A DNA stretch of 64,000 nucleotides from positions 1-64,000 of the forward strand of contig CATQGW010000002.1 in assembly GCA_958295515.1 (NCBI GenBank), given 5' to 3'. The notes under the pieces are model-generated. The model saw only the letters and a list, made by a program, of their open reading frames with translations. It searched no databases and was not told the DNA's origin. This DNA comes from an uncultured Dehalococcoidia bacterium (GTDB lineage: Bacteria; Chloroflexota; Dehalococcoidia; Bin125). Positions 1-64,000 of the stretch are shown here, piece by piece (positions within the stretch are counted from its first letter, which is position 1; the number at the start of each line of letters is the position of its first letter). Both the position numbers and the translations under genes were made by a program.

Positions 1-780
1 TCGCTGCGGCTGCGGCGTCCCGACGCCGATCTCGAGTGGGCACCGCTGTCCGACGATGCGGGCGCGGTGCAGGGGCGGATCGATGCGCCGGCGTCGGACG
101 GCGGCGATCCGCGCCGTTCGCTGCCGCCGGCGGGCGGCGGCGCGTCGCCTGCGCCGTCGGGAGCGGGCCGGCGGCGGGGGCTGGCGCCGCTGCGGATGGT
201 GGGGCAGCTGCATCGGACATTCATCATCGCGGAGGGCGAGCAGGGGCTGGCGCTGGTGGACCAGCACGCGGCGCATGAGCGGGTGGTCTATGAGCGGCTG
301 CTGGCGGCGCGGGGGGTGGGCGAGCGGGCGCGGCAGCCGCTGCTCGATCCGCCGCTGCTGGCGCTGGCAGCGGACGAGGCAGCGGTCTGGCGGCAGGCGG
401 GCGAGGAGTTGGAGGCGCTGGGCTTCGAGCTGGATGCGTTCGGCGAGGCGGCGCTGCGGCTGCGGGCGGTGCCGGCGGGGGGCGGGCGCGAGTCGTTGGC
501 GACGGCCGACGCGGAGCGCTGGCTGCGCGATGTGCTGGCGGAGCTGGGGGAGGACGCGCGCGGGGCGAAGGGGGCGCGCGAGGAGCGCTTCGACCGGGTG
601 GCGGCGTCGGTCGCCTGCCACGGGAGCGTGCGGCGCGGGGCGGTGTTGGACGCGGCGGCGATGTCGGCGCTGCTGCGGCAGTTGGAGCAGTGCGCGGATC
701 CGCACTCGTGCCCGCACGGGCGGCCGACGCTGGTGGAGATCGCGGCGGCGGATTTGCTGCGGGAGTTTGGGCGGACGTAG
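1..780 (+). CDS. mutL: DNA mismatch repair protein MutL, C-terminal part (5' end outside window)
   Basis: The frame is open from base 1, so the N-terminal ATPase half lies upstream of the window. The last ~200 residues are the MutL dimerisation/endonuclease domain. Visible motifs are the metal-binding DQHAAHERVVYE (form DQHA-x2-E-x4-E), then ACHGS, and near the end CPHGRP. This set marks MutL homologues that nick DNA themselves, as in bacteria lacking MutH. In methyl-independent mismatch repair the protein is recruited by MutS and nicks the strand to be removed. A proline/arginine-rich linker precedes the domain. The family assignment is secure; only the missing N-terminus limits it. Confidence 0.92.
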   Translation, partial: SLRLRRPDADLEWAPLSDDAGAVQGRIDAPASDGGDPRRSLPPAGGGASPAPSGAGRRRGLAPLRMVGQLHRTFIIAEGEQGLALVDQHAAHERVVYERLLAARGVGERARQPLLDPPLLALAADEAAVWRQAGEELEALGFELDAFGEAALRLRAVPAGGGRESLATADAERWLRDVLAELGEDARGAKGAREERFDRVAASVACHGSVRRGAVLDAAAMSALLRQLEQCADPHSCPHGRPTLVEIAAADLLREFGRT

Positions 781-835
781 GGGGACGATGGGGCGGGTAT
801 GATTTTGGTTGACGGCGGATTGGATGGGAGGCGGG

Positions 836-1032
836 ATGTTTCAGTACCTGACGGCGATCATTCAGCGGGAAGACGATGGGTATGTCTCGCTGTGCCCTGA
901 GCTGGGGGTGGCCACCAGGGCGATACGGTGAGCGAGGCGCGCGCGCATCTACAGGAGGCGGTTGAGGGCTTCCTGGAAGTTGCGTCGGATGAGGAGATTG
1001 CGCGGCGCTTCTCGTCGTTGTTCCCGCTTTGA
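836..1032 (+). pseudogene. HicB-like antitoxin gene with a frameshift
   Basis: From ATG 836 the frame reads a HicB-type start (MFQYLTAIIQREDDGYVSLC, then PELGVA) and hits TGA at 929-931. The adjacent frame continues the fold without interruption, from QGDTVSEARAHLQEAVEGF through FLEVASDEEI to TGA 1030-1032. One base appears to be missing around 911-918. HicB proteins are partial RNase H-like antitoxins that bind HicA toxins, but no HicA gene is seen next to it, so it may be an orphan HicB-like protein. It is either a decaying gene or a sequencing indel. The TGA does not replace a cysteine, so selenocysteine does not explain it. Confidence 0.6.
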
Positions 1033-1068
1033 GAGACCGTGTGGCGGGGCTTGGGAGGTTGCGCGGGG

Positions 1069-1216
1069 GAGATTCCCGCTCGGGGGCGGGAATGACGGGG
1101 AAAGGGGGCGGGAATGACGGACATGGGGGCGGGGGAGTGACGGGGAAGGGGTGGGACTGCACGCTGACTCGGTGCTGGTCACGGCGAGATACCCGCGGCA
1201 AGCGCGGGTATGACGG
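1069..1216. repeat. Two dispersed palindromic repeats in the gap between convergent genes
   Basis: The first palindrome (1072-1093) is ATTCCC-N10-GGGAAT followed by GACGG. The second (1189-1211) is ATACCCGCG-GCAAG-CGCGGGTAT followed by GACGG. Degenerate copies of the GGGAATGACGG tail fill the space between. The same elements recur in most gaps of this window. The gap lies between the hicB-like gene (plus) and dppC (minus), so the hairpins could also help end transcription, but neither has a U-tract. Confidence 0.75.
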
Positions 1217-1276
1217 AGTTGGGGGGGGTATGCGGAGGTGGTGGTGGGACTGACCCGGGGTTGCTGGTTGTGAGGG

Positions 1277-2648
1277 TTATTGGGTGCCGCGGAGGCGGGG
1301 GTCGAGGATGTCGCGGAGGGCGTCGCCCATCATGTTGAAGCCGAAGACGGCGATCATGATCATGAGGCCGGGGAAGAAGGCCAACCACCAGGCTTCGGTG
1401 GCGTAGACGAGGGCGATCTGGCCGGTGTCGCGGCCCCAGGTGGGGAAGGGCGGAGGGATGCCGAAGCCGAGGAAGGAGATGGCGGCTTCGATCAGGACGG
1501 CGGCACCGAGGTTGAGCGAGGCGAGGACGATGATCGTGGCGAGGATGTTGGGCACGATGTGGGCGACCATAATGCGCACGTTGGAAGCGCCGAGCGAGCG
1601 GGCGGCTTCGACGTAGGCGGCGGCGCGAGTGGCGAGCACGGCGCCGCGGATGATGCGCGAGTTGCCGGCGGCGAGGACCAGGGCGACGACCAGGATCACG
1701 GATGTGGTGCGAGGGAAGACCTGCCAGAACCACTCGTCGCCGATGTCGGCCTGCGGTCCGATGTTGGGGCCGAAGCCGAGCCCGAAGAAGCCGTCGCCGC
1801 CGCTGCCGAGCACGGCGAGCACGGCGAGGATCAGGAAGATGGCGGGGAAGGCGTTCCAGACATCAACGATCCGCTGGATGACCAGATCGACGTCGGGCAG
1901 CGCTCCGCTGCGGGTGGGCCAGCGACTAAACAGACTGTCGCCGAGATCGCTGATCCGTTCTGAGAAGAGGTTGAGGGTGATGATGTCGATTAGAGTCAGC
2001 AGGATTTGGCCGGCCAGCACGACGAGCGCGAAAGGGCAGGGCGAGGAACCACCAGAGCGGGAAGGGTCCGGTGCGTAGGTTGATGATCGGCGGTGGGGCG
2101 CGCATGGACCAGGACATGCCGGCACCGGCGAAGTAGCCGGAGACGAGGCCGATCAGGGTGGAGAGGAAGGCGGTGGCGATGACGGAGCCGAAGCCGACGA
2201 GCACGGTGACCTCGGAGCCGTAGATCATGCGGGTGACGATGTCGCGGCCCTGGTTGTCGGTACCCATCACATGGTCGGCGTTGGGCGGGGTGAAGCGCTC
2301 GGTGAAGTTGGCCTTGATGTAGGGGGTGACGCGCACCGCGGCGGGGTCCTGCTCGACGGTCTGGATGAGGGGAGCGGCGGCGGCGACGACCACGCTCATC
2401 AGCAGGATCAGCGCGCCGAACGCGCCGAGGTACTTCTTGCGACGGAACATCCACCAGGGCATGATCACGACGCCGATCAGGAAGCCGATCGAGCCGGCGA
2501 AGATCAGGGTGACAACGGCGCTGAGAAAGCCGATCGGGCTGGAGATGGAGCGGTCGATCAGCGCCTGCATCTGGTCGCGCAGCCAGTCGGCGGCGGTGGT
2601 GCGCTGTTCAATCTGGATGGTCGCGTCGGCGGCGGTGCTCTCAGCCAT
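1277..2648 (-). CDS. Peptide/nickel-type ABC transporter permease (DppC/OppC family), frameshifted
   Basis: Inner-membrane permease of a dipeptide/oligopeptide importer. The start at 2648 gives a first part with two early membrane segments and the DppC-typical HVMGTDNQGRDIVTRMIYGS. The second part carries the permease EAA loop (AAAYVEAARSLGAS) and the C-terminal motif GDALRDILDPRLRG. The two parts lie in different frames. They join cleanly if one base is removed from the three A (T on the coding strand) at 2031-2033, restoring about 456 residues. It is the last gene of the dppA-dppB-dppC order on the minus strand. Whether this is a real inactivating mutation or a sequence error cannot be decided here. 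Confidence 0.85.
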
Positions 2649-2699
2649 TGGCTGTTGCTTCCCCTTCTCGGCGTTCGGTTGACCGGCCGGCGCTCACGC

Positions 2700-3665
2700 T
2701 CAGTTGTAGCGGATTCGCGGATCGACCAGCGAATAGGCGATGTCGACCAGCAGATTGGCGACGATTACCACTAGCGCGATCACGACCATGATGCCCATCA
2801 CGACCGGGATGTCGCGGGTGCCGAGCGCATCCAGCATCCGCAGGCCCATGCCGGGCAGGGAGAAGATGAATTCCATGATCACCGAGCCACCGATCAGGAT
2901 CGAGGCGGAGAGGCCGATCAGGGTGAGCACGGGGATCAGCGCGTTGCGCATGGCGTGGCGGACGATCACGGCCTGCTCGCGCAGGCCTTTGGCGCGCGCG
3001 GTGCGGACGTAGTCCTGACGCAGCACTTCGAGCATCTCGCCGCGGGTGAGCCGCATCACGGGGCCGGCCAAGGCGATCCCGAGGAAGATCGCGGGGACGT
3101 ACATCTGGCGCAAGTTTTCGGCCAAATTCTCGGTGGGGTCCTGGTAGACCAGTGGGAGCGCTGGCAGCCCCAGCTGGGGGAAGACGATCCGGATGGTGAG
3201 CACGGCGAGCCAGAAGCTGGGCACGGAGAGCGCGAGGATCGCCCCGCCACGGAAGATGTAATCCGCCCACGAATCTTGACGGACCGCGGAGATGATACCG
3301 ACCGGCAGGGCAATCACGATTCCCACGATCAGGGAGAGGACGCCCAGCTCGAGCGTGACCGGAATGCGGGTCTGCAGCTCCTCGACCACGGTGTTGAAGC
3401 TGCCGATCAGCGAGGTGCCGAGGTCGCCGCGGACGGCGTCCCAGAGCCAGTTGCCGTACTGCACGATCCAGGGATCGTTCCAGCCGAGATCTTCTTCCCA
3501 CTTGGCGCGGATCGCTGCTACGTCTTCGCCCTGGCCGACATGGTCGGCGAGCATCACATCGATGAAGTCGCCGGGCAGCAACTGGGTGAGCAGCGAGACG
3601 AGCATCGTAACGCCGATCATCGTGGGGATGATCAGGAGGATGCGGCGGAGGATGTACTGGCGCAC
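2700..3665 (-). CDS. Peptide/nickel-type ABC transporter permease (DppB/OppB family)
   Basis: 321-residue inner-membrane permease. It opens with MRQYILRRILLIIPTMIGVT, the usual DppB N-terminal membrane segment, and ends with DIAYSLVDPRIRYN, typical of the family. The EAA-type loop (VRTARAKGLREQAVIVRHAM) contacts the ATPase subunit. It partners DppC, encoded 51 bases downstream, to form the substrate channel. It follows the binding-protein gene dppA in one minus-strand operon. No ATP-binding subunits (DppD/DppF) are present in the window, so they must be encoded elsewhere. Confidence 0.93.
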   Translation of the reverse strand: MRQYILRRILLIIPTMIGVTMLVSLLTQLLPGDFIDVMLADHVGQGEDVAAIRAKWEEDLGWNDPWIVQYGNWLWDAVRGDLGTSLIGSFNTVVEELQTRIPVTLELGVLSLIVGIVIALPVGIISAVRQDSWADYIFRGGAILALSVPSFWLAVLTIRIVFPQLGLPALPLVYQDPTENLAENLRQMYVPAIFLGIALAGPVMRLTRGEMLEVLRQDYVRTARAKGLREQAVIVRHAMRNALIPVLTLIGLSASILIGGSVIMEFIFSLPGMGLRMLDALGTRDIPVVMGIMVVIALVVIVANLLVDIAYSLVDPRIRYN

Positions 3666-3716
3666 GGCGGTAACTCGGTTGGAGCGCTGGGTTGAAAGTG
3701 GTGAGGCAGTACACGG

Positions 3717-3745
3717 AACGGGGGGACGCTGGGCGTCCCCCCGTT
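3717..3745 (-). promoter_or_regulatory. 13-bp perfect hairpin between dppA and dppB
   Basis: AACGGGGGGACGC at 3717-3729 pairs perfectly with its complement at 3733-3745 across a 3-base loop. It sits 17 bases after the dppA stop and 52 bases before the dppB start. No U-tract follows, so a simple terminator is unlikely. Intercistronic hairpins behind binding-protein genes commonly stabilise the upstream mRNA or partly attenuate the downstream genes, which is the inferred role. Confidence 0.65.
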
Positions 3746-3762
3746 CGCGTTGGCTGCGCGGC

Positions 3763-5835
3763 CTAGGTGTACTGGTCCTTGATGCTCTGGTCGAGCATGA
3801 AGGTGAACTCGGAGGCGCCGCCCCAGGCGTAGGTGGCCTTGGGCCACATGCGCTGCTCGGCGTTCTCGATGACCGCGCCGGTGTTGACGTCGACCTGCTT
3901 CATCCAGGGGTTGAAGGCGTAGACGCCGGGCGCGCCGGGGTAGGGCACCAGGTACATCTGGGTCGCCATGTAGCGCTGGATGTCGTTGATGTACTCGATC
4001 CGCTCTTCGAGGTCGAGCAGCCCCTTCTGGGTGTCGAACATGTCATGCAGGCGCTCGTCGGTCTCGGGCCCGCCGCCGCTGACGGCGTTGGGGTGAGACC
4101 AGGCCTCGGCGTTGCCGCCGGTGTCGAGCCCGGAGACGGAGTCTTCGGCGACGCGTCCGGCGGAGCCCCAGTTGTGGCGGCCGGAAGTGCGGGCGTAGCA
4201 GGCGGCGAAGAGGTCCTCGGGGTCGGTGGCGCCGCCGTAGAGCGGGCCGATCGCGAGGTGGCTCGACTCGCCGTCCCAGCCGTCGGGGAAGTTGCCGCGG
4301 AAGATCGAGGCGATGTAGGCGGCGTACTCCTTGAAGAAGAACTCGAACTGGAAGCCGGCCTCGGCGGCGGAGGAGGCGCAGGCCTCGTAGAAGTTGACGA
4401 CGGTGGCGCCGTAGTCGGCGGTGCCGTGCAGGGTGGCCTGGATACCGTCGGGGTAGCCGGCGGCGTCCATCAGCTGGCGGGCCTTGGCGATGTCGCGGTG
4501 GAAGAGGATGCCGGAGTCCCCGCCCTCGAAGGTCTCGCCGAACTTGCCGAGATCCTTGGGGTCCATCCAGTAGGGCGGCAGCTGGGAGATGCCGCTGTGC
4601 CACTTGCCGCGGCCGGTGTCGTCGGTGGCGGCGAGGATGCCGTCGCGGTCCATGGAGAGCGAGAGCGCCTGGCGCATGCGGACATCGTTCCAGGGCGGGA
4701 TGGAGAAGTTGAAGTAGAACCCGCCGGGGACGGTGTTGAGGGTGTAGACGAGGCCGTCGTCCTCAATCTGCGGGGCGGCGTCGCGGGCCTGCTTGTAGAT
4801 CGCGGGCGAGAGCTGCGAGTAGTCGAGCGCGCCGTCGCCCAGGGCCGGGATGAGGACGTTGGTGTCGCCGTTCATGGTGGCGACGATGCCGTCCATCAGG
4901 GGCAGGTTCTGGGAGAGGTTGACGAAGTCGTTGTTGCGGTGCCAGTTGTCGCGGTTGTGCCGCCAGTTAATGGAGACGCCGGGCTCGAAGCTCTCGAAGA
5001 TCCAGGGGCCGGAGCCGACCGGGCGCGTGGCGACGGTGCCGTCGTCGACGATTTCGGGCGGCATCAGCCACATGTGCTGCGAGGAGCCGGCGAGGGTGAG
5101 GAAGGGGGCGTGGGGGCGGTTGAGCTTGAAGGTGATCGAGCGGTCCTCGCCGATCGTGAAGCTCTCGACCACGGCGTCCCAGCCGGCGGCGTTGGCGGAG
5201 ATTTCCTTGAAGCGGTCGTGGGTCTGCTGGATGTCGTCCATGGTCATGGCGCGGCCGTTGAGCGGCTCGACATCGTGCCACTTGATGTCGTCGCGCACGG
5301 TGAAGACGTAGGTCACGTCGTCGACGATTTCGGGCAGCGAGTTGGCGGCGTCGCCCTCGTACTCGGCGGTGTTGATGGGGTTGACGCCCTCGGCGCCGGT
5401 GACCGCCTGGAGCAGCTTCGAGTAGTGGAAGCCGGAGGGGATTTGGGCGCGGTAGGTGAGGTTCTCGTAGGGGTCGAGGGTGGGGGGGTCGCCGGAGTAG
5501 GGGCCGACGAAGGGGGCGGTGCGGACGCCGCCGACGATGAGGTCGGAGGGCGGGGCCGCGGCCACGGTCTGCTGACCGTCCTGCTGCTGGTCCTGCGCGA
5601 CCTCCTGCTGGTCGGCCTGCTGCGCCTGCTGCTGGGCGGTGGTCTGCTGTTGCTGCTGGGTGGTCTGCTGGCGGGTGGCGGTGGTCTGCTGCTGGCCGTC
5701 GTCGTCGTCATCGTCGCCACAGCCGACGAGGGCGAGACCGGCCGCGCCGACGCCGGCGCGGGCGGACGCTCCGAGCAGGGTGCGGCGCGAGAGGCGCCGC
5801 CGGCGCATTCGGCTCCAGTAGTTCGATTCGCTCAT
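3763..5835 (-). CDS. Peptide-type ABC transporter substrate-binding lipoprotein (SBP family 5)
   Basis: 690-residue exported binding protein that delivers peptides or similar solutes to the DppB/DppC permease. The start at 5835 is chosen because AGGAGG stands just upstream and the protein then opens with a twin-arginine signal (RRRRLSRRTLLGASARAG) ending in the lipobox LVGC. A run of Asp and a Gln/Thr-rich linker (about residues 45-100) separate the lipid anchor from the family-5 domain. Domain landmarks include DPPTLDPYENLTYR, WHDVEPLNGRAMTMDD and RQLMDAAGYPDG. It is the first gene of the operon. The Gln-rich tether recurs in other lipoproteins of this window. Confidence 0.92.
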   Translation of the reverse strand: MSESNYWSRMRRRRLSRRTLLGASARAGVGAAGLALVGCGDDDDDDGQQQTTATRQQTTQQQQQTTAQQQAQQADQQEVAQDQQQDGQQTVAAAPPSDLIVGGVRTAPFVGPYSGDPPTLDPYENLTYRAQIPSGFHYSKLLQAVTGAEGVNPINTAEYEGDAANSLPEIVDDVTYVFTVRDDIKWHDVEPLNGRAMTMDDIQQTHDRFKEISANAAGWDAVVESFTIGEDRSITFKLNRPHAPFLTLAGSSQHMWLMPPEIVDDGTVATRPVGSGPWIFESFEPGVSINWRHNRDNWHRNNDFVNLSQNLPLMDGIVATMNGDTNVLIPALGDGALDYSQLSPAIYKQARDAAPQIEDDGLVYTLNTVPGGFYFNFSIPPWNDVRMRQALSLSMDRDGILAATDDTGRGKWHSGISQLPPYWMDPKDLGKFGETFEGGDSGILFHRDIAKARQLMDAAGYPDGIQATLHGTADYGATVVNFYEACASSAAEAGFQFEFFFKEYAAYIASIFRGNFPDGWDGESSHLAIGPLYGGATDPEDLFAACYARTSGRHNWGSAGRVAEDSVSGLDTGGNAEAWSHPNAVSGGGPETDERLHDMFDTQKGLLDLEERIEYINDIQRYMATQMYLVPYPGAPGVYAFNPWMKQVDVNTGAVIENAEQRMWPKATYAWGGASEFTFMLDQSIKDQYT

Positions 5836-5917
5836 GGGTCTGTCCTCCTGTGGGGCTTGCGCCCGCTGGGTCTGCCGCAGCCGCCCGTGGGATCGGGTGG
5901 TCGCGGTGGATTGGGGA

Positions 5918-5946
5918 ATCGTACCCAAGTGTTGCGCTAATGTCAT
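5918..5946 (-). promoter_or_regulatory. Candidate sigma70-type promoter for the dpp operon
   Basis: On the minus strand a -35-like ATGACA (5941-5946) and a -10-like TACGAT (5918-5923) are separated by 17 bases, about 80 bases before the dppA start. Both boxes match the housekeeping consensus only in part. The rest of the 350-base gap to the tmRNA 3' end holds only palindromic repeats. Confidence 0.4.
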
Positions 5947-6056
5947 TCACGGGTTGTCGAATATTTCACGTGGTCGTAGGTTTGGGGGTTGGTTGGCTTT
6001 CGGTCATTCCTGTGCGGGGTGGGAAGCAGGGCACTGGCTTGGTGCTGTTCACGGCG

Positions 6057-6170
6057 AGATACCCGCGGCAAGCACGGGTATGACGGGAGGCGCGCGGGTA
6101 TGACGGGAGGAGGGGGCGGGAGTGGCGGAGGTTGAGCGGGGGAGATTCCCGCTCGGGGGCGGGAATGACG
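6057..6170. repeat. Two dispersed palindromic repeats upstream of dppA
   Basis: An ATACCCGCG-type palindrome (6059-6081, with one mismatch, CACGGGTAT) and an ATTCCC-N10-GGGAAT palindrome (6145-6166) are each followed by GACGG. Both orders match the cluster at 1069-1216. They fill the gap between the dpp promoter region and the 3' end of the tmRNA gene. Confidence 0.75.
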
Positions 6171-6185
6171 GATATAGCGGAAGTG

Positions 6186-6544
6186 TGGTGGAGACGGGGG
6201 AGAGTCGAACTCCCCGTCCAGACGGTCGCTCCCTACAGCCTCTACGCGCGTAGCCGTCGCTTGCGGTGTCCCCGTCGGCCGGCGCGTCGGCCTACCGTTA
6301 CCGGCGGGTGAGTCGGAGTGGTCTTTTCGCTGCGGTCCCGTCGTCCCGCGGCGAGCAGCCGAGCTGGTCGGCGCCGCACTCCCTCCGGCTCGGCTGCGGG
6401 TGGGAGGCGACGTCGCCGCGGTTAGGCGGCGAGGGCGAGTTCCTTGGGTTCGCCAGTTAAGGAAGGTTGGCGCGGATTAGCGAGGAGCGCCCCCTCGGCG
6501 CGCAGCCGCAGATCAGTCGGCCGCTGTCGATCCCTTTCGTCCCC
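6186..6544 (-). ncRNA. ssrA: tmRNA (SsrA), one-piece
   Basis: The minus strand begins GGGGACGAAAGGGATCGACA, the standard tmRNA 5' end, and finishes with a T-arm (GGGGAGTTCGACTCTCCCC) and an encoded CCA. The 5' GGGGAC pairs with GTCTCC next to the CCA to form the acceptor stem. Inside, codons from 6454 down to a TAA at 6422-6424 encode GEPKELALAA, so the proteolysis tag is (A)GEPKELALAA. The RNA rescues stalled ribosomes and marks the unfinished protein for degradation. Its partner SmpB is encoded 1.5 kb upstream on the same strand. Length (about 359 nt) is normal. Confidence 0.95.
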
Positions 6545-6599
6545 ACGTGTTGGCCGACTCGGCGTCGGTCTGCGCACAGGGTACTCCGATTTGCGCGGG

Positions 6600-7994
6600 C
6601 TAGCGCGGGAGCCACTCGGGGGCGTGCGTGCCCGGCTTTACTGTTCGGCTCCAGTGGGGCTGGGTGTCGGAGAATTGGATGGGGAACTTGAGGCGGGTGA
6701 GGTCGCCGTAGTCGGAGTCGACGTGTTCGGAGAAGCGTTCGGCCAGCTGGTAGCCGACTTCGGGGTCGGCGGCGCTGAGCTCGTGGGGGGTTCCCATGCG
6801 CAGGAACCAGGCGGCGGTCTGGCCGAGCGAGACGGTGACATGCCAGGAGCCGCCTTCGGCGGCGCGGCGTTTGAGCGCTTCGAGCACGCCGTAGGCGCCC
6901 CAGTAGCCGGTGCAGTAGTCATTCATGGCCATCGCGGGGCCGGGGCCGATCAGCTGTCCGGGCGGCTGATGCAGGACATGGATGCCTGAGGCGGCCTGGA
7001 CGTTGCCGTCGAAGCCGCGCTTTTCGCGCCAGGGGCCGTGCTGTCCGTAGGCGTTTTCGGAGACATAAATAATGCCAGGGCGGCGGGCGGCGACGGCTTC
7101 GGGGCCGAGTCCGCGGCGCGCGAGGCTTTGGGCGCGGTAGGACTGCGAGAAGATGTCGGCGTGGTCGATCAGGTTCCAGATGGCGTCGACGCCCTGGGGC
7201 GTTTCGAGATCGACGAAGGCGCGGCGCTTGCCGTGACCGGTGTCGGCCTGGGCGGCGGTGATGTCGGGGATGTGGGGCGAGCCGATGTGGAGGACATCCG
7301 CGCCGAAGGCGGCGAGGGTGCGGGAGATGGTGGGGCCGGCGAGGACGCGGGTGGCGTCGAGCACGCGCAGGCCGCTGAGCGGCTGCGGATCGCCGGGCAG
7401 CGGCGCGGGCGGGGCGTCGCCGATCCGCTCGATTGTGACGGCGGGGGCGTCGGCGAGGATTGCGCCCTGCGGATGGCTGCGCCATTCGTCGGCGCTGCGC
7501 ACGACCACGCCGGTGAGCTGGGCGTCGACGAGTGCGGCTTCGAGGTCGGCGGAGTCGCGTTGGGCGATGTGTTCGGCGAGGCGGTCGACGTCGTCGCAGC
7601 CGAGCGCTTGCAGGGTGCGCTCGACGATGTGTGGGAAGCCGCTGAGCAGGTAGAGCCAGCGTTGGTCGCGGGTGGGGAAGATGCCTTGCCCGCGGGCGAT
7701 GTCGTCGGTGAGTGATTCGACGGCGAGCGCGCCGTTGATTCGCAGCACCCACATGCTGCTGATCGAGACGAGGGCGTGGCCAACGTCGATTTGGGCGGTC
7801 TGGCGGGGGCGTCCCCGGGCTGCGGCGATGTCGTCGATTGCGCCGGCGATGTTGGCGAGCACGGCGGCGGTTCCGTGGCCGAGGCGTAGCGGGGAGGGGT
7901 AGGTGGGGTCGTCGGGGCCGGTGAACTCGATGGGCATCGCCGTCGGCGGCACGCCGGCGGCTGCGGAGATGGCGGCGAGGTCGTTGAGGTCCAT
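6600..7994 (-). CDS. CaiB/BaiF family (class III) CoA-transferase
   Basis: 464-residue protein of the family that moves CoA between carboxylic acids through enzyme-bound anhydrides. The N-terminal half is divergent. The core is recognised by GLRVLDATRVLAGPTISR, then FGADVLHIGSP, the SYRAQSLARRGLGPEAV segment and the YGQHGPW/GFDGNVQAASG region. Family members normally carry a catalytic Asp after the core glycine loop; it was not assigned with certainty here. The gene lies between smpB and ssrA on the same strand. Substrates cannot be read from sequence. Two more intact members and one remnant occur in this window. Confidence 0.85.
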   Translation of the reverse strand: MDLNDLAAISAAAGVPPTAMPIEFTGPDDPTYPSPLRLGHGTAAVLANIAGAIDDIAAARGRPRQTAQIDVGHALVSISSMWVLRINGALAVESLTDDIARGQGIFPTRDQRWLYLLSGFPHIVERTLQALGCDDVDRLAEHIAQRDSADLEAALVDAQLTGVVVRSADEWRSHPQGAILADAPAVTIERIGDAPPAPLPGDPQPLSGLRVLDATRVLAGPTISRTLAAFGADVLHIGSPHIPDITAAQADTGHGKRRAFVDLETPQGVDAIWNLIDHADIFSQSYRAQSLARRGLGPEAVAARRPGIIYVSENAYGQHGPWREKRGFDGNVQAASGIHVLHQPPGQLIGPGPAMAMNDYCTGYWGAYGVLEALKRRAAEGGSWHVTVSLGQTAAWFLRMGTPHELSAADPEVGYQLAERFSEHVDSDYGDLTRLKFPIQFSDTQPHWSRTVKPGTHAPEWLPR

Positions 7995-8016
7995 GGGGCG
8001 CAGGGTAGCGCGGCGG

Positions 8017-8538
8017 TTAGGCGTTGTTGCGGCGGAGGGCGCGGGCGATTTCGCGGTTGGTTTCGCGTTCCTGGATGCGCTCGCGCTTTTCGTGTTGGCG
8101 CTTGCCGCGGCCGATGCCGAGCTCGAGCTTGGCGATGCCGTTTTTGAGGTAGAGCTGGAGCGGGACGAGGGTCAGGCGGCGCTGCTCGAAGGCGGCTTCG
8201 AGCTGGTGGATTTCGCGGCGGTGGAGCAGCAGACGGCGGTCGCGGATGGGTTCGTGGTTGGCCTCGCCGGCGGGCTCGTAGCGGGCGATGTGCGCGCCGA
8301 CGAGCCAGAGCTGTCGGTTGCGCGGGCGGCAGTAGGCCTCGGCGATGGAGCCGCGGCCCAGGCGCAGGGACTTGATTTCGCTGCCGCGCAGTTCGATGCC
8401 GGCCTCGAAGCGCTGGAGAATTTCGTATTGCCAGAGGGCGCGGCGGTTGCGCGCGAGGACGCGGTTGTTGGCCCGCTGCGGGTCGGACGATGCGGCTGCG
8501 TCGGCGCGGCGCTTTTTGGCACGCGATTTGGCGCTCAT
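8017..8538 (-). CDS. smpB: SsrA-binding protein SmpB
   Basis: 173-residue partner of tmRNA, needed to load it into stalled ribosomes. The beta-barrel core is clear: NRRALWQYEILQRFEAGIEL, then GSEIKSLRLGRGSIAEAYC and YLKNGIAKLELGIGRGK. The basic C-terminal tail (KRERIQERETNREIARALRR) is the part that inserts into the empty mRNA channel. An extra lysine/arginine-rich stretch of about 30 residues precedes the core. It precedes the CoA-transferase gene and ssrA, giving a near-complete trans-translation module. Confidence 0.96.
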   Translation of the reverse strand: MSAKSRAKKRRADAAASSDPQRANNRVLARNRRALWQYEILQRFEAGIELRGSEIKSLRLGRGSIAEAYCRPRNRQLWLVGAHIARYEPAGEANHEPIRDRRLLLHRREIHQLEAAFEQRRLTLVPLQLYLKNGIAKLELGIGRGKRQHEKRERIQERETNREIARALRRNNA

Positions 8539-8595
8539 GACCTCAGTCTATGGGGGTGATCGGCCTATGGCGGTGATCTGCGGGCGCGGCTGATC

Positions 8596-9603
8596 TCAGC
8601 GCGCGTCGTCAAGATCGGCGAGCGCGGCGTCGACCCGCTCGGTGATGTCGTTGGGCAGGATGGCGGTCCAGATCTCGCGGCGGTTGCGCAGAAACCAGAG
8701 TGCGGCGTCGTCGGGGGTTTTGTCGTTCTCGGTCATCCAGGCGGCGGTGGTGACATAACTTTCGGCGCTGAAGTCCCAGCGATTCAGGAACTCGAAAACC
8801 CGCGGCGCGCGGTCGGGCAGGGAGTGGTGGACGACGATTTTGATCTCGGCGATGGGGTAGGCGCAGGATTTGCCCTGCGCCCAGCAGTCGTCGTTGTAGG
8901 GCGGCTCTTTGAGCAGGTAGAGGTCGAAGCTGGTTGAGGGGATGGAGGGTCCCCACATGTAGCCGAGCCAGCCCCGGCCGGCGGCGAAGGCGGCGTCGAG
9001 GTCGGCGATCAGCGCGGCGGTGCTGCCGGGATCGACCAGATCGAGGTACTCGGTGAGGCCGTAGGACTCGAGCTTCTCTTCGTTGACCTGGGCGCAGATC
9101 CAGCCGACCAGGCAGTTGACGAAGCGCGCTTTGCCGTGGGATTCGGGTGTGACGAAGAGGTGGATGTAGTCGGGCAGGTCGGCGACTGAGACGAGGCCGG
9201 GGTTCTGGTCTTTGATGTATTGGGGGATCGCGAAGCCTTGCCAGTTGCTGTCCATGCTGTAGCCGGCGTCGACCACCAAGCCGTCTGCGATGCCTTGCTC
9301 GTAGAGCAGCTGCGAGTTGGGCAGCCAGACTTCCATGGTGATGTCGGTGTCGTTGTTGAGCAGCCCCTGCCAGAGCGAGACGCTCTCACCGGGGACGTAT
9401 TCGACGGGGTAGCCGTAGCCGTGCTCGGCGATGAAGCCGGCGATGCGGTTCTGAATTTCGGCGGAGGGCCAGTTGAGGTCGGAGAAGGCGATGGGGTCGT
9501 TGGCGTCGTTTTCGCCGCCGCAGGCGGCGGCGAGCGCCAGCAGGGCGGCGGCGAGGAAGAAGAGGCTTCGACGCCAGCGGGGGAGACGCGGCGCAGCTCG
9601 CAT
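8596..9603 (-). CDS. Glycine betaine/choline-type ABC transporter substrate-binding lipoprotein (second copy)
   Basis: 335-residue OpuAC-type binding protein. The signal peptide (RRSLFFLAAALLALAAAC) ends in a lipobox cysteine. The mature domain starts DPIAFSDLNWPSAEIQNRI and contains VSLWQGLLNNDTDITMEVWL, the region that shapes the quaternary-amine pocket in the family. It is a clear paralogue of the protein encoded just upstream (9670-10914), but lacks the Gln-rich linker. Last gene of the five-gene osmolyte transporter operon. The ligand is inferred from family only. Confidence 0.87.
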   Translation of the reverse strand: MRAAPRLPRWRRSLFFLAAALLALAAACGGENDANDPIAFSDLNWPSAEIQNRIAGFIAEHGYGYPVEYVPGESVSLWQGLLNNDTDITMEVWLPNSQLLYEQGIADGLVVDAGYSMDSNWQGFAIPQYIKDQNPGLVSVADLPDYIHLFVTPESHGKARFVNCLVGWICAQVNEEKLESYGLTEYLDLVDPGSTAALIADLDAAFAAGRGWLGYMWGPSIPSTSFDLYLLKEPPYNDDCWAQGKSCAYPIAEIKIVVHHSLPDRAPRVFEFLNRWDFSAESYVTTAAWMTENDKTPDDAALWFLRNRREIWTAILPNDITERVDAALADLDDAR

Positions 9604-9669
9604 GCGGCTCAGGGTACCTGCTTGAGCCGATGCGAGCTGCGCGGGTGGCGCGGGGTGTGTCTCCGCTAA

Positions 9670-10914
9670 CTACTCCTCGGCGAGGGCGGCGTCGATGCGC
9701 TGGGCGACGTCGGCGGGCACGAGGGCGCTCCAGATGTCGCGGTAGGTGCGCAGGTAGTAGAGCGCGGCGGCCTCAGGCGTCTCGTCGTTGTCGGCCATCC
9801 AGATGTCGGTGCCGACCTGCTCAGCGGCATGGTAGTCCCAGGCGCGCAGGAATTCGATGACGTCGGGAGCGCGTTCGAGCAGCTCGGAGGCGACGGCGAT
9901 GCGCACCTCGGAGGCGGGGTAGGCGCAGCCCTTGTCGGCGTCCCAGCATTCCTGGGTCCACTCGGGCTCTTCGAGGCGGTAGAGGTCGAGGGTGGCGGTG
10001 GGCTTGGTGGGGCCCCAGATGTAGCCGAGCCAGGGCTCGCCGCGGCTGTAGGTCGCTTCGAGGTCGGCGAACAGCGCGGCGCCGCTGCCGGGGTCGACGA
10101 TGTGCAGCGAATCGCGCAGGTTGTAGGCGTCGAACTTCTGGTCGTTGACCTGCTCGCAGGCCCAGCCGGCGATGCAGCTGATGAAGCGCGCCTTGCCGCG
10201 CGAGTCGGCGGTGACGAAGAGCTCGATGTAGTCGGGGATGTCGGTGACGGAGACCAAGTCGGGGTTTTCGTCCTTGACGTACTGGGGGATGACCCAGCCT
10301 TCCCAGTTTTCGTCGAGGCTGTCGCCGAGCAGGGCGATCACGTCGGGATCGTCGAGTTCGTCGATCCACTGCTGCTGGGCCGGCCAGATTTCTATGGTCA
10401 CGTGGGTGTCGCCGTTGAGCAGACCCTGCCAGAGCGAGACGGTGTCGCCGTCGATGTAGTCGACGGGGTACTGGTAGCCGTACTGGACGATGTAGCCGAC
10501 GATCTGGTTCTGCACCTCGGCGGAGGTCCAGTTGAGGTTGGAGAAGACGATCGGGTCTTTCCGGACCTCTTCCTGAGGTTCGTCCTGCGGCTCGGCCTGC
10601 TGCTGTACCTGAGCCTGCTGCTGCTGTTGCGGCTCGTCCTGCTGTGCCGGAGCGGGCTGTTCCTGCTGCGGCTCGTCCTGCTGTGCCGGAGCGGGCTGTT
10701 CCTGCTGCGGCTCGTCCTGTTGCTGCACCGCGGCGGGCTGGTCCTGCTGTTCCTGCTCAGCGGGGGGCGCGGCGGCGGCGGGTTGTTCCTGATCGTCGTC
10801 GTCGGAGCAGGCGGCCAGGGCCGCGAAGGAGATGGTCAGCAGGGCGAGCAGCGCGGCTGCTCGCAATCCCCAGTGTTTGCTCCACAATTTGCCCGCGTGG
10901 GCGGCGTCTCGCAT
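9670..10914 (-). CDS. Glycine betaine/choline-type ABC transporter substrate-binding lipoprotein, Gln/Pro-rich
   Basis: 414-residue OpuAC-type binding protein. The start at 10914 is preferred to an upstream one because GGAGG stands 7 bases before it. A signal peptide ends at a lipobox (ALAAC), followed by Asp residues and a Gln/Pro/Glu-rich linker of about 80 residues built partly of 13-residue repeats (EPQQEQPAPAQQD). The binding domain then begins DPIVFSNLNWTSAEVQNQI and includes VSLWQGLLNGDTHVTIEIW. It pairs with a paralogue downstream, so one permease may use two receptors of different affinity or specificity. Confidence 0.88.
   Translation of the reverse strand: MRDAAHAGKLWSKHWGLRAAALLALLTISFAALAACSDDDDQEQPAAAAPPAEQEQQDQPAAVQQQDEPQQEQPAPAQQDEPQQEQPAPAQQDEPQQQQQAQVQQQAEPQDEPQEEVRKDPIVFSNLNWTSAEVQNQIVGYIVQYGYQYPVDYIDGDTVSLWQGLLNGDTHVTIEIWPAQQQWIDELDDPDVIALLGDSLDENWEGWVIPQYVKDENPDLVSVTDIPDYIELFVTADSRGKARFISCIAGWACEQVNDQKFDAYNLRDSLHIVDPGSGAALFADLEATYSRGEPWLGYIWGPTKPTATLDLYRLEEPEWTQECWDADKGCAYPASEVRIAVASELLERAPDVIEFLRAWDYHAAEQVGTDIWMADNDETPEAAALYYLRTYRDIWSALVPADVAQRIDAALAEE
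10631..10708 (-). repeat. 39-bp tandem repeat encoding a Gln/Pro linker
   Basis: Two near-identical 39-base units starting at 10631 and 10670, with a partial third from 10709, encode EPQQEQPAPAQQD units inside the betaine-binding lipoprotein. In-frame units of this kind can expand or contract without breaking the gene, so the length of the lipoprotein tether may vary between strains. Confidence 0.8.
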
Positions 10915-10987
10915 ACAAAAGCCTCCGTTCGCCACCCGACCTGTTCGGGCGGTATGAGACGGAGCATACACACAAACGCGGGAGAAT

Positions 10988-11194
10988 TTACCCGCGACGG
11001 CGGATCAGACGGGCTTTGAAGGCGGCGATCACGGTCATAACGACGGCGAGGACGACGAAGAGCGCTTTGGAGCCGCCGAGGAAAGCGTTGGGGGAGAGGT
11101 CGCCGTCGGCGAGGGCGAAGATGGCGATGACCCAGCAGAGCAGGGCGGCGCAGATTGCGGCGAGGCCGCGAACTTGTTCGAGCCGTCGTTGCAT
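10988..11194 (-). CDS. Small two-helix membrane protein in the betaine transporter operon
   Basis: 68 residues with two predicted membrane helices (about residues 10-30, LAAICAALLCWVIAIFALAD, and 42-60, ALFVVLAVVMTVIAAF) and basic ends. It starts 2 bases after the permease stop and ends 74 bases before the binding-protein start, so it is co-transcribed. No family is recognised. Position suggests an accessory subunit of the transporter, which is inference. Confidence 0.65.
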   Translation of the reverse strand: MQRRLEQVRGLAAICAALLCWVIAIFALADGDLSPNAFLGGSKALFVVLAVVMTVIAAFKARLIRRRG

Positions 11195-11196
11195 GA

Positions 11197-12198
11197 TCAG
11201 CGGCCAATCGACTCCTGCTGGCGTTGCGCCAGCGCCTGGGTGATGCGGTCCACGATGATCGCGAGGAAAACGATCGCGGTGCCGGCGAGGAGAGCGTTGC
11301 CGGGCTCGATGCGGCCGAGGCCGCGGTTGACATCGGCGCCGAGGCCGCCGGCGCCGACGAGCGAGGCGATCACGACCATCGAGAGGGCCATGAGGGTGGT
11401 CTGGTTGACGCCGGCCATGATGGTGGGGATGGCGAGGGGGATTTTGACGCGCATCAGCATCTGTCGAGGGGTGGTGCCGAAGGACTCGGCGGCCTCAATG
11501 GTTTCGGCGGGCAGTTCGCGGATGCCGAGGTTGGTGAGGCGGACCGCGGGGGGGACGGCGTAGATCAGGGTGGCGATCACGGCGGGGACGTTGCCGAGGC
11601 TGAAGAAGGCGATGGCGGGGACGAGGTAGACGAAGCTGGGCATGGTCTGCATGGCGTCGAGGATCGGTCGGAGCACGCGGTCGATGCGGTCGCTCTGGGA
11701 GGCCCAGACGCCGAAGGGGACGGCAATCATGATGGAGAGAGTGACGGTGACGATGATCAGGGAGGTGGTCTGCATCGCGCTGTCCCAGAGCCCGACGGTG
11801 CCGACCAGTGCGAGGGCGACGACGGAGAAGATGGCCATCCGAAAACTGACCATGACCCAGGAGACGAAGCCGACGATCGCCATAAAGGCGGGCCAGGGCA
11901 GCCAGAGCAGGCCGTCTTCGAAGCCGATCAGGAACCAGGTCAGCACATTCTTGATTGCGGTGAAGAGGCCGGCGAGGTTGTCCCGCAGCCAATCGACGAT
12001 GTCGTCGATGAAGCGGCCGATGTCGCGTCCGACATCGACGGGGAAGACGTGATCGATGAGCAGGACGGAGGGGATGAAGGCGATGGCGGTGCAGAGGATG
12101 AAGAGCGGGACGATCCACCAGCGTTCGGGCGCGGGCGCGGAACCTTCGCGGCCGAAGAGCAGGCGCAGCGCGGCCCTGGGCAGCTTCAGCAGTGCCAC
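11197..12198 (-). CDS. Glycine betaine/proline-type ABC transporter permease (ProW/OpuAB family)
   Basis: 333-residue inner-membrane permease with several membrane helices. Landmarks are the long N-terminal segment with VDWLRDNLAGLFTAIKNVLT, the core GVWASQSDRIDRVLRPILDA with MQTMPSFVYLVPAIAFFSLG, and the EAA loop PAETIEAAESFGTTPRQMLM. It forms the channel with the ATPase encoded immediately upstream and receives ligand from the two binding lipoproteins. The 2-base gap to the ATPase stop indicates translational coupling. Confidence 0.93.
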   Translation of the reverse strand: MALLKLPRAALRLLFGREGSAPAPERWWIVPLFILCTAIAFIPSVLLIDHVFPVDVGRDIGRFIDDIVDWLRDNLAGLFTAIKNVLTWFLIGFEDGLLWLPWPAFMAIVGFVSWVMVSFRMAIFSVVALALVGTVGLWDSAMQTTSLIIVTVTLSIMIAVPFGVWASQSDRIDRVLRPILDAMQTMPSFVYLVPAIAFFSLGNVPAVIATLIYAVPPAVRLTNLGIRELPAETIEAAESFGTTPRQMLMRVKIPLAIPTIMAGVNQTTLMALSMVVIASLVGAGGLGADVNRGLGRIEPGNALLAGTAIVFLAIIVDRITQALAQRQQESIGR

Positions 12199-12200
12199 TG

Positions 12201-13460
12201 CTAAGCCTCCACGTTGTCGGCGGCGGCGGCGGCGGCGGCTTCGTCGGAGACCATGACGGCGGCGAGACGGTCGAGCGGAATTTCGCCGACCAGCAGGCCG
12301 TCGGCGTCGATCACGGCGATCGGGTGCTGGGCTTTGAGCCCGATGGGCACCAGGTCGTCCAGCACCGTATCGTCCTGTACGCGGTCCTCGTGGTAGAGCT
12401 CCATGGCGTCGATTCGCCCATCGCCTCGGCGGCTTTCGCGCAGCACTTCGGAGAGGTAGGTGGCGCCGAGGAAGCGGCGCTGTTCGTCGACGACGCAGCC
12501 GTGGACGAGGTTGTTGGTCTCCATGGCGGTCACGGCGTCGGAGGCGGTCATGGCGCCGGGCAGTTCGGAGATCGGCTGGTCCATGATCGAGCCGGCGGTG
12601 ACCATCGCGTGCATGCGGATGTCCTGGGTGAACTCGCGCACGAAGTCGCTGTTGGGGGAGAGCACGACTTCGGTCGGGGTGCCCTCCTGCACGACTGCGC
12701 CGTCGCGCATGATGGCGATGCGGTCGCCGACGCGCACGGCTTCGTTGAGGTCGTGGGTGATGAAGGCGATGGTCTTGTGGACGGACTGCTGGAGCTGCAT
12801 GAGCTCGTCCTGCAGGTCGCGGCGGATGACGGGGTCGAGGGCGGAGAACGGCTCGTCCATCAGCAGCACGGGGGTGTCGAGGGCGAGGCCGCGGGCGAGG
12901 CCGACGCGCTGCTTCATGCCGCCGGAGAGTTGCTGGGGCATGGAGCTGTGCCAGTCGCCGAGGCCGACCAGTGCGAGCGAGTTGGCGGCGCGTTCGAGGC
13001 GCTCCTTGCGCTCGACGTTGGCGAGCTGGAGGGGCCAGGCGACGTTCTCGATCACGTTGAGATGGGGCATCAGCCCGAAGTGCTGGAAGACCATCGCGAT
13101 TTCGTTGCGGCGCATGTCGCGCAGCCCGTCGGCGTCCAGTGCGGTGACTTCGCGTCCGTCTATCCAGACTTCGCCGGCGGTGGGTTCGATCAGCCGGTTG
13201 ATGCAGCGCACGAGCGTCGATTTGCCGCAGCCGGAGAGGCCCATGACGACGAAGATTTGGCCGCGTTGGATGTCGATGTTGACGTTGGACAGCCCGAGCA
13301 CGGCGCCGGTCTGCTCCTGGATGGCGTCCTTGGCGGTGCCGCCGCGGGCCAGTTCGAGCGCCTCATCCAGATCGTTGCCGAAGATCTTGTAGACATTGCG
13401 GATCGAGACCATCGCGGTGTCCGCGTTCGTCTTGCGGGTATCGTCGGTTTGTGTCGCCAT
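12201..13460 (-). CDS. Glycine betaine/proline-type ABC transporter ATP-binding protein (ProV/OpuAA family)
   Basis: 419-residue ATPase that drives osmolyte import. It contains the N-terminal family extension (KIFGNDLDEALELARGG), Walker A GLSGCGKST, the signature LSGGMKQRVGLAR, Walker B VLLMDEPFSALD and the switch histidine in FITHD. The C-terminal 140 residues form a CBS-domain pair (MTASDAVTAMETNN, IAVIDADGLLVGEI), which in relatives senses ionic strength or cyclic-di-AMP. First gene of the operon; its start faces a divergent lipoprotein gene. Confidence 0.95.
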   Translation of the reverse strand: MATQTDDTRKTNADTAMVSIRNVYKIFGNDLDEALELARGGTAKDAIQEQTGAVLGLSNVNIDIQRGQIFVVMGLSGCGKSTLVRCINRLIEPTAGEVWIDGREVTALDADGLRDMRRNEIAMVFQHFGLMPHLNVIENVAWPLQLANVERKERLERAANSLALVGLGDWHSSMPQQLSGGMKQRVGLARGLALDTPVLLMDEPFSALDPVIRRDLQDELMQLQQSVHKTIAFITHDLNEAVRVGDRIAIMRDGAVVQEGTPTEVVLSPNSDFVREFTQDIRMHAMVTAGSIMDQPISELPGAMTASDAVTAMETNNLVHGCVVDEQRRFLGATYLSEVLRESRRGDGRIDAMELYHEDRVQDDTVLDDLVPIGLKAQHPIAVIDADGLLVGEIPLDRLAAVMVSDEAAAAAAADNVEA

Positions 13461-13474
13461 TGCACTGCCGCTCC

Positions 13475-13933
13475 GTGACTGCGCGAAGGATACTGTATTC
13501 GCGCGCCGTGCTTCTTCTGATTCTGGGTGTCATAAGCGTGGCCGCGCTGGGGGCGGCGGGCTGCTCGACATGGGGCGCGGGGCATCAGGCGGCGGCGGCG
13601 CTGGAGTTGGATTTGGCGGACCCCGACAAGGCGGTGCTGATGCCGCTGGAGCGCAGCCTGGAACGCGACGAGCGCTTCTGGGTGCGGCTTCAGCTCGGCG
13701 CGCCGACGGAGGCGGACCACGTGATTGTGCGCTTCGAGCTCGATGTCGGCGGGCGCTCCTACTTTCAGGTGGAGGACTACCGCTTCGACGGGGTGACGCC
13801 GCCATGGAATGTGGCGGCGATTCCGTTGAGCATCTCGCAGTCGGGGGACTGGAACATTGCGTTCATCGTCAACTCGCGCAAGGTGACGGATGTGCGTGTG
13901 AGCGTTGCGCGGCTGGGGCGTGGGGTAGATTAA
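13475..13933 (+). CDS. Putative lipoprotein of unknown function
   Basis: 152 residues from GTG 13475, chosen because it places a basic n-region (ARRILYSR) before a hydrophobic stretch ending in the lipobox GAAGC. The mature part (about 120 residues) looks like one beta-sandwich domain (DHVIVRFELDVGGRSYFQVE, DWNIAFIVNSRKVTDVRVSV), resembling accessory domains of exported copper or transport proteins, but no family is recognised. It is divergent from the betaine operon and overlaps the first bases of the ATPase gene only if a more upstream start is used. It ends 33 bases before the formate-tetrahydrofolate ligase gene. Confidence 0.6.
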   Translation: MTARRILYSRAVLLLILGVISVAALGAAGCSTWGAGHQAAAALELDLADPDKAVLMPLERSLERDERFWVRLQLGAPTEADHVIVRFELDVGGRSYFQVEDYRFDGVTPPWNVAAIPLSISQSGDWNIAFIVNSRKVTDVRVSVARLGRGVD

Positions 13934-13966
13934 GGCGGCGCGCGATGCGGCGTTGGGGGCGACGGC

Positions 13967-15586
13967 ATGCGGCGAATCGTGGATGTGGCTGAAGAGCTGG
14001 GGCTGTCCGAGGGCGATCTGGAGCTGTACGGGGCGTCGAAGGCGAAGCTCACGCCGGAGGCGCTGTCGCGTCTGCGCGACGCCCCGCAGGGCAAGCTGGT
14101 GCTGGTGACGGGGATGACGCCGACCACGGCCGGCGAGGGCAAGACGACGACGGCGATTGGGCTGACACAGGCGCTGCGGGCGGGCGGAGCGGGGGCGACG
14201 GTGGCGCTGCGCGAGCCGTCGATGGGCCCGGTCTTCGGGATCAAGGGAGGCGGGACGGGCGGCGGGCGCTCGATCATCGAGCCCTCGGACGACATCAATC
14301 TGCATTTCACCGGCGATCTGCACGCGGTGACGGCGGCCAACAATCTGCTGGCGGCGGCGATTGACAACTCGATCTTTCACGGCAACCGGCACGCGATTGA
14401 TCCGCGGCGGATCAGCTGGCGGCGCTGCATCGACATGAACGACCGGGCGCTGCGCGGGGCGGTGATTGGGATGGGCGGGGCGACCGACGGGGTGCCGCGC
14501 GAGGAGTCGTTCGACATCACGCCGGCCTCGGAGGTGATGGCGATCCTCTCGGTGGCTTCGGATCTGGAGGACCTGCATCGGCGGCTGGGCGACGTGATCA
14601 TCGGCTACACGAGCGAGATTCAGCCGGTGTATTGCCGTGATCTGGAGGTGGACGGGGCGATGGCGGTGCTGCTCGAGCACGCGATCCGGCCGAATCTGGC
14701 GCAGACGCTGGACGGCGGTCCGGCCTTCGTACACGGCGGACCGTTCGCCAATATCGCGCTGGGCTGCAACAGCATTGCGGCGACGCGGGCGTCGCTGGCG
14801 ACGAGCGAGATCACGGTGACGGAGGCGGGCTTCGGATCGGATTTGGGCGCGGAGAAGTTTTTCAACGTGGTCAGTCGGATCGGCGGTTTCGCGCCGCAGG
14901 CGGCGGTGATTGTGGCGACCGCGCGGGCGATCAAGCGCCACGGGGGACGCCCCGCCAAGGAGCTGGAAGTGGAAGATCTGGCGGCGCTGGAGGCGGGGCT
15001 GGTCAATCTCGACGCGCACATCGACAACGTGGAGCGGCACGGGGTGACGCCGGTGGTGGCGGTGAACCGCTTCCCCAGCGACACGCCGGCTGAGCTGGCG
15101 GCGGTGCTGGCGCATTGCGAGGCGCGCGGAGTGCGGGCGGCGGTCGCTGATCCGTACGGCGGCGGCGGTGAGGCCTGCGCGGAGCTGGCGGCCGCGGTGC
15201 GCGACGCGCTGGACGCGGAGGACTCGCAGCTGACGCCGCTCTACGAGCCGGCGCAGCCGCTGCACGAGAAGATTGAGACGGTGGCGCGGGAGGTCTACGG
15301 GGCGGGTTCGGTGACGTATCTGCGGCGCGCAGAGCTGACGCTGCGGCGGGCGCGACGGCTGGGCATGGAGTCCTGGCCGATCTGCGTGGCGAAGACGCAG
15401 TATTCGCTGTCGGACGATCCGGCGCTGCTGGGCCGCCCGCGCGAGCATGAGTTCACGGTGCGCGAGGTGCGGCCCTCGGCGGGGGCGGGGTTTGTGGTGA
15501 TCATCTCGGGCGAGATCATGACGATGCCGGGATTGCCGCGCTCGCCGGCGGCGACGCAGTTCAGCATTGAGAGTGGCGGGAGCTGA
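13967..15586 (+). CDS. fhs: Formate-tetrahydrofolate ligase
   Basis: 539-residue enzyme joining formate to tetrahydrofolate with ATP to give 10-formyl-THF, the entry of formate into one-carbon metabolism. Landmarks are KLVLVTGMTPTTAGEGKTTT (P-loop; the usual TPTPAGEGKTT has Thr for one Pro), EPSMGPVFGIKGGGTGGG, INLHFTGDLHAVTAANNLL and VTEAGFGSDLGAEKFF. Length is close to the usual ~555 residues. The gene lies 5 bases before nudC and is likely co-transcribed with it. No other Wood-Ljungdahl genes appear nearby, so an anabolic role is more likely than acetogenesis. Confidence 0.96.
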   Translation: MRRIVDVAEELGLSEGDLELYGASKAKLTPEALSRLRDAPQGKLVLVTGMTPTTAGEGKTTTAIGLTQALRAGGAGATVALREPSMGPVFGIKGGGTGGGRSIIEPSDDINLHFTGDLHAVTAANNLLAAAIDNSIFHGNRHAIDPRRISWRRCIDMNDRALRGAVIGMGGATDGVPREESFDITPASEVMAILSVASDLEDLHRRLGDVIIGYTSEIQPVYCRDLEVDGAMAVLLEHAIRPNLAQTLDGGPAFVHGGPFANIALGCNSIAATRASLATSEITVTEAGFGSDLGAEKFFNVVSRIGGFAPQAAVIVATARAIKRHGGRPAKELEVEDLAALEAGLVNLDAHIDNVERHGVTPVVAVNRFPSDTPAELAAVLAHCEARGVRAAVADPYGGGGEACAELAAAVRDALDAEDSQLTPLYEPAQPLHEKIETVAREVYGAGSVTYLRRAELTLRRARRLGMESWPICVAKTQYSLSDDPALLGRPREHEFTVREVRPSAGAGFVVIISGEIMTMPGLPRSPAATQFSIESGGS

Positions 15587-15590
15587 GGCG

Positions 15591-16541
15591 ATGGCTGAGT
15601 TTCGCAACACCTTTGCGGGCAACCCGCTGGATCGGGTCGCCGCGCAGCGGCGCGACGAGGAGTGGATTCGCGAGCGGTTGGCCGATCCGTCCACGCAGCT
15701 GCTGCCGCTGCATCGGCTGTCGCTGCCGTTCGTCGAGCGTGAGGGGCTGGCGCGGCTGGCGTGGGCGCCGGTGAGCGATCTGGAGGATGCGGACGCGGAG
15801 AGTTTTCCGGTGCTGCTGGGAGTGGAGGATGAGGCGGCGCGCTTCGCGATCAACGTTTCCGGCGTGGACGATCCGCTTGCGGTGCTCGATCTGCCGGCGG
15901 GCAGCGTCTTCCGCGATCTGCGCGAGCTTTCGGGCACGCTCGAGGCGGACGATGCGGGGATTGCGGCGCAGGCGCGGTCGCTGGTCGACTGGCACGCGCG
16001 GCATCGACACTGCGCAGTCTGCGGCGAGCACACGGAGCCGGTGCAGGGCGGCATTTCGCGCAAGTGCGTGGTCTGCCCCGCCGAGCACTTTCCGCGCACG
16101 GATCCGGTGGTGATCACGGTGGTGCATGAGGGCGAGCGTTGCCTGTTGGGTCGGCAGGCGAGCTGGCCGGCGGGGATGTTCTCGGCGCTGGCGGGTTTCA
16201 TCGATCACGGCGAGTCGATTGAGGATGCGGTGCGGCGCGAGGTGGGCGAAGAGGCGGGGATTGCGGTGCGGGAGATTCGCTATCACTCGTCGCAGCCGTG
16301 GCCGTTCCCAGCCTCGCTGATGATTGGCTGCCATGCGCTGGCGGAGACTTCGGCGATCGATTTCGACGAGTTCGAGATGGACGATGTGCGGTGGTTCACG
16401 CGGGCGGAGGTGCTGGAGGCGTTGGCGGGACCGGCGGCGAGCATCGTGGGCGATCCGGCGCGCGGCGGGGCGCTGTCGCTGCCGGGTCCGACGGCGATCG
16501 CGCACACGCTGGTGCGGGCCTGGGCGGACGCTGCCCCGTAA
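15591..16541 (+). CDS. nudC: NADH pyrophosphatase / NAD-capped RNA hydrolase, NudC-type NUDIX protein
   Basis: 316 residues with the full NudC plan: an N-terminal domain, a zinc ribbon (CAVCGEH ... CVVCPAEH), then the NUDIX box starting GFIDHGESIEDAVRREVGEE and the diagnostic SQPWPFPASLM. Such enzymes hydrolyse NAD(H) to NMN and AMP and remove NAD caps from RNA 5' ends. The start at 15591 lies 5 bases after the fhs stop; an in-frame upstream ATG at 15567 inside fhs is less likely. All four zinc cysteine positions are present. Confidence 0.93.
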   Translation: MAEFRNTFAGNPLDRVAAQRRDEEWIRERLADPSTQLLPLHRLSLPFVEREGLARLAWAPVSDLEDADAESFPVLLGVEDEAARFAINVSGVDDPLAVLDLPAGSVFRDLRELSGTLEADDAGIAAQARSLVDWHARHRHCAVCGEHTEPVQGGISRKCVVCPAEHFPRTDPVVITVVHEGERCLLGRQASWPAGMFSALAGFIDHGESIEDAVRREVGEEAGIAVREIRYHSSQPWPFPASLMIGCHALAETSAIDFDEFEMDDVRWFTRAEVLEALAGPAASIVGDPARGGALSLPGPTAIAHTLVRAWADAAP

Positions 16542-16581
16542 CGGCGTCGCGCGCGTAAGCTCGCAACAGCAGGGGGAACGC

Positions 16582-18168
16582 ATGAAGATCATCGCGATGG
16601 CGGCGTTGGCCGTGTTCTGCGCGGCGCTGGCGCTGACGGCGTGCGGCTCGGATGACGCCGCCGAGCAGGCGCAGCAGCAACAGCAGGCGACGGCGACGGT
16701 GGAACAGCCGTCTGAGCAGACGGAGCAGCAGACGGTCGCGGAGCAGGCGCAGGCTGCACCTGAGGCGCAGCAGCAACAGGCCGCGCAACAGCAGCAGGCT
16801 GTTGATCAGCCCGAGCCGCAGGCCGAAGAGAGTCAGCAGGCGCAGTCCGCCGAGCCGACGGCGTCTGAGTCGTCCGACCAGCAACAGCAGCAATCGACGG
16901 CGGCAATGGAGGGCGAGAGCACGGAGGAAGACGCGCAGGAGGAAGAGGCGGCGGCGCAGCAGCAGGCGCAAGCGCAGCAGTCGGCGCAAACGGCCGAGCA
17001 GGCGCAGGCGCGAGAGCAGGAAGAACGGGAAGCGCAGCAGGCGCGGGAGCGGGAGCGAGAGGCGCAGCGGGAGCGTGAACGGGCAGCGGAAGCGGCGCTG
17101 CAGGCGCGGGCGGAGGAGATCGCGGCCGACGCTTCGGTCAGCGACCTGGTGGGCGTGACGGCCTGGCTCAACGGCGAGCCGACGACGATCGCGCGCGAGC
17201 TGGCCAAGGGCAATGTGGTGCTGATCGACTTCTGGACGTACACCTGCGTGAACTGCGTGCGCACCTTCCCGTTTCTGCGGGAGTGGCACGCGAAGTACGC
17301 CGATCGCGGTCTGACGATCATCTCCGTCCACTCGCCGGAGTTTGAGTTCGAGGAGGAGGTTGAGAACATCCGCCAGGCGCTTGAGCAGTACGACCTGCGC
17401 TACCTCGTCGCGCAGGACAACGATTTCAGGACCTGGCGGGCGTTCAACAACCGCTACTGGCCGGCCAAGTACCTGATCGGTCCGGCGATGGACATTCGCT
17501 ACCAGCATTTCGGCGAGGGCGATTATCTGGAGACGGAGCACGAGATCCGCCGCGCGCTGATGGACGCGGGGCACGATGTGTCGGACATCGAGGAGGGCAC
17601 GGAGGCGGTCGCGCCGGTGCGGGACCCCGAATCACGCGGGCAGACGCGCGAACTCTACGGCGGCACGCGGCGCAACTATGGGCGCGTCCAGTACGCCGCG
17701 CAGCCCGAGTACTACCTCGAGGCCGGCACGGCGCAGCTCTACAACGATGTGCAGGGCAGCCTGAATTCGCGCCTGCAGGCGCGCGAGAATCACAAGTGGT
17801 ATCTGCAGGGGCTGTGGCGCAATGAAGAAGAGGCGATTGTCCACGCCCGCACGACTGAGGACCTCGAGGACTACCTGGCCTTCAAGTTCACCTCGCGCAC
17901 GGTCAACGTCGTGCTGACGGTGCCGGAAAACGGCGAACCGTTCAACGTGTACATCGAGATGGACGGGCGCTGGCTGAGGCCGCAGGAGGCGGGGGCGGAC
18001 ATCGTTTTCGACGGCGACGAGCGTTCCTACGTGCGCGTGACGCGGGACGATCTGTACCGTCTCGTGGTGCTCGACGAGTGGAGTACGCACGAGCTGAAGC
18101 TGCGTTCCAACTCCAACCAACTGGAGATTTTCGCTTTCACATTCGGTTCCTACCTGGGCGGTGAATGA
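16582..18168 (+). CDS. Gln-rich thioredoxin-like lipoprotein with DipZ-type C-terminal domain
   Basis: 528-residue exported redox protein. A signal peptide ends in lipobox LTAC. Residues ~25-170 are a very Gln/Ala/Glu-rich, probably helical stalk. Then a TlpA/DipZ-like thioredoxin fold carries DFWTYTCVNCVRTFPFLREW, with active-site CVNC, and continues WPAKYLIGPAMDIRYQHFGEG. The last ~150 residues match the carbohydrate-binding-like domain that ends mycobacterial DipZ (EYYLEAGTAQLYNDVQ, NSNQLEIFAFTFGS). Here the DipZ membrane domain is replaced by a lipid anchor. Likely role: disulfide exchange outside the membrane. It overlaps the next lipoprotein gene by an ATGA. Confidence 0.82.
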   Translation: MKIIAMAALAVFCAALALTACGSDDAAEQAQQQQQATATVEQPSEQTEQQTVAEQAQAAPEAQQQQAAQQQQAVDQPEPQAEESQQAQSAEPTASESSDQQQQQSTAAMEGESTEEDAQEEEAAAQQQAQAQQSAQTAEQAQAREQEEREAQQAREREREAQRERERAAEAALQARAEEIAADASVSDLVGVTAWLNGEPTTIARELAKGNVVLIDFWTYTCVNCVRTFPFLREWHAKYADRGLTIISVHSPEFEFEEEVENIRQALEQYDLRYLVAQDNDFRTWRAFNNRYWPAKYLIGPAMDIRYQHFGEGDYLETEHEIRRALMDAGHDVSDIEEGTEAVAPVRDPESRGQTRELYGGTRRNYGRVQYAAQPEYYLEAGTAQLYNDVQGSLNSRLQARENHKWYLQGLWRNEEEAIVHARTTEDLEDYLAFKFTSRTVNVVLTVPENGEPFNVYIEMDGRWLRPQEAGADIVFDGDERSYVRVTRDDLYRLVVLDEWSTHELKLRSNSNQLEIFAFTFGSYLGGE

Positions 18169-19265
18169 TGCATCTGAACCAGACCCTCGGCGCTGCGCTG
18201 CTGGCGCTGTTGATCGCGCTGTTCGCAGCGGCCTGCGGCAGCGGCGGCGATACGCAGCAGCAGGAGACGCCGGCCGCCGCGCAGGCGGCGCAAGCCGAAC
18301 AAGAACAGGCGCAGCCTGTTCCGCAGGCTGACCAGCAGGCGCAGGCCGCCGAACAAGCGCAGCCTGCCGAGCAGCAGGCCGTGGCGGAAGCGCCGCCGGC
18401 GGTTGACCCGCTGCAACCGGTCGCTATCGATGAGCTCAGCCCGCGGCTGGCGCTGCTCGCCGAGGGCGGCTACCCGGTCTATGTCAGCGAGGACGGCTTC
18501 ACGATCGCGCTCGGTACGCCCGATCTTGGTGTTGGGCAGCAGCGCGTGAGCATCGTGGTTGAAGGTCCCGAGGGGTTGGTGGAGTTCCCGGCGCTCGCGC
18601 TGACGTATTGGCCGGATGGCGGGGACGCGGCACCGGCGGAGGCGCTGGCCTCGTTTACGCGCTTCCCCGATGGGATTCGGGGCTTCCATCTCGCGCAGCT
18701 TGAGCTTGATCAGGCGGGGCTGTGGGTGGTCAATCTGCGCGTGCCGACGGTTGACGGTTTCACGGAGCTCCCGCTGAGCGTGCAGGTGCGCGCCGAGACA
18801 CTTGCGCCGGCGGTGGGTCAACAGGCTCCGTCCTCGGCGAACCGCACGCTGCGCGATGTGGAGGGCGCGGAGCAGCTCTCGACCGGCGCGGAGCCGGACG
18901 CGGCGCTCTACGAATTGACCGTGGCTGAGGCGCTGTCCGCCGGACAGCCCTTCGTGATCGTCTTCGCCAGCCCCGGCTTCTGCACCAACGCCTTCTGCGG
19001 GCCGCAGGTGGAGGTGCTCAGCGAGCTGCGCCTGCTGCACCCCGAAGGCGTGGCGTACATCCATGTGGACCTGTACGAGAACCCGCTGGAAGTCCGCCGC
19101 GGCGAAGTGCCGGTCGAGACGCCGCTGCTGGAAGAGTGGGGGCTGGAGACCGACGAGTGGACGTTTATCGTTGGCGCCGACGGCCTGGTTGCGGCGCGCT
19201 TCGAGGCGTTTGCTCCGATTGAGGAGGTTGAGGCGGCGCTGACGGAGGTGCTGGCGCGCGGCTAG
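18165..19265 (+). CDS. Gln-rich thioredoxin-fold lipoprotein
   Basis: 366 residues. The signal peptide ends in a lipobox (FAAAC) and is followed by a Gln/Ala/Pro-rich linker to about residue 80. A beta-sandwich-like region follows (FTIALGTPDLGVGQQRVSIV), then a thioredoxin-like domain with FASPGFCTNAFCGPQVEVLS, where two cysteines are spaced C-x4-C. The end (WTFIVGADGLVAARFEAFAP) fits the thioredoxin fold. The start overlaps the stop of the preceding redox lipoprotein (ATGATG), so the two are translated together and probably act in the same extracytoplasmic thiol pathway. Confidence 0.75.
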   Translation: MMHLNQTLGAALLALLIALFAAACGSGGDTQQQETPAAAQAAQAEQEQAQPVPQADQQAQAAEQAQPAEQQAVAEAPPAVDPLQPVAIDELSPRLALLAEGGYPVYVSEDGFTIALGTPDLGVGQQRVSIVVEGPEGLVEFPALALTYWPDGGDAAPAEALASFTRFPDGIRGFHLAQLELDQAGLWVVNLRVPTVDGFTELPLSVQVRAETLAPAVGQQAPSSANRTLRDVEGAEQLSTGAEPDAALYELTVAEALSAGQPFVIVFASPGFCTNAFCGPQVEVLSELRLLHPEGVAYIHVDLYENPLEVRRGEVPVETPLLEEWGLETDEWTFIVGADGLVAARFEAFAPIEEVEAALTEVLARG

Positions 19266-19274
19266 AATGCAAGC

Positions 19275-19676
19275 ATGGTGACTGACCGCATCGCACTGAC
19301 GGATGCCCTGATCGAGGGCGGTGTCAGGCCCGACGCCGCGCGCCGGGTCGTGGATTTGCTGGAGCGAGATCAGGCCGAGGTGGCCAAGCAGGCCGAGGTC
19401 AATCAGCGTCTCGAAGAGCAGGATCGCCGCAACGAAATCCGCTTCAAGGCGATTGAGGACAGTATCTCACGCCTGGAACGCCATCTGAGCCAGCGGATTG
19501 ATGATCTCAAAGACGGCATGGACGGTCTCAAGGGTGGCATGGAGCAGCGGTTTGCGGCGATGGAGCAGCGATTCGCGGCGATGGAGCAGCGGTTCACGCT
19601 CCTGCTTTGGCTGATTGCGCTCAGCGCCGCCGTCAACTTCGCCCTGTTCGGCTGGATTATCTCGCGCCTCCCTTAG
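19275..19676 (+). CDS. Coiled-coil protein with C-terminal membrane anchor
   Basis: 133 residues. Residues ~30-105 are charged and heptad-like (long Glu/Lys/Arg coiled coil) and include three tandem MEQRFAA-type heptads (also repeated in the DNA at ~19540-19590). One hydrophobic helix (LLLWLIALSAAVNFALFGWI) ends the protein. This is a tail-anchored coiled-coil layout seen in many small bacterial proteins without defined function. It starts 9 bases after the lipoprotein stop, so it may be the end of that operon. Confidence 0.65.
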   Translation: MVTDRIALTDALIEGGVRPDAARRVVDLLERDQAEVAKQAEVNQRLEEQDRRNEIRFKAIEDSISRLERHLSQRIDDLKDGMDGLKGGMEQRFAAMEQRFAAMEQRFTLLLWLIALSAAVNFALFGWIISRLP

Positions 19677-19685
19677 TAGGGCGGC

Positions 19686-20531
19686 TTACTCCGTTTCGAT
19701 GGGGTGCTCCAGGGCGTTGCCGTACTCGTGCCAGGAGGCGTCGTAGTTGCGGGGGTTGTTGTAGCCGAGGAGGCGGAGGAGGAAGAGTCCGTGCGCCGCA
19801 CGGATGCCGCCCTGTCAATAGGTGGTGACGCGGGTTTCGGGGGTGATGCCGAGGTCGGCCAGCATTTGGCGCAGCTCGGCGGGCGGCTTGAGCGTGCGAA
19901 CCGGCGATTCGAGGGTGTGCAGCCACTCCAGATGCACCGCGCCGGGGATTCTGCCGCCGCGCTGGGTGCCGCGCTTGTTTGCGCCGGTCCACTCGCCGTC
20001 GGAGCGAACATCCCAGAAGATGTGGTTTTCGTCCTCAATCAGTGCGGGGATCTCGTCGAGGCGGCAGATGGTGTCGTCGTGGGGTGCGGGCGGGGTGGGA
20101 TAGTCGGCGGGTGCGGCGCGGCGGTTGTCGTTGGCGAGCGGGCGGCCTTCGGCGTACCACTTGTCGAGGCCGCCGTGGAGCACCTTGAAGTTGGTGTGTC
20201 CGAAGCGGTCGAAAGTCCACCAGACGCGGGCGGCGTAGAGGCCGCCGGAAGCGTCGTAGGCGACGACCTGGGTGTCGGGCGTGATGCCCAGCCGTCCGGC
20301 CAGGCGGGCGAATTGTTCGGAGTCTTCGAGGCCGTAGATCTGGCTGTCGTCGGAGGGGTCGCTCTTCCAGTAGCGCGAGAGCGACCAGAGCGCGCCGGGG
20401 ATGTGCAGCCGCTGGTAGGCGGGCAGCACATCGCAATCGAGCAGCACCAGGTTGTCGTCCTCGATGTGCTCGGCCAGCCAGTCGGTTTCGCAAAGCAGCT
20501 CGGGGTTGGCCCAGGCGTCCTGATCGGTCAT
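19686..20531 (-). CDS. Two-domain rhodanese (sulfurtransferase), probable selenoprotein with TGA at the catalytic Cys codon
   Basis: Read through one in-frame TGA (19815-19817) the gene gives 281 residues, the normal size of thiosulfate/3-mercaptopyruvate sulfurtransferases. Domain 1 (about residues 10-130) lacks a cysteine at its loop (AYDASGGLYAARVWW), as is usual. Domain 2 reads ...ETRVTTY-TGA-QGGIRAAHGLFLLRLLGY...NYDASWHEYGN, exactly the active loop of the family, with TGA standing for the catalytic cysteine (residue 239). Coding similarity continues to TAA 19686-19688. A hairpin follows the TGA. The simplest reading is selenocysteine; a nonsense mutation is the alternative. The start lies 7 bases after the protease gene stop, in one operon. 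Confidence 0.82.
19788..19804 (-). promoter_or_regulatory. Candidate bacterial SECIS hairpin behind the rhodanese TGA
   Basis: On the minus strand TCCGTGC (19804-19798) pairs perfectly with GCACGGA (19794-19788), leaving a 3-base loop GGC. The loop starts 17 bases after the TGA. This satisfies the published bacterial SECIS rules known to me: a short apical loop with G in its first two positions, a stem of 4 or more pairs, and 16-37 bases from UGA. The spacing matches that of the E. coli fdhF element. It lies inside the coding region, as bacterial SECIS elements do. Confidence 0.7.
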
Positions 20532-20538
20532 GGTGGAC

Positions 20539-21942
20539 TCATTCCTGCTGGGGCGCGTCTTGCGCTTCGGAATCGTCAGCATCGCTCGAGTCTTCGGCGT
20601 CGCTGTCGGCTGCGGCATCGGGCGGTTGGTATTGGCCGCGCAGGTAGTCTATTGCGGTGATCAGCTGGACATCGAGGTCGGCCTCGAAGCCGGTTTCGGG
20701 CTGTACGACCTCGATATCGGGGAGCACGCCGACGCCCTCGATGACGGTGCGGTTGGGGGAAATCCAGCGGGCGATGCTGACGTAGAGCACGCTGCCGTCG
20801 GAGAGGCGTCGGGGGAGGTTGACGGTGCCCTTGCCGGCGGTGACTTCGCCGATCAGCACGGCGCGCCCGTGGTCGCGCAGCGCCGCCGCCATCACCTCCG
20901 CGCCGGAGGCCGAGGCGCCGTTGATCAGGATTACGAGCTCCATCTCGATGCCGTTGCCGCCGCGATCGTCGCGGAAGACTTCCTCCTCACCGTCGCGGTG
21001 AATTTCGCGCAGGATCACTTCCTGATCGACGAATTCGCCGGTCGTTTCGACGGTCGCGCGCAGCAGCCCGCCGGGGTTGTTGCGGACATCGATGATCAGC
21101 TTGCCGACGTTGGCGTTGGCGGCGGCTTCGAGCAGATTGATCAGGTCGTCGCGGGTGGTCTCGGTGAACTGCGAAATCCAGATGTGGCCGATGTCGGCGA
21201 CGGCGTTGCTCTGGCGGTCAGTGAGCGGCAGCGAGCGGACGCTGGGCACGACGATTCGGTCGCGCACGATCGGCAGCAGTTCCTCGGTGCCGTCGCTGTG
21301 CCGCACCAGCAGCTCGACGGTGGTGCCGGCGGGGCCGCGGATGCGCTGGACGGCGAGTTGGAGCGACCAATCGGCGATCGACTCCCCGTCGACCTCGAGG
21401 ATCACATCGCCGTCGCGCACGCCGGAGCGCTGGGCGGGGGAGCCGTCGAAGACGGTCACGATCGTGATCTCGCCGTCGAAGTCGTTGACGGTGCAGCCGA
21501 TGCCCTCGAAGGAGCCGCCGATGTCCTCGGAGGTGAGGCGGTAGTCCTCGGCGTCGATGAATGCGGTGTGTGGGTCGCCGAGGCTATCGATGATGCCGTT
21601 AATCGCGGCGGTGCGCAGGTTGGCGGCTTCGAAGCTGGCGGGGTCGACGAAGTCGCGGTCGAGGATCTCGTAGACCTCGTCGAGGATGGCGAAGCGCGAG
21701 GCGCGGACGGCGGTCTGTGTGGGACTATCCGGTTCGCGGATGACCGGCGCGGTCACGGCGACCTCGCCGCGGGCGCTGCGCAGGAAGGCGTCGCGCCCGT
21801 CGGGCTCGTCGACGATCCGAATGACGCCGACGCCGAGCGCGAAGGCGGCGAGGAGCATGATCAGGATCAACAGCGCTGCGATGTTGCGGCGCGGACCGCG
21901 CGGCGCAGGCGGTGCGGGCTGCGGCTGGGGGAGTTCGGACAT
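20539..21942 (-). CDS. C-terminal processing peptidase (S41 family, CtpA-like)
   Basis: 467-residue serine protease with an N-terminal membrane anchor (about residues 20-42) after a Pro-rich cytoplasmic tail. A PDZ domain follows (IGCTVNDFDGEITIVTVFDG, RSGVRDGDVILEVDGESIAD). The S41 core includes LIIDVRNNPGGLL, the nucleophile serine in NGASASGAEV and the general-base lysine in GEVTAGKGTVNLPR. It acts outside the membrane on C-termini of exported proteins. The C-terminal 40 residues are an acidic Asp/Ser/Gln tail. It stands immediately upstream of the rhodanese gene. Confidence 0.93.
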   Translation of the reverse strand: MSELPQPQPAPPAPRGPRRNIAALLILIMLLAAFALGVGVIRIVDEPDGRDAFLRSARGEVAVTAPVIREPDSPTQTAVRASRFAILDEVYEILDRDFVDPASFEAANLRTAAINGIIDSLGDPHTAFIDAEDYRLTSEDIGGSFEGIGCTVNDFDGEITIVTVFDGSPAQRSGVRDGDVILEVDGESIADWSLQLAVQRIRGPAGTTVELLVRHSDGTEELLPIVRDRIVVPSVRSLPLTDRQSNAVADIGHIWISQFTETTRDDLINLLEAAANANVGKLIIDVRNNPGGLLRATVETTGEFVDQEVILREIHRDGEEEVFRDDRGGNGIEMELVILINGASASGAEVMAAALRDHGRAVLIGEVTAGKGTVNLPRRLSDGSVLYVSIARWISPNRTVIEGVGVLPDIEVVQPETGFEADLDVQLITAIDYLRGQYQPPDAAADSDAEDSSDADDSEAQDAPQQE

Positions 21943-22039
21943 GCAGGCAGCGTACCAACCGCGCCTACGGGCGCGTCCAACCTTGTATCATTTGGAGCGA
22001 TTCACAGCCGCCCGCGGACGGGCGCGGAGGAGGTTCGAG

Positions 22040-22447
22040 ATGGCAGCCGTAGCGGGATACAGCCACGTGGCGATCTGCGTGTCCGATGTCGAGCGCTCGC
22101 GGGAGTTCTACGGCGGGCAGCTGGGGCTGGAGACGGTCAACCGTCCCGACTTCGGTTTCCCCGGCGAGTGGTACGTCGTGGGCGGCCTGCAGCTGCACCT
22201 GATGCAGCGCGAGATGCCGGAGGGCGCGGCAGAGGGGATCGGGCCGCACTTCGCGCTCTACATCCCGACCGAGGAGTTTCACGGCGAGGTGGAGCGGCTG
22301 CGCGAGGCCGGGGTCGAGGTGATGCTCGAGCCCAACCACCGCGACGTCGATGACATCTGGGCAGCGTTCTGCAAGGACCCCGACGGGAACATCATCGAGC
22401 TGACCGACATGGGGCCGGAGTACCTGATCAGCGGCCCCGGCGCGTAG
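22040..22447 (+). CDS. Glyoxalase/bleomycin-resistance fold (VOC) protein
   Basis: 135-residue single VOC module. It begins YSHVAICVSDVERSREFYGG, has a metal-site His early (HVAI), a second in LQLHLMQ and Glu in NIIELTDMG near the end, the usual ligand set. GGAGG stands a few bases before the start. VOC enzymes include lyases, dioxygenases and epimerases, and the substrate cannot be predicted. It is followed 45 bases later by the malonyltransferase-like gene. Confidence 0.85.
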   Translation: MAAVAGYSHVAICVSDVERSREFYGGQLGLETVNRPDFGFPGEWYVVGGLQLHLMQREMPEGAAEGIGPHFALYIPTEEFHGEVERLREAGVEVMLEPNHRDVDDIWAAFCKDPDGNIIELTDMGPEYLISGPGA

Positions 22448-22492
22448 TTGGGCGCAGGCGAAACGCAACCGGCAGCCGACGGCGAAGGCGAG

Positions 22493-23434
22493 ATGGCCGC
22501 TGCGGCGCTGATCTGCCCCGGCCAGGGTGCGCAGCGCGCCGGCGGGCTTGAGGACCTGCCCGGCGCTGCGCGGGAAGTCTTTGCGGTCGGCTCCGATGTT
22601 GTCGGCGTGGATTTGTGGCGGCTGGGGATGGATCAGTCGGCGGCGGCGGAGCTCGAGCTGCGCCGGCCTTCGCGCCTTCAGCCTTATCTGGTCTGCTGGG
22701 CGGTCGCGGAGTGGCGCGCGGCGCTGGAAGCGGAGCGCGTGCCCGACGCGCCCGATTTCGTGACCGGCCACTCCTCCGGGCTGAACGCGGCGATGGTGCT
22801 GAGCGGCGCGGTCTCGCTCGACGACGGTTTGCGCTTCGCGCACGCCTGCGGGCTGGAGATGGATCGCGCCTGCGAAGCGGGCGCGGGCGGGCTGCTGGCG
22901 TTGGTGGGTGCAAACCGCGAGCAGGCGGAGGCGCTGGCGGTGCGCAGCGGCGCGGTGCTGGCCAATCACAATGCCGACGATCAGACGGTATTGGGCGGTC
23001 CCGCCGAGGCACTTGACCGGGTGCAGGTGGCGCAGCAGGCCGCGGAGCGCGGCAGCGAGCCGCAGGCGGTACGGCTGCGAGTGGCGGGCGCGTTTCATAC
23101 GGACGCCTTCGCAGCGTCGGACCGGCGCAGCGAGCGCTGGATTGCGGAGCTGCCGATCGCCGAGCGCTTCACGCCGCTGATCGGCAACTGCGGCGGGCAG
23201 CTGATCGAGACGCCGGCGGATCTGGCTGCGGAGCTGCGCGGGCAGTATTCGCGCCCGGTGGAGTGGCTGCGTGTGCTGGAGACGCTGGAGCGTCTGGGCG
23301 TACGCCGCTATCTGACGCTTGGGCCGGGCAACGCGATGGCCGGGTTGGTGCGGCGCTATGGTCGAAGCCGTGCGGGCGGAGTGCGGGTGGTGCGCGTCGC
23401 GCAGCATCTACAACACAGCCCGAGTGTGACATAA
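22493..23434 (+). CDS. Acyltransferase-domain protein, FabD-like malonyl-CoA:ACP transacylase
   Basis: 313 residues. The start ICPGQGAQ, the nucleophile elbow GHSSGLNAAM (serine nucleophile) and the later catalytic histidine in AGAFHTDAFA match malonyl-CoA:ACP transacylases, which load malonate for fatty acid synthesis. The central ANHNADDQTVLGGPAEAL is the usual substrate-lid region. It is somewhat divergent from FabD and stands alone, without other fab genes, so a specialised acyl transfer role is possible. ATG 22493 is preferred because the domain starts there; an upstream in-frame start at 22448 exists. Confidence 0.8.
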   Translation: MAAAALICPGQGAQRAGGLEDLPGAAREVFAVGSDVVGVDLWRLGMDQSAAAELELRRPSRLQPYLVCWAVAEWRAALEAERVPDAPDFVTGHSSGLNAAMVLSGAVSLDDGLRFAHACGLEMDRACEAGAGGLLALVGANREQAEALAVRSGAVLANHNADDQTVLGGPAEALDRVQVAQQAAERGSEPQAVRLRVAGAFHTDAFAASDRRSERWIAELPIAERFTPLIGNCGGQLIETPADLAAELRGQYSRPVEWLRVLETLERLGVRRYLTLGPGNAMAGLVRRYGRSRAGGVRVVRVAQHLQHSPSVT

Positions 23435-23466
23435 CGTATCAAGGCATCGGAGAACAGGAGACTGGC

Positions 23467-24117
23467 ATGGACGCTGATCACGTACTGAAGACCACCCGCT
23501 CGGTGCGGTTGCGGCTCGATTTCGAGCGCCCGATTGAGACGTCGGTGATCGAGGAGTGCCTCGAAATTGCGCTGCAAGCGCCGACCGCCTCGAACAGCCA
23601 GCAGTGGCAGTGGGTGGTGATCACGGACCCGGAGAAGGTGGCTGGGGTGGCTGAGGTCTACCGCAAGTCGTTTGAGGTGTTGGCGGCGCGCCCGCCCGAG
23701 GAGCGTCCCAGCTACGGGGCGGAGGACAGCCGCACGCAGCAGTCGGAGGGAGTGACGCGCTCGGCGACGTATCTGGCGGCGGAGATGCACCGCTGCCCGG
23801 CGCTGCTGCTGGCCTGCATTAGCGGGCGGGTGGAGGATTTGGGTCCGATGGCGCAGGCGGGCGTCTACGGATCGATCTTGCCGGGCGCGTGGTCGTTCAT
23901 GCTGGCGGCGCGCGCGAGGGGGATCGGGATGGCTTGGACCACGCTGCACATTCGACACGAAGACGAGGTGGCCGAGTTGCTCGGCATCCCCGCCGATGTG
24001 ACGCAGGCGGCGCTCTTCCCGATGGCCTATTTCACGGGCGAAGATTTCCGGCCTGCCCCGCGCGTGCCGCTGGAGCAGGTGGTGCACTGGAATGCCTGGG
24101 GGCAGCGGGCGCCCTGA
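23467..24117 (+). CDS. Nitroreductase family protein (FMN-dependent)
   Basis: 216 residues. Family landmarks are the FMN-contacting N-terminal TTRSVRLRLDFERPI, the LQAPTASNSQQWQWVVITD stretch and GSILPGAWSFMLAARARGIG near the dimer interface. An ACAGGAG Shine-Dalgarno stands before ATG 23467. Such enzymes reduce nitro groups, quinones or flavin-bound substrates with NAD(P)H. The basic RSVR entry is typical of actinobacterial and Chloroflexota members, several linked to F420 or FMN. Substrate unknown. Confidence 0.87.
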   Translation: MDADHVLKTTRSVRLRLDFERPIETSVIEECLEIALQAPTASNSQQWQWVVITDPEKVAGVAEVYRKSFEVLAARPPEERPSYGAEDSRTQQSEGVTRSATYLAAEMHRCPALLLACISGRVEDLGPMAQAGVYGSILPGAWSFMLAARARGIGMAWTTLHIRHEDEVAELLGIPADVTQAALFPMAYFTGEDFRPAPRVPLEQVVHWNAWGQRAP

Positions 24118-24132
24118 ACGAGGCGCACGCGC

Positions 24133-24543
24133 TCAGCTGCCCGCGCCCGTGCCGACCCGGCGCCCCATGAGCCCTTGGGTCGGCGGCTCGCCGCCGAGCA
24201 GGGACTTTTGGTCCACCTTCATCACACAGGTATTCGGCGACTGGTGACCCGACAGGAGAGCGTGGTTGGACCGCCACCACACCGCTGTCAGCGAATCTCC
24301 GTCCGGCGATTGCACCGTTGGCGCCGGATGACGCGACTGGTTGGCGTAGGCGATGTGGGTGAGCGTGGCCTCTTTGATCAAGCCGCTGACCGTCGTGTTG
24401 CGCCGCTGAACTTCGCCGCGCAGCCGAAGCATCTCATCTCCGTTGAAGCGTACGGAGATGATGCCGCCCAGCGGCTTCACGATCTCGAAGGTCAGCTCTT
24501 CGTCATCGAGGTCGTCAGTCAAGTGCTGGTCGCTCATGCTCAT
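24133..24543 (-). CDS. Putative antitoxin with ribbon-helix-helix-like N-terminus
   Basis: 136 residues. After an acidic start, IISVRFNGDEMLRLRGEVQR followed by TTVSGLIKEATL looks like a ribbon-helix-helix DNA-binding domain. The C-terminal half (about 70 residues) is unrecognised and may wrap the toxin. It begins inside the stop codon of the upstream gene (ATGA), the tight coupling expected of a toxin-antitoxin pair, with the toxin first as in brnTA. No homologue name can be given. Confidence 0.6.
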   Translation of the reverse strand: MSMSDQHLTDDLDDEELTFEIVKPLGGIISVRFNGDEMLRLRGEVQRRNTTVSGLIKEATLTHIAYANQSRHPAPTVQSPDGDSLTAVWWRSNHALLSGHQSPNTCVMKVDQKSLLGGEPPTQGLMGRRVGTGAGS

Positions 24544-24860
24544 GCCCCTCGTTTGGTCTTCTGATAGCGGTCGCGCTGGGCTTTGCTCGCGTCCCAGCCG
24601 GTGATGACGTGGGACGCCCCATCAACCGGTGGTTCGATGATAATCGTCAGCAGCCGGCCGGAGCGGTCCGGTCCGATCATCTGGATCCGTTCGGGACGCC
24701 GGCGGATCGAGCCATCCGGGAGGACTTCGTCCGTCGGTTTCTGTGGCCAAAATGCTGGATGCTCCTCCAGCACCTGATAGGCGTGCTCGAGAGTTAATCC
24801 GTGTCGGTGCAGCTCTTCTTCGGTCGTCTCGTTGGCGCTCAGCTCGATGATGCGTTTCAT
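24540..24860 (-). CDS. Putative BrnT/DUF4258-like toxin
   Basis: 106 residues from ATG 24860. The C-terminal part (RLLTIIIEPPVDGASHVITG, then SKAQRDRYQKTKRG) resembles the last strands and helix of BrnT-type ribonuclease toxins and DUF4258 proteins. The N-terminal half is helical (TLEHAYQVLEEHPAFWP). It overlaps the following ribbon-helix-helix-like gene by an ATGA. A palindrome upstream (24884-24912) could be the autoregulatory operator. Toxin function is inferred from layout and weak similarity. Confidence 0.6.
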   Translation of the reverse strand: MKRIIELSANETTEEELHRHGLTLEHAYQVLEEHPAFWPQKPTDEVLPDGSIRRRPERIQMIGPDRSGRLLTIIIEPPVDGASHVITGWDASKAQRDRYQKTKRGA

Positions 24861-24883
24861 GTGGAGCGTCTCTGTTGCGTGCC

Positions 24884-24912
24884 ATGTATGACATCTTCGG
24901 TTTATCATACAT
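24884..24912. promoter_or_regulatory. Palindromic operator candidate upstream of the toxin-antitoxin pair
   Basis: ATGTATGA (24884-24891) and TCATACAT (24905-24912) form an exact inverted repeat with a 13-base spacer, between the divergent toxin gene (start 24860) and the gene starting at 24935. TATGAT- and TATCAT-like -10 boxes lie within it. Toxin-antitoxin pairs with ribbon-helix-helix antitoxins are normally repressed at such sites. Confidence 0.55.
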
Positions 24913-24934
24913 CGCACGAGGAGGTGTTCGCCTG

Positions 24935-25354
24935 ATGCAAGTCGATTCGCTGATGTTGGCCAACAGCGCCGAGTTGCGAGACGGGCTGCTGTTCCTGCTT
25001 GGCGGCGGCTGGACGCGCTGCTGGCCGGAGCCCGGCCAGCAGTTTCCCTTCGAGCGGGTGATCGTCTCGGCGCTTGCGATTCGCGTTGATTACGCAGAGA
25101 CGAACGAGGAGCACCGCTTCCGCCTCGAAGTGCGCGATGCAGATGAGAGCGTGCTCCAGCCGCAACAGATCGATGGCGGGTTTACCGTCGGTCGCCCTTC
25201 TGATCTTGTCGTGGGCATGAGCCAGGTCGTGCAGGTGGCGGGACCGATGGCCGTCCAAATCCCGTCCCCCGGGATTTTCTCGCTGGTGCTGACGATCGAC
25301 GACAGCGAGGCGAAGCGGATCACGTTCGAAGTGATGGGTGGTCCGCCCGCGTAA
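24935..25354 (+). CDS. DUF6941-like protein of unknown function
   Basis: 139 residues, start chosen after GGAGG. The N-terminus QVDSLMLANSAELRDGLLFL followed by LGGGWTRCW matches, from memory, the DUF6941 family. The rest forms a beta-sandwich (HRFRLEVRDADES, GIFSLVLTIDDSEAKRITFE), a plan often seen in small proteins that bind ligands or coat structures. It is divergent from the toxin gene and alone in its direction here. No biochemical role is known to me. Confidence 0.6.
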   Translation: MQVDSLMLANSAELRDGLLFLLGGGWTRCWPEPGQQFPFERVIVSALAIRVDYAETNEEHRFRLEVRDADESVLQPQQIDGGFTVGRPSDLVVGMSQVVQVAGPMAVQIPSPGIFSLVLTIDDSEAKRITFEVMGGPPA

Positions 25355-25381
25355 CGGTGAATCACCGGCTCACCGACTTGC

Positions 25382-25792
25382 TCAGCGCTCGGCGCCGATG
25401 TCGAACCAGGCGTGGTCGGCGCCCAGGTCATAGCCGGCGGCGTAGCCCTCTTGCCAGGCTTGTTGCTTGAGCGGTTCGAGGCCGCGGATGAGGTCGTTGC
25501 GGCCGGCCAGCGCGCCGGCGATCAGACCGGAGGGGTTGGGCAGGTAGTCGAGCAGCGGCGAGGCGTTGGTGGCCAGCAGGCCGCGCTGGTAGCCGGCGTC
25601 CTCCTGCGCGTCGGCTTCCAGCTGTAGGCGCTGCTCGGTCGCTTCCACCGCCCCCGACCAGCCCGCCTCGTGGGCGGCCTCGAGATCGGCCTGGGTGGGG
25701 CCGCGGTCGAACGCGCCGCTGAGGCCGCCGATCAGGGCGGCGGCGAGCGCGCCTGCGGCGAACGCGGCGAACAGAGCGACGGTGCGGCTCAT
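25382..25792 (-). CDS. Single-pass membrane protein of unknown function (paralogue of neighbour)
   Basis: 136 residues with one N-terminal helix (ALFAAFAAGALAAALIGGL) and an extracytoplasmic helical part. The segment after the helix (RGPTQADLEAAHEAGWSGAV) repeats the same position of the neighbouring protein (SGPTQTDVDAAFQRGAERGA), so the two are diverged duplicates. Gly/Tyr/Ala repeats such as WQEGYAAGYDLGAD resemble the GYxxGxxxG helices of some surface-associated proteins. Its start overlaps the neighbour's stop (ATGA). Function unknown. Confidence 0.6.
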   Translation of the reverse strand: MSRTVALFAAFAAGALAAALIGGLSGAFDRGPTQADLEAAHEAGWSGAVEATEQRLQLEADAQEDAGYQRGLLATNASPLLDYLPNPSGLIAGALAGRNDLIRGLEPLKQQAWQEGYAAGYDLGADHAWFDIGAER

Positions 25793-26253
25793 GGTCGCCC
25801 CGGTATCGCGGTGCTGGGCGGAGGCGCGCCGCGCATCCGCTCCCAGGCCGCGCGATAGCCGGCGCGCCAGCCCTCGTCCCAGGCGGCGGCCAGCTCGCGC
25901 TGCGCCAGCGACTGCGCCTGGTCGTAGGCGGCCTCGTAGGTGAAGCCGTGGCGGAAGCGGTCGATTTCTTCTTCGGAGACGGTGGAGGCGACGCTGCGGC
26001 CGCGCGCGAAGCCGACGGTCTCGCGCCGCGCCAGCTCGGAGGCCCAGTCCGCTTCGGTGGCTGCCGCGCCGCGCTCTGCGCCGCGCTGGAACGCGGCGTC
26101 TACGTCTGTTTGGGTCGGGCCGGACTGGAACAGATCGGTGCCGAAGCCGAGCGCGAGGGTGAGCGCGACGCCGAGCAGGCAAGCGGCGGCGAGCCAGCGG
26201 CGCTTGAGCGTCGCGCGCTGTTCAGGTTCGCGTTCGAGCTCTCGCCACTGCAT
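25789..26253 (-). CDS. Single-pass membrane protein of unknown function (paralogue of neighbour)
   Basis: 154 residues. A basic cytoplasmic N-terminus (LKRRW), one membrane helix (LAAACLLGVALTLALGF) and an external, Ala/Arg/Glu-rich helical part with repeating EGWRAGYRAAWERMRG. It shares the post-membrane GPTQ-D motif with the downstream overlapping gene. The pair follows, on the same strand, the MFS exporter gene with a 13-base gap, so the three may be one operon. Confidence 0.6.
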   Translation of the reverse strand: MQWRELEREPEQRATLKRRWLAAACLLGVALTLALGFGTDLFQSGPTQTDVDAAFQRGAERGAAATEADWASELARRETVGFARGRSVASTVSEEEIDRFRHGFTYEAAYDQAQSLAQRELAAAWDEGWRAGYRAAWERMRGAPPPSTAIPGRP

Positions 26254-26266
26254 CGTCCGCGCCCAC

Positions 26267-27481
26267 TTACGCGCCTGAGGCGGCGAGCGCGGGGTGTGGG
26301 CGCGTCCAGCCCATCGCGCGACCGTAGAGCAGCGTGACCAGCGCGAAGACGGAGAACACGGCTGCCGCCCAGAAGACCATTTCGACGGACAATAGCTGCC
26401 CGACGATGGCCAGAATGGGCCCGGCCACGAAGCCGCCGATATCCCAGGCGAGCTGGAATGTGGCGGTCGCGCCGCCGCGCTGGGTGGGCGCGACGCGATC
26501 GACCGCCAGCGCGAGCAGCCCGGTATGGGCTGCGCCCATGCCCACGCCGGTGAGCAGCCCGGCCGGAATCAGCATCAGCGTCGTGTCGGCCTGAGTGAGA
26601 GTCACGAGTCCGGCGACGGTGGCGATTAGTCCCGGGATGATTACCGGCACCCGTCCGACGATGTCGGAGATACGCCCGGCCATCGGCCGGGTGACCATTG
26701 CGCCGAGCCCGCTGAACAGGAAGAAGAATATGCCGATGCCCTCTGCGCCGCCGAAGTTGCGATTGGGGTCGGCGTCTTCCAGCGAGGGGAGGAAGGCGGC
26801 GGCGACGCTGAATGTGAGCGTGATGCTGAGGAAGACGAACATGGGGAAGACGGCCGGCGGGGGGATGAGGGAGCGCAGGGAGAGCGGCGGCGGGGGCTGT
26901 CCGGAACCGCGAGGTTCGCGCTTCAGGAAGGTCAGGGCGAACGACGCGCCGGCGGTCACGATCGCCACGATCAGCACCGCGTCGAAGCCGCCGAGGTAGG
27001 CGAAGATCAGACCGCCAAGCATGGGGAACACCGTCTGCGAGGCGGAGGTGGACAGCCCGAAGAAGCCCAGCCCCTCGCCGCGCCGCGAGGTGGGGACGAT
27101 CTCGGCGACGAAGGAGCCGGCGGCGGTGGGGTAGGTGCCCATGCCGAGTCCGTGTACGCAGCGCAGGGCGAAGAGCACCCAGATGTCGTTGACGAAGATC
27201 ATCAGCGCGAACGAGCCGATGAAGGTGAGCAGGCCGATGCGCATCAGCAGGATGCGCTTGCCGCCGTCGCTCCAGCGCCCGACGAAGGGACGGAGGAAGA
27301 TCGGGATGAGGCTGTAGCCGCCGACCACGAGACCGATCTCGAGGGCGCTCGCGCCGCGCCCGACGAGCTCGCTGGGCAAGGCGGTGGTGAGGTAGAAGAA
27401 GCAGGCGAAGAAGGAGAAGGTGCCGAACAGGGCGAGCAGATACTGCGCAGACCAGAGCTGCGGCCGCGCGGCGCGCAGCAC
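26267..27481 (-). CDS. Major facilitator superfamily transporter
   Basis: About 404 residues with 12 membrane helices. The MFS loop-2 signature appears as RPFVGRWSDGGKRILLM after helix 2 and repeats, in reduced form, after helix 8 (RPMAGRISDIVGRVPVI). The profile resembles drug or metabolite exporters. The start is uncertain: GTG 27481 gives a normal MFS N-terminus, while the open frame extends further upstream into the DUF3090 gene. It continues into the two small membrane proteins downstream. Substrate unknown. Confidence 0.83.
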   Translation of the reverse strand: MLRAARPQLWSAQYLLALFGTFSFFACFFYLTTALPSELVGRGASALEIGLVVGGYSLIPIFLRPFVGRWSDGGKRILLMRIGLLTFIGSFALMIFVNDIWVLFALRCVHGLGMGTYPTAAGSFVAEIVPTSRRGEGLGFFGLSTSASQTVFPMLGGLIFAYLGGFDAVLIVAIVTAGASFALTFLKREPRGSGQPPPPLSLRSLIPPPAVFPMFVFLSITLTFSVAAAFLPSLEDADPNRNFGGAEGIGIFFFLFSGLGAMVTRPMAGRISDIVGRVPVIIPGLIATVAGLVTLTQADTTLMLIPAGLLTGVGMGAAHTGLLALAVDRVAPTQRGGATATFQLAWDIGGFVAGPILAIVGQLLSVEMVFWAAAVFSVFALVTLLYGRAMGWTRPHPALAASGA

Positions 27482-27567
27482 CAGCTCGGCGGCGCGGAGC
27501 GCGACACGCTGGGGCGCGGAGCGGGCCGTCCAGCCGGCGTGTGTGAGTGGTGCGGGGGCGGGAACGA

Positions 27568-28107
27568 TCAGAACTCCGGCGGGCCGATGCCCGCCAGCGC
27601 GCCGTCGCCGTGGCCGTTGGTCTGGGGGCAGAGATGCTCGTCGCCCTCCAGCGGCTGCTTGCAGAGCGGGCAGGTGGGACGCCCACCGGCGACGGCCTGC
27701 TCGGCCTGCACGGTGAAGCCGCGGGCGATCGCGCGGCTGAAATCGACGCGCAGCGTGGGCTGCTCGGTGTCCACCTCGATATCGGTGGCGAAGAGCGTGA
27801 GGGTGTGCGCGTCCTCGTCGTAGCCCAGCGCGATGCGCCCGGCCTGAAACTCGTGCGTCGGCTGGTCGGGGAAGGGGACGAGCGAGGGTGCGCCGGGCCG
27901 CCGCCGCTCGCCCTCGCGGCGGTAGCGCGCGAGGATCTGCTGCACCGCGGTGGCCAGCGAGTTGACCTGTTCCTTTTCGCACCAGATCGCGGCGGTGACC
28001 TGGCCGGCGCTGACGCGCAAGCGAAAGCGGCGCTGGCCCGGTTCGCCGATTGCTTCGGCTTCCAGCGCCGTCGCTGCGCCCAGATCCCATTCGGCTGAGG
28101 AGGACAT
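27568..28107 (-). CDS. DUF3090 family protein with C-terminal zinc-ribbon motif
   Basis: 179 residues. The N-terminal two thirds (GEPGQRRFRLRVSAGQVTAA, WCEKEQVNSLATAVQQIL) fit DUF3090, a family found mainly in actinobacteria and Chloroflexota, often next to phosphoglycerate-mutase-like or kinase genes. The tail carries CPLCKQPLEGDEHLC, a likely zinc site, then a Gly-rich end. Its TGA stop abuts the MFS gene. Function not established. Confidence 0.78.
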   Translation of the reverse strand: MSSSAEWDLGAATALEAEAIGEPGQRRFRLRVSAGQVTAAIWCEKEQVNSLATAVQQILARYRREGERRRPGAPSLVPFPDQPTHEFQAGRIALGYDEDAHTLTLFATDIEVDTEQPTLRVDFSRAIARGFTVQAEQAVAGGRPTCPLCKQPLEGDEHLCPQTNGHGDGALAGIGPPEF

Positions 28108-28210
28108 GCGCAGAGTCTATATCCACCGCCGATCTCGGCTGCGCGCGGAGGCGTAGGATGGGGACGCAGCGCGCCGTCCGAGGCGAACGGCGGTGGAACA
28201 GGAGCGGCTG

Positions 28211-28678
28211 ATGGCAGTCGAGGTTGGACAGCAAGCGCCCGATTTCACGCTGATGGACGGCGATCGCCAGGAGCACCGGCTCGGCGACTACCGCGGCCAG
28301 ACGGTCGTTGTGGCCTGGTACGTGCTGGCCTTCACCGGCGGTTGAACGAACGAATTGAGCCGCTTCCAGGAACTCCACTCGGAGTTCGAAGCGGCCGGCG
28401 CCCAGGTGCTGGGCCTCAGTGTGGACTCGCCCTTTGCAGCCGGTGCGTACGCGCGCGAACTCGGGCTCAGCTTTCCGCTGCTGGGCGATTTCCCGTGGGG
28501 CAAGACGGGCAAGGTCTGGGGCATCCTCAACGAGGAGCGGGGGATCACGGCGCGGATGACATATGTGATCGACGCCGAGGGCGTGGTGCGGCACATCGTC
28601 GACGCGCCGCGCGATTTCGCGCTGCACGCCGAGGAATCGCTGGCGCAGGCGCAAGCGCTGGCAGTGGATAACGACTAG
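28211..28678 (+). CDS. Bcp/AhpC-type peroxiredoxin, probable selenoprotein with TGA at the peroxidatic Cys codon
   Basis: From ATG 28211 (AGGAG 6 bases upstream) the frame reads APDFTLMDGDRQEHRLGDYR and VVVAWYVLAFTGG, then TGA at 28343-28345, then TNELSRFQELHSEF and a complete peroxiredoxin to TAG 28678. The TGA (codon 45) falls exactly where FTxxCTxE proteins have their peroxidatic cysteine. Bypassed, the product is 155 residues, a normal size, with no other cysteine, so it would be a 1-Sec enzyme. It would reduce peroxides in the cytoplasm. A long hairpin follows the TGA. Undisturbed coding over 110 codons argues against decay. Confidence 0.85.
28359..28395 (+). promoter_or_regulatory. Candidate SECIS hairpin behind the peroxiredoxin TGA
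   Basis: GCCGCTTC (28359-28366) pairs with GAAGCGGC (28388-28395), and inside it GAACTCC (28370-28376) pairs with GGAGTTC (28381-28387). A 3-base bulge (CAG) lies on the 5' side and the apical loop is ACTC. The 15-pair stem begins 13 bases after the TGA and the loop 31 bases after it, within the bacterial SECIS range. The loop lacks the usual early G, so this element is less canonical than the rhodanese one. Confidence 0.5.
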
Positions 28679-28818
28679 TGGTGGGTAAAGCGGGGTAAAA
28701 CCCGGTTGCGATCAGCGGGGCGGTGTTCGACGATAAAACACATCAGCCGCCGTTCTGCCGAATCGGGCGCGGCGGGCTGGTCCTCCCGTGGCGGGGATGG
28801 GGCTTTCGGAGTCCCGCG

Positions 28819-29091
28819 ATGGTCACCAAGGTTTCCGAAGAGCGCTGTGTGCATAACTGGGTGCTGGCTTCGCCGAGCGGCTCGACCAGCCCCGGCGAGT
28901 GCGCGAAGTGCGGCGAGCGGCGCCGCTTCGCCAATTCCTTCCCGGAGCTCGAGCGCACGAACAACTCGGATCTGTTCAGCAGTCCCGGTCGGCGCGGCCG
29001 AGGCGGGGTCGAGGCCTACGTCGAGAGCAGCGACATCGACATCGAAGTCGCGCTCAACTCGATGCGCGGCCCGCGCGGCAGCTTCCGCTAG
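28819..29091 (+). CDS. Small putative zinc-binding protein
   Basis: 90 residues from ATG 28819. Cys/His residues are arranged as RCVHNW, then CAKCGERRRFANSFPELERT: C-x-H ... C-x2-C, a compact treble-clef or ribbon-like site. The Arg/Phe-rich CG-RRRF-NSF segment is a recurring small-protein motif in Chloroflexota as far as I recall. The C-terminal third is Gly/Arg-rich and acidic. It lies between the peroxiredoxin and another zinc-ribbon protein. Function unknown. Confidence 0.6.
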   Translation: MVTKVSEERCVHNWVLASPSGSTSPGECAKCGERRRFANSFPELERTNNSDLFSSPGRRGRGGVEAYVESSDIDIEVALNSMRGPRGSFR

Positions 29092-29162
29092 CCCACGGTG
29101 CCTTTCGCTGGCGCACGGCGGTTTCCGCTAGCGCGGGGCGGCGCGGTCGCTAGACTGCCCGA

Positions 29163-29453
29163 GTGAGCACATCGCAGGGCGGCAACGCCGATCTCGCCAG
29201 CTACAAGGTCCACACCGTTCCCTTCGAGGAGTGGCTGGATGTGGACACGCTGCTGCACCGCAGCTCGGTGACCAGCGGGGAGTTCGACTACGTGCTGCGC
29301 CCGCTCTGTCCGGAGTGCGGGCAGGAGTGCGAGCTGGAGTACGACGTGATCGCGGAGGGCAGCGAGGTGATCGCGGCGCTGATGTGTCATGTCTGTCAGG
29401 AACTCTGGGAGGCGGCAGAGCCGCCGGATGAGGCAGCGGGCGGGACGCGCTAG
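29163..29453 (+). CDS. Small zinc-ribbon protein
   Basis: 96 residues from GTG 29163. A four-cysteine site is formed by CPECGQEC and, 20 residues on, CHVC. The N-terminal segment (YKVHTVPFEEWLDVDTLLHR) is amphipathic and the C-terminus acidic. It precedes the MoaD/ThiS-like gene by about 57 bases on the same strand, so the two may be co-transcribed. No family name recognised. Confidence 0.6.
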   Translation: MSTSQGGNADLASYKVHTVPFEEWLDVDTLLHRSSVTSGEFDYVLRPLCPECGQECELEYDVIAEGSEVIAALMCHVCQELWEAAEPPDEAAGGTR

Positions 29454-29509
29454 GCTCGCAGCAGCCGGGACAGACGCAGTTCGAGCAACAGAGAGCGAAG
29501 CGGGAGCAG

Positions 29510-29785
29510 ATGAGCATCGTTGTGCGGATTCCGACGCCGTTGCGGGGGCTGACGAGCGACCAGGACGTAGTGGACGGCGCGGGCGCGTCGCTGGGTGAGT
29601 TGGTTGCCGACCTTGAAGCGCGCTATCCCGGCATGGCCGAGCGGTTGATCGACGAGGGCGGGGAACTGCGGCGCTTTGTGAATGTCTTCATCAACGGCGA
29701 GGATGTGCGTTTCCTCGATGGGATGGCGACGGTGATCGGCGACGGCGACGAGGTGAGCATCGTGCCGGCGGTTGCGGGGGGCTGA
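29510..29785 (+). CDS. MoaD/ThiS family ubiquitin-like sulfur carrier
   Basis: 91 residues with a beta-grasp plan (SIVVRIPTPLRGLT, LGELVADLEARYPGM, FVNVFINGEDVRFL, GDEVSIVPAVAGG) ending in the double glycine that is activated as an adenylate and thiocarboxylated by an E1-like enzyme. Such carriers give sulfur to molybdopterin, thiamine, cysteine or thiolated tRNA. No E1 partner (MoeB/ThiF) is in the window. A rhodanese, as encoded 9 kb away, is a possible sulfur donor, but that link is speculative. Confidence 0.88.
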   Translation: MSIVVRIPTPLRGLTSDQDVVDGAGASLGELVADLEARYPGMAERLIDEGGELRRFVNVFINGEDVRFLDGMATVIGDGDEVSIVPAVAGG

Positions 29786-29825
29786 GGGTCGGTTGTCGGG
29801 TGTATTCCGGTCATTCTTGTCACAT

Positions 29826-30150
29826 TTGTCCGTCATTCCCGCCACCATTTGTCCGTCATTCCCGCCACCATTTGTCCGTCATTCCCGCCACCGAGCGGGA
29901 ATCTCGTCGCGGGGCTTCGGAGGTTGGACGGGGAGATTCCCGCTCGGGGGCGGGAATGACGGAAGAGTGGAGGTAGGAATGACGAAAGAGTGGAGGTAGG
30001 AATGACGGAAGAGTGGAGGTGGGATGGCGGAAATGGGGAGGCAGGGATGACGGATGTGCGAGCGCGGGCATGGCGAGGGTGTGAGTGCGGGTATGGCAGG
30101 AGTGCGAGTGCGGGTATGGCGGGAGTGCGAGCGCGGGTATGACAGGGGTG
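29826..30150. repeat. Dense palindromic and tandem repeat cluster
   Basis: The 400-base gap holds no gene. It contains three GTCATTCCCGCCAC units in tandem (about 29832-29890), an inverted repeat (29881-29902), an ATTCCC-N10-GGGAAT palindrome (29936-29957), several ~22-base direct repeats ending GGAATGACG (29950-30010) and loose tandem copies of GCGGGTATGGC (30060-30145). It is the richest repeat patch in the window and separates the moaD-like gene from the binding-protein gene. Confidence 0.75.
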
Positions 30151-30187
30151 GTACTAGCCTGTGTGAGCCAGCTGTGGACCGGAAGGG

Positions 30188-31444
30188 GTGACGGTCGTGC
30201 CGAACTTTAAGAACTTCAAGATTCTCGCGGCGTTTTTGGCGGGCTTTGGGGTGGCGGCGGCGGTGATTGGGGCGCTTGCCGTGGCGGCGCTTCCGGAGCC
30301 GGAGGTGCGCGTGCAGGCGCGGCGGCTGGACGATGGGCGGGTTGAGGTGGCGGTGCAGCACCGCGTCGGTCCGGAGCAGCAGTGGGGCGAGCGGACCCGC
30401 CCGGAGCGGCGCTTTGTGCCGGCCGACGCGGAGGTGGGGCGCTGGCTGAGCAGCAGCGCGGCGGCGGCGCAGACGGGGCTTGAGCCTGAGCTGTACTGCC
30501 TGGTCACGCACGAGCACCCGGGAGACGAATCGTTCGGGAACGTGATCCGCCAGGCGGCCTCGCAGCAACGCTGGGCGAGCGGTCAGAACGTGAATGTGCA
30601 GGTGCATGGCAGCCCCGATGCGGCCGAGCAGTCGGAGCTGGTACGGCAATGCGTGGCCGACGGCGCGGCCGCGGTGGGCGTCACGCTGGCGAACCCCGAT
30701 GGGGTTGAGGCGGCGATTCGGGACGCGCTTGATGCGGGCGTCATCGTCACCACATTCAACTCCGGGGTGCGCGATTTCAAGCGGGTCGGCTCGCTGCGGC
30801 ACGTGGGACTGGACGAGCTGGAGGCGGGCCGCGAGGCGGCCGAGCAGTTTGTCGCGGCGGGCGTGACCGGCGCGGCGCTCTGCGTAATCCACGAAGAGCG
30901 CAACGTGGGGCTGGAAGAACGCTGCGAGGGGTTTGAGGCGGCGTATCCGGGAACGGTGGAGCGTCTGCGCGTCCACGCCAGCGGCGTCGGCGATGTGGCC
31001 GCCACGGTGGCGGCGATCGAGGCGCGCCTGCGGGCTGACGATGGGGCGGGGTTCGCCGCGGTGCTGACGCTGAACGACCGGATCAGCGGCGCGGCGTTGC
31101 AGGCGATCAAGGCGACCGGCTCGAAGGCGGCGCTGGCCACCTTCGATCACAACATCGAGACGCTGCAATCGATTCTCGATGGGGAGATCATCTTCGCGAT
31201 CGACAGCGCGGTGTTCGTTCAGGCTTGGCTGACGCTGTCCTCGATGCGCCATTTCGCCGTCTCCAGGCCGCGGCTGGCGGGGATTGACTTCGGCATCGAG
31301 GACCCGGCAGAGATCGATAGCGTGATTGGCGTGCTGCCGATTCTGCTTCATCCGCGCATTCGCACGGCGGAGAATGCGAGCAGCATGCTGCGCGTGCGGC
31401 AGGTGCTGCGCGAGCGGTTCTCGCAGCAGTCCGACGACCGCTAG
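30188..31444 (+). CDS. Periplasmic sugar-type substrate-binding protein (Peripla_BP family)
   Basis: 418 residues from GTG 30188 (a second in-frame GTG lies at 30197). One N-terminal helix (ILAAFLAGFGVAAAVIGALA) anchors or exports it, without a lipobox cysteine. A region rich in Arg/Glu is followed by a RbsB/LacI-like ligand domain (SFGNVIRQAASQQ, DGAAAVGVTLANPDGVEAAI, VIVTTFNSG, NDRISGAALQAIKATG, FDHNIETLQSILDGEIIFAI). These proteins feed sugar ABC importers or act as sensors. No permease or ATPase is adjacent, so it may be an orphan receptor. Confidence 0.75.
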   Translation: MTVVPNFKNFKILAAFLAGFGVAAAVIGALAVAALPEPEVRVQARRLDDGRVEVAVQHRVGPEQQWGERTRPERRFVPADAEVGRWLSSSAAAAQTGLEPELYCLVTHEHPGDESFGNVIRQAASQQRWASGQNVNVQVHGSPDAAEQSELVRQCVADGAAAVGVTLANPDGVEAAIRDALDAGVIVTTFNSGVRDFKRVGSLRHVGLDELEAGREAAEQFVAAGVTGAALCVIHEERNVGLEERCEGFEAAYPGTVERLRVHASGVGDVAATVAAIEARLRADDGAGFAAVLTLNDRISGAALQAIKATGSKAALATFDHNIETLQSILDGEIIFAIDSAVFVQAWLTLSSMRHFAVSRPRLAGIDFGIEDPAEIDSVIGVLPILLHPRIRTAENASSMLRVRQVLRERFSQQSDDR

Positions 31445-31464
31445 AGGGGTACCAGGATCGGCAT

Positions 31465-32250
31465 ATGACGCTGCGAATTGAACGCGAAGGCAAGATCGCC
31501 GTTGCGACGCTCGATCGTCCCGAGCGGATGAACGCGATCTCGCCGGAGATGGGACGGGAACTCGACACGTTCTGGCGGGAGTTCGACGCGGACGACGACC
31601 TGCACGTGGCGATCCTGACCGGCGCGGGCCGGGCGTTCTGCGCGGGGCGCGATCTGGTGCGCGATTCGGCGCACGATGACGAACGGGCGCGGGCGCGCCG
31701 CAGCACGGACGACGCGGCGGGTCTGGGCTCGTGGGGACCGACCTCGACGAACAAGCCGGTGATCGCGGCGATCAACGGCTGGTGCCTGGCGGGCGGCTTC
31801 GCGCTGGCGCTGTCGTGCGATATTCGGATCATGGCGGAGGGCGCGCGGATTGGCAGCATGGCGCCCAAACGCGGGCTGCTGCCGGGCGGCGGGCAGGTGC
31901 AGCGGCTGGCGCGCTATGTGCCGTTCGGGGTCGCGCTGGAAATCCTGCTGCGCGCCAGTCATGTGGATGCGCAGGAGGCGTGGCGGATTGGTCTGGCGAA
32001 CGCGGTGACGAGCGCGGAGGAGCTGCTGCCGACTGCGCGCGCGTGGGCGGAGGAGATCGCGTCGAACGCGCCGCTGGCGGTGCGCGCGGCCAAGCAGGCC
32101 GCCTACGAGGGCGCGCTGGCGCCGTCGGGCTTCGCCGACGGGATGGCGCTGGAGAGCCGCCTCTACTCGGAGATCATGGAGACGGCGGACGCGCGCGAGG
32201 GCACGACGGCGTTCGCGGAGAAGCGCGAGGCGCAGTTCACGGGGCGCTGA
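31465..32250 (+). CDS. Enoyl-CoA hydratase/isomerase (crotonase) family protein
   Basis: 261 residues. Crotonase landmarks are VATLDRPERMNAIS, the first oxyanion loop AFCAGRDLV, the NGWCLAGGFALALSCDIRIM stretch and the MAPKRGLLPGGGQVQRLARY region. The usual paired catalytic glutamates are not both obvious, so isomerase, hydratase or another crotonase reaction is possible. It overlaps the 3' end of the convergent hydrolase gene by 14 bases. Likely part of acyl-CoA breakdown, in keeping with the CoA-transferases nearby. Confidence 0.88.
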   Translation: MTLRIEREGKIAVATLDRPERMNAISPEMGRELDTFWREFDADDDLHVAILTGAGRAFCAGRDLVRDSAHDDERARARRSTDDAAGLGSWGPTSTNKPVIAAINGWCLAGGFALALSCDIRIMAEGARIGSMAPKRGLLPGGGQVQRLARYVPFGVALEILLRASHVDAQEAWRIGLANAVTSAEELLPTARAWAEEIASNAPLAVRAAKQAAYEGALAPSGFADGMALESRLYSEIMETADAREGTTAFAEKREAQFTGR

Positions 32251-32869
32251 CGGGCGGCAGCACGGCGTCGATCCACTCGGTGAGGATGTCCCACAGCTGA
32301 TCGCGCTGCTGGCGCAGCGAGTGGGTGGCGTCGGGCAAGATGCGCAGCGCTTTGGGCTGCGACGCCTGGGCGTACACCCATTCGGAGAGGCGGGGCGGCA
32401 GCCGCCAGTCGGCCGCCCCGTGGATCAGCAGCAGCGGACGAGGCGGCAGGCGCTCGAGGTCGGCAAGCTCGATTCCCGCGGTTTGGGTGGAGAGCGCGGC
32501 GGCGGCGCAGGCATGCTCGGAGCGGGCGGCGGCGCGGATCACGATCGCGCCGCCGTAGGAGTGGCCGATCAGCGCGACGGGCGCGGCGCCCGCTTCGGCC
32601 AGCCAGTCGATTCCCGCCAGCACATCGTCGGTGCCGGCGTCGATTGGGCCGGGCGAGGTTTTGATCCGAAAGTCGAGCCGCAGCGCGCCGATTCCCAGCG
32701 GTGGCAGATGCTCCGCGAGATCGCCGTAGATGCCGTTGGCGGGCCCGTCGAAGCCGCCGTCGAAGCCGCCCACGCAGAGGATGGAGCCGCGCGCCGCCGA
32801 CTGCGGGGGATGCCAGAGCGCGTCAATCGGCCCCGCCGCCGATGCAATCCGAATCGTTTCGTCCGTCAT
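32237..32869 (-). CDS. Alpha/beta hydrolase
   Basis: 210 residues from ATG 32869. The nucleophile elbow GHSYGGA, the acid strand LLLIHGAADWRLPP and the late histidine in DATHSL give the Ser-Asp-His triad of the fold. GFDGGFDGPANGIYGDLAEH forms the early oxyanion region. It resembles small dienelactone-hydrolase-like or alpha/beta serine hydrolases. It is convergent with the crotonase gene and divergent from the amidase pair. Substrate unknown. Confidence 0.82.
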   Translation of the reverse strand: MTDETIRIASAAGPIDALWHPPQSAARGSILCVGGFDGGFDGPANGIYGDLAEHLPPLGIGALRLDFRIKTSPGPIDAGTDDVLAGIDWLAEAGAAPVALIGHSYGGAIVIRAAARSEHACAAAALSTQTAGIELADLERLPPRPLLLIHGAADWRLPPRLSEWVYAQASQPKALRILPDATHSLRQQRDQLWDILTEWIDAVLPPVSAP

Positions 32870-32951
32870 TGTCGGACAGGGTACGACCGGCTCGCTGCTC
32901 ACTCGGTACCCTCATCCCGCCGACCAAGCCGCAGCATGTGAGGACGCCACG

Positions 32952-34343
32952 ATGGATGATCTGATTTACGCTTCCGCAGCCTCGATCGCTGGCGCGATCC
33001 GCACCGGCGAAGTGTCCGCCCGAGAAGCGGTTGATGCCCACCTGAGCCGCATTGAGGACGTGAACGGCGCGCTCAACGCCGTGGTGCAGCTGTGCGCTGA
33101 GCGCGCGCGCGAAGCGGCCGAAGCGGCGGATGCGGCGGTGGCGCGCGGCGATGAGCTCGGAGCGCTGCATGGCGTCCCGATCACGCTCAAGGACTCGCAC
33201 GACACCGAGGGCGTCGTCACGACGGGCGGCACGTTGGGACGCAAGGACTACGTGCCAGAGGCGGACTCGACAGTGGCGGCGCGGCTGCGCGCGGCGGGTG
33301 CGATCCTGATCGGCAAGACCAACACGCCGGAGCTGACGCTCTCGGGCGAGACCGACAACCTCGTGTACGGACGCAGCAACAATCCGCACCACACGGAGCG
33401 CACGCCGGGCGGTTCGAGCGGCGGGGCGGCGGCGATTGTGGCGGCGGGCGGCTCGCCGCTGGATATGGGCAGCGACACGGGCGGCAGCATTCGGTTGCCC
33501 TCGCATTTCAGCGGGATTTGCGGGCTCAAGCCGACGGCGGGGCGAGTGCCGCGCACGGGGCACATCGTGCCGTGGGGGATGGGCGCGCTCGATGCCTGGA
33601 CGACGATCGGGCCGATGGCGCGGTACGTGGAAGATCTGGCGCTCGCGCTGCCGATTATCAGCGGTCCCGATGGGATCGATCCGGCCGTATTCCCGGTGCC
33701 GCTGCGGGATCACGCTGCGGTGGAACTGAGCGGGCTGCGGATTGCGTACTACGCGGAGATCGACGGCTATCAGCAGCCGACTGAGGACACCCGCGAGACG
33801 CTCGCCGCTGCTGTGACCGCGCTGGCTGAGGTTGTGCGGTCGGTCGAGGAGGATCCGCCGCCGCCGCTCAGCGAGTACGTCGATCTGTGGCCGCGGGTCG
33901 GGGGCGGCGACGGGCGGGCGTGGGTGAACCGCATGCTCCAGCGCTGGGGCACGGAGGAGGTTTCGCCGTTCCTCGAAAAGGGTTTCGCGGAGATCGAGCC
34001 GACCAGTACGGCCGAGTTTACCGAGGCGCTCGAAGCGCAGGATCGCTTCCGCAGCGAGATGTTGGGCTTCATTCAGGATTACGACGCGATTGTCGCGCCG
34101 GTCGCCTCAATGCCTGCGCCCGAGCACGGCGCGACCTATGAGCGCGAGAATCGCAGCATGTTCTACACCGGCCCGTACAACATTACGGGCTGGCCGGGCG
34201 CGGTGGTGCGCTGCGGCACCTCGGCGGACGGCCTGCCGATCGGGGTGCAAATTCTCGCTCATCCGTGGCGCGAGGATGTGGCGCTGGCGCTGGCGGCGGC
34301 GCTGGAATCCGCGCTGGGCGGCTACCAACGCCCGTCGCTGTGA
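32952..34343 (+). CDS. Amidase signature family protein (first of tandem pair)
   Basis: 463 residues. The Ser-cisSer-Lys triad is visible: lysine in PITLKDSHDT, the Gly/Ser-rich TPGGSSGGAAAIVAAGG with cis-serine, and GSDTGGSIRLPSHFSG with the nucleophile serine. These enzymes hydrolyse amides; the family also includes GatA, but no GatB/C genes are nearby, and size and context fit a catabolic amidase. The stop overlaps the start of a close paralogue (GTGA), showing a recent tandem duplication. Confidence 0.92.
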   Translation: MDDLIYASAASIAGAIRTGEVSAREAVDAHLSRIEDVNGALNAVVQLCAERAREAAEAADAAVARGDELGALHGVPITLKDSHDTEGVVTTGGTLGRKDYVPEADSTVAARLRAAGAILIGKTNTPELTLSGETDNLVYGRSNNPHHTERTPGGSSGGAAAIVAAGGSPLDMGSDTGGSIRLPSHFSGICGLKPTAGRVPRTGHIVPWGMGALDAWTTIGPMARYVEDLALALPIISGPDGIDPAVFPVPLRDHAAVELSGLRIAYYAEIDGYQQPTEDTRETLAAAVTALAEVVRSVEEDPPPPLSEYVDLWPRVGGGDGRAWVNRMLQRWGTEEVSPFLEKGFAEIEPTSTAEFTEALEAQDRFRSEMLGFIQDYDAIVAPVASMPAPEHGATYERENRSMFYTGPYNITGWPGAVVRCGTSADGLPIGVQILAHPWREDVALALAAALESALGGYQRPSL

Positions 34344-35785
34344 GCGAACTGATCTACCGCTCGGCGAGCTGGATGGCGGGGGCGGTCCGCGCCGGGGAAG
34401 TCTCGGCGGTTGAGCTGGTTGATGCGCATCTGGAGCGCATCGACGAGGTCAATCCGGCGCTCAATGCGGTGGTCGCGCTCTGCGCCGAGCGGGCGCGCGA
34501 GGAGGCGCGGGCCGCCGATGCGGCGGTCGCGCGGGGCGATGAGCTCGGCGCGCTGCACGGCGTGCCGTTCACGCTGAAGGACTCGCACGACACCGCGGGC
34601 GTGGTCTCGACGGGCGGCACGCTGGGACGCAAGGACTACGTGCCGAAGGCGGACTCGACGGTGGCTGCGCGGCTGCGCGCGGCGGGCGCGATCCTGCTGG
34701 GCAAGACATCGTGCCCCGAGCTGACGCAGGCGACCAATGGCAACGCGATGCACGCGCGCGCGAATAATCCCTGGGACATCGATCGCACGCCGGGCGGGTC
34801 CAGCGGCGCCTGCGCGGCGATTGTGGCGGCGGGCGGGTCGGCGCTCGATTTCGGCAGCGACACCGGCGGCAGCATTCGGGGCCCGGCGCATTTCTGCGGG
34901 ATCGCCGCGCTCAAGCCCACCTCCGGGCGCGTGCCGCGCACGGGGCACATTGTGCCCTGGGGATTGGGCGCGATGGACGGGCTGACGCAGATTGGGCCGA
35001 TGGCGCGGTATGTCGAGGACCTTGCGCTGACGCTGCCGATCATCAGTGGGCCGGACGGCGTGGATCCTGGCATCGCGCCCGTCCCGCTGCGCGATCCTGC
35101 CGAAGTGGATCTGCGCCGTCTGCGGATCGCCTGGTACGCGGAGGCTGAGGGGCATGCGCCGGTGGACGCGCGTGTGCGGGGCGCGGTGGCGGAGGCCGCG
35201 GAGGCGCTGCGCAGGATTGCCGCGTCCGTTGTCGCCGACGCGCCGCCGATGCTGGCGGACTATTTCGAGCTGCGCGAGCGGGTGGACGGTGCGGACGATT
35301 TCCACTGGGTGCGGCGTTTGCTGGAGCGCTACGGCACGCGCGAGATGTCGCCGCAGCTGCGCGGGTTGTGGGCGCAGGCGAAACCCTCGACGCTGGCTGA
35401 TTTCACGCTCGCGCTGGAGCAGCAGGACTGTTTCCGCAGCGGGATGCTGCACTGGATCGGCGATTACGATGCGCTGCTCGCGCCGGTTGCGGTCTCGGCG
35501 GCGTGGCCGCATGAGGATGAACCGTTTGAGGCGGAGCGCGCGTCGGAGTCGCTGCGCGCGAACTACACGGGCGCGTACAACATGGCGGGCTGGCCGGGCA
35601 CGGTGGTGCGCTGCGGAACGTCGCCGGAGGGGTTGCCGATCGGCGTGCAGGTGCTGGCCGCGCCGTGGCGCGAGGATGTGGTGTTGGCGGTGACGGCGGC
35701 GCTCGAAGCGGCGTTTGGGGGCTGGCGGGGCATAGACTCACTCGCGGGAGACTGCTCTGAGGAGCCCGATTTGCGCAACACCTAG
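34340..35785 (+). CDS. Amidase signature family protein (second of tandem pair)
   Basis: 481 residues from GTG 34340, which overlaps the stop of the first amidase. The two share long identical blocks, for example ARGDELGALHGVP and GGTLGRKDYVP. The triad is present (FTLKDSHDT, TPGGSSGACAAIVAAGG, GSDTGGSIRGPAHFCG). Differences in the substrate loop (CPELTQATNGN against TPELTLSGETDN) suggest different amides. Translational coupling keeps both at similar levels. Substrates unknown. Confidence 0.92.
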   Translation: MSELIYRSASWMAGAVRAGEVSAVELVDAHLERIDEVNPALNAVVALCAERAREEARAADAAVARGDELGALHGVPFTLKDSHDTAGVVSTGGTLGRKDYVPKADSTVAARLRAAGAILLGKTSCPELTQATNGNAMHARANNPWDIDRTPGGSSGACAAIVAAGGSALDFGSDTGGSIRGPAHFCGIAALKPTSGRVPRTGHIVPWGLGAMDGLTQIGPMARYVEDLALTLPIISGPDGVDPGIAPVPLRDPAEVDLRRLRIAWYAEAEGHAPVDARVRGAVAEAAEALRRIAASVVADAPPMLADYFELRERVDGADDFHWVRRLLERYGTREMSPQLRGLWAQAKPSTLADFTLALEQQDCFRSGMLHWIGDYDALLAPVAVSAAWPHEDEPFEAERASESLRANYTGAYNMAGWPGTVVRCGTSPEGLPIGVQVLAAPWREDVVLAVTAALEAAFGGWRGIDSLAGDCSEEPDLRNT

Positions 35786-35812
35786 CCCACAGTGCCCACC
35801 GGGAGCATGCCT

Positions 35813-36790
35813 TCACACTCCAACAGCGCTGATCGCGATACTCACAATGATCAACGCGCCAAGGATCCACGCCCAGCGCGTCCGCCAGCGCGTCGGGACC
35901 TTCTCGAAAGCGTCGAAGCTCGCAAGCCCGAGTGCGAACATCGCACACAGTAGCCAGACCCCAATTGCGATCGCAGTCCCATCAGACGCAACATCCGGAT
36001 CGTTGGGATCAGTACCACCGATCGCGATCACAACGATTAGCTGAGCGATGCATACGACAAGAGCAGCACCGATACGCACGGCCAGTCGGCGCAATATCCG
36101 CCATGCACGTCGTTCCGGTTGACGCTCTTCAGGACGCGGCGCAACCGGCTGATCGAGTGGTTGCGGGGGACTCTCACTGCGTTGAGCTTCACGCTGCTCG
36201 CGCGTTGCTCGCTCTGTGCGTTCTCGCTCCTCGCGGCGGCGTCGCTCACGTTCGGCGTTGCGACGCCGCTCTCGCTCCGCGCGCTCATGCCGAGCACGTT
36301 CCTTGCGAAGTTCGAGCTCTTCAAGCGCTACTGCGGCGAACCATTGGTGCATGCTTCGTTCTTGAAACGACGCGGCGTCTTCCGCCAAGATGCGTAGCTC
36401 CAGCACGAACGTTTGGAGCCGGTCATCTGTCCAGACTCGGAGTTTGGCCTGGACCTCGCGCATGTACTCTTGCCACTCCTGCTGCTCTGCGTTCGCTCGT
36501 TCCCAGCGCGAGCGTATGTCGCGGAATTCGTCGTGCTCTCCGTCGTTGCCGGCACTGTTTCGCTTGGGACGGAGAGAAGCATCGTACTCCTGTCGTTTCT
36601 GCGGATCACGAAGGACGCCGTAGGCGGCATTGATTTCAGCCATGCGGCTACCGGCAGACGGATCGCTCCTGTTGCGATCTGGGTGGTGTGCGAGCGTAAG
36701 GCGCTGGAAGGCACGTCGGATATCGGTGCCTGACGCTTCTTGCGCTACACCGAGAACATCGTAGTAGGTGAGCCGTTCGCGCTCCACCAT
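35813..36790 (-). CDS. J-domain protein with C-terminal membrane helices
   Basis: 325 residues. The N-terminal J domain (YYDVLGVAQEASGTDIRRAF, with the HPD triad in LAHHPDRN) stimulates an Hsp70 ATPase. The middle is a long Arg/Glu charged coiled coil, and about three membrane helices end the protein (IGAALVVCIAQLIVVIAIGG and following). It starts inside the stop codon of the dnaK-like gene, so the two are a dedicated membrane-tethered chaperone pair rather than the housekeeping DnaK/DnaJ. Codon choice is less GC-biased than in the neighbours, a hint of transfer. Confidence 0.85.
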   Translation of the reverse strand: MVERERLTYYDVLGVAQEASGTDIRRAFQRLTLAHHPDRNRSDPSAGSRMAEINAAYGVLRDPQKRQEYDASLRPKRNSAGNDGEHDEFRDIRSRWERANAEQQEWQEYMREVQAKLRVWTDDRLQTFVLELRILAEDAASFQERSMHQWFAAVALEELELRKERARHERAERERRRNAERERRRREERERTERATREQREAQRSESPPQPLDQPVAPRPEERQPERRAWRILRRLAVRIGAALVVCIAQLIVVIAIGGTDPNDPDVASDGTAIAIGVWLLCAMFALGLASFDAFEKVPTRWRTRWAWILGALIIVSIAISAVGV

Positions 36791-38397
36791 CAGTCGATCT
36801 CGCGTTGCTCGCGTTCTTGCAGCTCGAACCGTTCGACACGCTCCCTGGACTCGTCGATCTGCTGCATGCTAAGATCGTTGTTAGTGTTGACTGTGACCTT
36901 GTTCTCGGCGCCAGTGTCCACATCGCGTGCGCTCGCATGGACGATCCCGTCCGCATCAATATCAAAGGTAACCTCGATCGTCGGTTCTCCTTTCTTGGCC
37001 AGACGGATCCCATCCAACGTGAATCCACCCAGCAGTTTGTTATCTTTCGCCAGTTCGCCTTCACCCTGCAGGATGTTGACGTCCACGCTGCGTTGGAAGT
37101 CGGCAACGGTCGACCAGTACGATGTTGCCGACGTCGGTATCGCTGTGTTACGCGGAATGATGGATATGGCGCGTCCCTGGTAGTCCTCTGAGCTCAGAGT
37201 CATCGGAGTCACGTCCACGAGGACCTTTTGAAGCTCTTCGCCGTCGAGCGTGGCCGCCTGGAGGGCCGCTCCGAGAGCGACTGCCTCGTCGGGGTTGATG
37301 CCGCGCAATGGCTCTTGTCCGAAGAACTCGCCCACACGACGCTGTACGGCAGGCATACGCGTCTGTCCACCGACCAGCAGCACGCGGGTAATGTCTTCGG
37401 GCGCGAGCTGTGCATCATCCAAGGCGCGCGTACACGCTGCCAGCGTGCTTTCAACAAGGTCTCCCGTCAGCTCTTCAAACTCATCCCTGGAAATCGTCGC
37501 CAACAGGTTGAGTGGTCCGGATATATCGGCGGCGATGAACGGAAGGTTGACTGTCGCAGACTTCAGCGTGCTGAGATCATGCTTCGCCTGCACGACAGCG
37601 TCCTTGATGCGCTGTACAGCAGACGGTATCTCACGCAGGTTTACGCTGTGTTCAGCACGAAAGCCGTCAACGAGCTTGCTGATGATTCGGTCATCGAAGT
37701 CGTCACCGCCGAGGAACGTATCGCCGTTGGTCGCCAGCACCTCGATCATGTCTGCGTGGATATCGACGATCGAGATGTCGAAGGTGCCGCCGCCAAGATC
37801 ATATACTGCGACGATCTGCGGCTGATCACTTGCTGACGAGGCAGCGTGGTCGCCGTGGCCGTAAGCCAGCGCTGCGGCTGTCGGCTCGTTGATGATTCGT
37901 TCGACCTGTAGGCCCGCGATCTCGCCGGCATCTTTGGTGGCGTTGCGCTGCCCGTCGTCGAAGTACGCGGGGACAGTGATCACGGCTCCCGTGACTTCGT
38001 CGTTAAGATACGCCTCAGCGTCCGTCTTTAGCCGCGCCAAGATCATCGCCGCGATCTCGGGGGGTGAGATCGGCTTGCTTGCCATCTCGACCCACGCTGC
38101 GTCGTTGTCAGCGCGAACCAGAGAGTAAGGCAGCTTCTCTCGCAGCTTGACGATCTTCGGATCATCGTAGCGTTGACCCATGAGATGTTTCACGCTGTAG
38201 ACGGTGTTGCCCGGGTTGAGAATCGCTTGATTGCGCGCTTGGATGCCGACCAAACGCTCGCCGCTTGAGCTGACTGCGACGACCGACGGCGTCGTGCGGT
38301 GTCCTTCGGCGTTGACGATGACAGTGGGAGTGCCGCCCTCCAGGATGGCGACGCTCGAGTTCGTCGTGCCCAAGTCAATGCCGACAACGCGCCCCAT
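36790..38397 (-). CDS. DnaK-like Hsp70 chaperone, short form
   Basis: 535 residues against about 610-640 for standard DnaK. The ATPase domain is complete (GIDLGTTNSSVAILEGG, VPAYFDDGQRNATKDAG, VYDLGGGTFDISI, LLVGGQTRMPAVQ). The substrate-binding beta domain is present (GEGELAKDNKLLGGFTLDGI) but the protein ends soon after ERFELQEREQ, so most of the alpha-helical lid is missing. It overlaps the J-domain gene, its likely private partner. The region is visibly less GC-rich and uses more A/T-ending codons than its surroundings, suggesting horizontal acquisition. Confidence 0.9.
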   Translation of the reverse strand: MGRVVGIDLGTTNSSVAILEGGTPTVIVNAEGHRTTPSVVAVSSSGERLVGIQARNQAILNPGNTVYSVKHLMGQRYDDPKIVKLREKLPYSLVRADNDAAWVEMASKPISPPEIAAMILARLKTDAEAYLNDEVTGAVITVPAYFDDGQRNATKDAGEIAGLQVERIINEPTAAALAYGHGDHAASSASDQPQIVAVYDLGGGTFDISIVDIHADMIEVLATNGDTFLGGDDFDDRIISKLVDGFRAEHSVNLREIPSAVQRIKDAVVQAKHDLSTLKSATVNLPFIAADISGPLNLLATISRDEFEELTGDLVESTLAACTRALDDAQLAPEDITRVLLVGGQTRMPAVQRRVGEFFGQEPLRGINPDEAVALGAALQAATLDGEELQKVLVDVTPMTLSSEDYQGRAISIIPRNTAIPTSATSYWSTVADFQRSVDVNILQGEGELAKDNKLLGGFTLDGIRLAKKGEPTIEVTFDIDADGIVHASARDVDTGAENKVTVNTNNDLSMQQIDESRERVERFELQEREQREID

Positions 38398-38459
38398 GTC
38401 CGTCGCCCTTCCCCGCGCGCCGCCAAGCGCAGCTAAGGGGAGGGTACCCGCCCGCGTGG

Positions 38460-38807
38460 TTGCCTGCAACGCGGGACGGTGGGGGTGAACGGCTGGCGCT
38501 GTCGGTGCAGCGCGACGAGGAGTGGCCGCTGTTGGCGCGGGCGATCGGGCGCGTTGATCTGGGGGAGGACGGGGGGCTGGCCGGGCTGGCCGGGCTGGCG
38601 GGTCGGCGGCGCCGGTGCTGGCGAACTGGCAGGTGCTGGCGGATCCGCATCTGTTTCGGCGGGGGTTTCTATGTGTCCATTGAGCATCCGGTGGTGGGGG
38701 TGTCGGAGGAGCGGATTGCGGGACTGTACGCGGCGGGGGTGACGTCGGACGCGCCGACGGTGCCGGTGTTGATTGCGCGTTCGGGCTCTTTGGCGTCGGA
38801 CGACTGA
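38460..38807 (+). pseudogene. Remnant of a CaiB/BaiF CoA-transferase gene (3' part)
   Basis: Across at least two frames the sequence reads family fragments: ERLALSVQRDEEWPLLARAI, then LANWQVLADPHLFRRG, then GGFYVSIEHPVVGVSEERI and AGLYAAGV. DPHL-RRGF-V-EHPVVG is characteristic of the last third of CaiB/BaiF proteins. The reading frame is broken around 38600-38660 and no upstream two thirds exist. It is therefore a decayed copy, lying next to the acquired dnaK-dnaJ segment. Confidence 0.65.
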
Positions 38808-39069
38808 TTGCGGGGGCGAAGACGCCGAGGTGCCGCCCGACGATGGCGGCGGCCTGGTAGCGGATGCCGTCGGATTGGGCGGTCTGGGCGAGCTGGGTGA
38901 GTTGGGGGAGGAAGCGGTCGAGTCCGAGGGGTTGGCTGAGCATTTTGAGGGACTGGAGGCGGAGGTATTCGGAGTGGGAGTGTTCGGCGAGGTCCAGGAG
39001 GACGGCGAGGATTTGTTGGATGTAGAGCAGGCGGGTGTGCTCGGGGATGGTTTGTTGGGGGTGCATGGG
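38800..39069 (-). other. Possible small helical protein (uncertain coding)
   Basis: From ATG 39069 the minus strand encodes plausible helices (EHTRLLYIQQILAVLLDLAE, SEYLRLQSLKMLSQPLGL, RFLPQLTQLAQTAQSDGI), resembling a short HEAT-like repeat pair. The frame has no stop and runs, through a Pro-rich stretch antisense to the CoA-transferase remnant, into the dnaK frame. A separate short protein whose stop was lost, or a remnant, is more likely than a true fusion, because dnaK has its own canonical start. Confidence 0.3.
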
Positions 39070-39164
39070 GGGATGGTAGCAGAACGGGTGTGCGGTTGGC
39101 AAGTTTTGGGGTGGGGTGGTGGTTGCCAGGCTTGGAGTGGACGGTGCTTGGTGCTGGTCACGGC

Positions 39165-39432
39165 GAGATACCCGCGGCGGGGCGCGGGTATGACGGATCT
39201 TTTTTGCGGGTGTGGCGGAAGTGGGGGCGGGTGGGAGTGTTGTGGCGGGGCTTGGGAGGTTGCGCGGGGGAGATTCCCGCTCGGGGGCGGGAATGACGGA
39301 GAGTGGGGGCGGGAATGACGGAAGGTGGGGGCGGGAGTGGCGGAGGTGGTGGTGGGCGTGCGGGGGGCTTGTGGTGGATGGGGGTTGGTGCTGGTGGCGG
39401 CGAGATACCCGCGGCGGGGCGCGGGTATGACG
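39165..39432. repeat. Palindromic repeat cluster in a divergent gap
   Basis: Three palindromes occur: ATACCCGCG-type at 39168-39191 and 39405-39428 (loop GCGGGG in place of GCAAG) and ATTCCC-N10-GGGAAT at 39273-39294, each followed by GACGG. Loose copies of GGGAATGACGG lie between them. The 500-base gap 39070-39568 has no gene besides these. Confidence 0.75.
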
Positions 39433-39568
39433 GATCTTTTTGCGGGTGTGACGGAGAGGAAGGGCGTGGGTGTGACGGAGGAGAGGAGCGCGAGGGGGGT
39501 GTCGCGGGTAGGTGGGGGGTGCGGGTAGGCTTTGGTGGTGGGTGCATGGACGTTGGGAGCGGATTTAG

Positions 39569-41021
39569 GTGACTGCTTTGACTCGTTGGCAGGCTGATGC
39601 GCAGGAGGCGCTGCGGGTGGCCTTTGCGCCGCGCTCGGTGGCGATTGCGGGCGTCTCGGCCTCGAATGTGGGCTGGGGCGGCGGGGCAGTCGTTTTTGCG
39701 GGGGGTGCGCAACCTCGACCGCGTGGAGCGGGTGTACTGCGTCAATCCGAAGGGCGGGGAGCTCGACGACGGCACGCCGCTTTATCACTCGCTGGCGGAG
39801 ATTCCGGACGATGTGGACTATGTGATTTCGGCGGTGCCCGCGTCGGCGATTCTCGGCCTGATCGACGATGTGGTGGCGAAGGGCGTGCGCGCGATTCACC
39901 TCTTCACGGCGGGCTTCTCGGAGACCGGCAGCGGGGAGCGGGCGGAGCTTGAGCGCGAGGCGCTGCGGCGTCTGCGCGAGGGCGGCGTGCGGCTGATTGG
40001 GCCGAACTGCATGGGGATTCACTCCACGCGGGGCGGCGTTTCGTTCATGGAGTCGGCGTCGCGCGTGGCGGGGCGGGTGGGGATGCTCTCGCAGAGCGGG
40101 ATGAATGCGAGCGAGGCGCTGAGCCGGGGGCAGCCGCGCGGGGTGCGCTTTTCGAATGTGGCTTCGTTCGGCAACGCCGCCGACCTCAACGAGGCTGATT
40201 TTCTGCAATTCCTCGCCGACGACCCCGATACCGATGTCGTGCTGGCCTACCTGGAGGGGATCCGCGACGGGCAGCGCTTTCTGCAGGTGGCGAAGTCGAT
40301 GGCGGGGCGGCGTCCGCTGGCGGTGCTGAAGGGCGGATTGACGGAGGCCGGCGGTCGGGCGGCGAACTCGCACACCGGATCGCTGGCGGGCTCGGCGCAA
40401 ATCTGGCGGGCCGTGCAGCGGCAGGCGGGTTTCATGCCGGCCGAGAGCGTTGATGAGCTGCTGGACATCGCGGTGACGATTGAGCGGATGCCCGAGATCG
40501 CGGGGCCGCGCGCGGCGGTGTTGGGCGGGGGCGGGGGCGTCTCGGTGCTGGCGGCCGACATCTGCGACCGCGCGGGCATTCCGGTGCCGTGGTTCGGCGA
40601 GCGCACGCAGGAGCGGCTGCGCGGCTTTACGCCGCTGGCCGGCACCTCGGTGCGCAACCCGCTCGACGCCGGCTTCATGTTCGAGGGCGAGCATCTGGAG
40701 GCGGCGCTGACCGCCGTTGCGGAGGATGAGTCGATCGACTGGATGATGGTGCATACGGGCACGGACTCCGGCTTTCGCGGGGGCGACCGCGGTAATTTTG
40801 AGGAGCGCTTCGCCGCGAAGCTTGGCGAGTTGGCGCCGAAGCTGGCGCGTCCGCTTGCGGTGGTGATCCGTCCGCCGTCCAGCGCGAGCGGTTTCCAGAG
40901 TGGGCTGGCGTTGCAGCAGCGGCTGAATGAGGCGGGAATCGCGTGTTACGGGTCGCTGGAGGCGTGCGTCACGGCGGTGCGGCGATACCTTGACTGGCAG
41001 ACGCACCCGGCCAGGACATAA
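39569..41021 (+). CDS. CoA-binding / acyl-CoA synthetase (ADP-forming) alpha-type protein, frameshifted near the 5' end
   Basis: From GTG 39569 the frame begins RVAFAPRSVAIAGVSASNVG and, after an extra G in the run 39683-39686, continues in the next frame (QSFLRGVRNLDRVERVYCVN, PKGGELDDGTPLYHSLAEIP). With the base removed the product is about 483 residues. It has a Rossmann CoA-binding domain and succinyl-CoA-ligase-like domains (LIGPNCMGIHSTRGG, GMLSQSGMNASEA, KGGLTEAGGRAANSHTGSLAG, which includes the phosphorylated-histidine loop). The ATP-grasp part is absent and must be a separate subunit. Real mutation or sequence error cannot be told apart. Confidence 0.8.
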
Positions 41022-41029
41022 CGCGGGGA

Positions 41030-41347
41030 GTGGCGACCGTGCAGCTGCGTCTCGAACATCTGCCGATCACGCCGCGGGCGCGGATTCTGAGCGCGACGGA
41101 CGATGAGGTGCGGCTGGCGGTGGACGGTTTGGTCTGCAATATCTGCGCGGGGCGCGTGCAGGCGGCGCTGGCGCGGCTGCCGGGCGTGGCTGCGGCCGAG
41201 TGCTCGCTGGAGAGCGGCGAGGCGCGGGTGCGGCTTGCCGATCCGCGGGCGGAGGTGGACTGGATTGGAGCGGTCGAGTCGACTGTGATTCTGCCGCGCG
41301 TGCGGCGCTGGCTGACATGGGTGTGGGACGGGGTGCGCCGTGGCTAG
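41030..41347 (+). CDS. HMA-like (heavy-metal-associated) small protein
   Basis: 105 residues from GTG 41030. The central segment LAVDGLVCNICAGRVQAALA followed by RLPGVAAAECSLESGEARV is an HMA-type fold with metal motif C-x2-C (CNIC), as in copper chaperones and P-type ATPase domains. A Trp/Arg-rich tail follows (RRWLTWVWDGVRR). It overlaps the endonuclease IV gene by 8 bases, although no functional link is known. It might sequester Cu(I) or Zn(II). Confidence 0.7.
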   Translation: MATVQLRLEHLPITPRARILSATDDEVRLAVDGLVCNICAGRVQAALARLPGVAAAECSLESGEARVRLADPRAEVDWIGAVESTVILPRVRRWLTWVWDGVRRG

Positions 41348-42239
41348 GCGTCGTTCGCCCGCCGTGGGCGCGCATGTTTCGGCGGCCGGCGGGTTGTACA
41401 AGGCGGTGGGGCGGGCGCAGGAGCTTGAGGCGGAGGCGATCCAGATTTTCGGGGCGGCGCCGCAGATGTGGCGGCGCAAGCAGCACAGCGAGGAGGAGAT
41501 CGCCCGCTTCCGCGAGGCAGCCGCCGACGCGCGGCTCGGCCCGGTTTTCATTCACGCCGTGTACCTGATCAATCTGGCCAGCCCCAACCCTGAGTTGTTG
41601 GAGAAGAGTGTGGACGCGCTGACGGCGGAGTTGCGGCTGGGGTCGCAGATTGGGGCGGCGGGGGTGATCGTTCATGTCGGCAGCCATATGGGCGCGGGCT
41701 TCGAGCCGCAGCTGCCGCAGATGGTGGATGCGATGCGCCGCTGTCTCGACGACTCGCCGGAGGACATTCTGCTCTGCCTGGAGAACAACGCGGGCGCGGG
41801 GCGCAGCGTCGGTTCGACGTTCGAGGAGCTGTCGGCGATGGTCGGCGGCGCGGCCAGCGAGCGCGTGCGGCTGTGCCTCGACACCTGCCACCTGCATGCG
41901 GCGGGGTACGACGTGTCTACGGAGCGCGGGCTGCGCGAGGTGGTTGCGGCGTACCGCGCGGAGTTCAGCGATGATCAGCTGGCGGCGGTGCATGCGAACG
42001 ACTCGAAGACAGAGTTGGGATCGGGCAAGGATCGGCACGAGAATCTTGGGCACGGCTCGATCGGCTTGCCCGCCTTTCGCCGGATGGTGCGCAACCGTCT
42101 GCTGCGTAGGGCGGCGTGGCTGCTGGAGGTACCCGGTTATGAGACGGACGGGCCGGGCAGGCCCGATGTGGAGATGCTGCGGGCGCTGCGCGATGAGTCG
42201 GAATTGCCTGCGGCGCCGCCGCTTGAGACCGGCGTGTAG
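41340..42239 (+). CDS. nfo: Endonuclease IV (AP endonuclease, Nfo)
   Basis: 299 residues. The TIM-barrel starts VGAHVSAAGGLYKAVGRAQE and carries the zinc ligands in the family patterns VHVGSH, LENNAGAG, CLDTCHLHAAGYD, and HANDSKTELGSGKDRHENLG followed by GHGSIG. It cuts DNA 5' to abasic sites in base-excision repair and acts in the cytoplasm. GTG 41340 overlaps the HMA-like gene. Motifs are complete and length is normal. Confidence 0.95.
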   Translation: MARRRSPAVGAHVSAAGGLYKAVGRAQELEAEAIQIFGAAPQMWRRKQHSEEEIARFREAAADARLGPVFIHAVYLINLASPNPELLEKSVDALTAELRLGSQIGAAGVIVHVGSHMGAGFEPQLPQMVDAMRRCLDDSPEDILLCLENNAGAGRSVGSTFEELSAMVGGAASERVRLCLDTCHLHAAGYDVSTERGLREVVAAYRAEFSDDQLAAVHANDSKTELGSGKDRHENLGHGSIGLPAFRRMVRNRLLRRAAWLLEVPGYETDGPGRPDVEMLRALRDESELPAAPPLETGV

Positions 42240-42312
42240 CTCGCCTCTCAAAATGGGAGCGACAGCGGTGGTTGGACGGGGTGCCGGTGCTCCCGTTTGC
42301 CGCCCATCCGTC

Positions 42313-42436
42313 ATACCCGCGCTTGCCGCGGGTATCTCGCTGAGTCTGGCGCGAATGTTGGTGCGGCACACGGCGAGATTGCCGCGGCGGGGCGCGGGTA
42401 TGACGGGGGTGGAACGCACGGCGAGATTGCCGCGCT
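42313..42436. repeat. Palindromic repeats, one inverted
   Basis: An ATACCCGCG-type palindrome at 42313-42335 lies in the opposite orientation to most others in the window (its GACGG flank is on the minus strand). Two degenerate copies follow (GATTGCCGCGGCGGGGCGCG near 42378-42405, and a half copy near 42423-42436). No gene is seen in the 275-base gap before the leader at 42515. Confidence 0.7.
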
Positions 42437-42514
42437 GCACCGCGTGGTGTAGACTGACTGAGCCGTCAAAGGATTTGGCGGGATCCGGCGCTTGGTACCG
42501 AGGAGAGTCAACCC

Positions 42515-42628
42515 ATGCGAGAACCACATAGTGCGGGGGGGGGGGGGGGTAAGAATCTCCTCCTGACACGAGCTCCCAGCGTGCCCGTTTCGGTGACGGG
42601 TACCGAGCAGCGGGGGCGACATGTCTAG
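42515..42628 (+). CDS. Short leader reading frame containing a poly-G tract
   Basis: 37 residues (MREPHSAGGGGGKNLLLTRA and on) starting at ATG 42515, with AGGAGAG 9 bases upstream. A run of 15 G (42535-42549) lies within codons 7-12. The stop TAG (42626-42628) overlaps the ATG (42621) of the next gene, so translation would be coupled. If the G run changed by one or two bases, the leader would end at once (TAA 42550-42552) or at TGA 42564-42566, removing the coupling. It could be a phase-variable switch, but the homopolymer might also be an assembly artefact. Confidence 0.45.
   Translation: MREPHSAGGGGGKNLLLTRAPSVPVSVTGTEQRGRHV
42535..42549 (+). repeat. Poly-G tract (15 G)
   Basis: Fifteen consecutive G near the start of the leader frame. 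Slippage at such tracts drives phase variation in many bacteria. A second tract of exactly the same length stands at 61334-61348. No other homopolymer of comparable length was seen in the window. Confidence 0.85.
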
Positions 42629-42884
42629 CCGCGAACCGAACGCCGAAGTTGACAAGCCGCGCCTCTTGGCTCAAGCCGTAGCTAACGCCGTGGCCGCTGG
42701 CGCGCGCGTCGAGTCCCAGTCAAATGAGCAGGCCGTTGTCGTTCGCCGGAACGTATCACCTGCGCGCTTCACGCTCTGCCTCTTGCTCTGGTGGCCGGGG
42801 TTCTTCTTCGGGCACCACCGCAGCGAAAGTCGTCAGATCATTCGGATCGACGACCTCGGCAACGCGTTGATCCAAGACGTCTAG
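42621..42884 (+). CDS. Small protein of unknown function (paralogue of 42968-43192)
   Basis: 87 residues. The first part (RLLAQAVANAVAAGARVESQ, SNEQAVVVRR) matches the downstream small protein, as does the end (IIRIDDLGNALIQDV). Between them lies a hydrophobic stretch (FTLCLLLWWPGFFFG) that suggests a membrane hairpin. Its start is overlapped by the poly-G leader. No known family. Confidence 0.55.
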   Translation: MSSREPNAEVDKPRLLAQAVANAVAAGARVESQSNEQAVVVRRNVSPARFTLCLLLWWPGFFFGHHRSESRQIIRIDDLGNALIQDV

Positions 42885-42967
42885 CAGCCGCGCAAGCCGT
42901 GCTGTACGCGCTGTGCGTCTCCTTCGTCTACTACACCGTGTTTAGCGCGGTCTTCTAAGGTTGCAAA

Positions 42968-43192
42968 ATGCCCGACCACACGGCGAGCGAGTCGGAGTCG
43001 CTATCCGCCGACGATCGGAAACGAGCCCTCATGCAAGCCGTTGCGATGGCGGTGGCGAGAGGCGCCCGGGTCGAGTCTCAGACCACCGAGCGCGCTGTGC
43101 TCCTGCAGCCCAAGCTCGGCGGGTTGCTCGGTCGGCGGCGACAAATCATGCGGGTCGACGATCTCGGGAATGTACTCGTTGAGGATGTCTAA
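42968..43192 (+). CDS. Small protein of unknown function (paralogue of 42621-42884)
   Basis: 74 residues, with ALMQAVAMAVARGARVESQT and TERAVLLQP at the front and IMRVDDLGNVLVEDV at the end, both shared with the upstream paralogue. The middle is shorter and less hydrophobic (KLGGLLGRRR). The 83 bases between the two genes hold a short hydrophobic frame (VSFVYYTVFSAVF, ending 42958) that may be a relic of a membrane tail. Function unknown. Confidence 0.55.
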   Translation: MPDHTASESESLSADDRKRALMQAVAMAVARGARVESQTTERAVLLQPKLGGLLGRRRQIMRVDDLGNVLVEDV

Positions 43193-43225
43193 CGGCAAGC
43201 TTAGGTGCCTTAGCGCCCGGTACTG

Positions 43226-43447
43226 TTAGCGGCGAGCTACGCCGTCTCCACGGAGCGCGACCTGTGTGACGAGTCGGAGATGCCTACGCCGCCGCTTGGC
43301 TGATCGGGGCGCGCGGGCTCCACCCTGCGCTCCCGCCTGTTCCCAACCGTCTGCGATGCCGAGCACGATGCCGGCGACTAGCAACATTGCGGCGACTGCG
43401 ATGCCGCCAACGAGAGTTCTGGCGCTCAAGATGGCTGAGATGGGCAT
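43226..43447 (-). CDS. Small single-pass membrane or secreted protein
   Basis: 73 residues. The start at 43447 has AGAGGG 7 bases upstream. A hydrophobic helix (LVGGIAVAAMLLVAGIVLGI) is followed by an Ala/Gly segment with a possible cleavage site (GAQ-GG) and a basic tail (RSAKRRRRHLRLVTQ). No family recognised. The gene stands alone among palindromic repeats, so a real but lineage-specific product is only moderately likely. Confidence 0.45.
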   Translation of the reverse strand: MPISAILSARTLVGGIAVAAMLLVAGIVLGIADGWEQAGAQGGARAPRSAKRRRRHLRLVTQVALRGDGVARR

Positions 43448-43603
43448 TGGCGTTCCCTCTGTTGGTGGAGATTTTGGTGCGGGCGGGCGTCGAATGTCGG
43501 CGGTGGCAAGGATAGGGCAAGGCGTCTCTAGCAGAGCATTCGGAAATGTTCGTGCTGGACTCGGCGAGGTGCCTGCGGCAGGGCTTGGGTGGTGGGGCGG
43601 GGG

Positions 43604-43866
43604 AGATTCCCGCTTTCGCGGGAATGACGGGAAAGGGAGGGCGGGTATGACGGAAGTGAGGGGGGCGGGTGTGATGGAGCGAGGGATGGTGCTGCTCACG
43701 GCGAGATACCCGCGGCAAGCGCGGGTATGACGGATCTGTGGGCACGGGTATGGCGCATCTATGGGCGCGGAGATGGCGGAAGTGAGGGGCGGTGTGTGCG
43801 GGAGGTGAGGAGTGAGGCTTGGAGGGTGGCACGGCGAGATACCCGCGGCAAGCGCGGGTATGACGG
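43604..43866. repeat. Palindromic repeats, including an exact ATTCCC-N8-GGGAAT element
   Basis: At 43606-43625 the element has the 8-base spacer form (ATTCCC-GCTTTCGC-GGGAAT), identical in plan to the neisserial dRS3 repeat. ATACCCGCG-type palindromes follow at 43706-43728 and 43839-43861. Degraded copies continue to about 44000. The 567-base gap 43448-44014 holds no gene. Confidence 0.75.
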
Positions 43867-44014
43867 ATCTGCAGGTGCGGGTATGACGCATCTGTAGGCG
43901 CGGGTGCGGCGGAAGAGGGCGCGCGGGTATGGCGGATCTATGGGGCGGGTATGGCGGAAGAGGGGTGTGGGTGTGACGGAAGGAGGGGCGGGGGTGACGG
44001 ATTGGGAGGGGGGG

Positions 44015-44956
44015 TTAGGTGGGGTCGTAGGTGGTGCGGAGTAGGTGGAGGAAGTTTAGGGCGGCGGGGGAGAGGCTGCGGTCTTTGCGGTAGATGGCGG
44101 CGATGCCGCGGCTGATGGGGGGGGCGCCTTCGATTTCGATGGGGACCAGCTCGCCGGCGGCGAGTTCGCGCTGCACTGCTACGCGGGGGAGGAAGGCGAG
44201 GCCGAGGCCGCAGAGGACGAGGTGTTTGGCCATCTCCAGGCTGTCGACGTCGAGGGTGTGGCGGGGGGCGAGGTCGGAGTCGCGGAAGACGGCGTGGCTC
44301 AGGGCGTGGTAGGAGGAGCCGGTGTCGAAAAAGATGATCGACTCGCGGGCGATGGTGGCGACGGGGGCGTGGCGCACGCGGGAGAGCTGATGCTGGGGGC
44401 TGGCCATCAGCATGATGTCGTCTTCGTAGAGGTTGATGGTGACGATCTCGGGGTGTGTGAGGCGGCGCTCGAAGCCGATCTGCACGACGTCGTCGAGCAC
44501 CATCCGGGAGACTTCTTCGGAGCGGCCGTTGCGGATGGTGATTTCGACGCCGGGGTGGGCCTGGTCGAAGCGCCGGAGCAGGTCGGGCAGGACGTAGGTG
44601 CCGATCGTGGGGGCGGCGCCGATGAAGATGGTGCCGCCGCCGACGCCCTCGCGCAGGGCGCGGACGGCTTCGGCGGCGTCGCGCGCGGCGTTGAGCGTGC
44701 GCTGCGCGTGCGGCATCAGGGCGCGCCCGGCGTCGGTCAGGCGGATGTCGCGCCCGAGCCGCTCGAAGAGGATTGCGCCGAGATCGCGTTCGAGGGCGGC
44801 GATGCGGGCGCTGACGGTGGGCTGGGTGAGGTTGATCAACTGCGAGGCGCGGGTGAAGGAGCGCTGGGAGGCGACGGCGATGAAGGCTTCGAGGCGGGGG
44901 ATGCCGATGTCGTGCGGTGCGGGGTCGTCGGAGCGGATTTTGCGGTGCCGGGGCAT
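44015..44956 (-). CDS. LysR family transcriptional regulator
   Basis: 313 residues from ATG 44956. The winged helix-turn-helix is typical: IPRLEAFIAVASQRSFTRAS, LNLTQPTVSARIAALE-like pattern (LINLTQPTVSARIAALERDL) and FERLGRDIRLTDAG. The effector domain follows (IGAAPTIGTYVLPDLLRRFD). It is the last gene of a minus-strand row with a ferredoxin and two small proteins, so it may control them or a nearby catabolic operon. Effector unknown. Confidence 0.92.
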   Translation of the reverse strand: MPRHRKIRSDDPAPHDIGIPRLEAFIAVASQRSFTRASQLINLTQPTVSARIAALERDLGAILFERLGRDIRLTDAGRALMPHAQRTLNAARDAAEAVRALREGVGGGTIFIGAAPTIGTYVLPDLLRRFDQAHPGVEITIRNGRSEEVSRMVLDDVVQIGFERRLTHPEIVTINLYEDDIMLMASPQHQLSRVRHAPVATIARESIIFFDTGSSYHALSHAVFRDSDLAPRHTLDVDSLEMAKHLVLCGLGLAFLPRVAVQRELAAGELVPIEIEGAPPISRGIAAIYRKDRSLSPAALNFLHLLRTTYDPT

Positions 44957-44969
44957 TGGGTTGTTTCCG

Positions 44970-45287
44970 TCAGGCGCGCCGCACGCCGGTTTTGCGCACG
45001 GTGAGGTCGCCGTAGACGCCGAGTTGGCAGGCGAGGCGGACGGGCTGGTCAAGGGCGTTGCGGCCGCGCTGGTTGAGCAGCGCTTCGCGCTCGGCGCGGC
45101 CCATCTGCGAGGTGCGCTCTGCGCCTTCGAGGATGAGGACGAAGCAGCCGGCGCAGCGGCACTGCATGTCGCACTGGTTCGGCCACCAGAGTCCCTCGGC
45201 GCGGGCGGACTGCATCAGGTTTTCGCCGTGCGGCACGGGCGTCTCGATGCCGGAGGGCTCGATGGTGACGGTGTGTGCGCTCGCCAT
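44970..45287 (-). CDS. [2Fe-2S] ferredoxin-like protein
   Basis: 105 residues from ATG 45287. Cluster ligands fit the C-x5-C-x2-C ... C pattern: CDMQCRCAGC, then ACQLG about 35 residues on, with one extra cysteine in the first loop. TIEPSGIETPVPHGENLMQS is the usual N-terminal strand-helix. It would carry electrons to an oxygenase or other redox enzyme. It starts 5 bases after the stop of the upstream small gene, so the two are co-translated, and it is followed by the LysR regulator. Confidence 0.85.
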   Translation of the reverse strand: MASAHTVTIEPSGIETPVPHGENLMQSARAEGLWWPNQCDMQCRCAGCFVLILEGAERTSQMGRAEREALLNQRGRNALDQPVRLACQLGVYGDLTVRKTGVRRA

Positions 45288-45292
45288 GGGCT

Positions 45293-45640
45293 CTACGCGC
45301 TCCGGGTGATGCCGGCGAAGCCGAGGAACTCGTCCTCCCAGGACAGCACCTGCTCGACGAACTGCTGGGGCACGGGGCGGATTTGCGAGGTGTCGATGCC
45401 GTCGGTGGAGAGTGTCTCGGGGGGCGGACCGACCATCACGTTTTCCTGGCGCATCCGCTCGATGATTGCCTGGAGCAGCGCGGGGCGGTCGTCGGGCGGC
45501 GCGCCGGCTTCGATTGCGTCCCACTCCATCGAGAGCACGAGGTCGACGAAGCCGCCGGTGACCATCAAGCCCTCTTCGGAGAGTTGCTCGGCGATCCAGT
45601 CGCCGGCTTCGTTCATGAGCGCTTCCGAGGGTCGCGGCAT
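45293..45640 (-). CDS. Conserved-looking protein of unknown function in the ferredoxin cluster
   Basis: 115 residues, mostly helical: GDWIAEQLSEEGLMVTGGFV, LVLSMEWDAIEAGAP, ALLQAIIERMRQEN, FVEQVLSWEDEFLGFAG. No cysteine and no membrane segment. The 5-base spacing to the ferredoxin gene suggests that the two proteins work together. No family is recognised. Confidence 0.65.
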   Translation of the reverse strand: MPRPSEALMNEAGDWIAEQLSEEGLMVTGGFVDLVLSMEWDAIEAGAPPDDRPALLQAIIERMRQENVMVGPPPETLSTDGIDTSQIRPVPQQFVEQVLSWEDEFLGFAGITRSA

Positions 45641-45658
45641 TGCGGTCTCCGCTTGCTG

Positions 45659-45802
45659 CTAGTCGCCCACGATTTCGGGGCGGTTGCTGTCGGTGATGGT
45701 CACGTCGCTGTCGACGCCCAGCCCGCTCTGGATCAGGATGATCATGAGCATCACGAGGAGGATGCTGCCGACGGTGATGAGCAGGATGCGTCGTAGTCGC
45801 AT
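45659..45802 (-). CDS. Short single-pass membrane protein
   Basis: 47 residues. A basic start (MRLRR) precedes one membrane helix (ILLITVGSILLVMLMIILIQ), then a polar external tail (SGLGVDSDVTITDSNRPEIV). It stands 18 bases before the unknown gene at 45640 in the same direction, heading the ferredoxin cluster, and diverges from the nitronate monooxygenase gene. Easily missed because of its size. Function unknown. Confidence 0.6.
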   Translation of the reverse strand: MRLRRILLITVGSILLVMLMIILIQSGLGVDSDVTITDSNRPEIVGD

Positions 45803-45908
45803 ACGCTCAGTCTATCGCGCCCGTCGCCCGATGATTGACCCAGCCCGCTTGCGGGCGGAAGAATGGGCGCGGCGGCAAGACTCTGAGACGACCCGAGGAG
45901 CGGCGACC

Positions 45909-47060
45909 ATGGATCGACCCGTATTGCACACCGAGTTCTGCGACCTGCTGGACATTGAATACCCGATCGCGCTGGCGGGGATGGGGCCGACCGTTGGCGG
46001 CGGACAGGGCGGGGTGGCCGGACCGGAGCTGGTGGCGGCGGTCTCCAACGCGGGGGGGCTCGGCGTGCTCGGCGCGGCGGGCTTCCCGCCGGACCGGCTG
46101 GAAGAGCAGATTCGGCGCATTCAGGACCTCACGGACCGTCCGTTCGGCGTGGACATTCTGGTGCCCTCGAATGTCGCCGCCCGCCCGAGCGGGCGCGAGC
46201 GGCCGAAGGATCCGCGCGAGCTGCTGCCCGATGAGCAGCGCGCGGTGATCAGCGGCATCCGCGAGCGGCTCGAACTGCCCGATGTGCAGGCTTCGCGCGC
46301 GGATGTGCGCACGCCGCGCTTCACGCCGCAGGATCAGGTCGACACGATCACCGGGATGCAGGTGCCGGTGCTGGCGACCGGGCTGGGCAATCCTGCGCCG
46401 TTCGTGGAGCAGGTGCATGAGGCGAACGGCAAGGTGATCTCGCTGGTGGGCAATGTGAAGAATGCGCTGCGGGTGAGCGACGGCGGCGCGGACATTGTGG
46501 TCGCGCAGGGTCACGAGGCGGGCGGGCACACGGGGCGGATTGGCACGATGGCGCTGCTGCCGCAGGTGCTGGATGCGGTGTCGCCCACGCCGGTGGTGGC
46601 GGCGGGCGGGATCGGCGACGGTCGCGGCCTGGCGGCGGCGCTGGCGATGGGCTGCGTGGGGGTTTGGTGCGGGACGATGTTCATCCCCACGCAGGAGGCG
46701 AACCTGGACGAGTTCCGCAAGCGGCGCATCCTCGCGGCGCGCGATGAGGACACGCGGGTGACGCGGCTGTACAGCGGCAAGACGATGCGCAATATCACCA
46801 ACGAGCTGATCGAGGCCTGGGAGGATTCCGGGGAGCAGGCGCTGCCGATGGGTTTGCAGGGTTTGCTGATCGCGGATATCGCGGAGGCGGCGAAGCAGGG
46901 GGAGCGCGAGGATTTGCTGATGAATGCGGCGGGGCAGATCAGCGGTCTGCTGCAGGAGATCCGTCCGGCGGCGGAGGTGTTGGAGGAGATGGTGCGAGAG
47001 GCGGTGGAGGTGTTCACGTCGCGGCTGCCGGCGAATGTGCGTGCTGGGGTGGGGGTGTAG
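45909..47060 (+). CDS. Nitronate monooxygenase / 2-nitropropane dioxygenase family (FMN-dependent)
   Basis: 383 residues from ATG 45909, with GAGGAG upstream. TIM-barrel and FMN landmarks are YPIALAGMGPTVGGGQGGVA, AVSNAGGLGVLGAAG, FGVDILVPSN, VAQGHEAGGHTGRIGTMALL and VVAAGGIGDGRGLAAALAMG. The family oxidises nitronates; many environmental members act on other enolate-like substrates, for example as enoyl reductases. HEAGGHTG contains the proposed catalytic histidine. It lies divergent to the ferredoxin cluster. Confidence 0.9.
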   Translation: MDRPVLHTEFCDLLDIEYPIALAGMGPTVGGGQGGVAGPELVAAVSNAGGLGVLGAAGFPPDRLEEQIRRIQDLTDRPFGVDILVPSNVAARPSGRERPKDPRELLPDEQRAVISGIRERLELPDVQASRADVRTPRFTPQDQVDTITGMQVPVLATGLGNPAPFVEQVHEANGKVISLVGNVKNALRVSDGGADIVVAQGHEAGGHTGRIGTMALLPQVLDAVSPTPVVAAGGIGDGRGLAAALAMGCVGVWCGTMFIPTQEANLDEFRKRRILAARDEDTRVTRLYSGKTMRNITNELIEAWEDSGEQALPMGLQGLLIADIAEAAKQGEREDLLMNAAGQISGLLQEIRPAAEVLEEMVREAVEVFTSRLPANVRAGVGV

Positions 47061-47157
47061 GGGGCGGGGGCGCTGAACCGGCTCTTCCGCTATGTAGGAG
47101 GGGTGGTGCATCGTCGGCTGTGCTTACTGCTGTGCCGGCGTTGGTGCTGGGTGCGGC

Positions 47158-47188
47158 GAGATACCCGCGGCAAGCGCGGGTATGACGG
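47158..47188. repeat. ATACCCGCG-type palindromic repeat
   Basis: ATACCCGCG-GCAAG-CGCGGGTAT at 47161-47183 followed by GACGG, in the same form as the other copies. It lies 100 bases behind the nitronate monooxygenase stop. Degraded copies follow to about 47240, and nothing else is seen in the gap. Confidence 0.8.
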
Positions 47189-47331
47189 GGAGGTGAGCGT
47201 GGGTATGGCGGGGAGGTGGGATGCGGGTATGGCGGAGCGGTGGGGTGCGACTCACTCTCTGTTGTTGCGATCGGTAATCGCATATATGTGCTACGGTGAC
47301 TGTTGGCGGCCAATGCTGGCGTGGGATATTG

Positions 47332-48057
47332 ATGAGCAATGGACGGCTGAATGGGGTGAGTTGCCGCTTCGTGCTTGGTGGCTCGCTTGTGCTTGTTGTG
47401 CTCTTGGTGGCTGTCGTCGTGGGGACCGGGCGCACCGCTGCCGATGGGCGCTGCGTTGACTACCGGATCGATGGGTGGCGGCTGACCGGTTGTATTGAGG
47501 ATGGTGGGGGTGCGTCGTGGAGCGCTGTCGGTGCGGACCGCGGCTTTTGGATTTGGATTGATGGGGTGTGGCGGGGGCAGTCTGACGAGGCGGCGGGGGC
47601 GCTTGTCTACTTGAGCGGCATTGAGCCGACGCTGGAGACTTGGGGCGCGCCGCATCCGTATTACGACCGCGATGATTGGGAGAGCTTTTCGCTGGAGGGC
47701 TATGACGACGCTGAATATGAGTGGGCGTTCTACGCGCCGACGCCGGAAGGGTCGTATGGCGGCGCACGCCAGCGCGACCATCTTGTGGCGCTGGCGGAGG
47801 CGCACCAGAGCGGTGGGGCGTATTGGGATGAGTCGCGCAAGTCGGAGTTTGCCAGAGACGCGGAGAACATTTTCTGGCTGCCGGCGGCGGTCAACGGCGA
47901 GAAGTGGGCTTACGATCCGGCTGAATGGCGTCCGTCGCGCGCGGACGCGCTGCAGCGCTATGCGGTTCAATGGATCCGAATCAAGCGGAAGTGGGGACTC
48001 GGCTTCGACCGCGCGGAGATCGCGGCGCTGCGCGGGATGCTGCGCGTTGCGCAGTGA
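47332..48057 (+). CDS. Secreted or membrane-anchored HNH-like nuclease (GmrSD/DUF1524 type)
   Basis: 241 residues with an N-terminal signal or anchor (FVLGGSLVLVVLLVAVVVGT). The mature C-terminal part has the DUF1524-like plan: RQRDHLVALAEAHQSGGAYW, where DH supplies the catalytic histidine, RKSEFARDAENIFWLPAAVN, then DPAEWRPS and VQWIRIKRKWGLGFDRAEIA. Family members with this layout are often extracellular nucleases. A homologous domain is encoded on the opposite strand 51 bases away. The start is not firmly fixed. Confidence 0.7.
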   Translation: MSNGRLNGVSCRFVLGGSLVLVVLLVAVVVGTGRTAADGRCVDYRIDGWRLTGCIEDGGGASWSAVGADRGFWIWIDGVWRGQSDEAAGALVYLSGIEPTLETWGAPHPYYDRDDWESFSLEGYDDAEYEWAFYAPTPEGSYGGARQRDHLVALAEAHQSGGAYWDESRKSEFARDAENIFWLPAAVNGEKWAYDPAEWRPSRADALQRYAVQWIRIKRKWGLGFDRAEIAALRGMLRVAQ

Positions 48058-48107
48058 GCCAATCGACGCTGTGTGCCGTCGCGGCGTCTGGGCGCGACGA
48101 GGCCGGG

Positions 48108-48929
48108 TTAGCCGTTGGTTTCGGCGTCCAGGATCCTCCGTAGCCCCGCTAGCTCTGCTTCGTCATAGGTCAGGCTCCAGCGTGTCTTGATCAGCACCCA
48201 CTCTGCGGCATAGCGCTTGTGGACCGACGGATCCGCGGGTAGCCACTCCGCGGGGTCGCGGTAGGACTTTTCTGTGTTGGTCGCCGGCGTGATTGAGTAG
48301 ATGTTGTCGGGATCGAGGGCGAACGCTTGTCGGGTCTCGCGGCTCCAGTATGCCGCGCCGGACTCGTGCGCCTGCGCGAGCCCGACCAGGTGGTCGCGTT
48401 CGGTGAACTTGCCGGCATTCACGTCGTAGAACGCGCTGGGCGCGTACTTCGGGAGGTCCCGGTTGCCGTTGGGCAGGTACGCGAAGCGGTCGTACCGCGG
48501 GTGGCCGACGCCCCACGTGACGGGATGCGGGCGCGCGTTCTGGATGATGGCCGTCGCAAGGGCAATGGGGCTGGACGGCGTCTGTTCTCCGCTGTCCTCC
48601 GCCGGCGCGGCAGGTGTTCTCGTCAAGCGCTGCCGGGGCTTACGGGCGCTAGCGATGGCAGAGTCGTTGACAAGAAGTTGCTTTCGTTCGGCGTCGGGGA
48701 GCTTGAGATAGTCATCGATCGCGCGGCGCGAAGTCGCTTGGCTGAGTGCCCACGCAGCACTCAAGCCGAGCTCCTGTTCTGCGGCATCTTCCAATCGCTG
48801 CCTGGCGCTCTCACTGTCCGCGCCGATGCGAGCGATGAGCATCGCATCGGCGGATAGCCCATCCGTGGCGGCGATCTCGCGCATGCGCGCCGAGTGAAAT
48901 TCGTCCGCGAGCGCTTGCAAGTCTGCCAT
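48108..48929 (-). CDS. HNH-like nuclease domain protein (GmrSD/DUF1524 type)
   Basis: 273 residues. The first ~120 are helical and Ala/Glu-rich with no signal peptide, ending in a Pro/Thr-rich linker. The C-terminal domain matches the convergent neighbour: ERDHLVGLAQAHESGAAYW, TRQAFALDPDNIYSITPATN, DPAEWLPADPSVHKRYAAEW and KTRWSLTYDEAELAGL. The DH pair and the Asn of DPDNI, standard HNH positions, are kept. The two genes meet tail to tail, so they look like an inverted duplication in which one copy is exported and the other cytoplasmic. Confidence 0.68.
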   Translation of the reverse strand: MADLQALADEFHSARMREIAATDGLSADAMLIARIGADSESARQRLEDAAEQELGLSAAWALSQATSRRAIDDYLKLPDAERKQLLVNDSAIASARKPRQRLTRTPAAPAEDSGEQTPSSPIALATAIIQNARPHPVTWGVGHPRYDRFAYLPNGNRDLPKYAPSAFYDVNAGKFTERDHLVGLAQAHESGAAYWSRETRQAFALDPDNIYSITPATNTEKSYRDPAEWLPADPSVHKRYAAEWVLIKTRWSLTYDEAELAGLRRILDAETNG

Positions 48930-49079
48930 GCGTGCCTCCTGGATCAGCCGTGAGATCGAACCGAATTCACGCTCCCAATTCTATCATATGTTCTGAGTTC
49001 TCTGCCGCGAGGCGTCGGGATGCTGCTCAGGGAGGCCGTCGGAACGCCCGGGAGGGCTCGTTGCCACGAGATCGCCTGG

Positions 49080-49200
49080 ATTCCTGCCTGCGCAGGAATG
49101 ACGGAAGGAGCGCAGGAACGGCGGCGGAGGCGTCGGAGTGACGGAGGAGGCTTAGGAGTGGCGGAAGGAGGCGTAGGAACGGCGGAGAGGGCGCGGGGAT
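49080..49200. repeat. Variant palindrome and degenerate GACGGAGG tandem copies
   Basis: ATTCCT-GCCTGCGC-AGGAAT (49080-49099), followed by GACGG, is a compensated variant of the ATTCCC/GGGAAT element (both arms changed). Behind it come several 20-25-base loose repeats of GGAGTGACGGAGG. The whole gap 48930-49315 otherwise shows no gene. Confidence 0.65.
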
Positions 49201-49315
49201 GATGGAAGCGGAGTTACGCGGAGGTTGAAGCGCAGGGGGGGATTTTGGATCGGCGATGCGTCGAACCGTGGGGGAGGTCTTCAAGAGCCGATCGACGCCG
49301 CGCTAGGCTGTGGGC

Positions 49316-50593
49316 ATGACTACCTCTATGGCCCTTGATGGTGTGCGCGTGCTGGATTTGAGCTCGGAGATGGGGTGGTATGCGGGGAAGCTGCTGGCGG
49401 ACCTTGGGGCGGATGTGATCAAGGTGGAGCCGCCGGGTGGGGACCCGGGGCGGGGGTTGCCGCCGTTTTGGGCGGACCAGGCGGGGCGTGAGACCTCGCT
49501 GCGCTTTTGGTATTTCAACGCCAACAAGCGCTCGGTGACGGTGGATTTGACGCAGCACGATGGGCGTCACCTCTTTGGGCGGCTGGTGGACACCGCCGAC
49601 ATTGTGATCGAGTCCTTCAGGCCGGGCGAGCTGGAGGCGCTGGGAGTGGATGTCGGCGCGCTGCGGGAGCGCAGGCCGGCGCTGGTCTGGGCCTCGATTT
49701 CGGGGTTCGGGCTGGACGGGCCGCATGCGGGCTGGGAGGTGACGGACATTGTGGCGCAGGCGGTGGCCGGGATCGCGGTGCTGGCGGGCTATCCCGATGG
49801 GTCGCCGCAGCGGATTGCGGGCAACGCGGCGTATGTGGTGGCGGGCATTTCGGCGGCGCAGGGGGCGCTGCTGGCGCTGCTGCACGCGGAGGCGACGGGG
49901 GAGGGGCAGCTGGTCGAAACCTCGCTGCAGGAGGCGTTGTCGATCTGTCAGGAGACGTCGCATCTGGGCTGGGATTTCCAGCGCTGGTCGCGCGAGCGGA
50001 TTGGCGAGCAGCACCGCATGCCGGGGATCGGCACGTACGAAACGCGCGACGGCTACATCTACAGCGCGGTCGGCATTCCGGGCTTCGGCGCGCCCTGGAC
50101 GGAGTTGATCGCCTGGATGGCCGATGAAGGCCAGGCGGAAGACCTGACGGAGCCGCAGTTCGCGGAGACGTTTGCGGCGTTCGATATGCGGACGCTGGGT
50201 GATCCGGAGCGGCTCGCGGCGCTCGCGCCCACGCTGGCGCGGGCGCAGGAAGTGCTGACCGAGTTCTACGCAGGCAAGAGCTCGATGGAGGTCTACGAGC
50301 AGGGGCAGGCGCGGCGGTTGTTGATTGGGATGGTCGCTTCGCCCGCGGACATCGCCGACAGTCATCACCTGGCGGCGCGGGAGTGGTGGGTCGAGCTGGA
50401 GCAGAGCCGCGGGCTGGGCGCGGAGCCTGTGCCGCTGCGGATGCCGGGGCCGCCGTATCGCCTGTCGGCCACGCCTGTCGCGGTTCGCGGCGGCGCGCCG
50501 CGCATTGGTGAACATAACCGCGAGGTTTGGGTCGATGAGGTCGGGGTCCCTTTTGAGGACCTGTCCGTCTATGCCGGGGAGGGCGCGATATGA
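49316..50593 (+). CDS. CaiB/BaiF family CoA-transferase (first of pair)
   Basis: 425 residues. The start LDGVRVLDLSSEMGWYAGKL leads into LLADLGADVIKVEPPGGDPG, the classic family opening, and the CoA-site region NANKRSVTVDL. GELEALGVDVGALRERRPAL and GPHAGWEVTDIVAQAVAG include the catalytic-region Asp (TDI). It overlaps the next CoA-transferase gene by ATGA, so the two may form one heteromeric enzyme or act in one pathway. Substrates unknown. Confidence 0.9.
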   Translation: MTTSMALDGVRVLDLSSEMGWYAGKLLADLGADVIKVEPPGGDPGRGLPPFWADQAGRETSLRFWYFNANKRSVTVDLTQHDGRHLFGRLVDTADIVIESFRPGELEALGVDVGALRERRPALVWASISGFGLDGPHAGWEVTDIVAQAVAGIAVLAGYPDGSPQRIAGNAAYVVAGISAAQGALLALLHAEATGEGQLVETSLQEALSICQETSHLGWDFQRWSRERIGEQHRMPGIGTYETRDGYIYSAVGIPGFGAPWTELIAWMADEGQAEDLTEPQFAETFAAFDMRTLGDPERLAALAPTLARAQEVLTEFYAGKSSMEVYEQGQARRLLIGMVASPADIADSHHLAAREWWVELEQSRGLGAEPVPLRMPGPPYRLSATPVAVRGGAPRIGEHNREVWVDEVGVPFEDLSVYAGEGAI

Positions 50594-51858
50594 GCGATGC
50601 GGGAGCGAGGCCGCTGGACGGTGTGCGCGTGGCTGATTTCTCGTGGTTTGGCGCGGGCCCGATCGCGGGGCGTACGCTCGCGGACTTCGGCGCGGAGGTG
50701 ATCCGGATCGAGAGCGAGGCGCGGGTGGACGGGCTGCGGCTGACGCAGCCGCAGAAGCCGGGCATGTCGGGCTACAACGTGGGCGCGTATTTCAACAATT
50801 ACAACGCGGGCAAGGCTTCGCTGCTGCTCAACATGGGGGCTGAGGGCGGGCGCGAGGTTGCCCTGCGGCTGATCGAGCGCTCCGATGTCTTTCTCTCCAA
50901 CCTGACGCCGCGCGTGATTGAGCGCTGGGGGCTGACCTACGAAGAGTTGTGCGAGGTCAATCCGGCGATCATCGCGGCTTACCAGCCGATGCAGGGGACA
51001 TTCGGTCCGCACCGCGATTTCCTCGGCTTTGGGGCGGTGCTGACGCCGGTGACCGGCATCTCGCATCTGTCGGGCGAGCCGGATCGCCGGCCGGTGGGGG
51101 TGGGCACCAACTATCCCGATTACGCGGTCAATCCCGGCCACACGGTGATTGCGATCCTTGCGGCGCTGCGGCATCGGCGGCGTACTGGAGAGGGGCAGCG
51201 GATCGAGCTGGCGCAGCTGGAGTCGGTTGCGGCCACGATGGGGCCGTCGCTGCTCGACTACACGGCCAATGGGCGCAATCCGCTGCGCAAGGGGAACCGC
51301 TCGTCGTGGATGGCGCCGCACGGCATCTATCGCTGCCGCGACGGCGCGCGCGGCGCGGTGCATCCCGACGGTTCGACGGTGCGCGAGCGCTGGATTGCGG
51401 TCGCGGTGCGCAGCGATGTGGAGTGGTCGGCGTTCTGCGAGGTTGCCGGGGACGCGCTGTTCACGCAGGACGAGCGCTTCGCCACGCTGCTTGGCCGCCG
51501 GGAGTATGAGGACGCGCTCAATCAGGCGATTGGCGCGTGGGCGGCTGATTGGGAGGCGACCGAGTTGGTGGAGGCGCTCCAGGCGGCGGGCGTCGCCGCC
51601 GGCGTGGTGCAGGACGCGGAGGATGTCTGCGAGCACGACCGGCATCTGCGGCAGCGCGGCTTCTATGAGTATCTGGATCATCCTGAGACCGGCGTTTCGC
51701 TCTATGACGGCCCGATTGTGAAGCTGCACGCGACGCCCGGCGAACTGGTCGCGCCAGCGCCGCTGTTCGGCGAGCACACCTACGCGGTCGCCACCGAGAT
51801 ACTCGGCTACAGCGCGGAGGAGGTCGCCGAACTGACGGCAGCCGGTGTGCTCGCCTAA
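50590..51858 (+). CDS. CaiB/BaiF family CoA-transferase (second of pair)
   Basis: 422 residues starting inside the preceding stop codon. LDGVRVADFSWFGAGPIAGR, LADFGAEVIRIESEARVDGL and NNYNAGKASLLLNM mark the N-terminal CoA-transferase domain; HDRHLRQRGFYEYLDHPETG is the C-terminal family signature. FLGFGAVLTPVTGISHL stands at the usual catalytic Asp region, but the Asp is replaced or shifted, so catalysis by this subunit is not certain. Paired subunits of this kind occur in heterodimeric members such as succinyl-CoA:aryl-succinate transferases. Confidence 0.88.
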   Translation: MSDAGARPLDGVRVADFSWFGAGPIAGRTLADFGAEVIRIESEARVDGLRLTQPQKPGMSGYNVGAYFNNYNAGKASLLLNMGAEGGREVALRLIERSDVFLSNLTPRVIERWGLTYEELCEVNPAIIAAYQPMQGTFGPHRDFLGFGAVLTPVTGISHLSGEPDRRPVGVGTNYPDYAVNPGHTVIAILAALRHRRRTGEGQRIELAQLESVAATMGPSLLDYTANGRNPLRKGNRSSWMAPHGIYRCRDGARGAVHPDGSTVRERWIAVAVRSDVEWSAFCEVAGDALFTQDERFATLLGRREYEDALNQAIGAWAADWEATELVEALQAAGVAAGVVQDAEDVCEHDRHLRQRGFYEYLDHPETGVSLYDGPIVKLHATPGELVAPAPLFGEHTYAVATEILGYSAEEVAELTAAGVLA

Positions 51859-51884
51859 GGTGATGGTTCGGAGAGGAGCCGCGA

Positions 51885-52529
51885 ATGGTCACCGCTGAGG
51901 CCAAGCCTGAGATCGACCTCGACGCGCCGCTGGCCAACGAGTTCGGCTTTGAGTACATCCTGCTGCGCCTGCCTGCCGAGTGGCAGCTGAGCGAGGCCGT
52001 GTTCCTCGAGCTCTGCGGGCTCAACGAGGGCTGGAATTTCGAGACCACCGCCAACGGAGAGTTGGTGATCATGCCGGGGACTGGACTGGACAATAGCGAG
52101 CGCGCGATGTTGATTGGGGCTGATGTCGTGAATTGGCGGCGCGCGGGCGGCGATGGGCGGATTGGCGGTGAGGCCGGCATGGCGCACCTGCCCGACGGCT
52201 CGCTGAAAGCGCCCGATGTGTCGTGGACGAGTTCGGAGCGTATGGAGCAGCGGCCAGCGGACTATGACGGTGTGCTGATTCCCGTCTGTCCGGACTTCGT
52301 CGTTGAGGTGCGCTCGCGCAGCGACAGCGTGGAGCGGCAGCAGGAGAAGATGGCGCAGTGGATGGCGTATGGGGCGCGTTTGGGTTGGTTGGTTGATGCA
52401 TATAGCGAGAAGGTTTGGGTGTATCGCGCGGGGCGAGAGGAGCCGGAGGAGTTGGATAAGCCGGATCAGCTGAGTGGGGAGGATGTGCTGCCTGGGTTGA
52501 TTGTTGATATGGGTCAGATTTGGGATTGA
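51885..52529 (+). CDS. Uma2 family (PD-(D/E)XK-fold) putative endonuclease, copy 1
   Basis: 214 residues. The fold is recognised by NEFGFEYILLRLPAEWQLSE and by the active-site strands KAPDVSWTSSERM and CPDFVVEVRSRSDSVERQQE, with the PD...ExK-like core (APDV ... FVVEV), then KMAQWMAYGARLGWLVDAYS. Uma2 proteins are abundant in cyanobacteria and Chloroflexota with poorly known function. Both this gene and the next have the same AGGAGCCGCGA ribosome-binding region, showing duplication of the whole unit. Confidence 0.85.
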   Translation: MVTAEAKPEIDLDAPLANEFGFEYILLRLPAEWQLSEAVFLELCGLNEGWNFETTANGELVIMPGTGLDNSERAMLIGADVVNWRRAGGDGRIGGEAGMAHLPDGSLKAPDVSWTSSERMEQRPADYDGVLIPVCPDFVVEVRSRSDSVERQQEKMAQWMAYGARLGWLVDAYSEKVWVYRAGREEPEELDKPDQLSGEDVLPGLIVDMGQIWD

Positions 52530-52584
52530 TCATGCCGCGCGGCGGCGCTTCTCTGCTGACCAAGAACACCGACAGGAGCCGCGA

Positions 52585-53226
52585 ATGGTCACTGCCGAGC
52601 ACACACCCGCCCTTGATCTCAGCGCTCCGATCCGGATGGAATTCGGCTTTGAGTACGTCTTGATCCGATTGCCTGCGGAATGGCGGCTGACTGAAGAATC
52701 ATTCCTCGAGATCTGCAGCTGGAACGACGGCTGGGGATTTGAAGCGACGGCGGCTGGCAACCTGATCGTGATGCCGCCGGCATCGCGGAAGGCCAGTAGT
52801 GGATGTGGACACCTCCTGGCCAGTGTCGGTCGCTGGAGCCGCGGCGGTGGCGGAGAAACGTTTGGTCCCAGCGGACTCGTTCACCTGCCCGACAACGCGA
52901 TGAAGGCGCCCGACTGCTCTTGGCTCTCGCCTGCGCGCACCGAGGAGAAATCCGACGACTACGACGGAGAGCTGATCCCTGTCTGCCCCGACTTCGTCGT
53001 CGAGGTCCGTAACGTCAGCGACAGCGTTGCGCGGCAGCAGGAGAAGATGGTGCAGTGGATGGCGTATGGGGCGCGTTTGGGCTGGTTGGTTGATGCGTAT
53101 AGCGAGAGGGTTTGGGTTTATCGCGCGGGGCGGGAGGAGCCGGAGGAGTTGGAGAAGCCTGACGCGCTGAGTGGAGAGGATGTGCTGCCGGGGTTGATTG
53201 TTGATATGGGTCAGATTTGGGGTTAA
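52585..53226 (+). CDS. Uma2 family (PD-(D/E)XK-fold) putative endonuclease, copy 2
   Basis: 213 residues, a clear tandem paralogue of the preceding gene. The first half has diverged (EFGFEYVLIRLPAEWRLTEE), while the last third is nearly identical (YGARLGWLVDAYS, YRAGREEPEEL, DVLPGLIVDMGQIW) even at DNA level. Active-site strands are kept (KAPDCSWLSPARTEE, CPDFVVEVRNVSDSV). The near-identical 3' ends suggest recent gene conversion between the copies. Confidence 0.85.
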   Translation: MVTAEHTPALDLSAPIRMEFGFEYVLIRLPAEWRLTEESFLEICSWNDGWGFEATAAGNLIVMPPASRKASSGCGHLLASVGRWSRGGGGETFGPSGLVHLPDNAMKAPDCSWLSPARTEEKSDDYDGELIPVCPDFVVEVRNVSDSVARQQEKMVQWMAYGARLGWLVDAYSERVWVYRAGREEPEELEKPDALSGEDVLPGLIVDMGQIWG

Positions 53227-53273
53227 GGGTTGTTCTGGCTGGGCGCCGTGCGGATGTTGGTGCTGGTCACGGC

Positions 53274-53304
53274 GAGATACCCGCGGCAAGCGCGGGTATG
53301 ACGG
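53274..53304. repeat. ATACCCGCG-type palindromic repeat
   Basis: ATACCCGCG-GCAAG-CGCGGGTAT at 53277-53299 with GACGG behind it, in the gap between the convergent Uma2 and hydrolase genes. Loose copies of GCGGGTGTGGCGGGTA follow to about 53390. Confidence 0.8.
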
Positions 53305-53411
53305 AAGAGGTGTCGCGGGTAATGTGGGCGCGGGTGTGGCGGGTATGTGGGAGGGGGTGTGGCGGGTAATGTGGGCGCGGGGTGTGACGGAGGGGTGGGT
53401 GTGGGCGGTCT

Positions 53412-54257
53412 TTAGGTGCTCTCGCCGAAGTTGAGGTGGCGCTCGAGGAAGGGGGCAATGGGGGCGATGCCTTGGGGCATGAAGTCCCAGTGGCCGCAGG
53501 GGAGCCAGACGATTTCGCGGGGTTCGGGGAGTAGGTCGTAGAAGCGCTGGGTGGCTTCCGGGGTGACCAGATCGTCGAGCTCGCCGGCGACTACCAGTAT
53601 GGGGCGGCCGGCGGTCATCGGGGCGTAGACGCCGGGGTCGGTGAGGTGCTCGGCAAGATGGGCGGCGGGTGAAGCGGGGTTGCCGCCGAGCGTGGTTGCG
53701 CCGCTGATGCAGAAGGCGGCGGCGTGTACGCGCGTGTCCAAGCCTACGAAGGGCGCGCCGCGCATTCCGCCCATGCTGAAGCCGACGAAGCCGACCCGCT
53801 CCGCGTCGATCTCGGGCAGCGTTGTCAGCCAGTCGAGCGTGCGCATCCAGTCGACTGCCGTTTGCAGCGACTGGTCGAGGCGGCGCATCGGCCAGTTGCG
53901 GAAGTCGTCCATCGAGACAGGGCGGCGGGCGCGCTCGCCGTGGCCGGCCTGGTCGATGGTGACGCAGATTGCGCCGCGTTCGACCCACTGCTGGGCGGGC
54001 CAGAGCACGTAGTCGGCGCTCTTGTCGAGCGTGCCGGGGTGGCCGACCAGGATGAGTGGGCGCGGTCCTTCGGCGCGGGGGTCGGAGAGCAGCAGGCCGG
54101 GGACGCGCTGGTCGTTGCGAGAGGTGAGCTCGAAGCGCTCGAGCTTGAGCGAAGCAGATTCGCGCACGACGCGGCGCTCGGCCTCCAGCGGCAGATCGCG
54201 GTCGTAGCCGAAGGCCAGATCGAACAGCGGGTCGGCGGAGGGGTCGGTGTCGGGCAT
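53412..54257 (-). CDS. Alpha/beta hydrolase (dienelactone hydrolase-like)
   Basis: 281 residues. The oxyanion region LILVGHPGT, the nucleophile elbow GFSMGGMRG, the acid strand ILVVAGELDDLVTP and the late histidine in LPCGHWDF form the triad. The N-terminal part before the core (FELTSRNDQRVPGLLL) is the short beta domain seen in acetyl-xylan-esterase/DLH-type hydrolases. It lies downstream of the ABC exporter genes on the same strand with a 10-base gap, so it may be part of that transcript. Substrate unknown. Confidence 0.85.
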   Translation of the reverse strand: MPDTDPSADPLFDLAFGYDRDLPLEAERRVVRESASLKLERFELTSRNDQRVPGLLLSDPRAEGPRPLILVGHPGTLDKSADYVLWPAQQWVERGAICVTIDQAGHGERARRPVSMDDFRNWPMRRLDQSLQTAVDWMRTLDWLTTLPEIDAERVGFVGFSMGGMRGAPFVGLDTRVHAAAFCISGATTLGGNPASPAAHLAEHLTDPGVYAPMTAGRPILVVAGELDDLVTPEATQRFYDLLPEPREIVWLPCGHWDFMPQGIAPIAPFLERHLNFGEST

Positions 54258-54267
54258 GGCGGGCAGG

Positions 54268-57200
54268 TTACTCGTAGCGCAGGGCTTCGGCGATTGTGGT
54301 GCGCGCCGCTTGCCGCGCCGGGAGGTAGGTCAGCACCAGCGACGCGGCCATCGCGCCGACCATGAAGATCACCACCGTGCCGGCGGGGATGTAGAGCGAA
54401 ACGCCGGGTCCGAAGGTCTGCTCGTCGAACAACCGCCAGGCCATCGCCAGCGCCAGCACGGTGCCGAGCACGACGCCGAGGAAGGCGATGAAGCCCATCT
54501 CGATCAGCATTTCGAGTCCGACCATGCGGGAGCGGAAGCCGAGCGAGCGGAGCACGCCGATCTGTCCGCGCCGCTCGACCACGGCGCGGACTGCGATGAC
54601 GCCGAGCGCCGCGAGGCCGGCGGCCAGCCCGATGCCGATGAAGGCCTGGAAGGCGCGGAGGAAGGAGTTGGTCAGCCGCTGGTTGCGGGCTTGCTCGCCG
54701 GCGAGGTCGTCGGCCTCGATCAGCAGTGTGGACTCGATCGCCTGGGCGACTTCGAGCGAATCTTCGCCGCCGCGCACGGCGACCAGGTGGCGCACCAGAT
54801 CGGGCTCGGCGATCACCTGGTCCCAGATGGCGCGCGGCACGATCACGGTGGGCGGATTGTCGCCCGCGCCCTCCTCGGCGAACGCCTCGAATGAGAGCGT
54901 GGGCAGCAGCGCGATCACTTCGACCTCGACCGCGCCGTTCGCAGAATGCCCGAGTTGCAGCGTGGTGCGGGGCAGGGCGGAGGCGCGCTGGCTGACCGCG
55001 CCGGGCATGCTCCAGTTGTCGCCGCCGCCAGCGAACGGGCCGCCGCCCTGATCGACTGACGGGCGGGTGACCAGCGCGACCGGGTCGCCGCGCTTGAGCG
55101 CCGCCCAGACCTCGGCGTCGCTGGCGTAGTCGGCGGTGCGCGCCTGCAGCGCGATTTCGCTGCCGTCGTAGAAGCCGTCGTCGGCGGCCACCAGCACGAC
55201 ATCGCCCGCTTCATCCTCGTCGGCGCTGAGGTCATCGACGATCGGCGCGTCGCCGCGCGTCAGCAGCGGCGGGGTGAGGCTTTCGTCCCAGCGCTCGCTG
55301 CTCAGCGTCTGCGCGGGTGTGCCGCTCAGCGGGCCGGCAGTCAATGCCGCGGTGTGGTCGATCCGATCCAGGGTGTCCTGCGCTCCAGCGTCGGCCAGGG
55401 CGGCCTGGATGTCGTCGATCGCCTCGAGATTGGTCGACTCCGCCTGAATTGCGTAGCCGGCGAGCTGCTCGTCGGTGCCGCTTGAGCGGGTGAATGAGGA
55501 GTTGACCACGGTGAAGTTGACCAGCGCGAACATGATTAGCGCAATCATTGCGATCGTCATGCCGGTGCGGTAGCGGGATGCAGCGGGATAGGCGGCCGCG
55601 GCGCGCAGCACCGGGGCGTACTTGCCGGCCCGCGTCATCGCCACTCCGAAGACGCGCACCAGCAGCTCGAGGTTGAACACGAGCAGCAGCGCGCCGGCGG
55701 CGGTCATCATCATCCCGCTGACGACGAAGAGTTCTGCTCCGCCGCTCAGATCGACGTTGAACAGGTCGTTGTGCCAGGAGCGGGGGGCGAGCCAGAAGAA
55801 CAGGACAAAGGCCGAAGCGAGGGTCCAGAGCGGGCGTCCGGGCAGGCGCAGACGGGTGAGCAGCATGACCAGCCCGAGCGGGGCGATGGAGCCGCCGATT
55901 GAGTAGTAGAAGAGCGTCTCACGGTCGAGGCCGACCCAGACCAGCGCCAAGCCGCCGACGAGCATCGGCAGCCACCACTCAGGGCGCCACATCAGCATTT
56001 TCCATGCTGGCGCTAGCAACCAAGGTACCGCTGACGCGCGCAGTCCCCCCGTAGCACCCCTCAACCCGAGAGCTAGCGCACCGAGAGGGAGGGTTACGAG
56101 CACGGTCGGCAAAAGTGCGAATCCAAAGGTTGTTGTAAGCAGACCGAACTCCGCCCGCCAAAGCATCAGCCGCCATGCGGGCATCAAGTACCAAGACGTG
56201 GCTGGCGGCCGGTCTTCACCCGTCTTGCCCAGCAACAGCAGGGCGATCGAACCGAGTGGAAACGTCAGCAGAATTGTCGGAAGCAGACTGAGGCCGACAT
56301 GAGTCGTCACAATCCCTGCTAGCGACAACTTCTTGTGCTGGCTCAGCGAGTTATCGGGCAGATCGCGGATCGCGGAGACGATGTTCAGCACGCTGGCGCG
56401 GAACGAGGAAATGGTCATCGTGATGAAGGTGATCACCAGCCCGATGCCGCCGGAGATCACGATCGCCTGCCAGGTCACGCTCCAGCTGAAGGTGAAGCCG
56501 AATGCGTCGAGCGCCTGGTTGAGGAAGGAGACCATGCCCAGGGTGATGACGAGTCCGAGCGCGACGCCGACGACGGCTGCGCCGAGGTTGTAGGCCATGC
56601 CCTCGGACATGAACATCTGGATGAGGTGGTCGCGCTGCATCCCGATGGCGCGGGACATGCCCATCTCGGAGCGGCGCTCCTCGGCGAGCATGGCGAAGAT
56701 CAGGAAGATCAGCAGCACGCCGGCGGCGACTGAGAAGGAACCCATGAAGAGGAAGAGCAGCACCAGGATTGCGCCGAACAGCTCCGCGCCATCCACGGCG
56801 TCCTGCTTCGAGGCCGACGCCTCCAGCCGCTCGCCCCCCGCGCGTTCGTCGTAATACACGCCCTGCCCGGCGGGCTCGTTGCTGGCGCGATCTTTGATGA
56901 ACCGAGCAAGCACACCGTTCAATTCGTCGGCGGATTCGAGCCCGCCGCGGATGCTCCCGCCGGCGGCGACGGCGGCGAAGGTCCAGCCGTCGCCGCGCAC
57001 GGCGCCGCTGAGCAGTTCGCGCGCCGTCTCGATCCGCACCACGCCGCCGCCCTCGTTGTTGATTGAGCCGGTGATCAGCGAGTCGGCGGCGATCGCCGCG
57101 ACGCGCAGTTCGTGGGCATCCGGTCCGACCTGCAGGCTGAGGGTGTGGCCGACTTCGACGGCGAGCTGTTGGGCGATCGTCTCGTTGATCACGATCTCGC

Positions 57201-57756
57201 CGGCTGCGACGCCGGACATTGCAAATTCGCGTCCCTGCCGATCCGGCACCGCGCCCACAGCGTCCACATCGGCCGGCTCGACGCCGACCAGCCAGAAGGT
57301 CGGCTCGGAGAGTCGGGTATCGAGGTTGCGCACCGAGACGGGCTCGATCAGCGCGCCGAACAGGCCATCCACGCGCGGATCCGTGCCGAGCAAGTCGCGC
57401 AGGTCGTCGAGCACCTGCTGGGCGACGAGCCGATCGGCGCCGGGCGCGAACGCGGAGTCCTCGGCCACATCGATGCGGTGGTCGATGCGGCGTTGTTCGT
57501 CGAGCGCCGCCTCACGGACGGAGATCGCCAGCGTGTCGCCGGTGACGAAGGACATTGTGACGATGATCGTGGCGAGGGTCAGCCCGAAGACGATCAGGAT
57601 GGTCTGGGCGCGGCGGCGGGGGATGTTGCGCAGCCCCATCTTGACCACGAGCGGACGCCGCAGGGTGAAGACCACCAGCACGGCCATGACGATTGCGACG
57701 GCGATGCCGACGCCCAGCGCGATGTCGTTGATGTCCGCGCCGAAGATGTTGTTCAT
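54268..57756 (-). CDS. MacB/LolE-type ABC transporter permease with two FtsX domains
   Basis: 1162 residues. A membrane segment opens the protein (GVGIAVAIVMAVLVVFTLRR), followed by RNIPRRRAQTILIVFGLTLA, the standard FtsX start. A large extracytoplasmic MacB-like domain comes before the first FtsX core (MLAEERRSEMGMSRAIGMQR), and a second FtsX core ends the protein (RRGQIGVLRSLGFRSRMVGL, then LVLTYLPARQAARTTIAEAL). Between them, residues ~484-594 hold two tandem ~54-residue membrane units, whose DNA (about 55980-56305) is less GC-rich. It works with the ATPase encoded just upstream, probably in lipoprotein or envelope-substrate extraction. Confidence 0.9.
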   Translation of the reverse strand: MNNIFGADINDIALGVGIAVAIVMAVLVVFTLRRPLVVKMGLRNIPRRRAQTILIVFGLTLATIIVTMSFVTGDTLAISVREAALDEQRRIDHRIDVAEDSAFAPGADRLVAQQVLDDLRDLLGTDPRVDGLFGALIEPVSVRNLDTRLSEPTFWLVGVEPADVDAVGAVPDRQGREFAMSGVAAGEIVINETIAQQLAVEVGHTLSLQVGPDAHELRVAAIAADSLITGSINNEGGGVVRIETARELLSGAVRGDGWTFAAVAAGGSIRGGLESADELNGVLARFIKDRASNEPAGQGVYYDERAGGERLEASASKQDAVDGAELFGAILVLLFLFMGSFSVAAGVLLIFLIFAMLAEERRSEMGMSRAIGMQRDHLIQMFMSEGMAYNLGAAVVGVALGLVITLGMVSFLNQALDAFGFTFSWSVTWQAIVISGGIGLVITFITMTISSFRASVLNIVSAIRDLPDNSLSQHKKLSLAGIVTTHVGLSLLPTILLTFPLGSIALLLLGKTGEDRPPATSWYLMPAWRLMLWRAEFGLLTTTFGFALLPTVLVTLPLGALALGLRGATGGLRASAVPWLLAPAWKMLMWRPEWWLPMLVGGLALVWVGLDRETLFYYSIGGSIAPLGLVMLLTRLRLPGRPLWTLASAFVLFFWLAPRSWHNDLFNVDLSGGAELFVVSGMMMTAAGALLLVFNLELLVRVFGVAMTRAGKYAPVLRAAAAYPAASRYRTGMTIAMIALIMFALVNFTVVNSSFTRSSGTDEQLAGYAIQAESTNLEAIDDIQAALADAGAQDTLDRIDHTAALTAGPLSGTPAQTLSSERWDESLTPPLLTRGDAPIVDDLSADEDEAGDVVLVAADDGFYDGSEIALQARTADYASDAEVWAALKRGDPVALVTRPSVDQGGGPFAGGGDNWSMPGAVSQRASALPRTTLQLGHSANGAVEVEVIALLPTLSFEAFAEEGAGDNPPTVIVPRAIWDQVIAEPDLVRHLVAVRGGEDSLEVAQAIESTLLIEADDLAGEQARNQRLTNSFLRAFQAFIGIGLAAGLAALGVIAVRAVVERRGQIGVLRSLGFRSRMVGLEMLIEMGFIAFLGVVLGTVLALAMAWRLFDEQTFGPGVSLYIPAGTVVIFMVGAMAASLVLTYLPARQAARTTIAEALRYE

Positions 57757-57799
57757 TGCCCGCCGTCCTCCGCCGTCCGATCCGCCCGCGCGCTGCTGC

Positions 57800-58543
57800 T
57801 CAGCCGGCCGCCGCCTCCGCGGGGCGCGACCCTACGCCCGTGAAGGGACGGTGGATCGTCTCGTTCTCGATTTCGCCGTCGCGCATGTGGATCGTGCGAT
57901 GGGCGCGGGCGCCGACGCCCTGATCGTGGGTGACGATGATGAAGGTCTGGCCGCGCTCTTCGTTGAGCCGTTCCATCAGGGTCATGATCTGGTCGGCGGT
58001 GGTCGAATCGAGGTCGCCGGTGGGCTCGTCGCCCCAGACGATGGTGGGGTTGTTGACCAGCGCGCGGGCGATGGTGACGCGCTGGCGCTGGCCGCCGGAG
58101 AGCTGCGCGGGGCGATGGCGGGACCAATCGCCCAGCCCCAGATTGACCAGCGCCTCCATCGAGCGCTGCCGCGCCTCGCCGGGGCGGATGCCCGCGAGCA
58201 GCAGCGGCATTTCCACGTTCTCGACCGCGGTGAGCACCGGCAGGAGGTTGTAGAACTGGAAGACGAAGCCCATCCGCCGCGCGCGGTAGTCGGTGCGCAC
58301 GTTGTCGGGCATCGTCTGGATCGGCAGCCCCTCAATCGTGATCTGCCCCTCGTCGATCACTTCCAGGCCCGACAGACAGTTGAGCAGGGTGGTCTTGCCG
58401 CAGCCTGAGGGGCCCATGATCGAGACCATCTCGCCGCGGTCGACGGAGAGCGAGACGCCGCGCAGGGCGTGTACGGGCTGGCCTTCGGCGGCGTAGGTCT
58501 TGTGGACGTTGGATGCGACGATGATCGGCTCGTTGTCGGTCAT
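57800..58543 (-). CDS. MacB/LolD-type ABC transporter ATP-binding protein
   Basis: 247 residues from ATG 58543. Walker [11 protein letters not shown]-loop FQFYNLLP, signature [13 protein letters not shown], Walker [15 protein letters not shown] and switch histidine VTHD are all present. [20 protein letters not shown] is typical of the MacB/LolD group that pairs with FtsX-fold permeases. The 43-base gap to the 1162-residue permease supports a two-gene exporter operon. Confidence 0.94.
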
Positions 58544-58656
58544 GCAGGCTCCGCTCTCGGCAGCCTTCACTCGGCTGCGTCTACCCTGCGAGCGTACGCG
58601 AACAGCGGGATATGCGGCGTAAGCGGCGCGGCAGCGCTTGGTGAAGGAGTTGATCT

Positions 58657-58944
58657 GTGGCAGAGCTCTCGGAGGCGGTCGATCAGTTGGCGCAGAATCT
58701 GGTCGCGAACAACATTGCGGGGCTGATGCCGATGTTCACTCCGCAGGGGCTGATGCAGGCGCTGGCGCTGCAGACCGGCGAGGACAGCGCGGAAGGCTCC
58801 GACGACTATGAGGTGCGCGATCAGGGGGGCAACCGCTTCCACATCTGGTTCCGCGGCGAGGATGGGGAGGGCGGCATCTACACGGAGTGGGTGGAGGTGG
58901 ACGAGGCCTGGAAGGTTGACGCGATTGGGCGTCTGGAGGAGTGA
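58657..58944 (+). CDS. Small protein, possibly NTF2/SnoaL-like
   Basis: 95 residues from GTG 58657 (GAAGGAG 7 bases upstream). [20 protein letters not shown] and [12 protein letters not shown] form helices, and a strand-rich half follows ([36 protein letters not shown]). The helix-then-sheet order resembles a shortened NTF2-like fold, but this is not certain. No motif reveals a role; it precedes the VapBC-like pair. Confidence 0.55.
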
Positions 58945-59002
58945 GCGGGCGCTTTGCGCGACGGCTACGCTGTCCGCAAGACCGCAGCGACGGAGCAGCG
59001 CG

Positions 59003-59281
59003 ATGACGACGCAAGATGTGGCTCAGGTGACGCTGGATCTGGACCCGGAGCTGCGGTCGCGTCTCGAGGCGATCGCGGCCAGAAAAGGCGTCTCGCTCAA
59101 CGACTATTGCCTCGAGATCATCTGCGGCGCTGTCGACCGCGACGAGGGGCGCGCGCTCAACAAGACTGAACGACTCGCCGCGCTGGACCGGCTGGATGCG
59201 CTGCGCAAAGAGGTCTTCGGCGACCGTGTGCTGCCCGACTCGACGCCGCTCTTCCGCGAGATGCGCGGTCACCGCGATTAA
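59003..59281 (+). CDS. VapB/FitA-like antitoxin
   Basis: 92 residues. VTLDLDPELRSRLEAIAARK followed by VSLNDYCLEIIC is a ribbon-helix-helix domain (strand, then two helices), typical of antitoxins that pair with PIN toxins. The C-terminal half (LDALRKEVFGDRVLP, STPLFREMRGHRD) would fold over the toxin active site. It stops 2 bases before the PIN gene starts, giving coupled translation. Confidence 0.75.
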   Translation: MTTQDVAQVTLDLDPELRSRLEAIAARKGVSLNDYCLEIICGAVDRDEGRALNKTERLAALDRLDALRKEVFGDRVLPDSTPLFREMRGHRD

Positions 59282-59283
59282 TT

Positions 59284-59727
59284 GTGCCGGGCGAGGCGGT
59301 CATTGACGCCAGCGTCGCGTTCAAGCTGATCGTGGAAGAAGAGGACTCTGCGATCGCCGCCGCGCTGATCGCTGCGCTGCTGGATGCTGGTGTTACGCCA
59401 ATCGCGCCGCCGTTCTTTCCCTTCGAGATTGCCAATGCTTTGCACAAGCGCGTACGTAGCGGCGAGCTTACGCCGACACATGCAATTGGCCTGTTCGGTG
59501 AGCTGACAACGTTTGGCATCGAACTGCGTTCAACGGATGATCTGCACGAGCGCGCGATCGAGATTGCGAGTCGGCTGGAGCAGGGCGCTGCTTACGACTC
59601 CCACTACCTCGCGCTGGCGCTGGCGCGGGATTGCGAGTTTTGGACCTCCGACCGGCGCTTCTACCGGGCTGCGCGGCGGCTCTCCGATCACGCCCGCTGG
59701 CTTGGCGACTTTGATCCCGAGGTCTGA
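59284..59727 (+). CDS. VapC-like PIN-domain ribonuclease toxin
   Basis: 147 residues from GTG 59284. Acidic PIN residues are visible: Asp in AVIDASVAFKL, Glu in PFEIANAL, Asp in AAYDSHYLALA and Asp in WTSDRRFYRA. They bind Mg/Mn and cut RNA, in most VapC proteins tRNA or rRNA. The upstream antitoxin gene completes a type II toxin-antitoxin module. All catalytic positions are intact. Confidence 0.88.
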   Translation: MPGEAVIDASVAFKLIVEEEDSAIAAALIAALLDAGVTPIAPPFFPFEIANALHKRVRSGELTPTHAIGLFGELTTFGIELRSTDDLHERAIEIASRLEQGAAYDSHYLALALARDCEFWTSDRRFYRAARRLSDHARWLGDFDPEV

Positions 59728-59731
59728 GCGG

Positions 59732-60490
59732 CTAGGTCAGCTCCAGCACCACGTCGCCGATGCCGGGGAAGCGCAGCGTGGCCGTCTGGCCGGCTGACGC
59801 GGGCTGGTAAATCGCGGCTGCGCCGGTCGTGATCACCTGGCCGGCTTCGACGGTCATGCCGCGCGCGCCGATCTCGTTGACCGTGGCGGTGAGAATCTCC
59901 AGCGGGCTCGGTCGCTCGTCGCGGCCTTCCGCGACCTGCTCGCCGTCGATCAGCACCGCCACTTCGACGCTGTCCAAGTCGCGCTCGCGCCAGTCGGCGA
60001 TCTCGGGGCCGATCACCAGCGCCTGTGCGCCTACACCGTCGGCGGCCATGCTCGGCATTCCGGGCGGGAAGTCGGCGAAGCGTATGTTGGGCGCTTCGAT
60101 CACGGCGTGCGCGCTGCCCACTGCGGCCTGCACCTCGGCGTCGCTGTAGCCGCCTTCGCGCGGCGCGAAGTCGGACGCCATGCGGAACGCCACTTCGCCC
60201 TCGATGACGCAGTGGTTGAAGACATCGCCCGCCATTTGCGCTGGGCTGTCCAGCACCATGCCCTCGAAGAACGGCGCGAGCGCCATCGCGCCCTCCAGCA
60301 CGGCTGCTTTCCAGGCCACCGCGGGTGCGCCCGTCTTGGCCCAGCGCGCCGCGAAGATGCGCTGGCCGTCGGCGGCGGTCTGCGGGCGGCATTCTTCGGG
60401 GATTGCGGGCAGCGCTCCGCCTGCTGCTGCGGCCGAATCCAGGAAATCCGCCGCGACGGCTACTTGCTGGTCACTGAGTGCTTCGGGCAT
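59732..60490 (-). CDS. 2-keto-4-pentenoate hydratase / fumarylacetoacetase-fold protein
   Basis: 252 residues from ATG 60490. The fold is recognised from GEVAFRMASDFAPREGGYSD, EAPNIRFADFPPGMPSMAAD, then DSVEVAVLIDGEQVAEGR and VITTGAAAIYQPASAGQTAT. GEVAF lies where the family has its metal-binding Glu. Members hydrate or decarboxylate keto acids in aromatic catabolism. It is convergent with vapC and divergent from the next gene. The exact reaction is not predictable. Confidence 0.82.
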   Translation of the reverse strand: MPEALSDQQVAVAADFLDSAAAAGGALPAIPEECRPQTAADGQRIFAARWAKTGAPAVAWKAAVLEGAMALAPFFEGMVLDSPAQMAGDVFNHCVIEGEVAFRMASDFAPREGGYSDAEVQAAVGSAHAVIEAPNIRFADFPPGMPSMAADGVGAQALVIGPEIADWRERDLDSVEVAVLIDGEQVAEGRDERPSPLEILTATVNEIGARGMTVEAGQVITTGAAAIYQPASAGQTATLRFPGIGDVVLELT

Positions 60491-60572
60491 GAGGCGATCC
60501 TCCACGGCTGTGCAACGCTGAGCCGCCGTAGGATAGGCGCTGACGACACAGGCTTGCAGGAGGGAGGACGCG

Positions 60573-61142
60573 ATGGAGGTTGCATCTCGCGCGGAGATGG
60601 TCGCTTTTCTCGAATCACTGGGCACCGCGGAGGTTGAGCACAGCGGCGGCGACTTTCTTGAGCACCTCTGCGCCGTCCACGATCTGCTGCTGGCGCGGGG
60701 CGCGTCGGCTCGGGTCGCCGCGGCCGGGATGTTCCACTCGATCTACGGCACCGAACGCTTTCAGGGCTTCACCCTGCCGCTCGATCAGCGCGAGCGCGTC
60801 CGCGAACTGATTGGCGAGCGCGCCGAGCGGATCGCCTGGGTCAACTGCGTGATGGATCGAGCCATGTTCGACGCCGCCGTCGCGGAGGCGCTCGACGGCG
60901 CGGCCTCGGCGACGGTGCGCGACCGCGAGGGCGGCGAGATACCGATGTCCGCCGAAGAAGTACGCGATGTGGCCGAAGTCCACCTTTTCGACTGGCTCGA
61001 ACAGGTGGAGCGGGCGGCCTCGGACCAGCCGGGCGGTTGGGGTTACCGCCGCACGGCCTACCGGCAAATGGCGGAGCTGGTCGGCCAACGCGGCCAATGG
61101 CTCTACGGCGCGGTCTTCGCGCGCGAGCCTGCGGTGCGTTGA
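60573..61142 (+). CDS. DUF6817-like protein of unknown function
   Basis: 189 residues, with a strong AGGAGGGAGGA upstream. EHSGGDFLEHLCAVHDLLLA, then AGMFHSIYGTERFQGFTLPL matches, from memory, DUF6817, an HD-like helical family with conserved His residues (HL, VH, FHS) that suggest metal binding. The rest is helical and acidic. It faces the fumarylacetoacetase-fold gene head to head. Function unknown. Confidence 0.65.
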   Translation: MEVASRAEMVAFLESLGTAEVEHSGGDFLEHLCAVHDLLLARGASARVAAAGMFHSIYGTERFQGFTLPLDQRERVRELIGERAERIAWVNCVMDRAMFDAAVAEALDGAASATVRDREGGEIPMSAEEVRDVAEVHLFDWLEQVERAASDQPGGWGYRRTAYRQMAELVGQRGQWLYGAVFAREPAVR

Positions 61143-61333
61143 GGGTTCGCTCGTCGAGCGGGCGATGAATCGGCTAGCTGCGGGACATAAGGAGGGAGGC
61201 TTGGGCTGGTGTGTGGGTGTTGACGCGGGGGGTGCGCTTGCTTAGCTTGGCATTGTGTTCGCTCGGGCGCATGTGGATTGTGGCCGAGATGGGAAGAGGT
61301 AGGTGTGTGAGATGCGTGTTTTTCATGGGATTC

Positions 61334-61348
61334 GGGGGGGGGGGGGGG
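61334..61348 (+). repeat. Poly-G tract (15 G) abutting the start of the PKD protein
   Basis: Fifteen G end exactly at the ATG 61349-61351. An upstream ATG at 61312, with AGAGGTAGG before it, reads into the tract. At the present length that frame ends at TGA 61444-61446. With 14 or 17 G it would join in frame to the secreted protein. The tract thus sits where slippage would switch or alter translation. Confidence 0.85.
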
Positions 61349-64000
61349 ATGAAAACCCTTCTGCTGGCGACTTTGGCGGCGATGGCGGCGGTCTTGGGGC
61401 TGACGCTTTCCGTTGGGGCGCAGACTGGGGACGGCGGATCGGGTGACGCGGATGCGGCGCAGGCGCGGGTGATTGTCCGCGTCTTGGACCGCGCGTCGGG
61501 TGGGGTTGACAACTACGTCATGGAATTCGGCTTCTTGCCTGAGTGGGCGATGGATGCCGAGGACCCGTGGAGCGACGCCGTCACCACTCGGTCGGGCTGG
61601 CTGTCGCGCAACCGGTATATGAGCAAGACCACGGTCGACCGGCTCGTCGCGAACAACAATCGGGGCTGGTTGCAGAGCTCCTGGATTGAGGTCCCGGCCA
61701 GCGCCGACGGCGCTGAGATCATCAGAGGGCGGATCATCGCCCGCTACAACCCCGACGCGCGGGGCCGTTTGCGGATCGAGTTCGGCTTCCTGCCCGAATG
61801 GGTGATCAACAGCGCGGGCAGCAACCGGGCGGCCGTCGAGCAGTACGGCGACGACCTGCTGCCGAGCTCCCGCTTCCTCAGCGCCTCCTTGATCTCCGAG
61901 CGGCGCGGCCGCTGGCTGCGCAGCTCGGTGATCCAGGTGCCGCCTCCGCCTCCGCCGGCACCGGTGATTGACAGCGTCAGCTGTTCGCCGTCGTCGCCGA
62001 GCGTGGGCGACGACGTGACCTGCACGGCGAGCCTGAGCGGTGGCGCGCCGGCGAGCTACACCTGGAGCGGCGGCGCGTCCGGCGGCTCCAGCGCGAGCTA
62101 CCGCACGAGCTTTGACACAGCGGGCAGCAAGACGGTTTCGCTGACCGTGAGCAACGCGACGGGCAGCGCCAGCGGCTCGACGAGCGTGACGGTGTCGGCA
62201 TCCGTTGCAGCGCCGGTGATTGACAGCCTCAGCTGTTCGCCGTCGTCGCCGAATGTGGACGACGATGTGACCTGCACGGCGAGTCTGAGCGGCGGCGCGC
62301 CGGCGAGCTACGCCTGGAGCGGCGGCGTGTCCGGCGGCTCCGGCGCGAGCTACAGCACGAGCTTCGACTCGCAGGGCGGCAAGAAGGTCTCGCTGACCGT
62401 GACCAACGACGGCGGCAGCGCCAGCGACTCCGTCGCGGTGACCGTGGTCAACCGACCGCCTGAGGCTGTCGGCAGCATTTCCGACGTTGCGGTGGACATG
62501 GACGGCAGCCTGACGTTGGACGTCAGCGGCGGTTTCCGCGATCCCGATGGGGACGATCTGACGTACACGGCCGTCTCGGACAACAGCGCCGTTGGGGTGA
62601 GCGTGAGCGGCAGCAGCGTCACGGTGACCCGCAGCGAGGAAGGGGCGGCGACCGTGACAGTGACCGCCGCGGATCCGCACGGCGGCAGCGCCACGCAGAC
62701 GTTCGAGGTCACGATTGAGGCGGTCATCGAGGCGCCGGTGATTAACAGCATCAGCTGTTCGCCGTCGTCGCCGAATGTGGACGACGACGTGAGCTGCACG
62801 GCGAATCTGAGCGGCAGCACGCCGGAGAGCTACGCCTGGAGCGGCGGCGCGTCCAGCGGCTCCAGCGCGACCTACCGCACCAGCTTCAGCACAGCGGGCG
62901 GCAAGAAGGTCTCGCTGACGGTGACGAACTCGGCGGGCAGCGCGACAGAGACGCTGCTCCTCACCGTGGCCGCCAGCAGCAATCGAGCGCCTGTCTGGGG
63001 CGGAGCGGATGACTACGAGCCAATCGATTGGCTGGTGGTCGGAAGCAGCGGCGGCGGCTGCATCCGGCAGAGCGGTCTGTTCACCGATCCTGACGGCGAC
63101 CGCCTGACGCTCACGGCGAGTTCTACGGCGCCCGCCATCGCTTCGGTCAGTGTGACCGACGATACCCGTGGCCCCTGCTATGGGGTGCAAGCGCTCACGG
63201 TGGGGTTGGCCTACATCGACATGACCGTGACGGATTCGCACGGCGCATCGGCATCGCGCCGCGTGCGTGCTCAGGTGCGGCCGCCCCAGCCGCAGTTCAC
63301 AATCAGCTGTTCGCCGTCGGCTCCGACGGTGGACCAAGACGTCACTTGCAGCGTGGCCGCCAGCAGCGGGGAGATCACCGGCTACGAGTGGACGGGCGGC
63401 AGCGCCAGCGGCGGCACGACGAATTCGACCTACGCGACCAGCTTTGCCTTCGCGGGCCAGCACACGGTGGCGGTGGTCGCGACCACCGACGGAGGGTGGC
63501 GCATCCAGACCACGCTGCAGCTGACGGTCACGGACGGCCGGGCGCCGTCACTCGGCCGGATCGACTGTTCGCCGTCGTCGCCGAGTGTGGGCGAGAGCGT
63601 GACCTGCGCGGTGGGCCTGCGCGGCGACGGCGGCGCGGCGGGCAGCTACGCGTGGAGCGGCGGCGATTCCAGCGGCTCCGCCGGGATCTACACCACGAGC
63701 TTCAGCACCGCGGGCAGTAAGACGATCTCGGTGACCGCGACCAACACGGCGGGCAGTGACAGCGCCTCGACGACCGTGACGGTGCAGGCATCGGTTGCCG
63801 CGCCGGTGATCAACAGCATTCGCTGTTCGCCGTCGTCGCCGAACGTGGACGACGACGTGACTTGCACGGCGAACCTGAGCGGGAGCACGCCGGACAGCTA
63901 TGCCTGGAGCGGCGGCGCGTCCAATGGGTCCAGTGCGAGCTACAGCACGAGCTTCGGGACAGCGGGCAGCAAGACGGTCTCGCTGACCGTGCGCAACACG
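61349..64000 (+). CDS. Large secreted protein with PKD-like repeats (3' end outside window)
   Basis: 884 residues are visible and the frame is open at the window end. A signal peptide starts the protein (MKTLLLATLAAMAAVLGLTL, ending near VGAQ). Next come two copies of an unrecognised ~75-residue module (each with EFGFLPEW and ending WLQSSWIEVP or WLRSSVIQVP), a short Pro run, then PKD-like domains. Six modules begin with a CSPSSP-type motif (near 61981, 62231, 62756, 63308, 63567 and 63821) and contain YxWSGG and AGSKTVSLTV. Between them are cadherin-like DPDGDDLTYTA segments. Paired Cys per module may form disulfides. Likely a cell-surface adhesin. Confidence 0.85.
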   Translation, partial: MKTLLLATLAAMAAVLGLTLSVGAQTGDGGSGDADAAQARVIVRVLDRASGGVDNYVMEFGFLPEWAMDAEDPWSDAVTTRSGWLSRNRYMSKTTVDRLVANNNRGWLQSSWIEVPASADGAEIIRGRIIARYNPDARGRLRIEFGFLPEWVINSAGSNRAAVEQYGDDLLPSSRFLSASLISERRGRWLRSSVIQVPPPPPPAPVIDSVSCSPSSPSVGDDVTCTASLSGGAPASYTWSGGASGGSSASYRTSFDTAGSKTVSLTVSNATGSASGSTSVTVSASVAAPVIDSLSCSPSSPNVDDDVTCTASLSGGAPASYAWSGGVSGGSGASYSTSFDSQGGKKVSLTVTNDGGSASDSVAVTVVNRPPEAVGSISDVAVDMDGSLTLDVSGGFRDPDGDDLTYTAVSDNSAVGVSVSGSSVTVTRSEEGAATVTVTAADPHGGSATQTFEVTIEAVIEAPVINSISCSPSSPNVDDDVSCTANLSGSTPESYAWSGGASSGSSATYRTSFSTAGGKKVSLTVTNSAGSATETLLLTVAASSNRAPVWGGADDYEPIDWLVVGSSGGGCIRQSGLFTDPDGDRLTLTASSTAPAIASVSVTDDTRGPCYGVQALTVGLAYIDMTVTDSHGASASRRVRAQVRPPQPQFTISCSPSAPTVDQDVTCSVAASSGEITGYEWTGGSASGGTTNSTYATSFAFAGQHTVAVVATTDGGWRIQTTLQLTVTDGRAPSLGRIDCSPSSPSVGESVTCAVGLRGDGGAAGSYAWSGGDSSGSAGIYTTSFSTAGSKTISVTATNTAGSDSASTTVTVQASVAAPVINSIRCSPSSPNVDDDVTCTANLSGSTPDSYAWSGGASNGSSASYSTSFGTAGSKTVSLTVRNT

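Follow-up and report, generated by a model that had tools for sequence, protein, structure and literature searches.

The window analyzed here, i.e. the whole stretch of 64,000 nt from a contig of an uncultured Dehalococcoidia bacterium, carries on its minus strand a reading frame that extends from an ATG at position 20531 to a TAA stop (19686–19688) and contains a single internal TGA (19815–19817). If the TGA is counted as a residue, the gene (19686–20531) encodes a protein of 281 aa, in which selenocysteine (Sec) is predicted at position 239 and which comprises two rhodanese domains (PF00581 matched twice, E-value 8e-33); the positions of its start and its end are shared by its orthologs. The residues from the TGA onwards (UQGGIRAAHGLFLLRLLGY) open with the active-site loop UQGGIR, an instance of the UxxG motif, with the codons for QGGIRA at 19797–19814 on the minus strand. 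The protein shows a full-length match to solved rhodaneses, the best being the enzyme from Thermus thermophilus (1uar in the PDB, E-value 3e-43), and in the alignment the TGA coincides with their catalytic Cys in the C-terminal domain. The initial annotation had carried the frame through the TGA, numbered the codon as residue 239, and pointed to the loop and the C-terminus beyond it and to a hairpin downstream; all of this was confirmed on re-reading of the sequence, and its remark that a standard gene caller would stop at 238 residues and lose the active site is correct. The NCBIfam scan revealed no Sec-rhodanese model among those firing on the protein, while the search of PHROGs gave no match and hence no sign of phage origin.

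An AlphaFold model built from a 19-row alignment (pLDDT 92, pTM 0.91) finds its best solved fold match in the T. thermophilus rhodanese (1uar, TM-score 0.88). Residue 239 is located in the loop between a β-strand (aa 234–238) and an α-helix (aa 243–254), as in rhodaneses, so that the predicted catalytic chalcogen of the C-terminal domain resides in the loop after a strand, in agreement with the rhodanese fold. Position 239 and Arg244 are invariant in the alignment, and no other conserved Cys was found in it, which makes an intraprotein Sec-Cys redox pair unlikely. The N-terminal domain is devoid of an active-site Cys and presumably plays a structural role, by analogy with other two-domain rhodaneses.

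Directly upstream, 7 nt before the rhodanese start, lies a gene for an S41-type peptidase-like protein (20539–21942, minus strand; named from reading of the sequence and not from a family search), which ends in an ordinary TGA stop. The order of these two genes is conserved in near relatives. Two genes for thioredoxin-like proteins (16324–18168 and 18165–19265) adjoin the rhodanese gene on the other strand; their order beside it is conserved in the nearest genus, and a TlpA-like neighbor was seen also beside the homolog L127. The extended order FabD-VOC-S41-rhodanese-Trx-TlpA-NudC-Fhs (names by sequence reading) is conserved in the nearest genus only and homologs elsewhere have unrelated flanking genes; the neighborhood, limited in this way, reveals no pathway.

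The in-frame TGA and the downstream hairpin

The homologs were collected at the protein level, first from 60 relatives and subsequently from 394 genomes of the class, and the DNA was fetched for the matches; 105 sequences, with identity to the query ranging from 81% down to about 35%, cover the position of codon 239. The catalytic position is occupied by TGA in 80 of them, by TGC in 22 and by TGT in 3, and by no other codon (the sequence from genome G356, first listed with one TAA, has TGC here). Alignment with Cys-containing homologs, which had been proposed initially as a check, places the TGA on the Cys codon of 25 homologs. In the tail beyond the TGA, the differences from the 14 nearest relatives fall mostly on the third codon position (187 versus 38 and 59), and the codon-position pattern of GC content is the same as in the upstream part. 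In each of two genomes (G341, locus L137, and G028, locus L183), the rhodanese gene occurs as two neighboring copies, and each copy has TGA as its catalytic codon. A TGA at the catalytic codon was seen also in a 34% identical rhodanese from a SAR324 MAG (L034, 4286–5110), which groups with Gammaproteobacterial Cys forms and is possibly a separate Sec lineage.

The hairpin (19788–19804, minus strand) starts 10 nt after the UGA and spans 17 nt, with a 7-bp stem and a GGC loop (TCCGTGC-GGC-GCACGGA). A small apical loop containing a G is a consensus feature of bacterial SECIS elements (PMC1088965), and such a loop is present here in a hairpin just downstream of the UGA. Folded alone, the hairpin is modestly exceptional (z = -1.69), and 1.6% of synonymous recodings give all seven pairs at its site; since folding of a single sequence is weak evidence, comparative tests were used instead. 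All 7 pairs are formed in 54 of the 80 TGA homologs and at least 5 contiguous pairs, counted from the loop, in 72, whereas the 25 Cys homologs never exhibit more than 2 contiguous pairs at the site. The codons CGT GCG GCG CAC (Arg, Ala, Ala, His) are nearly fixed in the TGA forms, but synonymously variable in the Cys forms. In a set of 35 aligned TGA sequences, standard pairing is found in 94.7% of cells (a value biased upward, as the set was picked among sequences having this hairpin) versus 18–71% for slid versions of the structure. Changes on both sides were identified at three pairs (CG to GC or AU; UA to GU; UA to GC or CG). The structure attains a covariation score of 0.174 versus 0.045 in shuffles, with none of 500 shuffles reaching 0.174 and slid structures scoring at most 0.053. 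The contrast with the Cys homologs is independent of the selection of the 35 sequences. Taken together, the comparative evidence for the hairpin is decisive.

Two homologs (L178 and L180) retain all seven pairs, formed by very different bases, and 8 TGA homologs fold differently. Four of the latter (L152, L159, L171 and L172) carry, at the corresponding position of the gene, a shifted hairpin of 7 bp whose loop has 4 nt, a finding that suggests turnover of the SECIS; three (L183, L183b and L185) have a weaker hairpin; and in one, the SAR324 sequence, no obvious counterpart of the hairpin was found. The motif TGA-N12-CGTGC-GNC-GCACG has one exact occurrence in the 2.6-Mb genome, at the rhodanese. 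The Rfam scan of the window at gathering thresholds identified no SECIS family and only a tmRNA gene (6186–6544, tag GEPKELALAA).

Selenocysteine machinery and decoding of the UGA codon

The genome that contains the window encodes tRNA-Sec (selC; 71 bits, anticodon TCA), selA (516 bits) and selB (349 bits), all above the curated cut-offs. A check for selA, selB, selC and selD, suggested in the initial annotation, was thus borne out for the first three genes, but selD was not found in the assembly (94% complete); its best match scores 24 bits, is confined to a short stretch of a 672-aa frame and probably stems from a different protein of the AIR-synthase superfamily. Among relatives from the same family selD is present in 18 of 19, and in nearly all of their genomes SelD is itself a selenoprotein, with one in-frame TGA in its gene. 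The genes that neighbor selD in the relative G003 match a region of contig C5 (273–281 kb) in the window's genome (G000), where selD is absent beside them and other genes stand in its place. Because this region is internal to the contig, relocation or real loss of selD must be considered besides a contig end; with the assembly 94% complete, the gene may reside in a part of the genome that was not assembled. Among genomes of the class that are at least 91% complete, tRNA-Sec is present in all 51 that carry a TGA rhodanese versus 28 of the 40 with a Cys form only (P = 1.8e-5, computed over related genomes that are not independent), and the six genomes with a TGA rhodanese and no tRNA-Sec are all at most 90% complete.

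We regard it as highly probable that selenocysteine is inserted at UGA codon 239 in this COG2897-like two-domain rhodanese. The conclusion of the initial annotation, that the organism makes a selenocysteine rhodanese, is supported by the conservation of the TGA, by the hairpin and by the presence of tRNA-Sec, selA and selB. It survived also checks for the two findings that, as stated there, would have refuted it, namely absence of selC and selB, both of which are encoded in the genome, and a corrected sequence with TGC or TGT at the codon, as independent assemblies of homologs with about 35–81% identity share the TGA. That a Cys rhodanese of the ordinary kind could have acquired the TGA by nonsense mutation or by sequencing error, i.e. 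that the gene could be a pseudogene or an artifact, might be suspected from the single base that separates TGA from TGC and TGT; however, this explanation is refuted by the 80 homologs with TGA and by the covariation of the hairpin with its compensatory changes, and with the tail after the TGA under protein-level selection its probability is practically nil.

A frame left open in the same manner would be expected also if UGA had been reassigned in the lineage or were read by another tRNA, with a residue other than Sec as the result. Nevertheless, of the 33 long coding-like frames in the window, 11 (about one in three, by a crude count) terminate at TGA, among them the gene directly upstream, which indicates an ordinary stop and a code that is not reassigned, while at the catalytic position UGA alternates with Cys codons only, the SECIS-type hairpin tracks the TGA forms and the genome has a tRNA-Sec with the matching anticodon; an extremely low probability is all that can be granted to such a reading. 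Hardly more credible is a selenium-dependent switch, in which the 238-residue product would have its own role at low selenium: a stop at the UGA spares the N-terminal domain and the larger part of the C-terminal one, but the short form would be deprived of the catalytic loop and of the final secondary-structure elements of the C-terminal domain, and our analysis found no evidence for a separate role of this form. According to the preferred interpretation, SelB and tRNA-Sec would decode UGA 239, directed by the 17-nt hairpin located 10 nt downstream, and the full-length rhodanese would be produced.

Predicted activity and known relatives

In the mechanism that we propose by analogy with rhodaneses, the Sec selenolate would accept sulfane sulfur from thiosulfate, 3-mercaptopyruvate or a persulfide, an enzyme selenosulfide (Se-S-) would be formed in the UQGGIR loop, and the sulfur would then be passed from the selenosulfide to a thiol acceptor. 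Comparison with the homologs favors such a single-chalcogen sulfur transfer over a Sec-Cys redox pair, and sulfur transfer is probably the main chemistry of the protein. Or perhaps the Sec protein serves mainly in the reduction of peroxide or other oxidants, or in selenium handling? Characterized selenoproteins are mostly oxidoreductases (PMC9312934), thioredoxin-like genes are found nearby in near relatives, and the genome encodes a second, canonical Cys rhodanese (loop CRIGERSS, C1:613244-614065), which may cover the bulk of thiosulfate sulfurtransferase activity. On the other hand, a conserved resolving Cys is absent, the protein retains the rhodanese fold together with an intact active loop, and the neighbors are not conserved past the closest genera; we consider a main role other than sulfur transfer unlikely. 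If the Sec enzyme is a sulfurtransferase, the separate Cys rhodanese suggests that its donor or acceptor is probably more specific.

Known relatives, such as the T. thermophilus rhodanese 1uar and the mycobacterial thiosulfate sulfurtransferases CysA2, CysA3 and SseA, share with the protein described here the fold, the domain order and the catalytic position; they have Cys in a CRIAERS or CRIGERS loop, unlike the Sec and UQGGIRA observed here. The 3-mercaptopyruvate sulfurtransferase SseA (NF008557) belongs to the same superfamily and matches over the full length; its score of 105.5 bits is far under the curated cut-off of 250, and the protein was not classed with this enzyme.

Sec in rhodaneses of the COG2897 type was first described in 2005 from three Sargasso Sea sequences (PMC1088965), and 8 sequences under cd01449 were subsequently listed from GOS (PMC2398784); the initial annotation was right in stating that marine metagenomes are a known source of such proteins. 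The COG2897 selenoprotein family is also listed in PMC9312934, and a 2026 review includes 'Rhodanese-like form 4, UxxG' (PMC13188914). The protein from the window resembles this form in having UxxG (here UQGG), a G in the SECIS loop, and Sec where its homologs have Cys; it exhibits two rhodanese domains, the second of which carries Sec at its catalytic position, and was assigned to form 4 by description, the published references being MCY3690685.1, MQG53192.1 and AACY01016424. The Sec-containing rhodanese-like forms 1–3 and the TsoB rhodanese/DsbD fusion have Sec in a rhodanese-like domain as well, but represent another family or motif (UxxS, CxU, UxxxxU, COG0607) (PMC13188914). A literature search, with most subscription journals outside its reach, found no report naming a Sec rhodanese from Chloroflexota. 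Judged from its sequence, the window's rhodanese fits the known COG2897 selenoprotein family as a very well supported additional member; in contrast to the Sargasso Sea and GOS sets of unassigned metagenome reads (3 and 8 sequences), the present set comprises 80 TGA sequences and a named lineage. What is added here is depth, covariation, co-occurrence with the machinery and a Sec/Cys history within one bacterial class.

Sec/Cys history and implications

The tree, computed from all 105 proteins with a common code for Sec and Cys, implies at least 8 Sec/Cys changes versus a mean of 22.6 after shuffling; as it was midpoint-rooted, the ancestral state can be approached only by inference. Within the family to which the window's genome belongs, every rhodanese member found has Sec, and Cys forms are nested in Sec clades more than once: two of them (L117 and L119) fall inside a Sec clade of family f57, with tRNA-Sec retained in their genomes, and another Cys nest within Sec consists of five sequences from a single group of f15. 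The chances are about even that in the Chloroflexota class Dehalococcoidia Sec is the prevailing and possibly ancestral state of the catalytic residue in this subfamily of rhodaneses, and that several independent conversions from Sec to Cys took place, some of them with tRNA-Sec retained.

As gene callers cut these proteins at 238 residues, a family of probably active (predicted) sulfurtransferases in uncultured Chloroflexota would be annotated as truncated. For SECIS finders, the compact 17-nt element, with its covariation and the variant that is shifted, offers useful training material. Matched forms with Sec and with Cys, which occur sometimes within one bacterial family, provide a ready set for testing the contribution of selenium to persulfide chemistry, and, if Sec indeed prevails in the class, its rhodaneses would constitute a natural experiment on why selenium benefits sulfur transfer.

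Follow-up and report, generated by a model that had tools for sequence, protein, structure and literature searches.

A predicted selenocysteine peroxiredoxin of the TxxU kind in an uncultured Dehalococcoidia bacterium

In bacteria, selenocysteine (Sec) is inserted at UGA by way of SelB, which is directed by a hairpin and brings Sec-tRNA-Sec to the codon. PrxU of Eubacterium acidaminophilum is reportedly a Sec peroxiredoxin. Those of the TxxU kind are known from the Sargasso Sea and from genome surveys, as the first-pass annotation of the DNA discussed here had rightly said in stating that Sec peroxiredoxins exist in some bacteria; 43 such sequences are given for the Sargasso Sea in the available part of one report (PMC1088965), and the PxxxTxxU motif is called highly conserved among Sec peroxiredoxins in the available part of another (PMC13188914).

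The DNA examined here, called the window below, is a stretch of 64,000 nucleotides (contig CATQGW010000002.1, assembly GCA_958295515.1) from an uncultured Dehalococcoidia bacterium. It carries a gene which, with a probability that we put at roughly 0.93, encodes a functional selenocysteine peroxiredoxin of the small AhpE/BCP-like type. With such an enzyme, this uncultured and in part sponge-associated lineage would possess a conserved antioxidant that depends on selenium.

The gene and its predicted product

The features of the locus, all on the forward strand, are as follows.

28200..28204, +, likely ribosome-binding site AGGAG, 6 bases before the ATG (read in the sequence)
28211..28678, +, predicted Sec peroxiredoxin gene, 155 residues, AhpC-TSA fold (translation with TGA as Sec, Pfam, AlphaFold2, PDB matches)
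28334..28345, +, TxxU active-site motif Thr42-Gly-Gly-Sec45 (translation, alignments)
28343..28345, +, TGA, codon 45, read as selenocysteine (same codon across relatives)
28355..28398, +, bulged hairpin, predicted bacterial SECIS element (folding, consensus fold, shuffle tests)
28553..28555, +, codon of Arg115, invariant active-site arginine aligned with AhpE Arg116 (alignments)

The frame runs from the ATG at 28211 through 44 codons to the TGA, and then for 110 more codons to a TAG at 28676-28678; an AGGA-like motif is also found upstream in most of the family members whose loci were compared. With Sec entered as Cys, the Pfam AhpC-TSA domain is matched at 1.1e-34 over residues 5-129, spanning the TGA, and in the match to AhpE of M. 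tuberculosis (2.6e-23), the best relative of solved structure, the TGA is the alignment partner of the peroxidatic Cys. The flanking residues read AFTGG-U-TNEL, with Val38 at position -7 of the motif, where Pro is usual, and the product has no Cys residues at all. The position of Arg115 is invariant in both of the alignments used (A1 and A3); this residue, like Arg116 of AhpE, presumably has a role in the active site. The title of PDB entry 4xih describes an R116A mutant of AhpE. AlphaFold2, given an alignment of 29 sequences, produced a model with a mean pLDDT of 96.3, and the best PDB matches of this predicted model in Foldseek include Bcp4, AhpE and other peroxiredoxins, at TM-scores of about 0.85-0.90. 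Gene-calling software would probably break the gene in two; mechanical ORF calling lists the second part only from a TTG at 28355. The first-pass annotation had described much the same arrangement -- FTGG-TGA-TNE at the peroxidatic position, 110 intact codons after the TGA, a product without cysteine, and a split by annotation pipelines into a stub and a remainder -- and the alignment with AhpE, the open frame to the TAG, the translation and the ORF calls agree with it on all of these points.

The likely course of events can be sketched from the way bacteria insert Sec and from the chemistry of the family. SelB, guided by the downstream hairpin, would deliver Sec-tRNA-Sec at the peroxiredoxin UGA; the selenolate of Sec-45, set up by Thr42 and Arg115, would attack H2O2 or organic hydroperoxides and become a selenenic acid; and the oxidised Sec would then be reduced by an outside thiol, which might be thioredoxin, a glutaredoxin-like protein or a small thiol. 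In a lineage without any cysteine the reduction must come from such an outside thiol (the 1-Sec mechanism), and since the motif Pro and every possible resolving Cys have been lost, the enzyme is expected to act as a 1-Sec peroxidase and to draw on an external reductant, as the absence of Cys suggests.

Gene neighbourhood and selenocysteine machinery

In 14 of 15 relatives the genes stand in the same order, MFS - DUF3090 - peroxiredoxin - two small genes - ThiS-like, and the contig of the 15th ends early. The DUF3090 gene, at 27568-28107 on the reverse strand of the window, is divergent from the peroxiredoxin gene in all 15 family relatives examined. No redox partner was recognised beside the peroxiredoxin gene, the two small neighbours having no Pfam match, and no match in plasmid records reached 60% identity. 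Elsewhere in the window, at 19686-20618 on the reverse strand, lies a gene for a two-domain rhodanese (PF00581, 1.1e-32) in which a TGA at 19817-19815 replaces the active-site Cys (TTY-U-QGGIRAAH); judging from this sequence, it is likely a second selenoprotein.

The assembly that holds the window (2.62 Mb in 6 contigs, 94% complete) has a tRNA-Sec at C4:183639-183732 (71.3 bits; called by ARAGORN as tRNA-SeC with anticodon TCA), SelA at C6:31407-32468 (5.5e-124) and a full-length SelB (348.6 bits against a cut-off of 242 bits). Searches of this 94%-complete assembly for SelD, by profile, which gave two weak matches below cut-off, and with the protein of a close relative, were negative. One possibility is that the peroxiredoxin is a selenoprotein by descent whose translation now stops at the TGA, selD having been lost from the organism. 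SelD scores over cut-off in 18 of 20 family genomes, and the second exception besides the window's own genome is G019, a family genome that has the TGA gene and in which no tRNA-Sec match was obtained. We nevertheless regard this loss as unlikely: SelA, SelB, tRNA-Sec and the peroxiredoxin itself are all intact, the rhodanese is a second TGA gene in the window, and the gene that adjoins SelD in G007, G014 and G002, encoding an oxidase which we take to be LhgO-like, also has no match in the window's own genome, as a missing stretch would give. Because this usual neighbour is missing too, the absence of SelD is likely an assembly gap. For the reading as a functional Sec peroxiredoxin, then, the genome-wide look for Sec machinery that the first-pass annotation had proposed turned up tRNA-Sec, SelA and SelB, with SelD alone absent from the assembly.

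A search of 148 relatives at a threshold of E 1e-20 matched 61 genomes, 45 of them with the TGA form. SelA is present in 41 of these 45 and in 8 of the 16 genomes whose only forms are non-TGA (Fisher p 0.0012, which is a guide only, since the genomes are related and not independent). The four TGA genomes without SelA, which are 69-90% complete, each have a TGA-bearing SelD and a true tRNA-Sec. A close relative of the gene lies on contig MPNM01000002 of bin125, from a sponge microbiome study; SelA and SelB are described as occurring together in most symbiont bins, and as missing from most reference genomes, in the available part of that study (PMC5649159).

Conservation of the TGA codon and the downstream hairpin

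In the window's own family the TGA form was found in 18 of 20 genomes and Cys-only forms in none, the other two giving no match at E 1e-20; the TGA is thus kept in every one of the 18 that possess the gene. Of 71 places in the relatives, 70 were read (30 + 40; G134:C92 was left out). All 30 of the best loci have the TGA in an otherwise open frame, with no frameshifts, while the 26 non-TGA places comprise 25 with Cys and one with TGG. In a scan of named genomes, made with search patterns that lie outside the Sec codon, the best 80 of 389 relatives were kept; 79 of these best 80 loci have TGA and one has TGC, a share that is biased upward because the query alignment was built of Sec forms alone and only the best 80 were kept, and there is no further in-frame stop for more than 100 codons. 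Chloroflexota (many of them Dehalococcoidia) and Acidobacteriota are represented among the best 80 of 389, along with one bin of Tectomicrobia and a few bins without assignment. The 150 proteins assembled, which include these best 80 of 389, reduce to 131 distinct ones, and 104 of the latter, from Chloroflexota, Acidobacteriota and Tectomicrobia, have the TGA. Among 16 close genomes, the window included, the same TGA is present throughout at a pS of about 0.5, and pN/pS is 0.103 for codons 2-44 vs 0.136 for codons 46-145; purifying selection is about equally strong before and after the TGA.

These data bear on three other explanations. Two products made without Sec, namely a 44-residue stub and a shorter protein starting at the TTG at 28355, where the mechanical ORF begins, are very improbable; the shorter protein would be without the initial strands as well as the catalytic Thr-Gly-Gly-Sec loop, and such an internal restart was rejected on the grounds that both halves are under purifying selection and that a single AhpC-TSA domain is matched across the TGA. 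If TGA were sense throughout the genome (in the manner of codes 4 and 25, as Trp or Gly), or were read through by a near-cognate tRNA, the frame would be open under any sense meaning, but an enzyme with Trp or Gly in place of the peroxidatic residue would presumably be dead, Cys forms occur at exactly that site in relatives, and a tRNA-Sec with a TCA anticodon is present; genome-wide reassignment was rejected, as a reading with next to no probability, since TGA still serves as a stop in two genes nearby, those for DUF3090 and ThiS, both of which end in it. A pseudogene, in which a recent nonsense mutation, a sequencing error or an assembly error had put a stop codon at an active-site position and the remainder were decaying, is hardly credible and was rejected in view of the same TGA in 16/16 close genomes at that pS and in 104/131 distinct relatives of three phyla (the best 80 of 389 included), the lack of other stops or frameshifts in 30/30 loci and the low pN/pS that follows.

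The proposal of the first-pass annotation that this is a functional selenoprotein and not a pseudogene is accordingly upheld by the Sec machinery, the conserved TGA with its open frame and the low pN/pS after it. That annotation had suggested a comparison of substitutions downstream of the TGA, where the value (0.136) proved to be low and near the upstream one (0.103), and had held that random stops or frameshifts in relatives would speak against it; the frames are open in 30/30 loci, with TGA in 79 of the best 80 of 389, and nothing of the kind was seen.

The hairpin has 8+7 bp and three outer pairs, with bulges, and lies 10-53 bases after the TGA, so that the 15-bp hairpin at 13-53 bases picked out at first reading was nearly exact. 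Its energy is -25.4 kcal/mol (z -3.8 against 200 dinucleotide shuffles), and an equally good fold appeared in 3 of 300 synonymous-codon shuffles of the window hairpin. A consensus hairpin fold was obtained from 16 relatives, and in 30 of 30 sequences the fold of the 54 bases that follow the TGA is better than the synonymous-shuffle mean. In a sliding synonymous-shuffle test, the surplus of folding is confined to +1 to +18 codons, both in the family (mean z -1.44, 16/16 below 0) and in non-family sequences (mean z -2.20, 14/14 below 0), the mean z at 12 other offsets along the gene being 0.35 to -0.58. No compensatory change was detected among the 16 relatives, where 0 of 20 pairs have both sides changed and the pairs are conserved, so that the case for the structure comes from its energy and not from covariation; under the coding constraint there is little scope for compensatory changes here. 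The apical loop of the minimum-energy fold in the window is ACUC and contains no guanosine, a base that bacterial SECIS loops usually have, and the consensus fold of the relatives has an 8-base apical loop with a G at its 3' end. Rfam, run on the window at the gathering threshold, reported a tmRNA only.

Branches of the family and relation to known peroxiredoxins

Among the 104 distinct Sec forms, Thr stands at -3 in 103 and Gly at -1 in all, and position -7 is Pro in 30, Val in 53 and Ala in 14; since most Sec forms here lack it, the motif Pro is usual and not strictly defining. The distribution of cysteines varies between groups. The window's group has none (16/16), the rows of the Acidobacteriota clade share one invariant Cys, at +99 relative to the Sec, in 32/32 (L083, L085, L087 and others), and a Cys at +39 is found in 12 rows, most of which belong to a single Dehalococcoidia group. 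The Cys at +99, absent from the window's group, is a possible resolving residue.

Two Cys forms, L141 (from G091) and L142 (from G061), both reading FTGGC, are nested within the Sec clade in the trees, the forks that hold them having bootstrap/SH-aLRT values of 99/96 and 99/94. Neither G091 (75% complete) nor G061 gave a match to SelA or SelD or a genuine tRNA-Sec, the best matches to the latter being a tRNA-Leu and a tRNA-Trp. A third Cys form inside the Sec clade, L162, comes from a genome (G124) with SelA and tRNA-Sec. The simplest reading of L141 is a change from Sec to Cys; for L142 and L162 the change may have run in either direction. A degenerate relative, L143 (G049), carries TGG (Trp) where the active-site residue belongs and sits on a very long branch.

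We lean, if only slightly, towards the view that these sequences form a widespread and so far unmodelled branch of Sec peroxiredoxins, spread over Chloroflexota, Acidobacteriota and Tectomicrobia, in which Sec is ancient, the motif Pro has been relaxed, the resolving Cys has turned over between lineages (none, +39 or +99), and Sec has reverted to Cys in places where the machinery was lost. The return to Cys, if true, would be in a direction for which the tabulation in the available part of PMC1794560 holds no peroxiredoxin event (0 Sec-to-Cys, 5 Cys-to-Sec). Close relatives with Sec and with Cys, some of them free of cysteine, would offer a natural test both of selenium's benefit in a one-residue peroxidase and of the loss of Sec when the machinery goes. 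No description of this branch was found in the titles and opening lines of abstracts on selenoproteins of SAR202, Dehalococcoidia and Acidobacteria or on AhpE and selenocysteine, and the main text of deep-Sep (PMC12013277) makes no mention of peroxiredoxin.

As judged from its sequence, the predicted enzyme is one of the TxxU selenocysteine peroxiredoxins, a known kind, and fits no NCBIfam model: none of 13 NCBIfam matches to the protein is over cut-off, the best being PrxU. Both the AhpC-TSA domain and T-x-x-U are present, and the Pro of PxxxTxxU is absent (Val38). The Cys peroxiredoxins in its class, L150 and L157 among them, which we take to be of the BCP/PrxQ type, share its fold, length and motif, but have Cys, most of them with a second Cys at +5, and lie mostly on separate branches of the tree. 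The protein is closer in sequence to small peroxiredoxins of the AhpE type than to PrxU; its predicted fold, active-site Thr and Arg and lack of a resolving Cys are AhpE-like, and with the 1-Cys enzyme AhpE itself (Rv2238c of M. tuberculosis) it shares a one-chalcogen active site, the FTG motif, the Arg and a TM-score of about 0.85-0.90, though AhpE has Cys in place of Sec and the identity is 35-37%. The comparison with PrxU-like selenoproteins suggested at first reading holds in part: the protein is a probable Sec peroxiredoxin similar to the PrxU model (NF040737), which matches its residues 2-149, but by NCBIfam it is not PrxU, scoring 75.3 bits against a cut-off of 270 with a model of 233 positions vs 155 residues. 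With the TxxU Sec peroxiredoxins, as these are presented in the available parts of PMC1088965, PMC1794560 and PMC13188914, it has in common the AhpC-TSA domain, a peroxidatic Sec, a hairpin after the UGA and Cys homologues that are common; it differs from them in having Val for the Pro of PxxxTxxU, in having no Cys at all, and in its occurrence here in Dehalococcoidia and Acidobacteriota.
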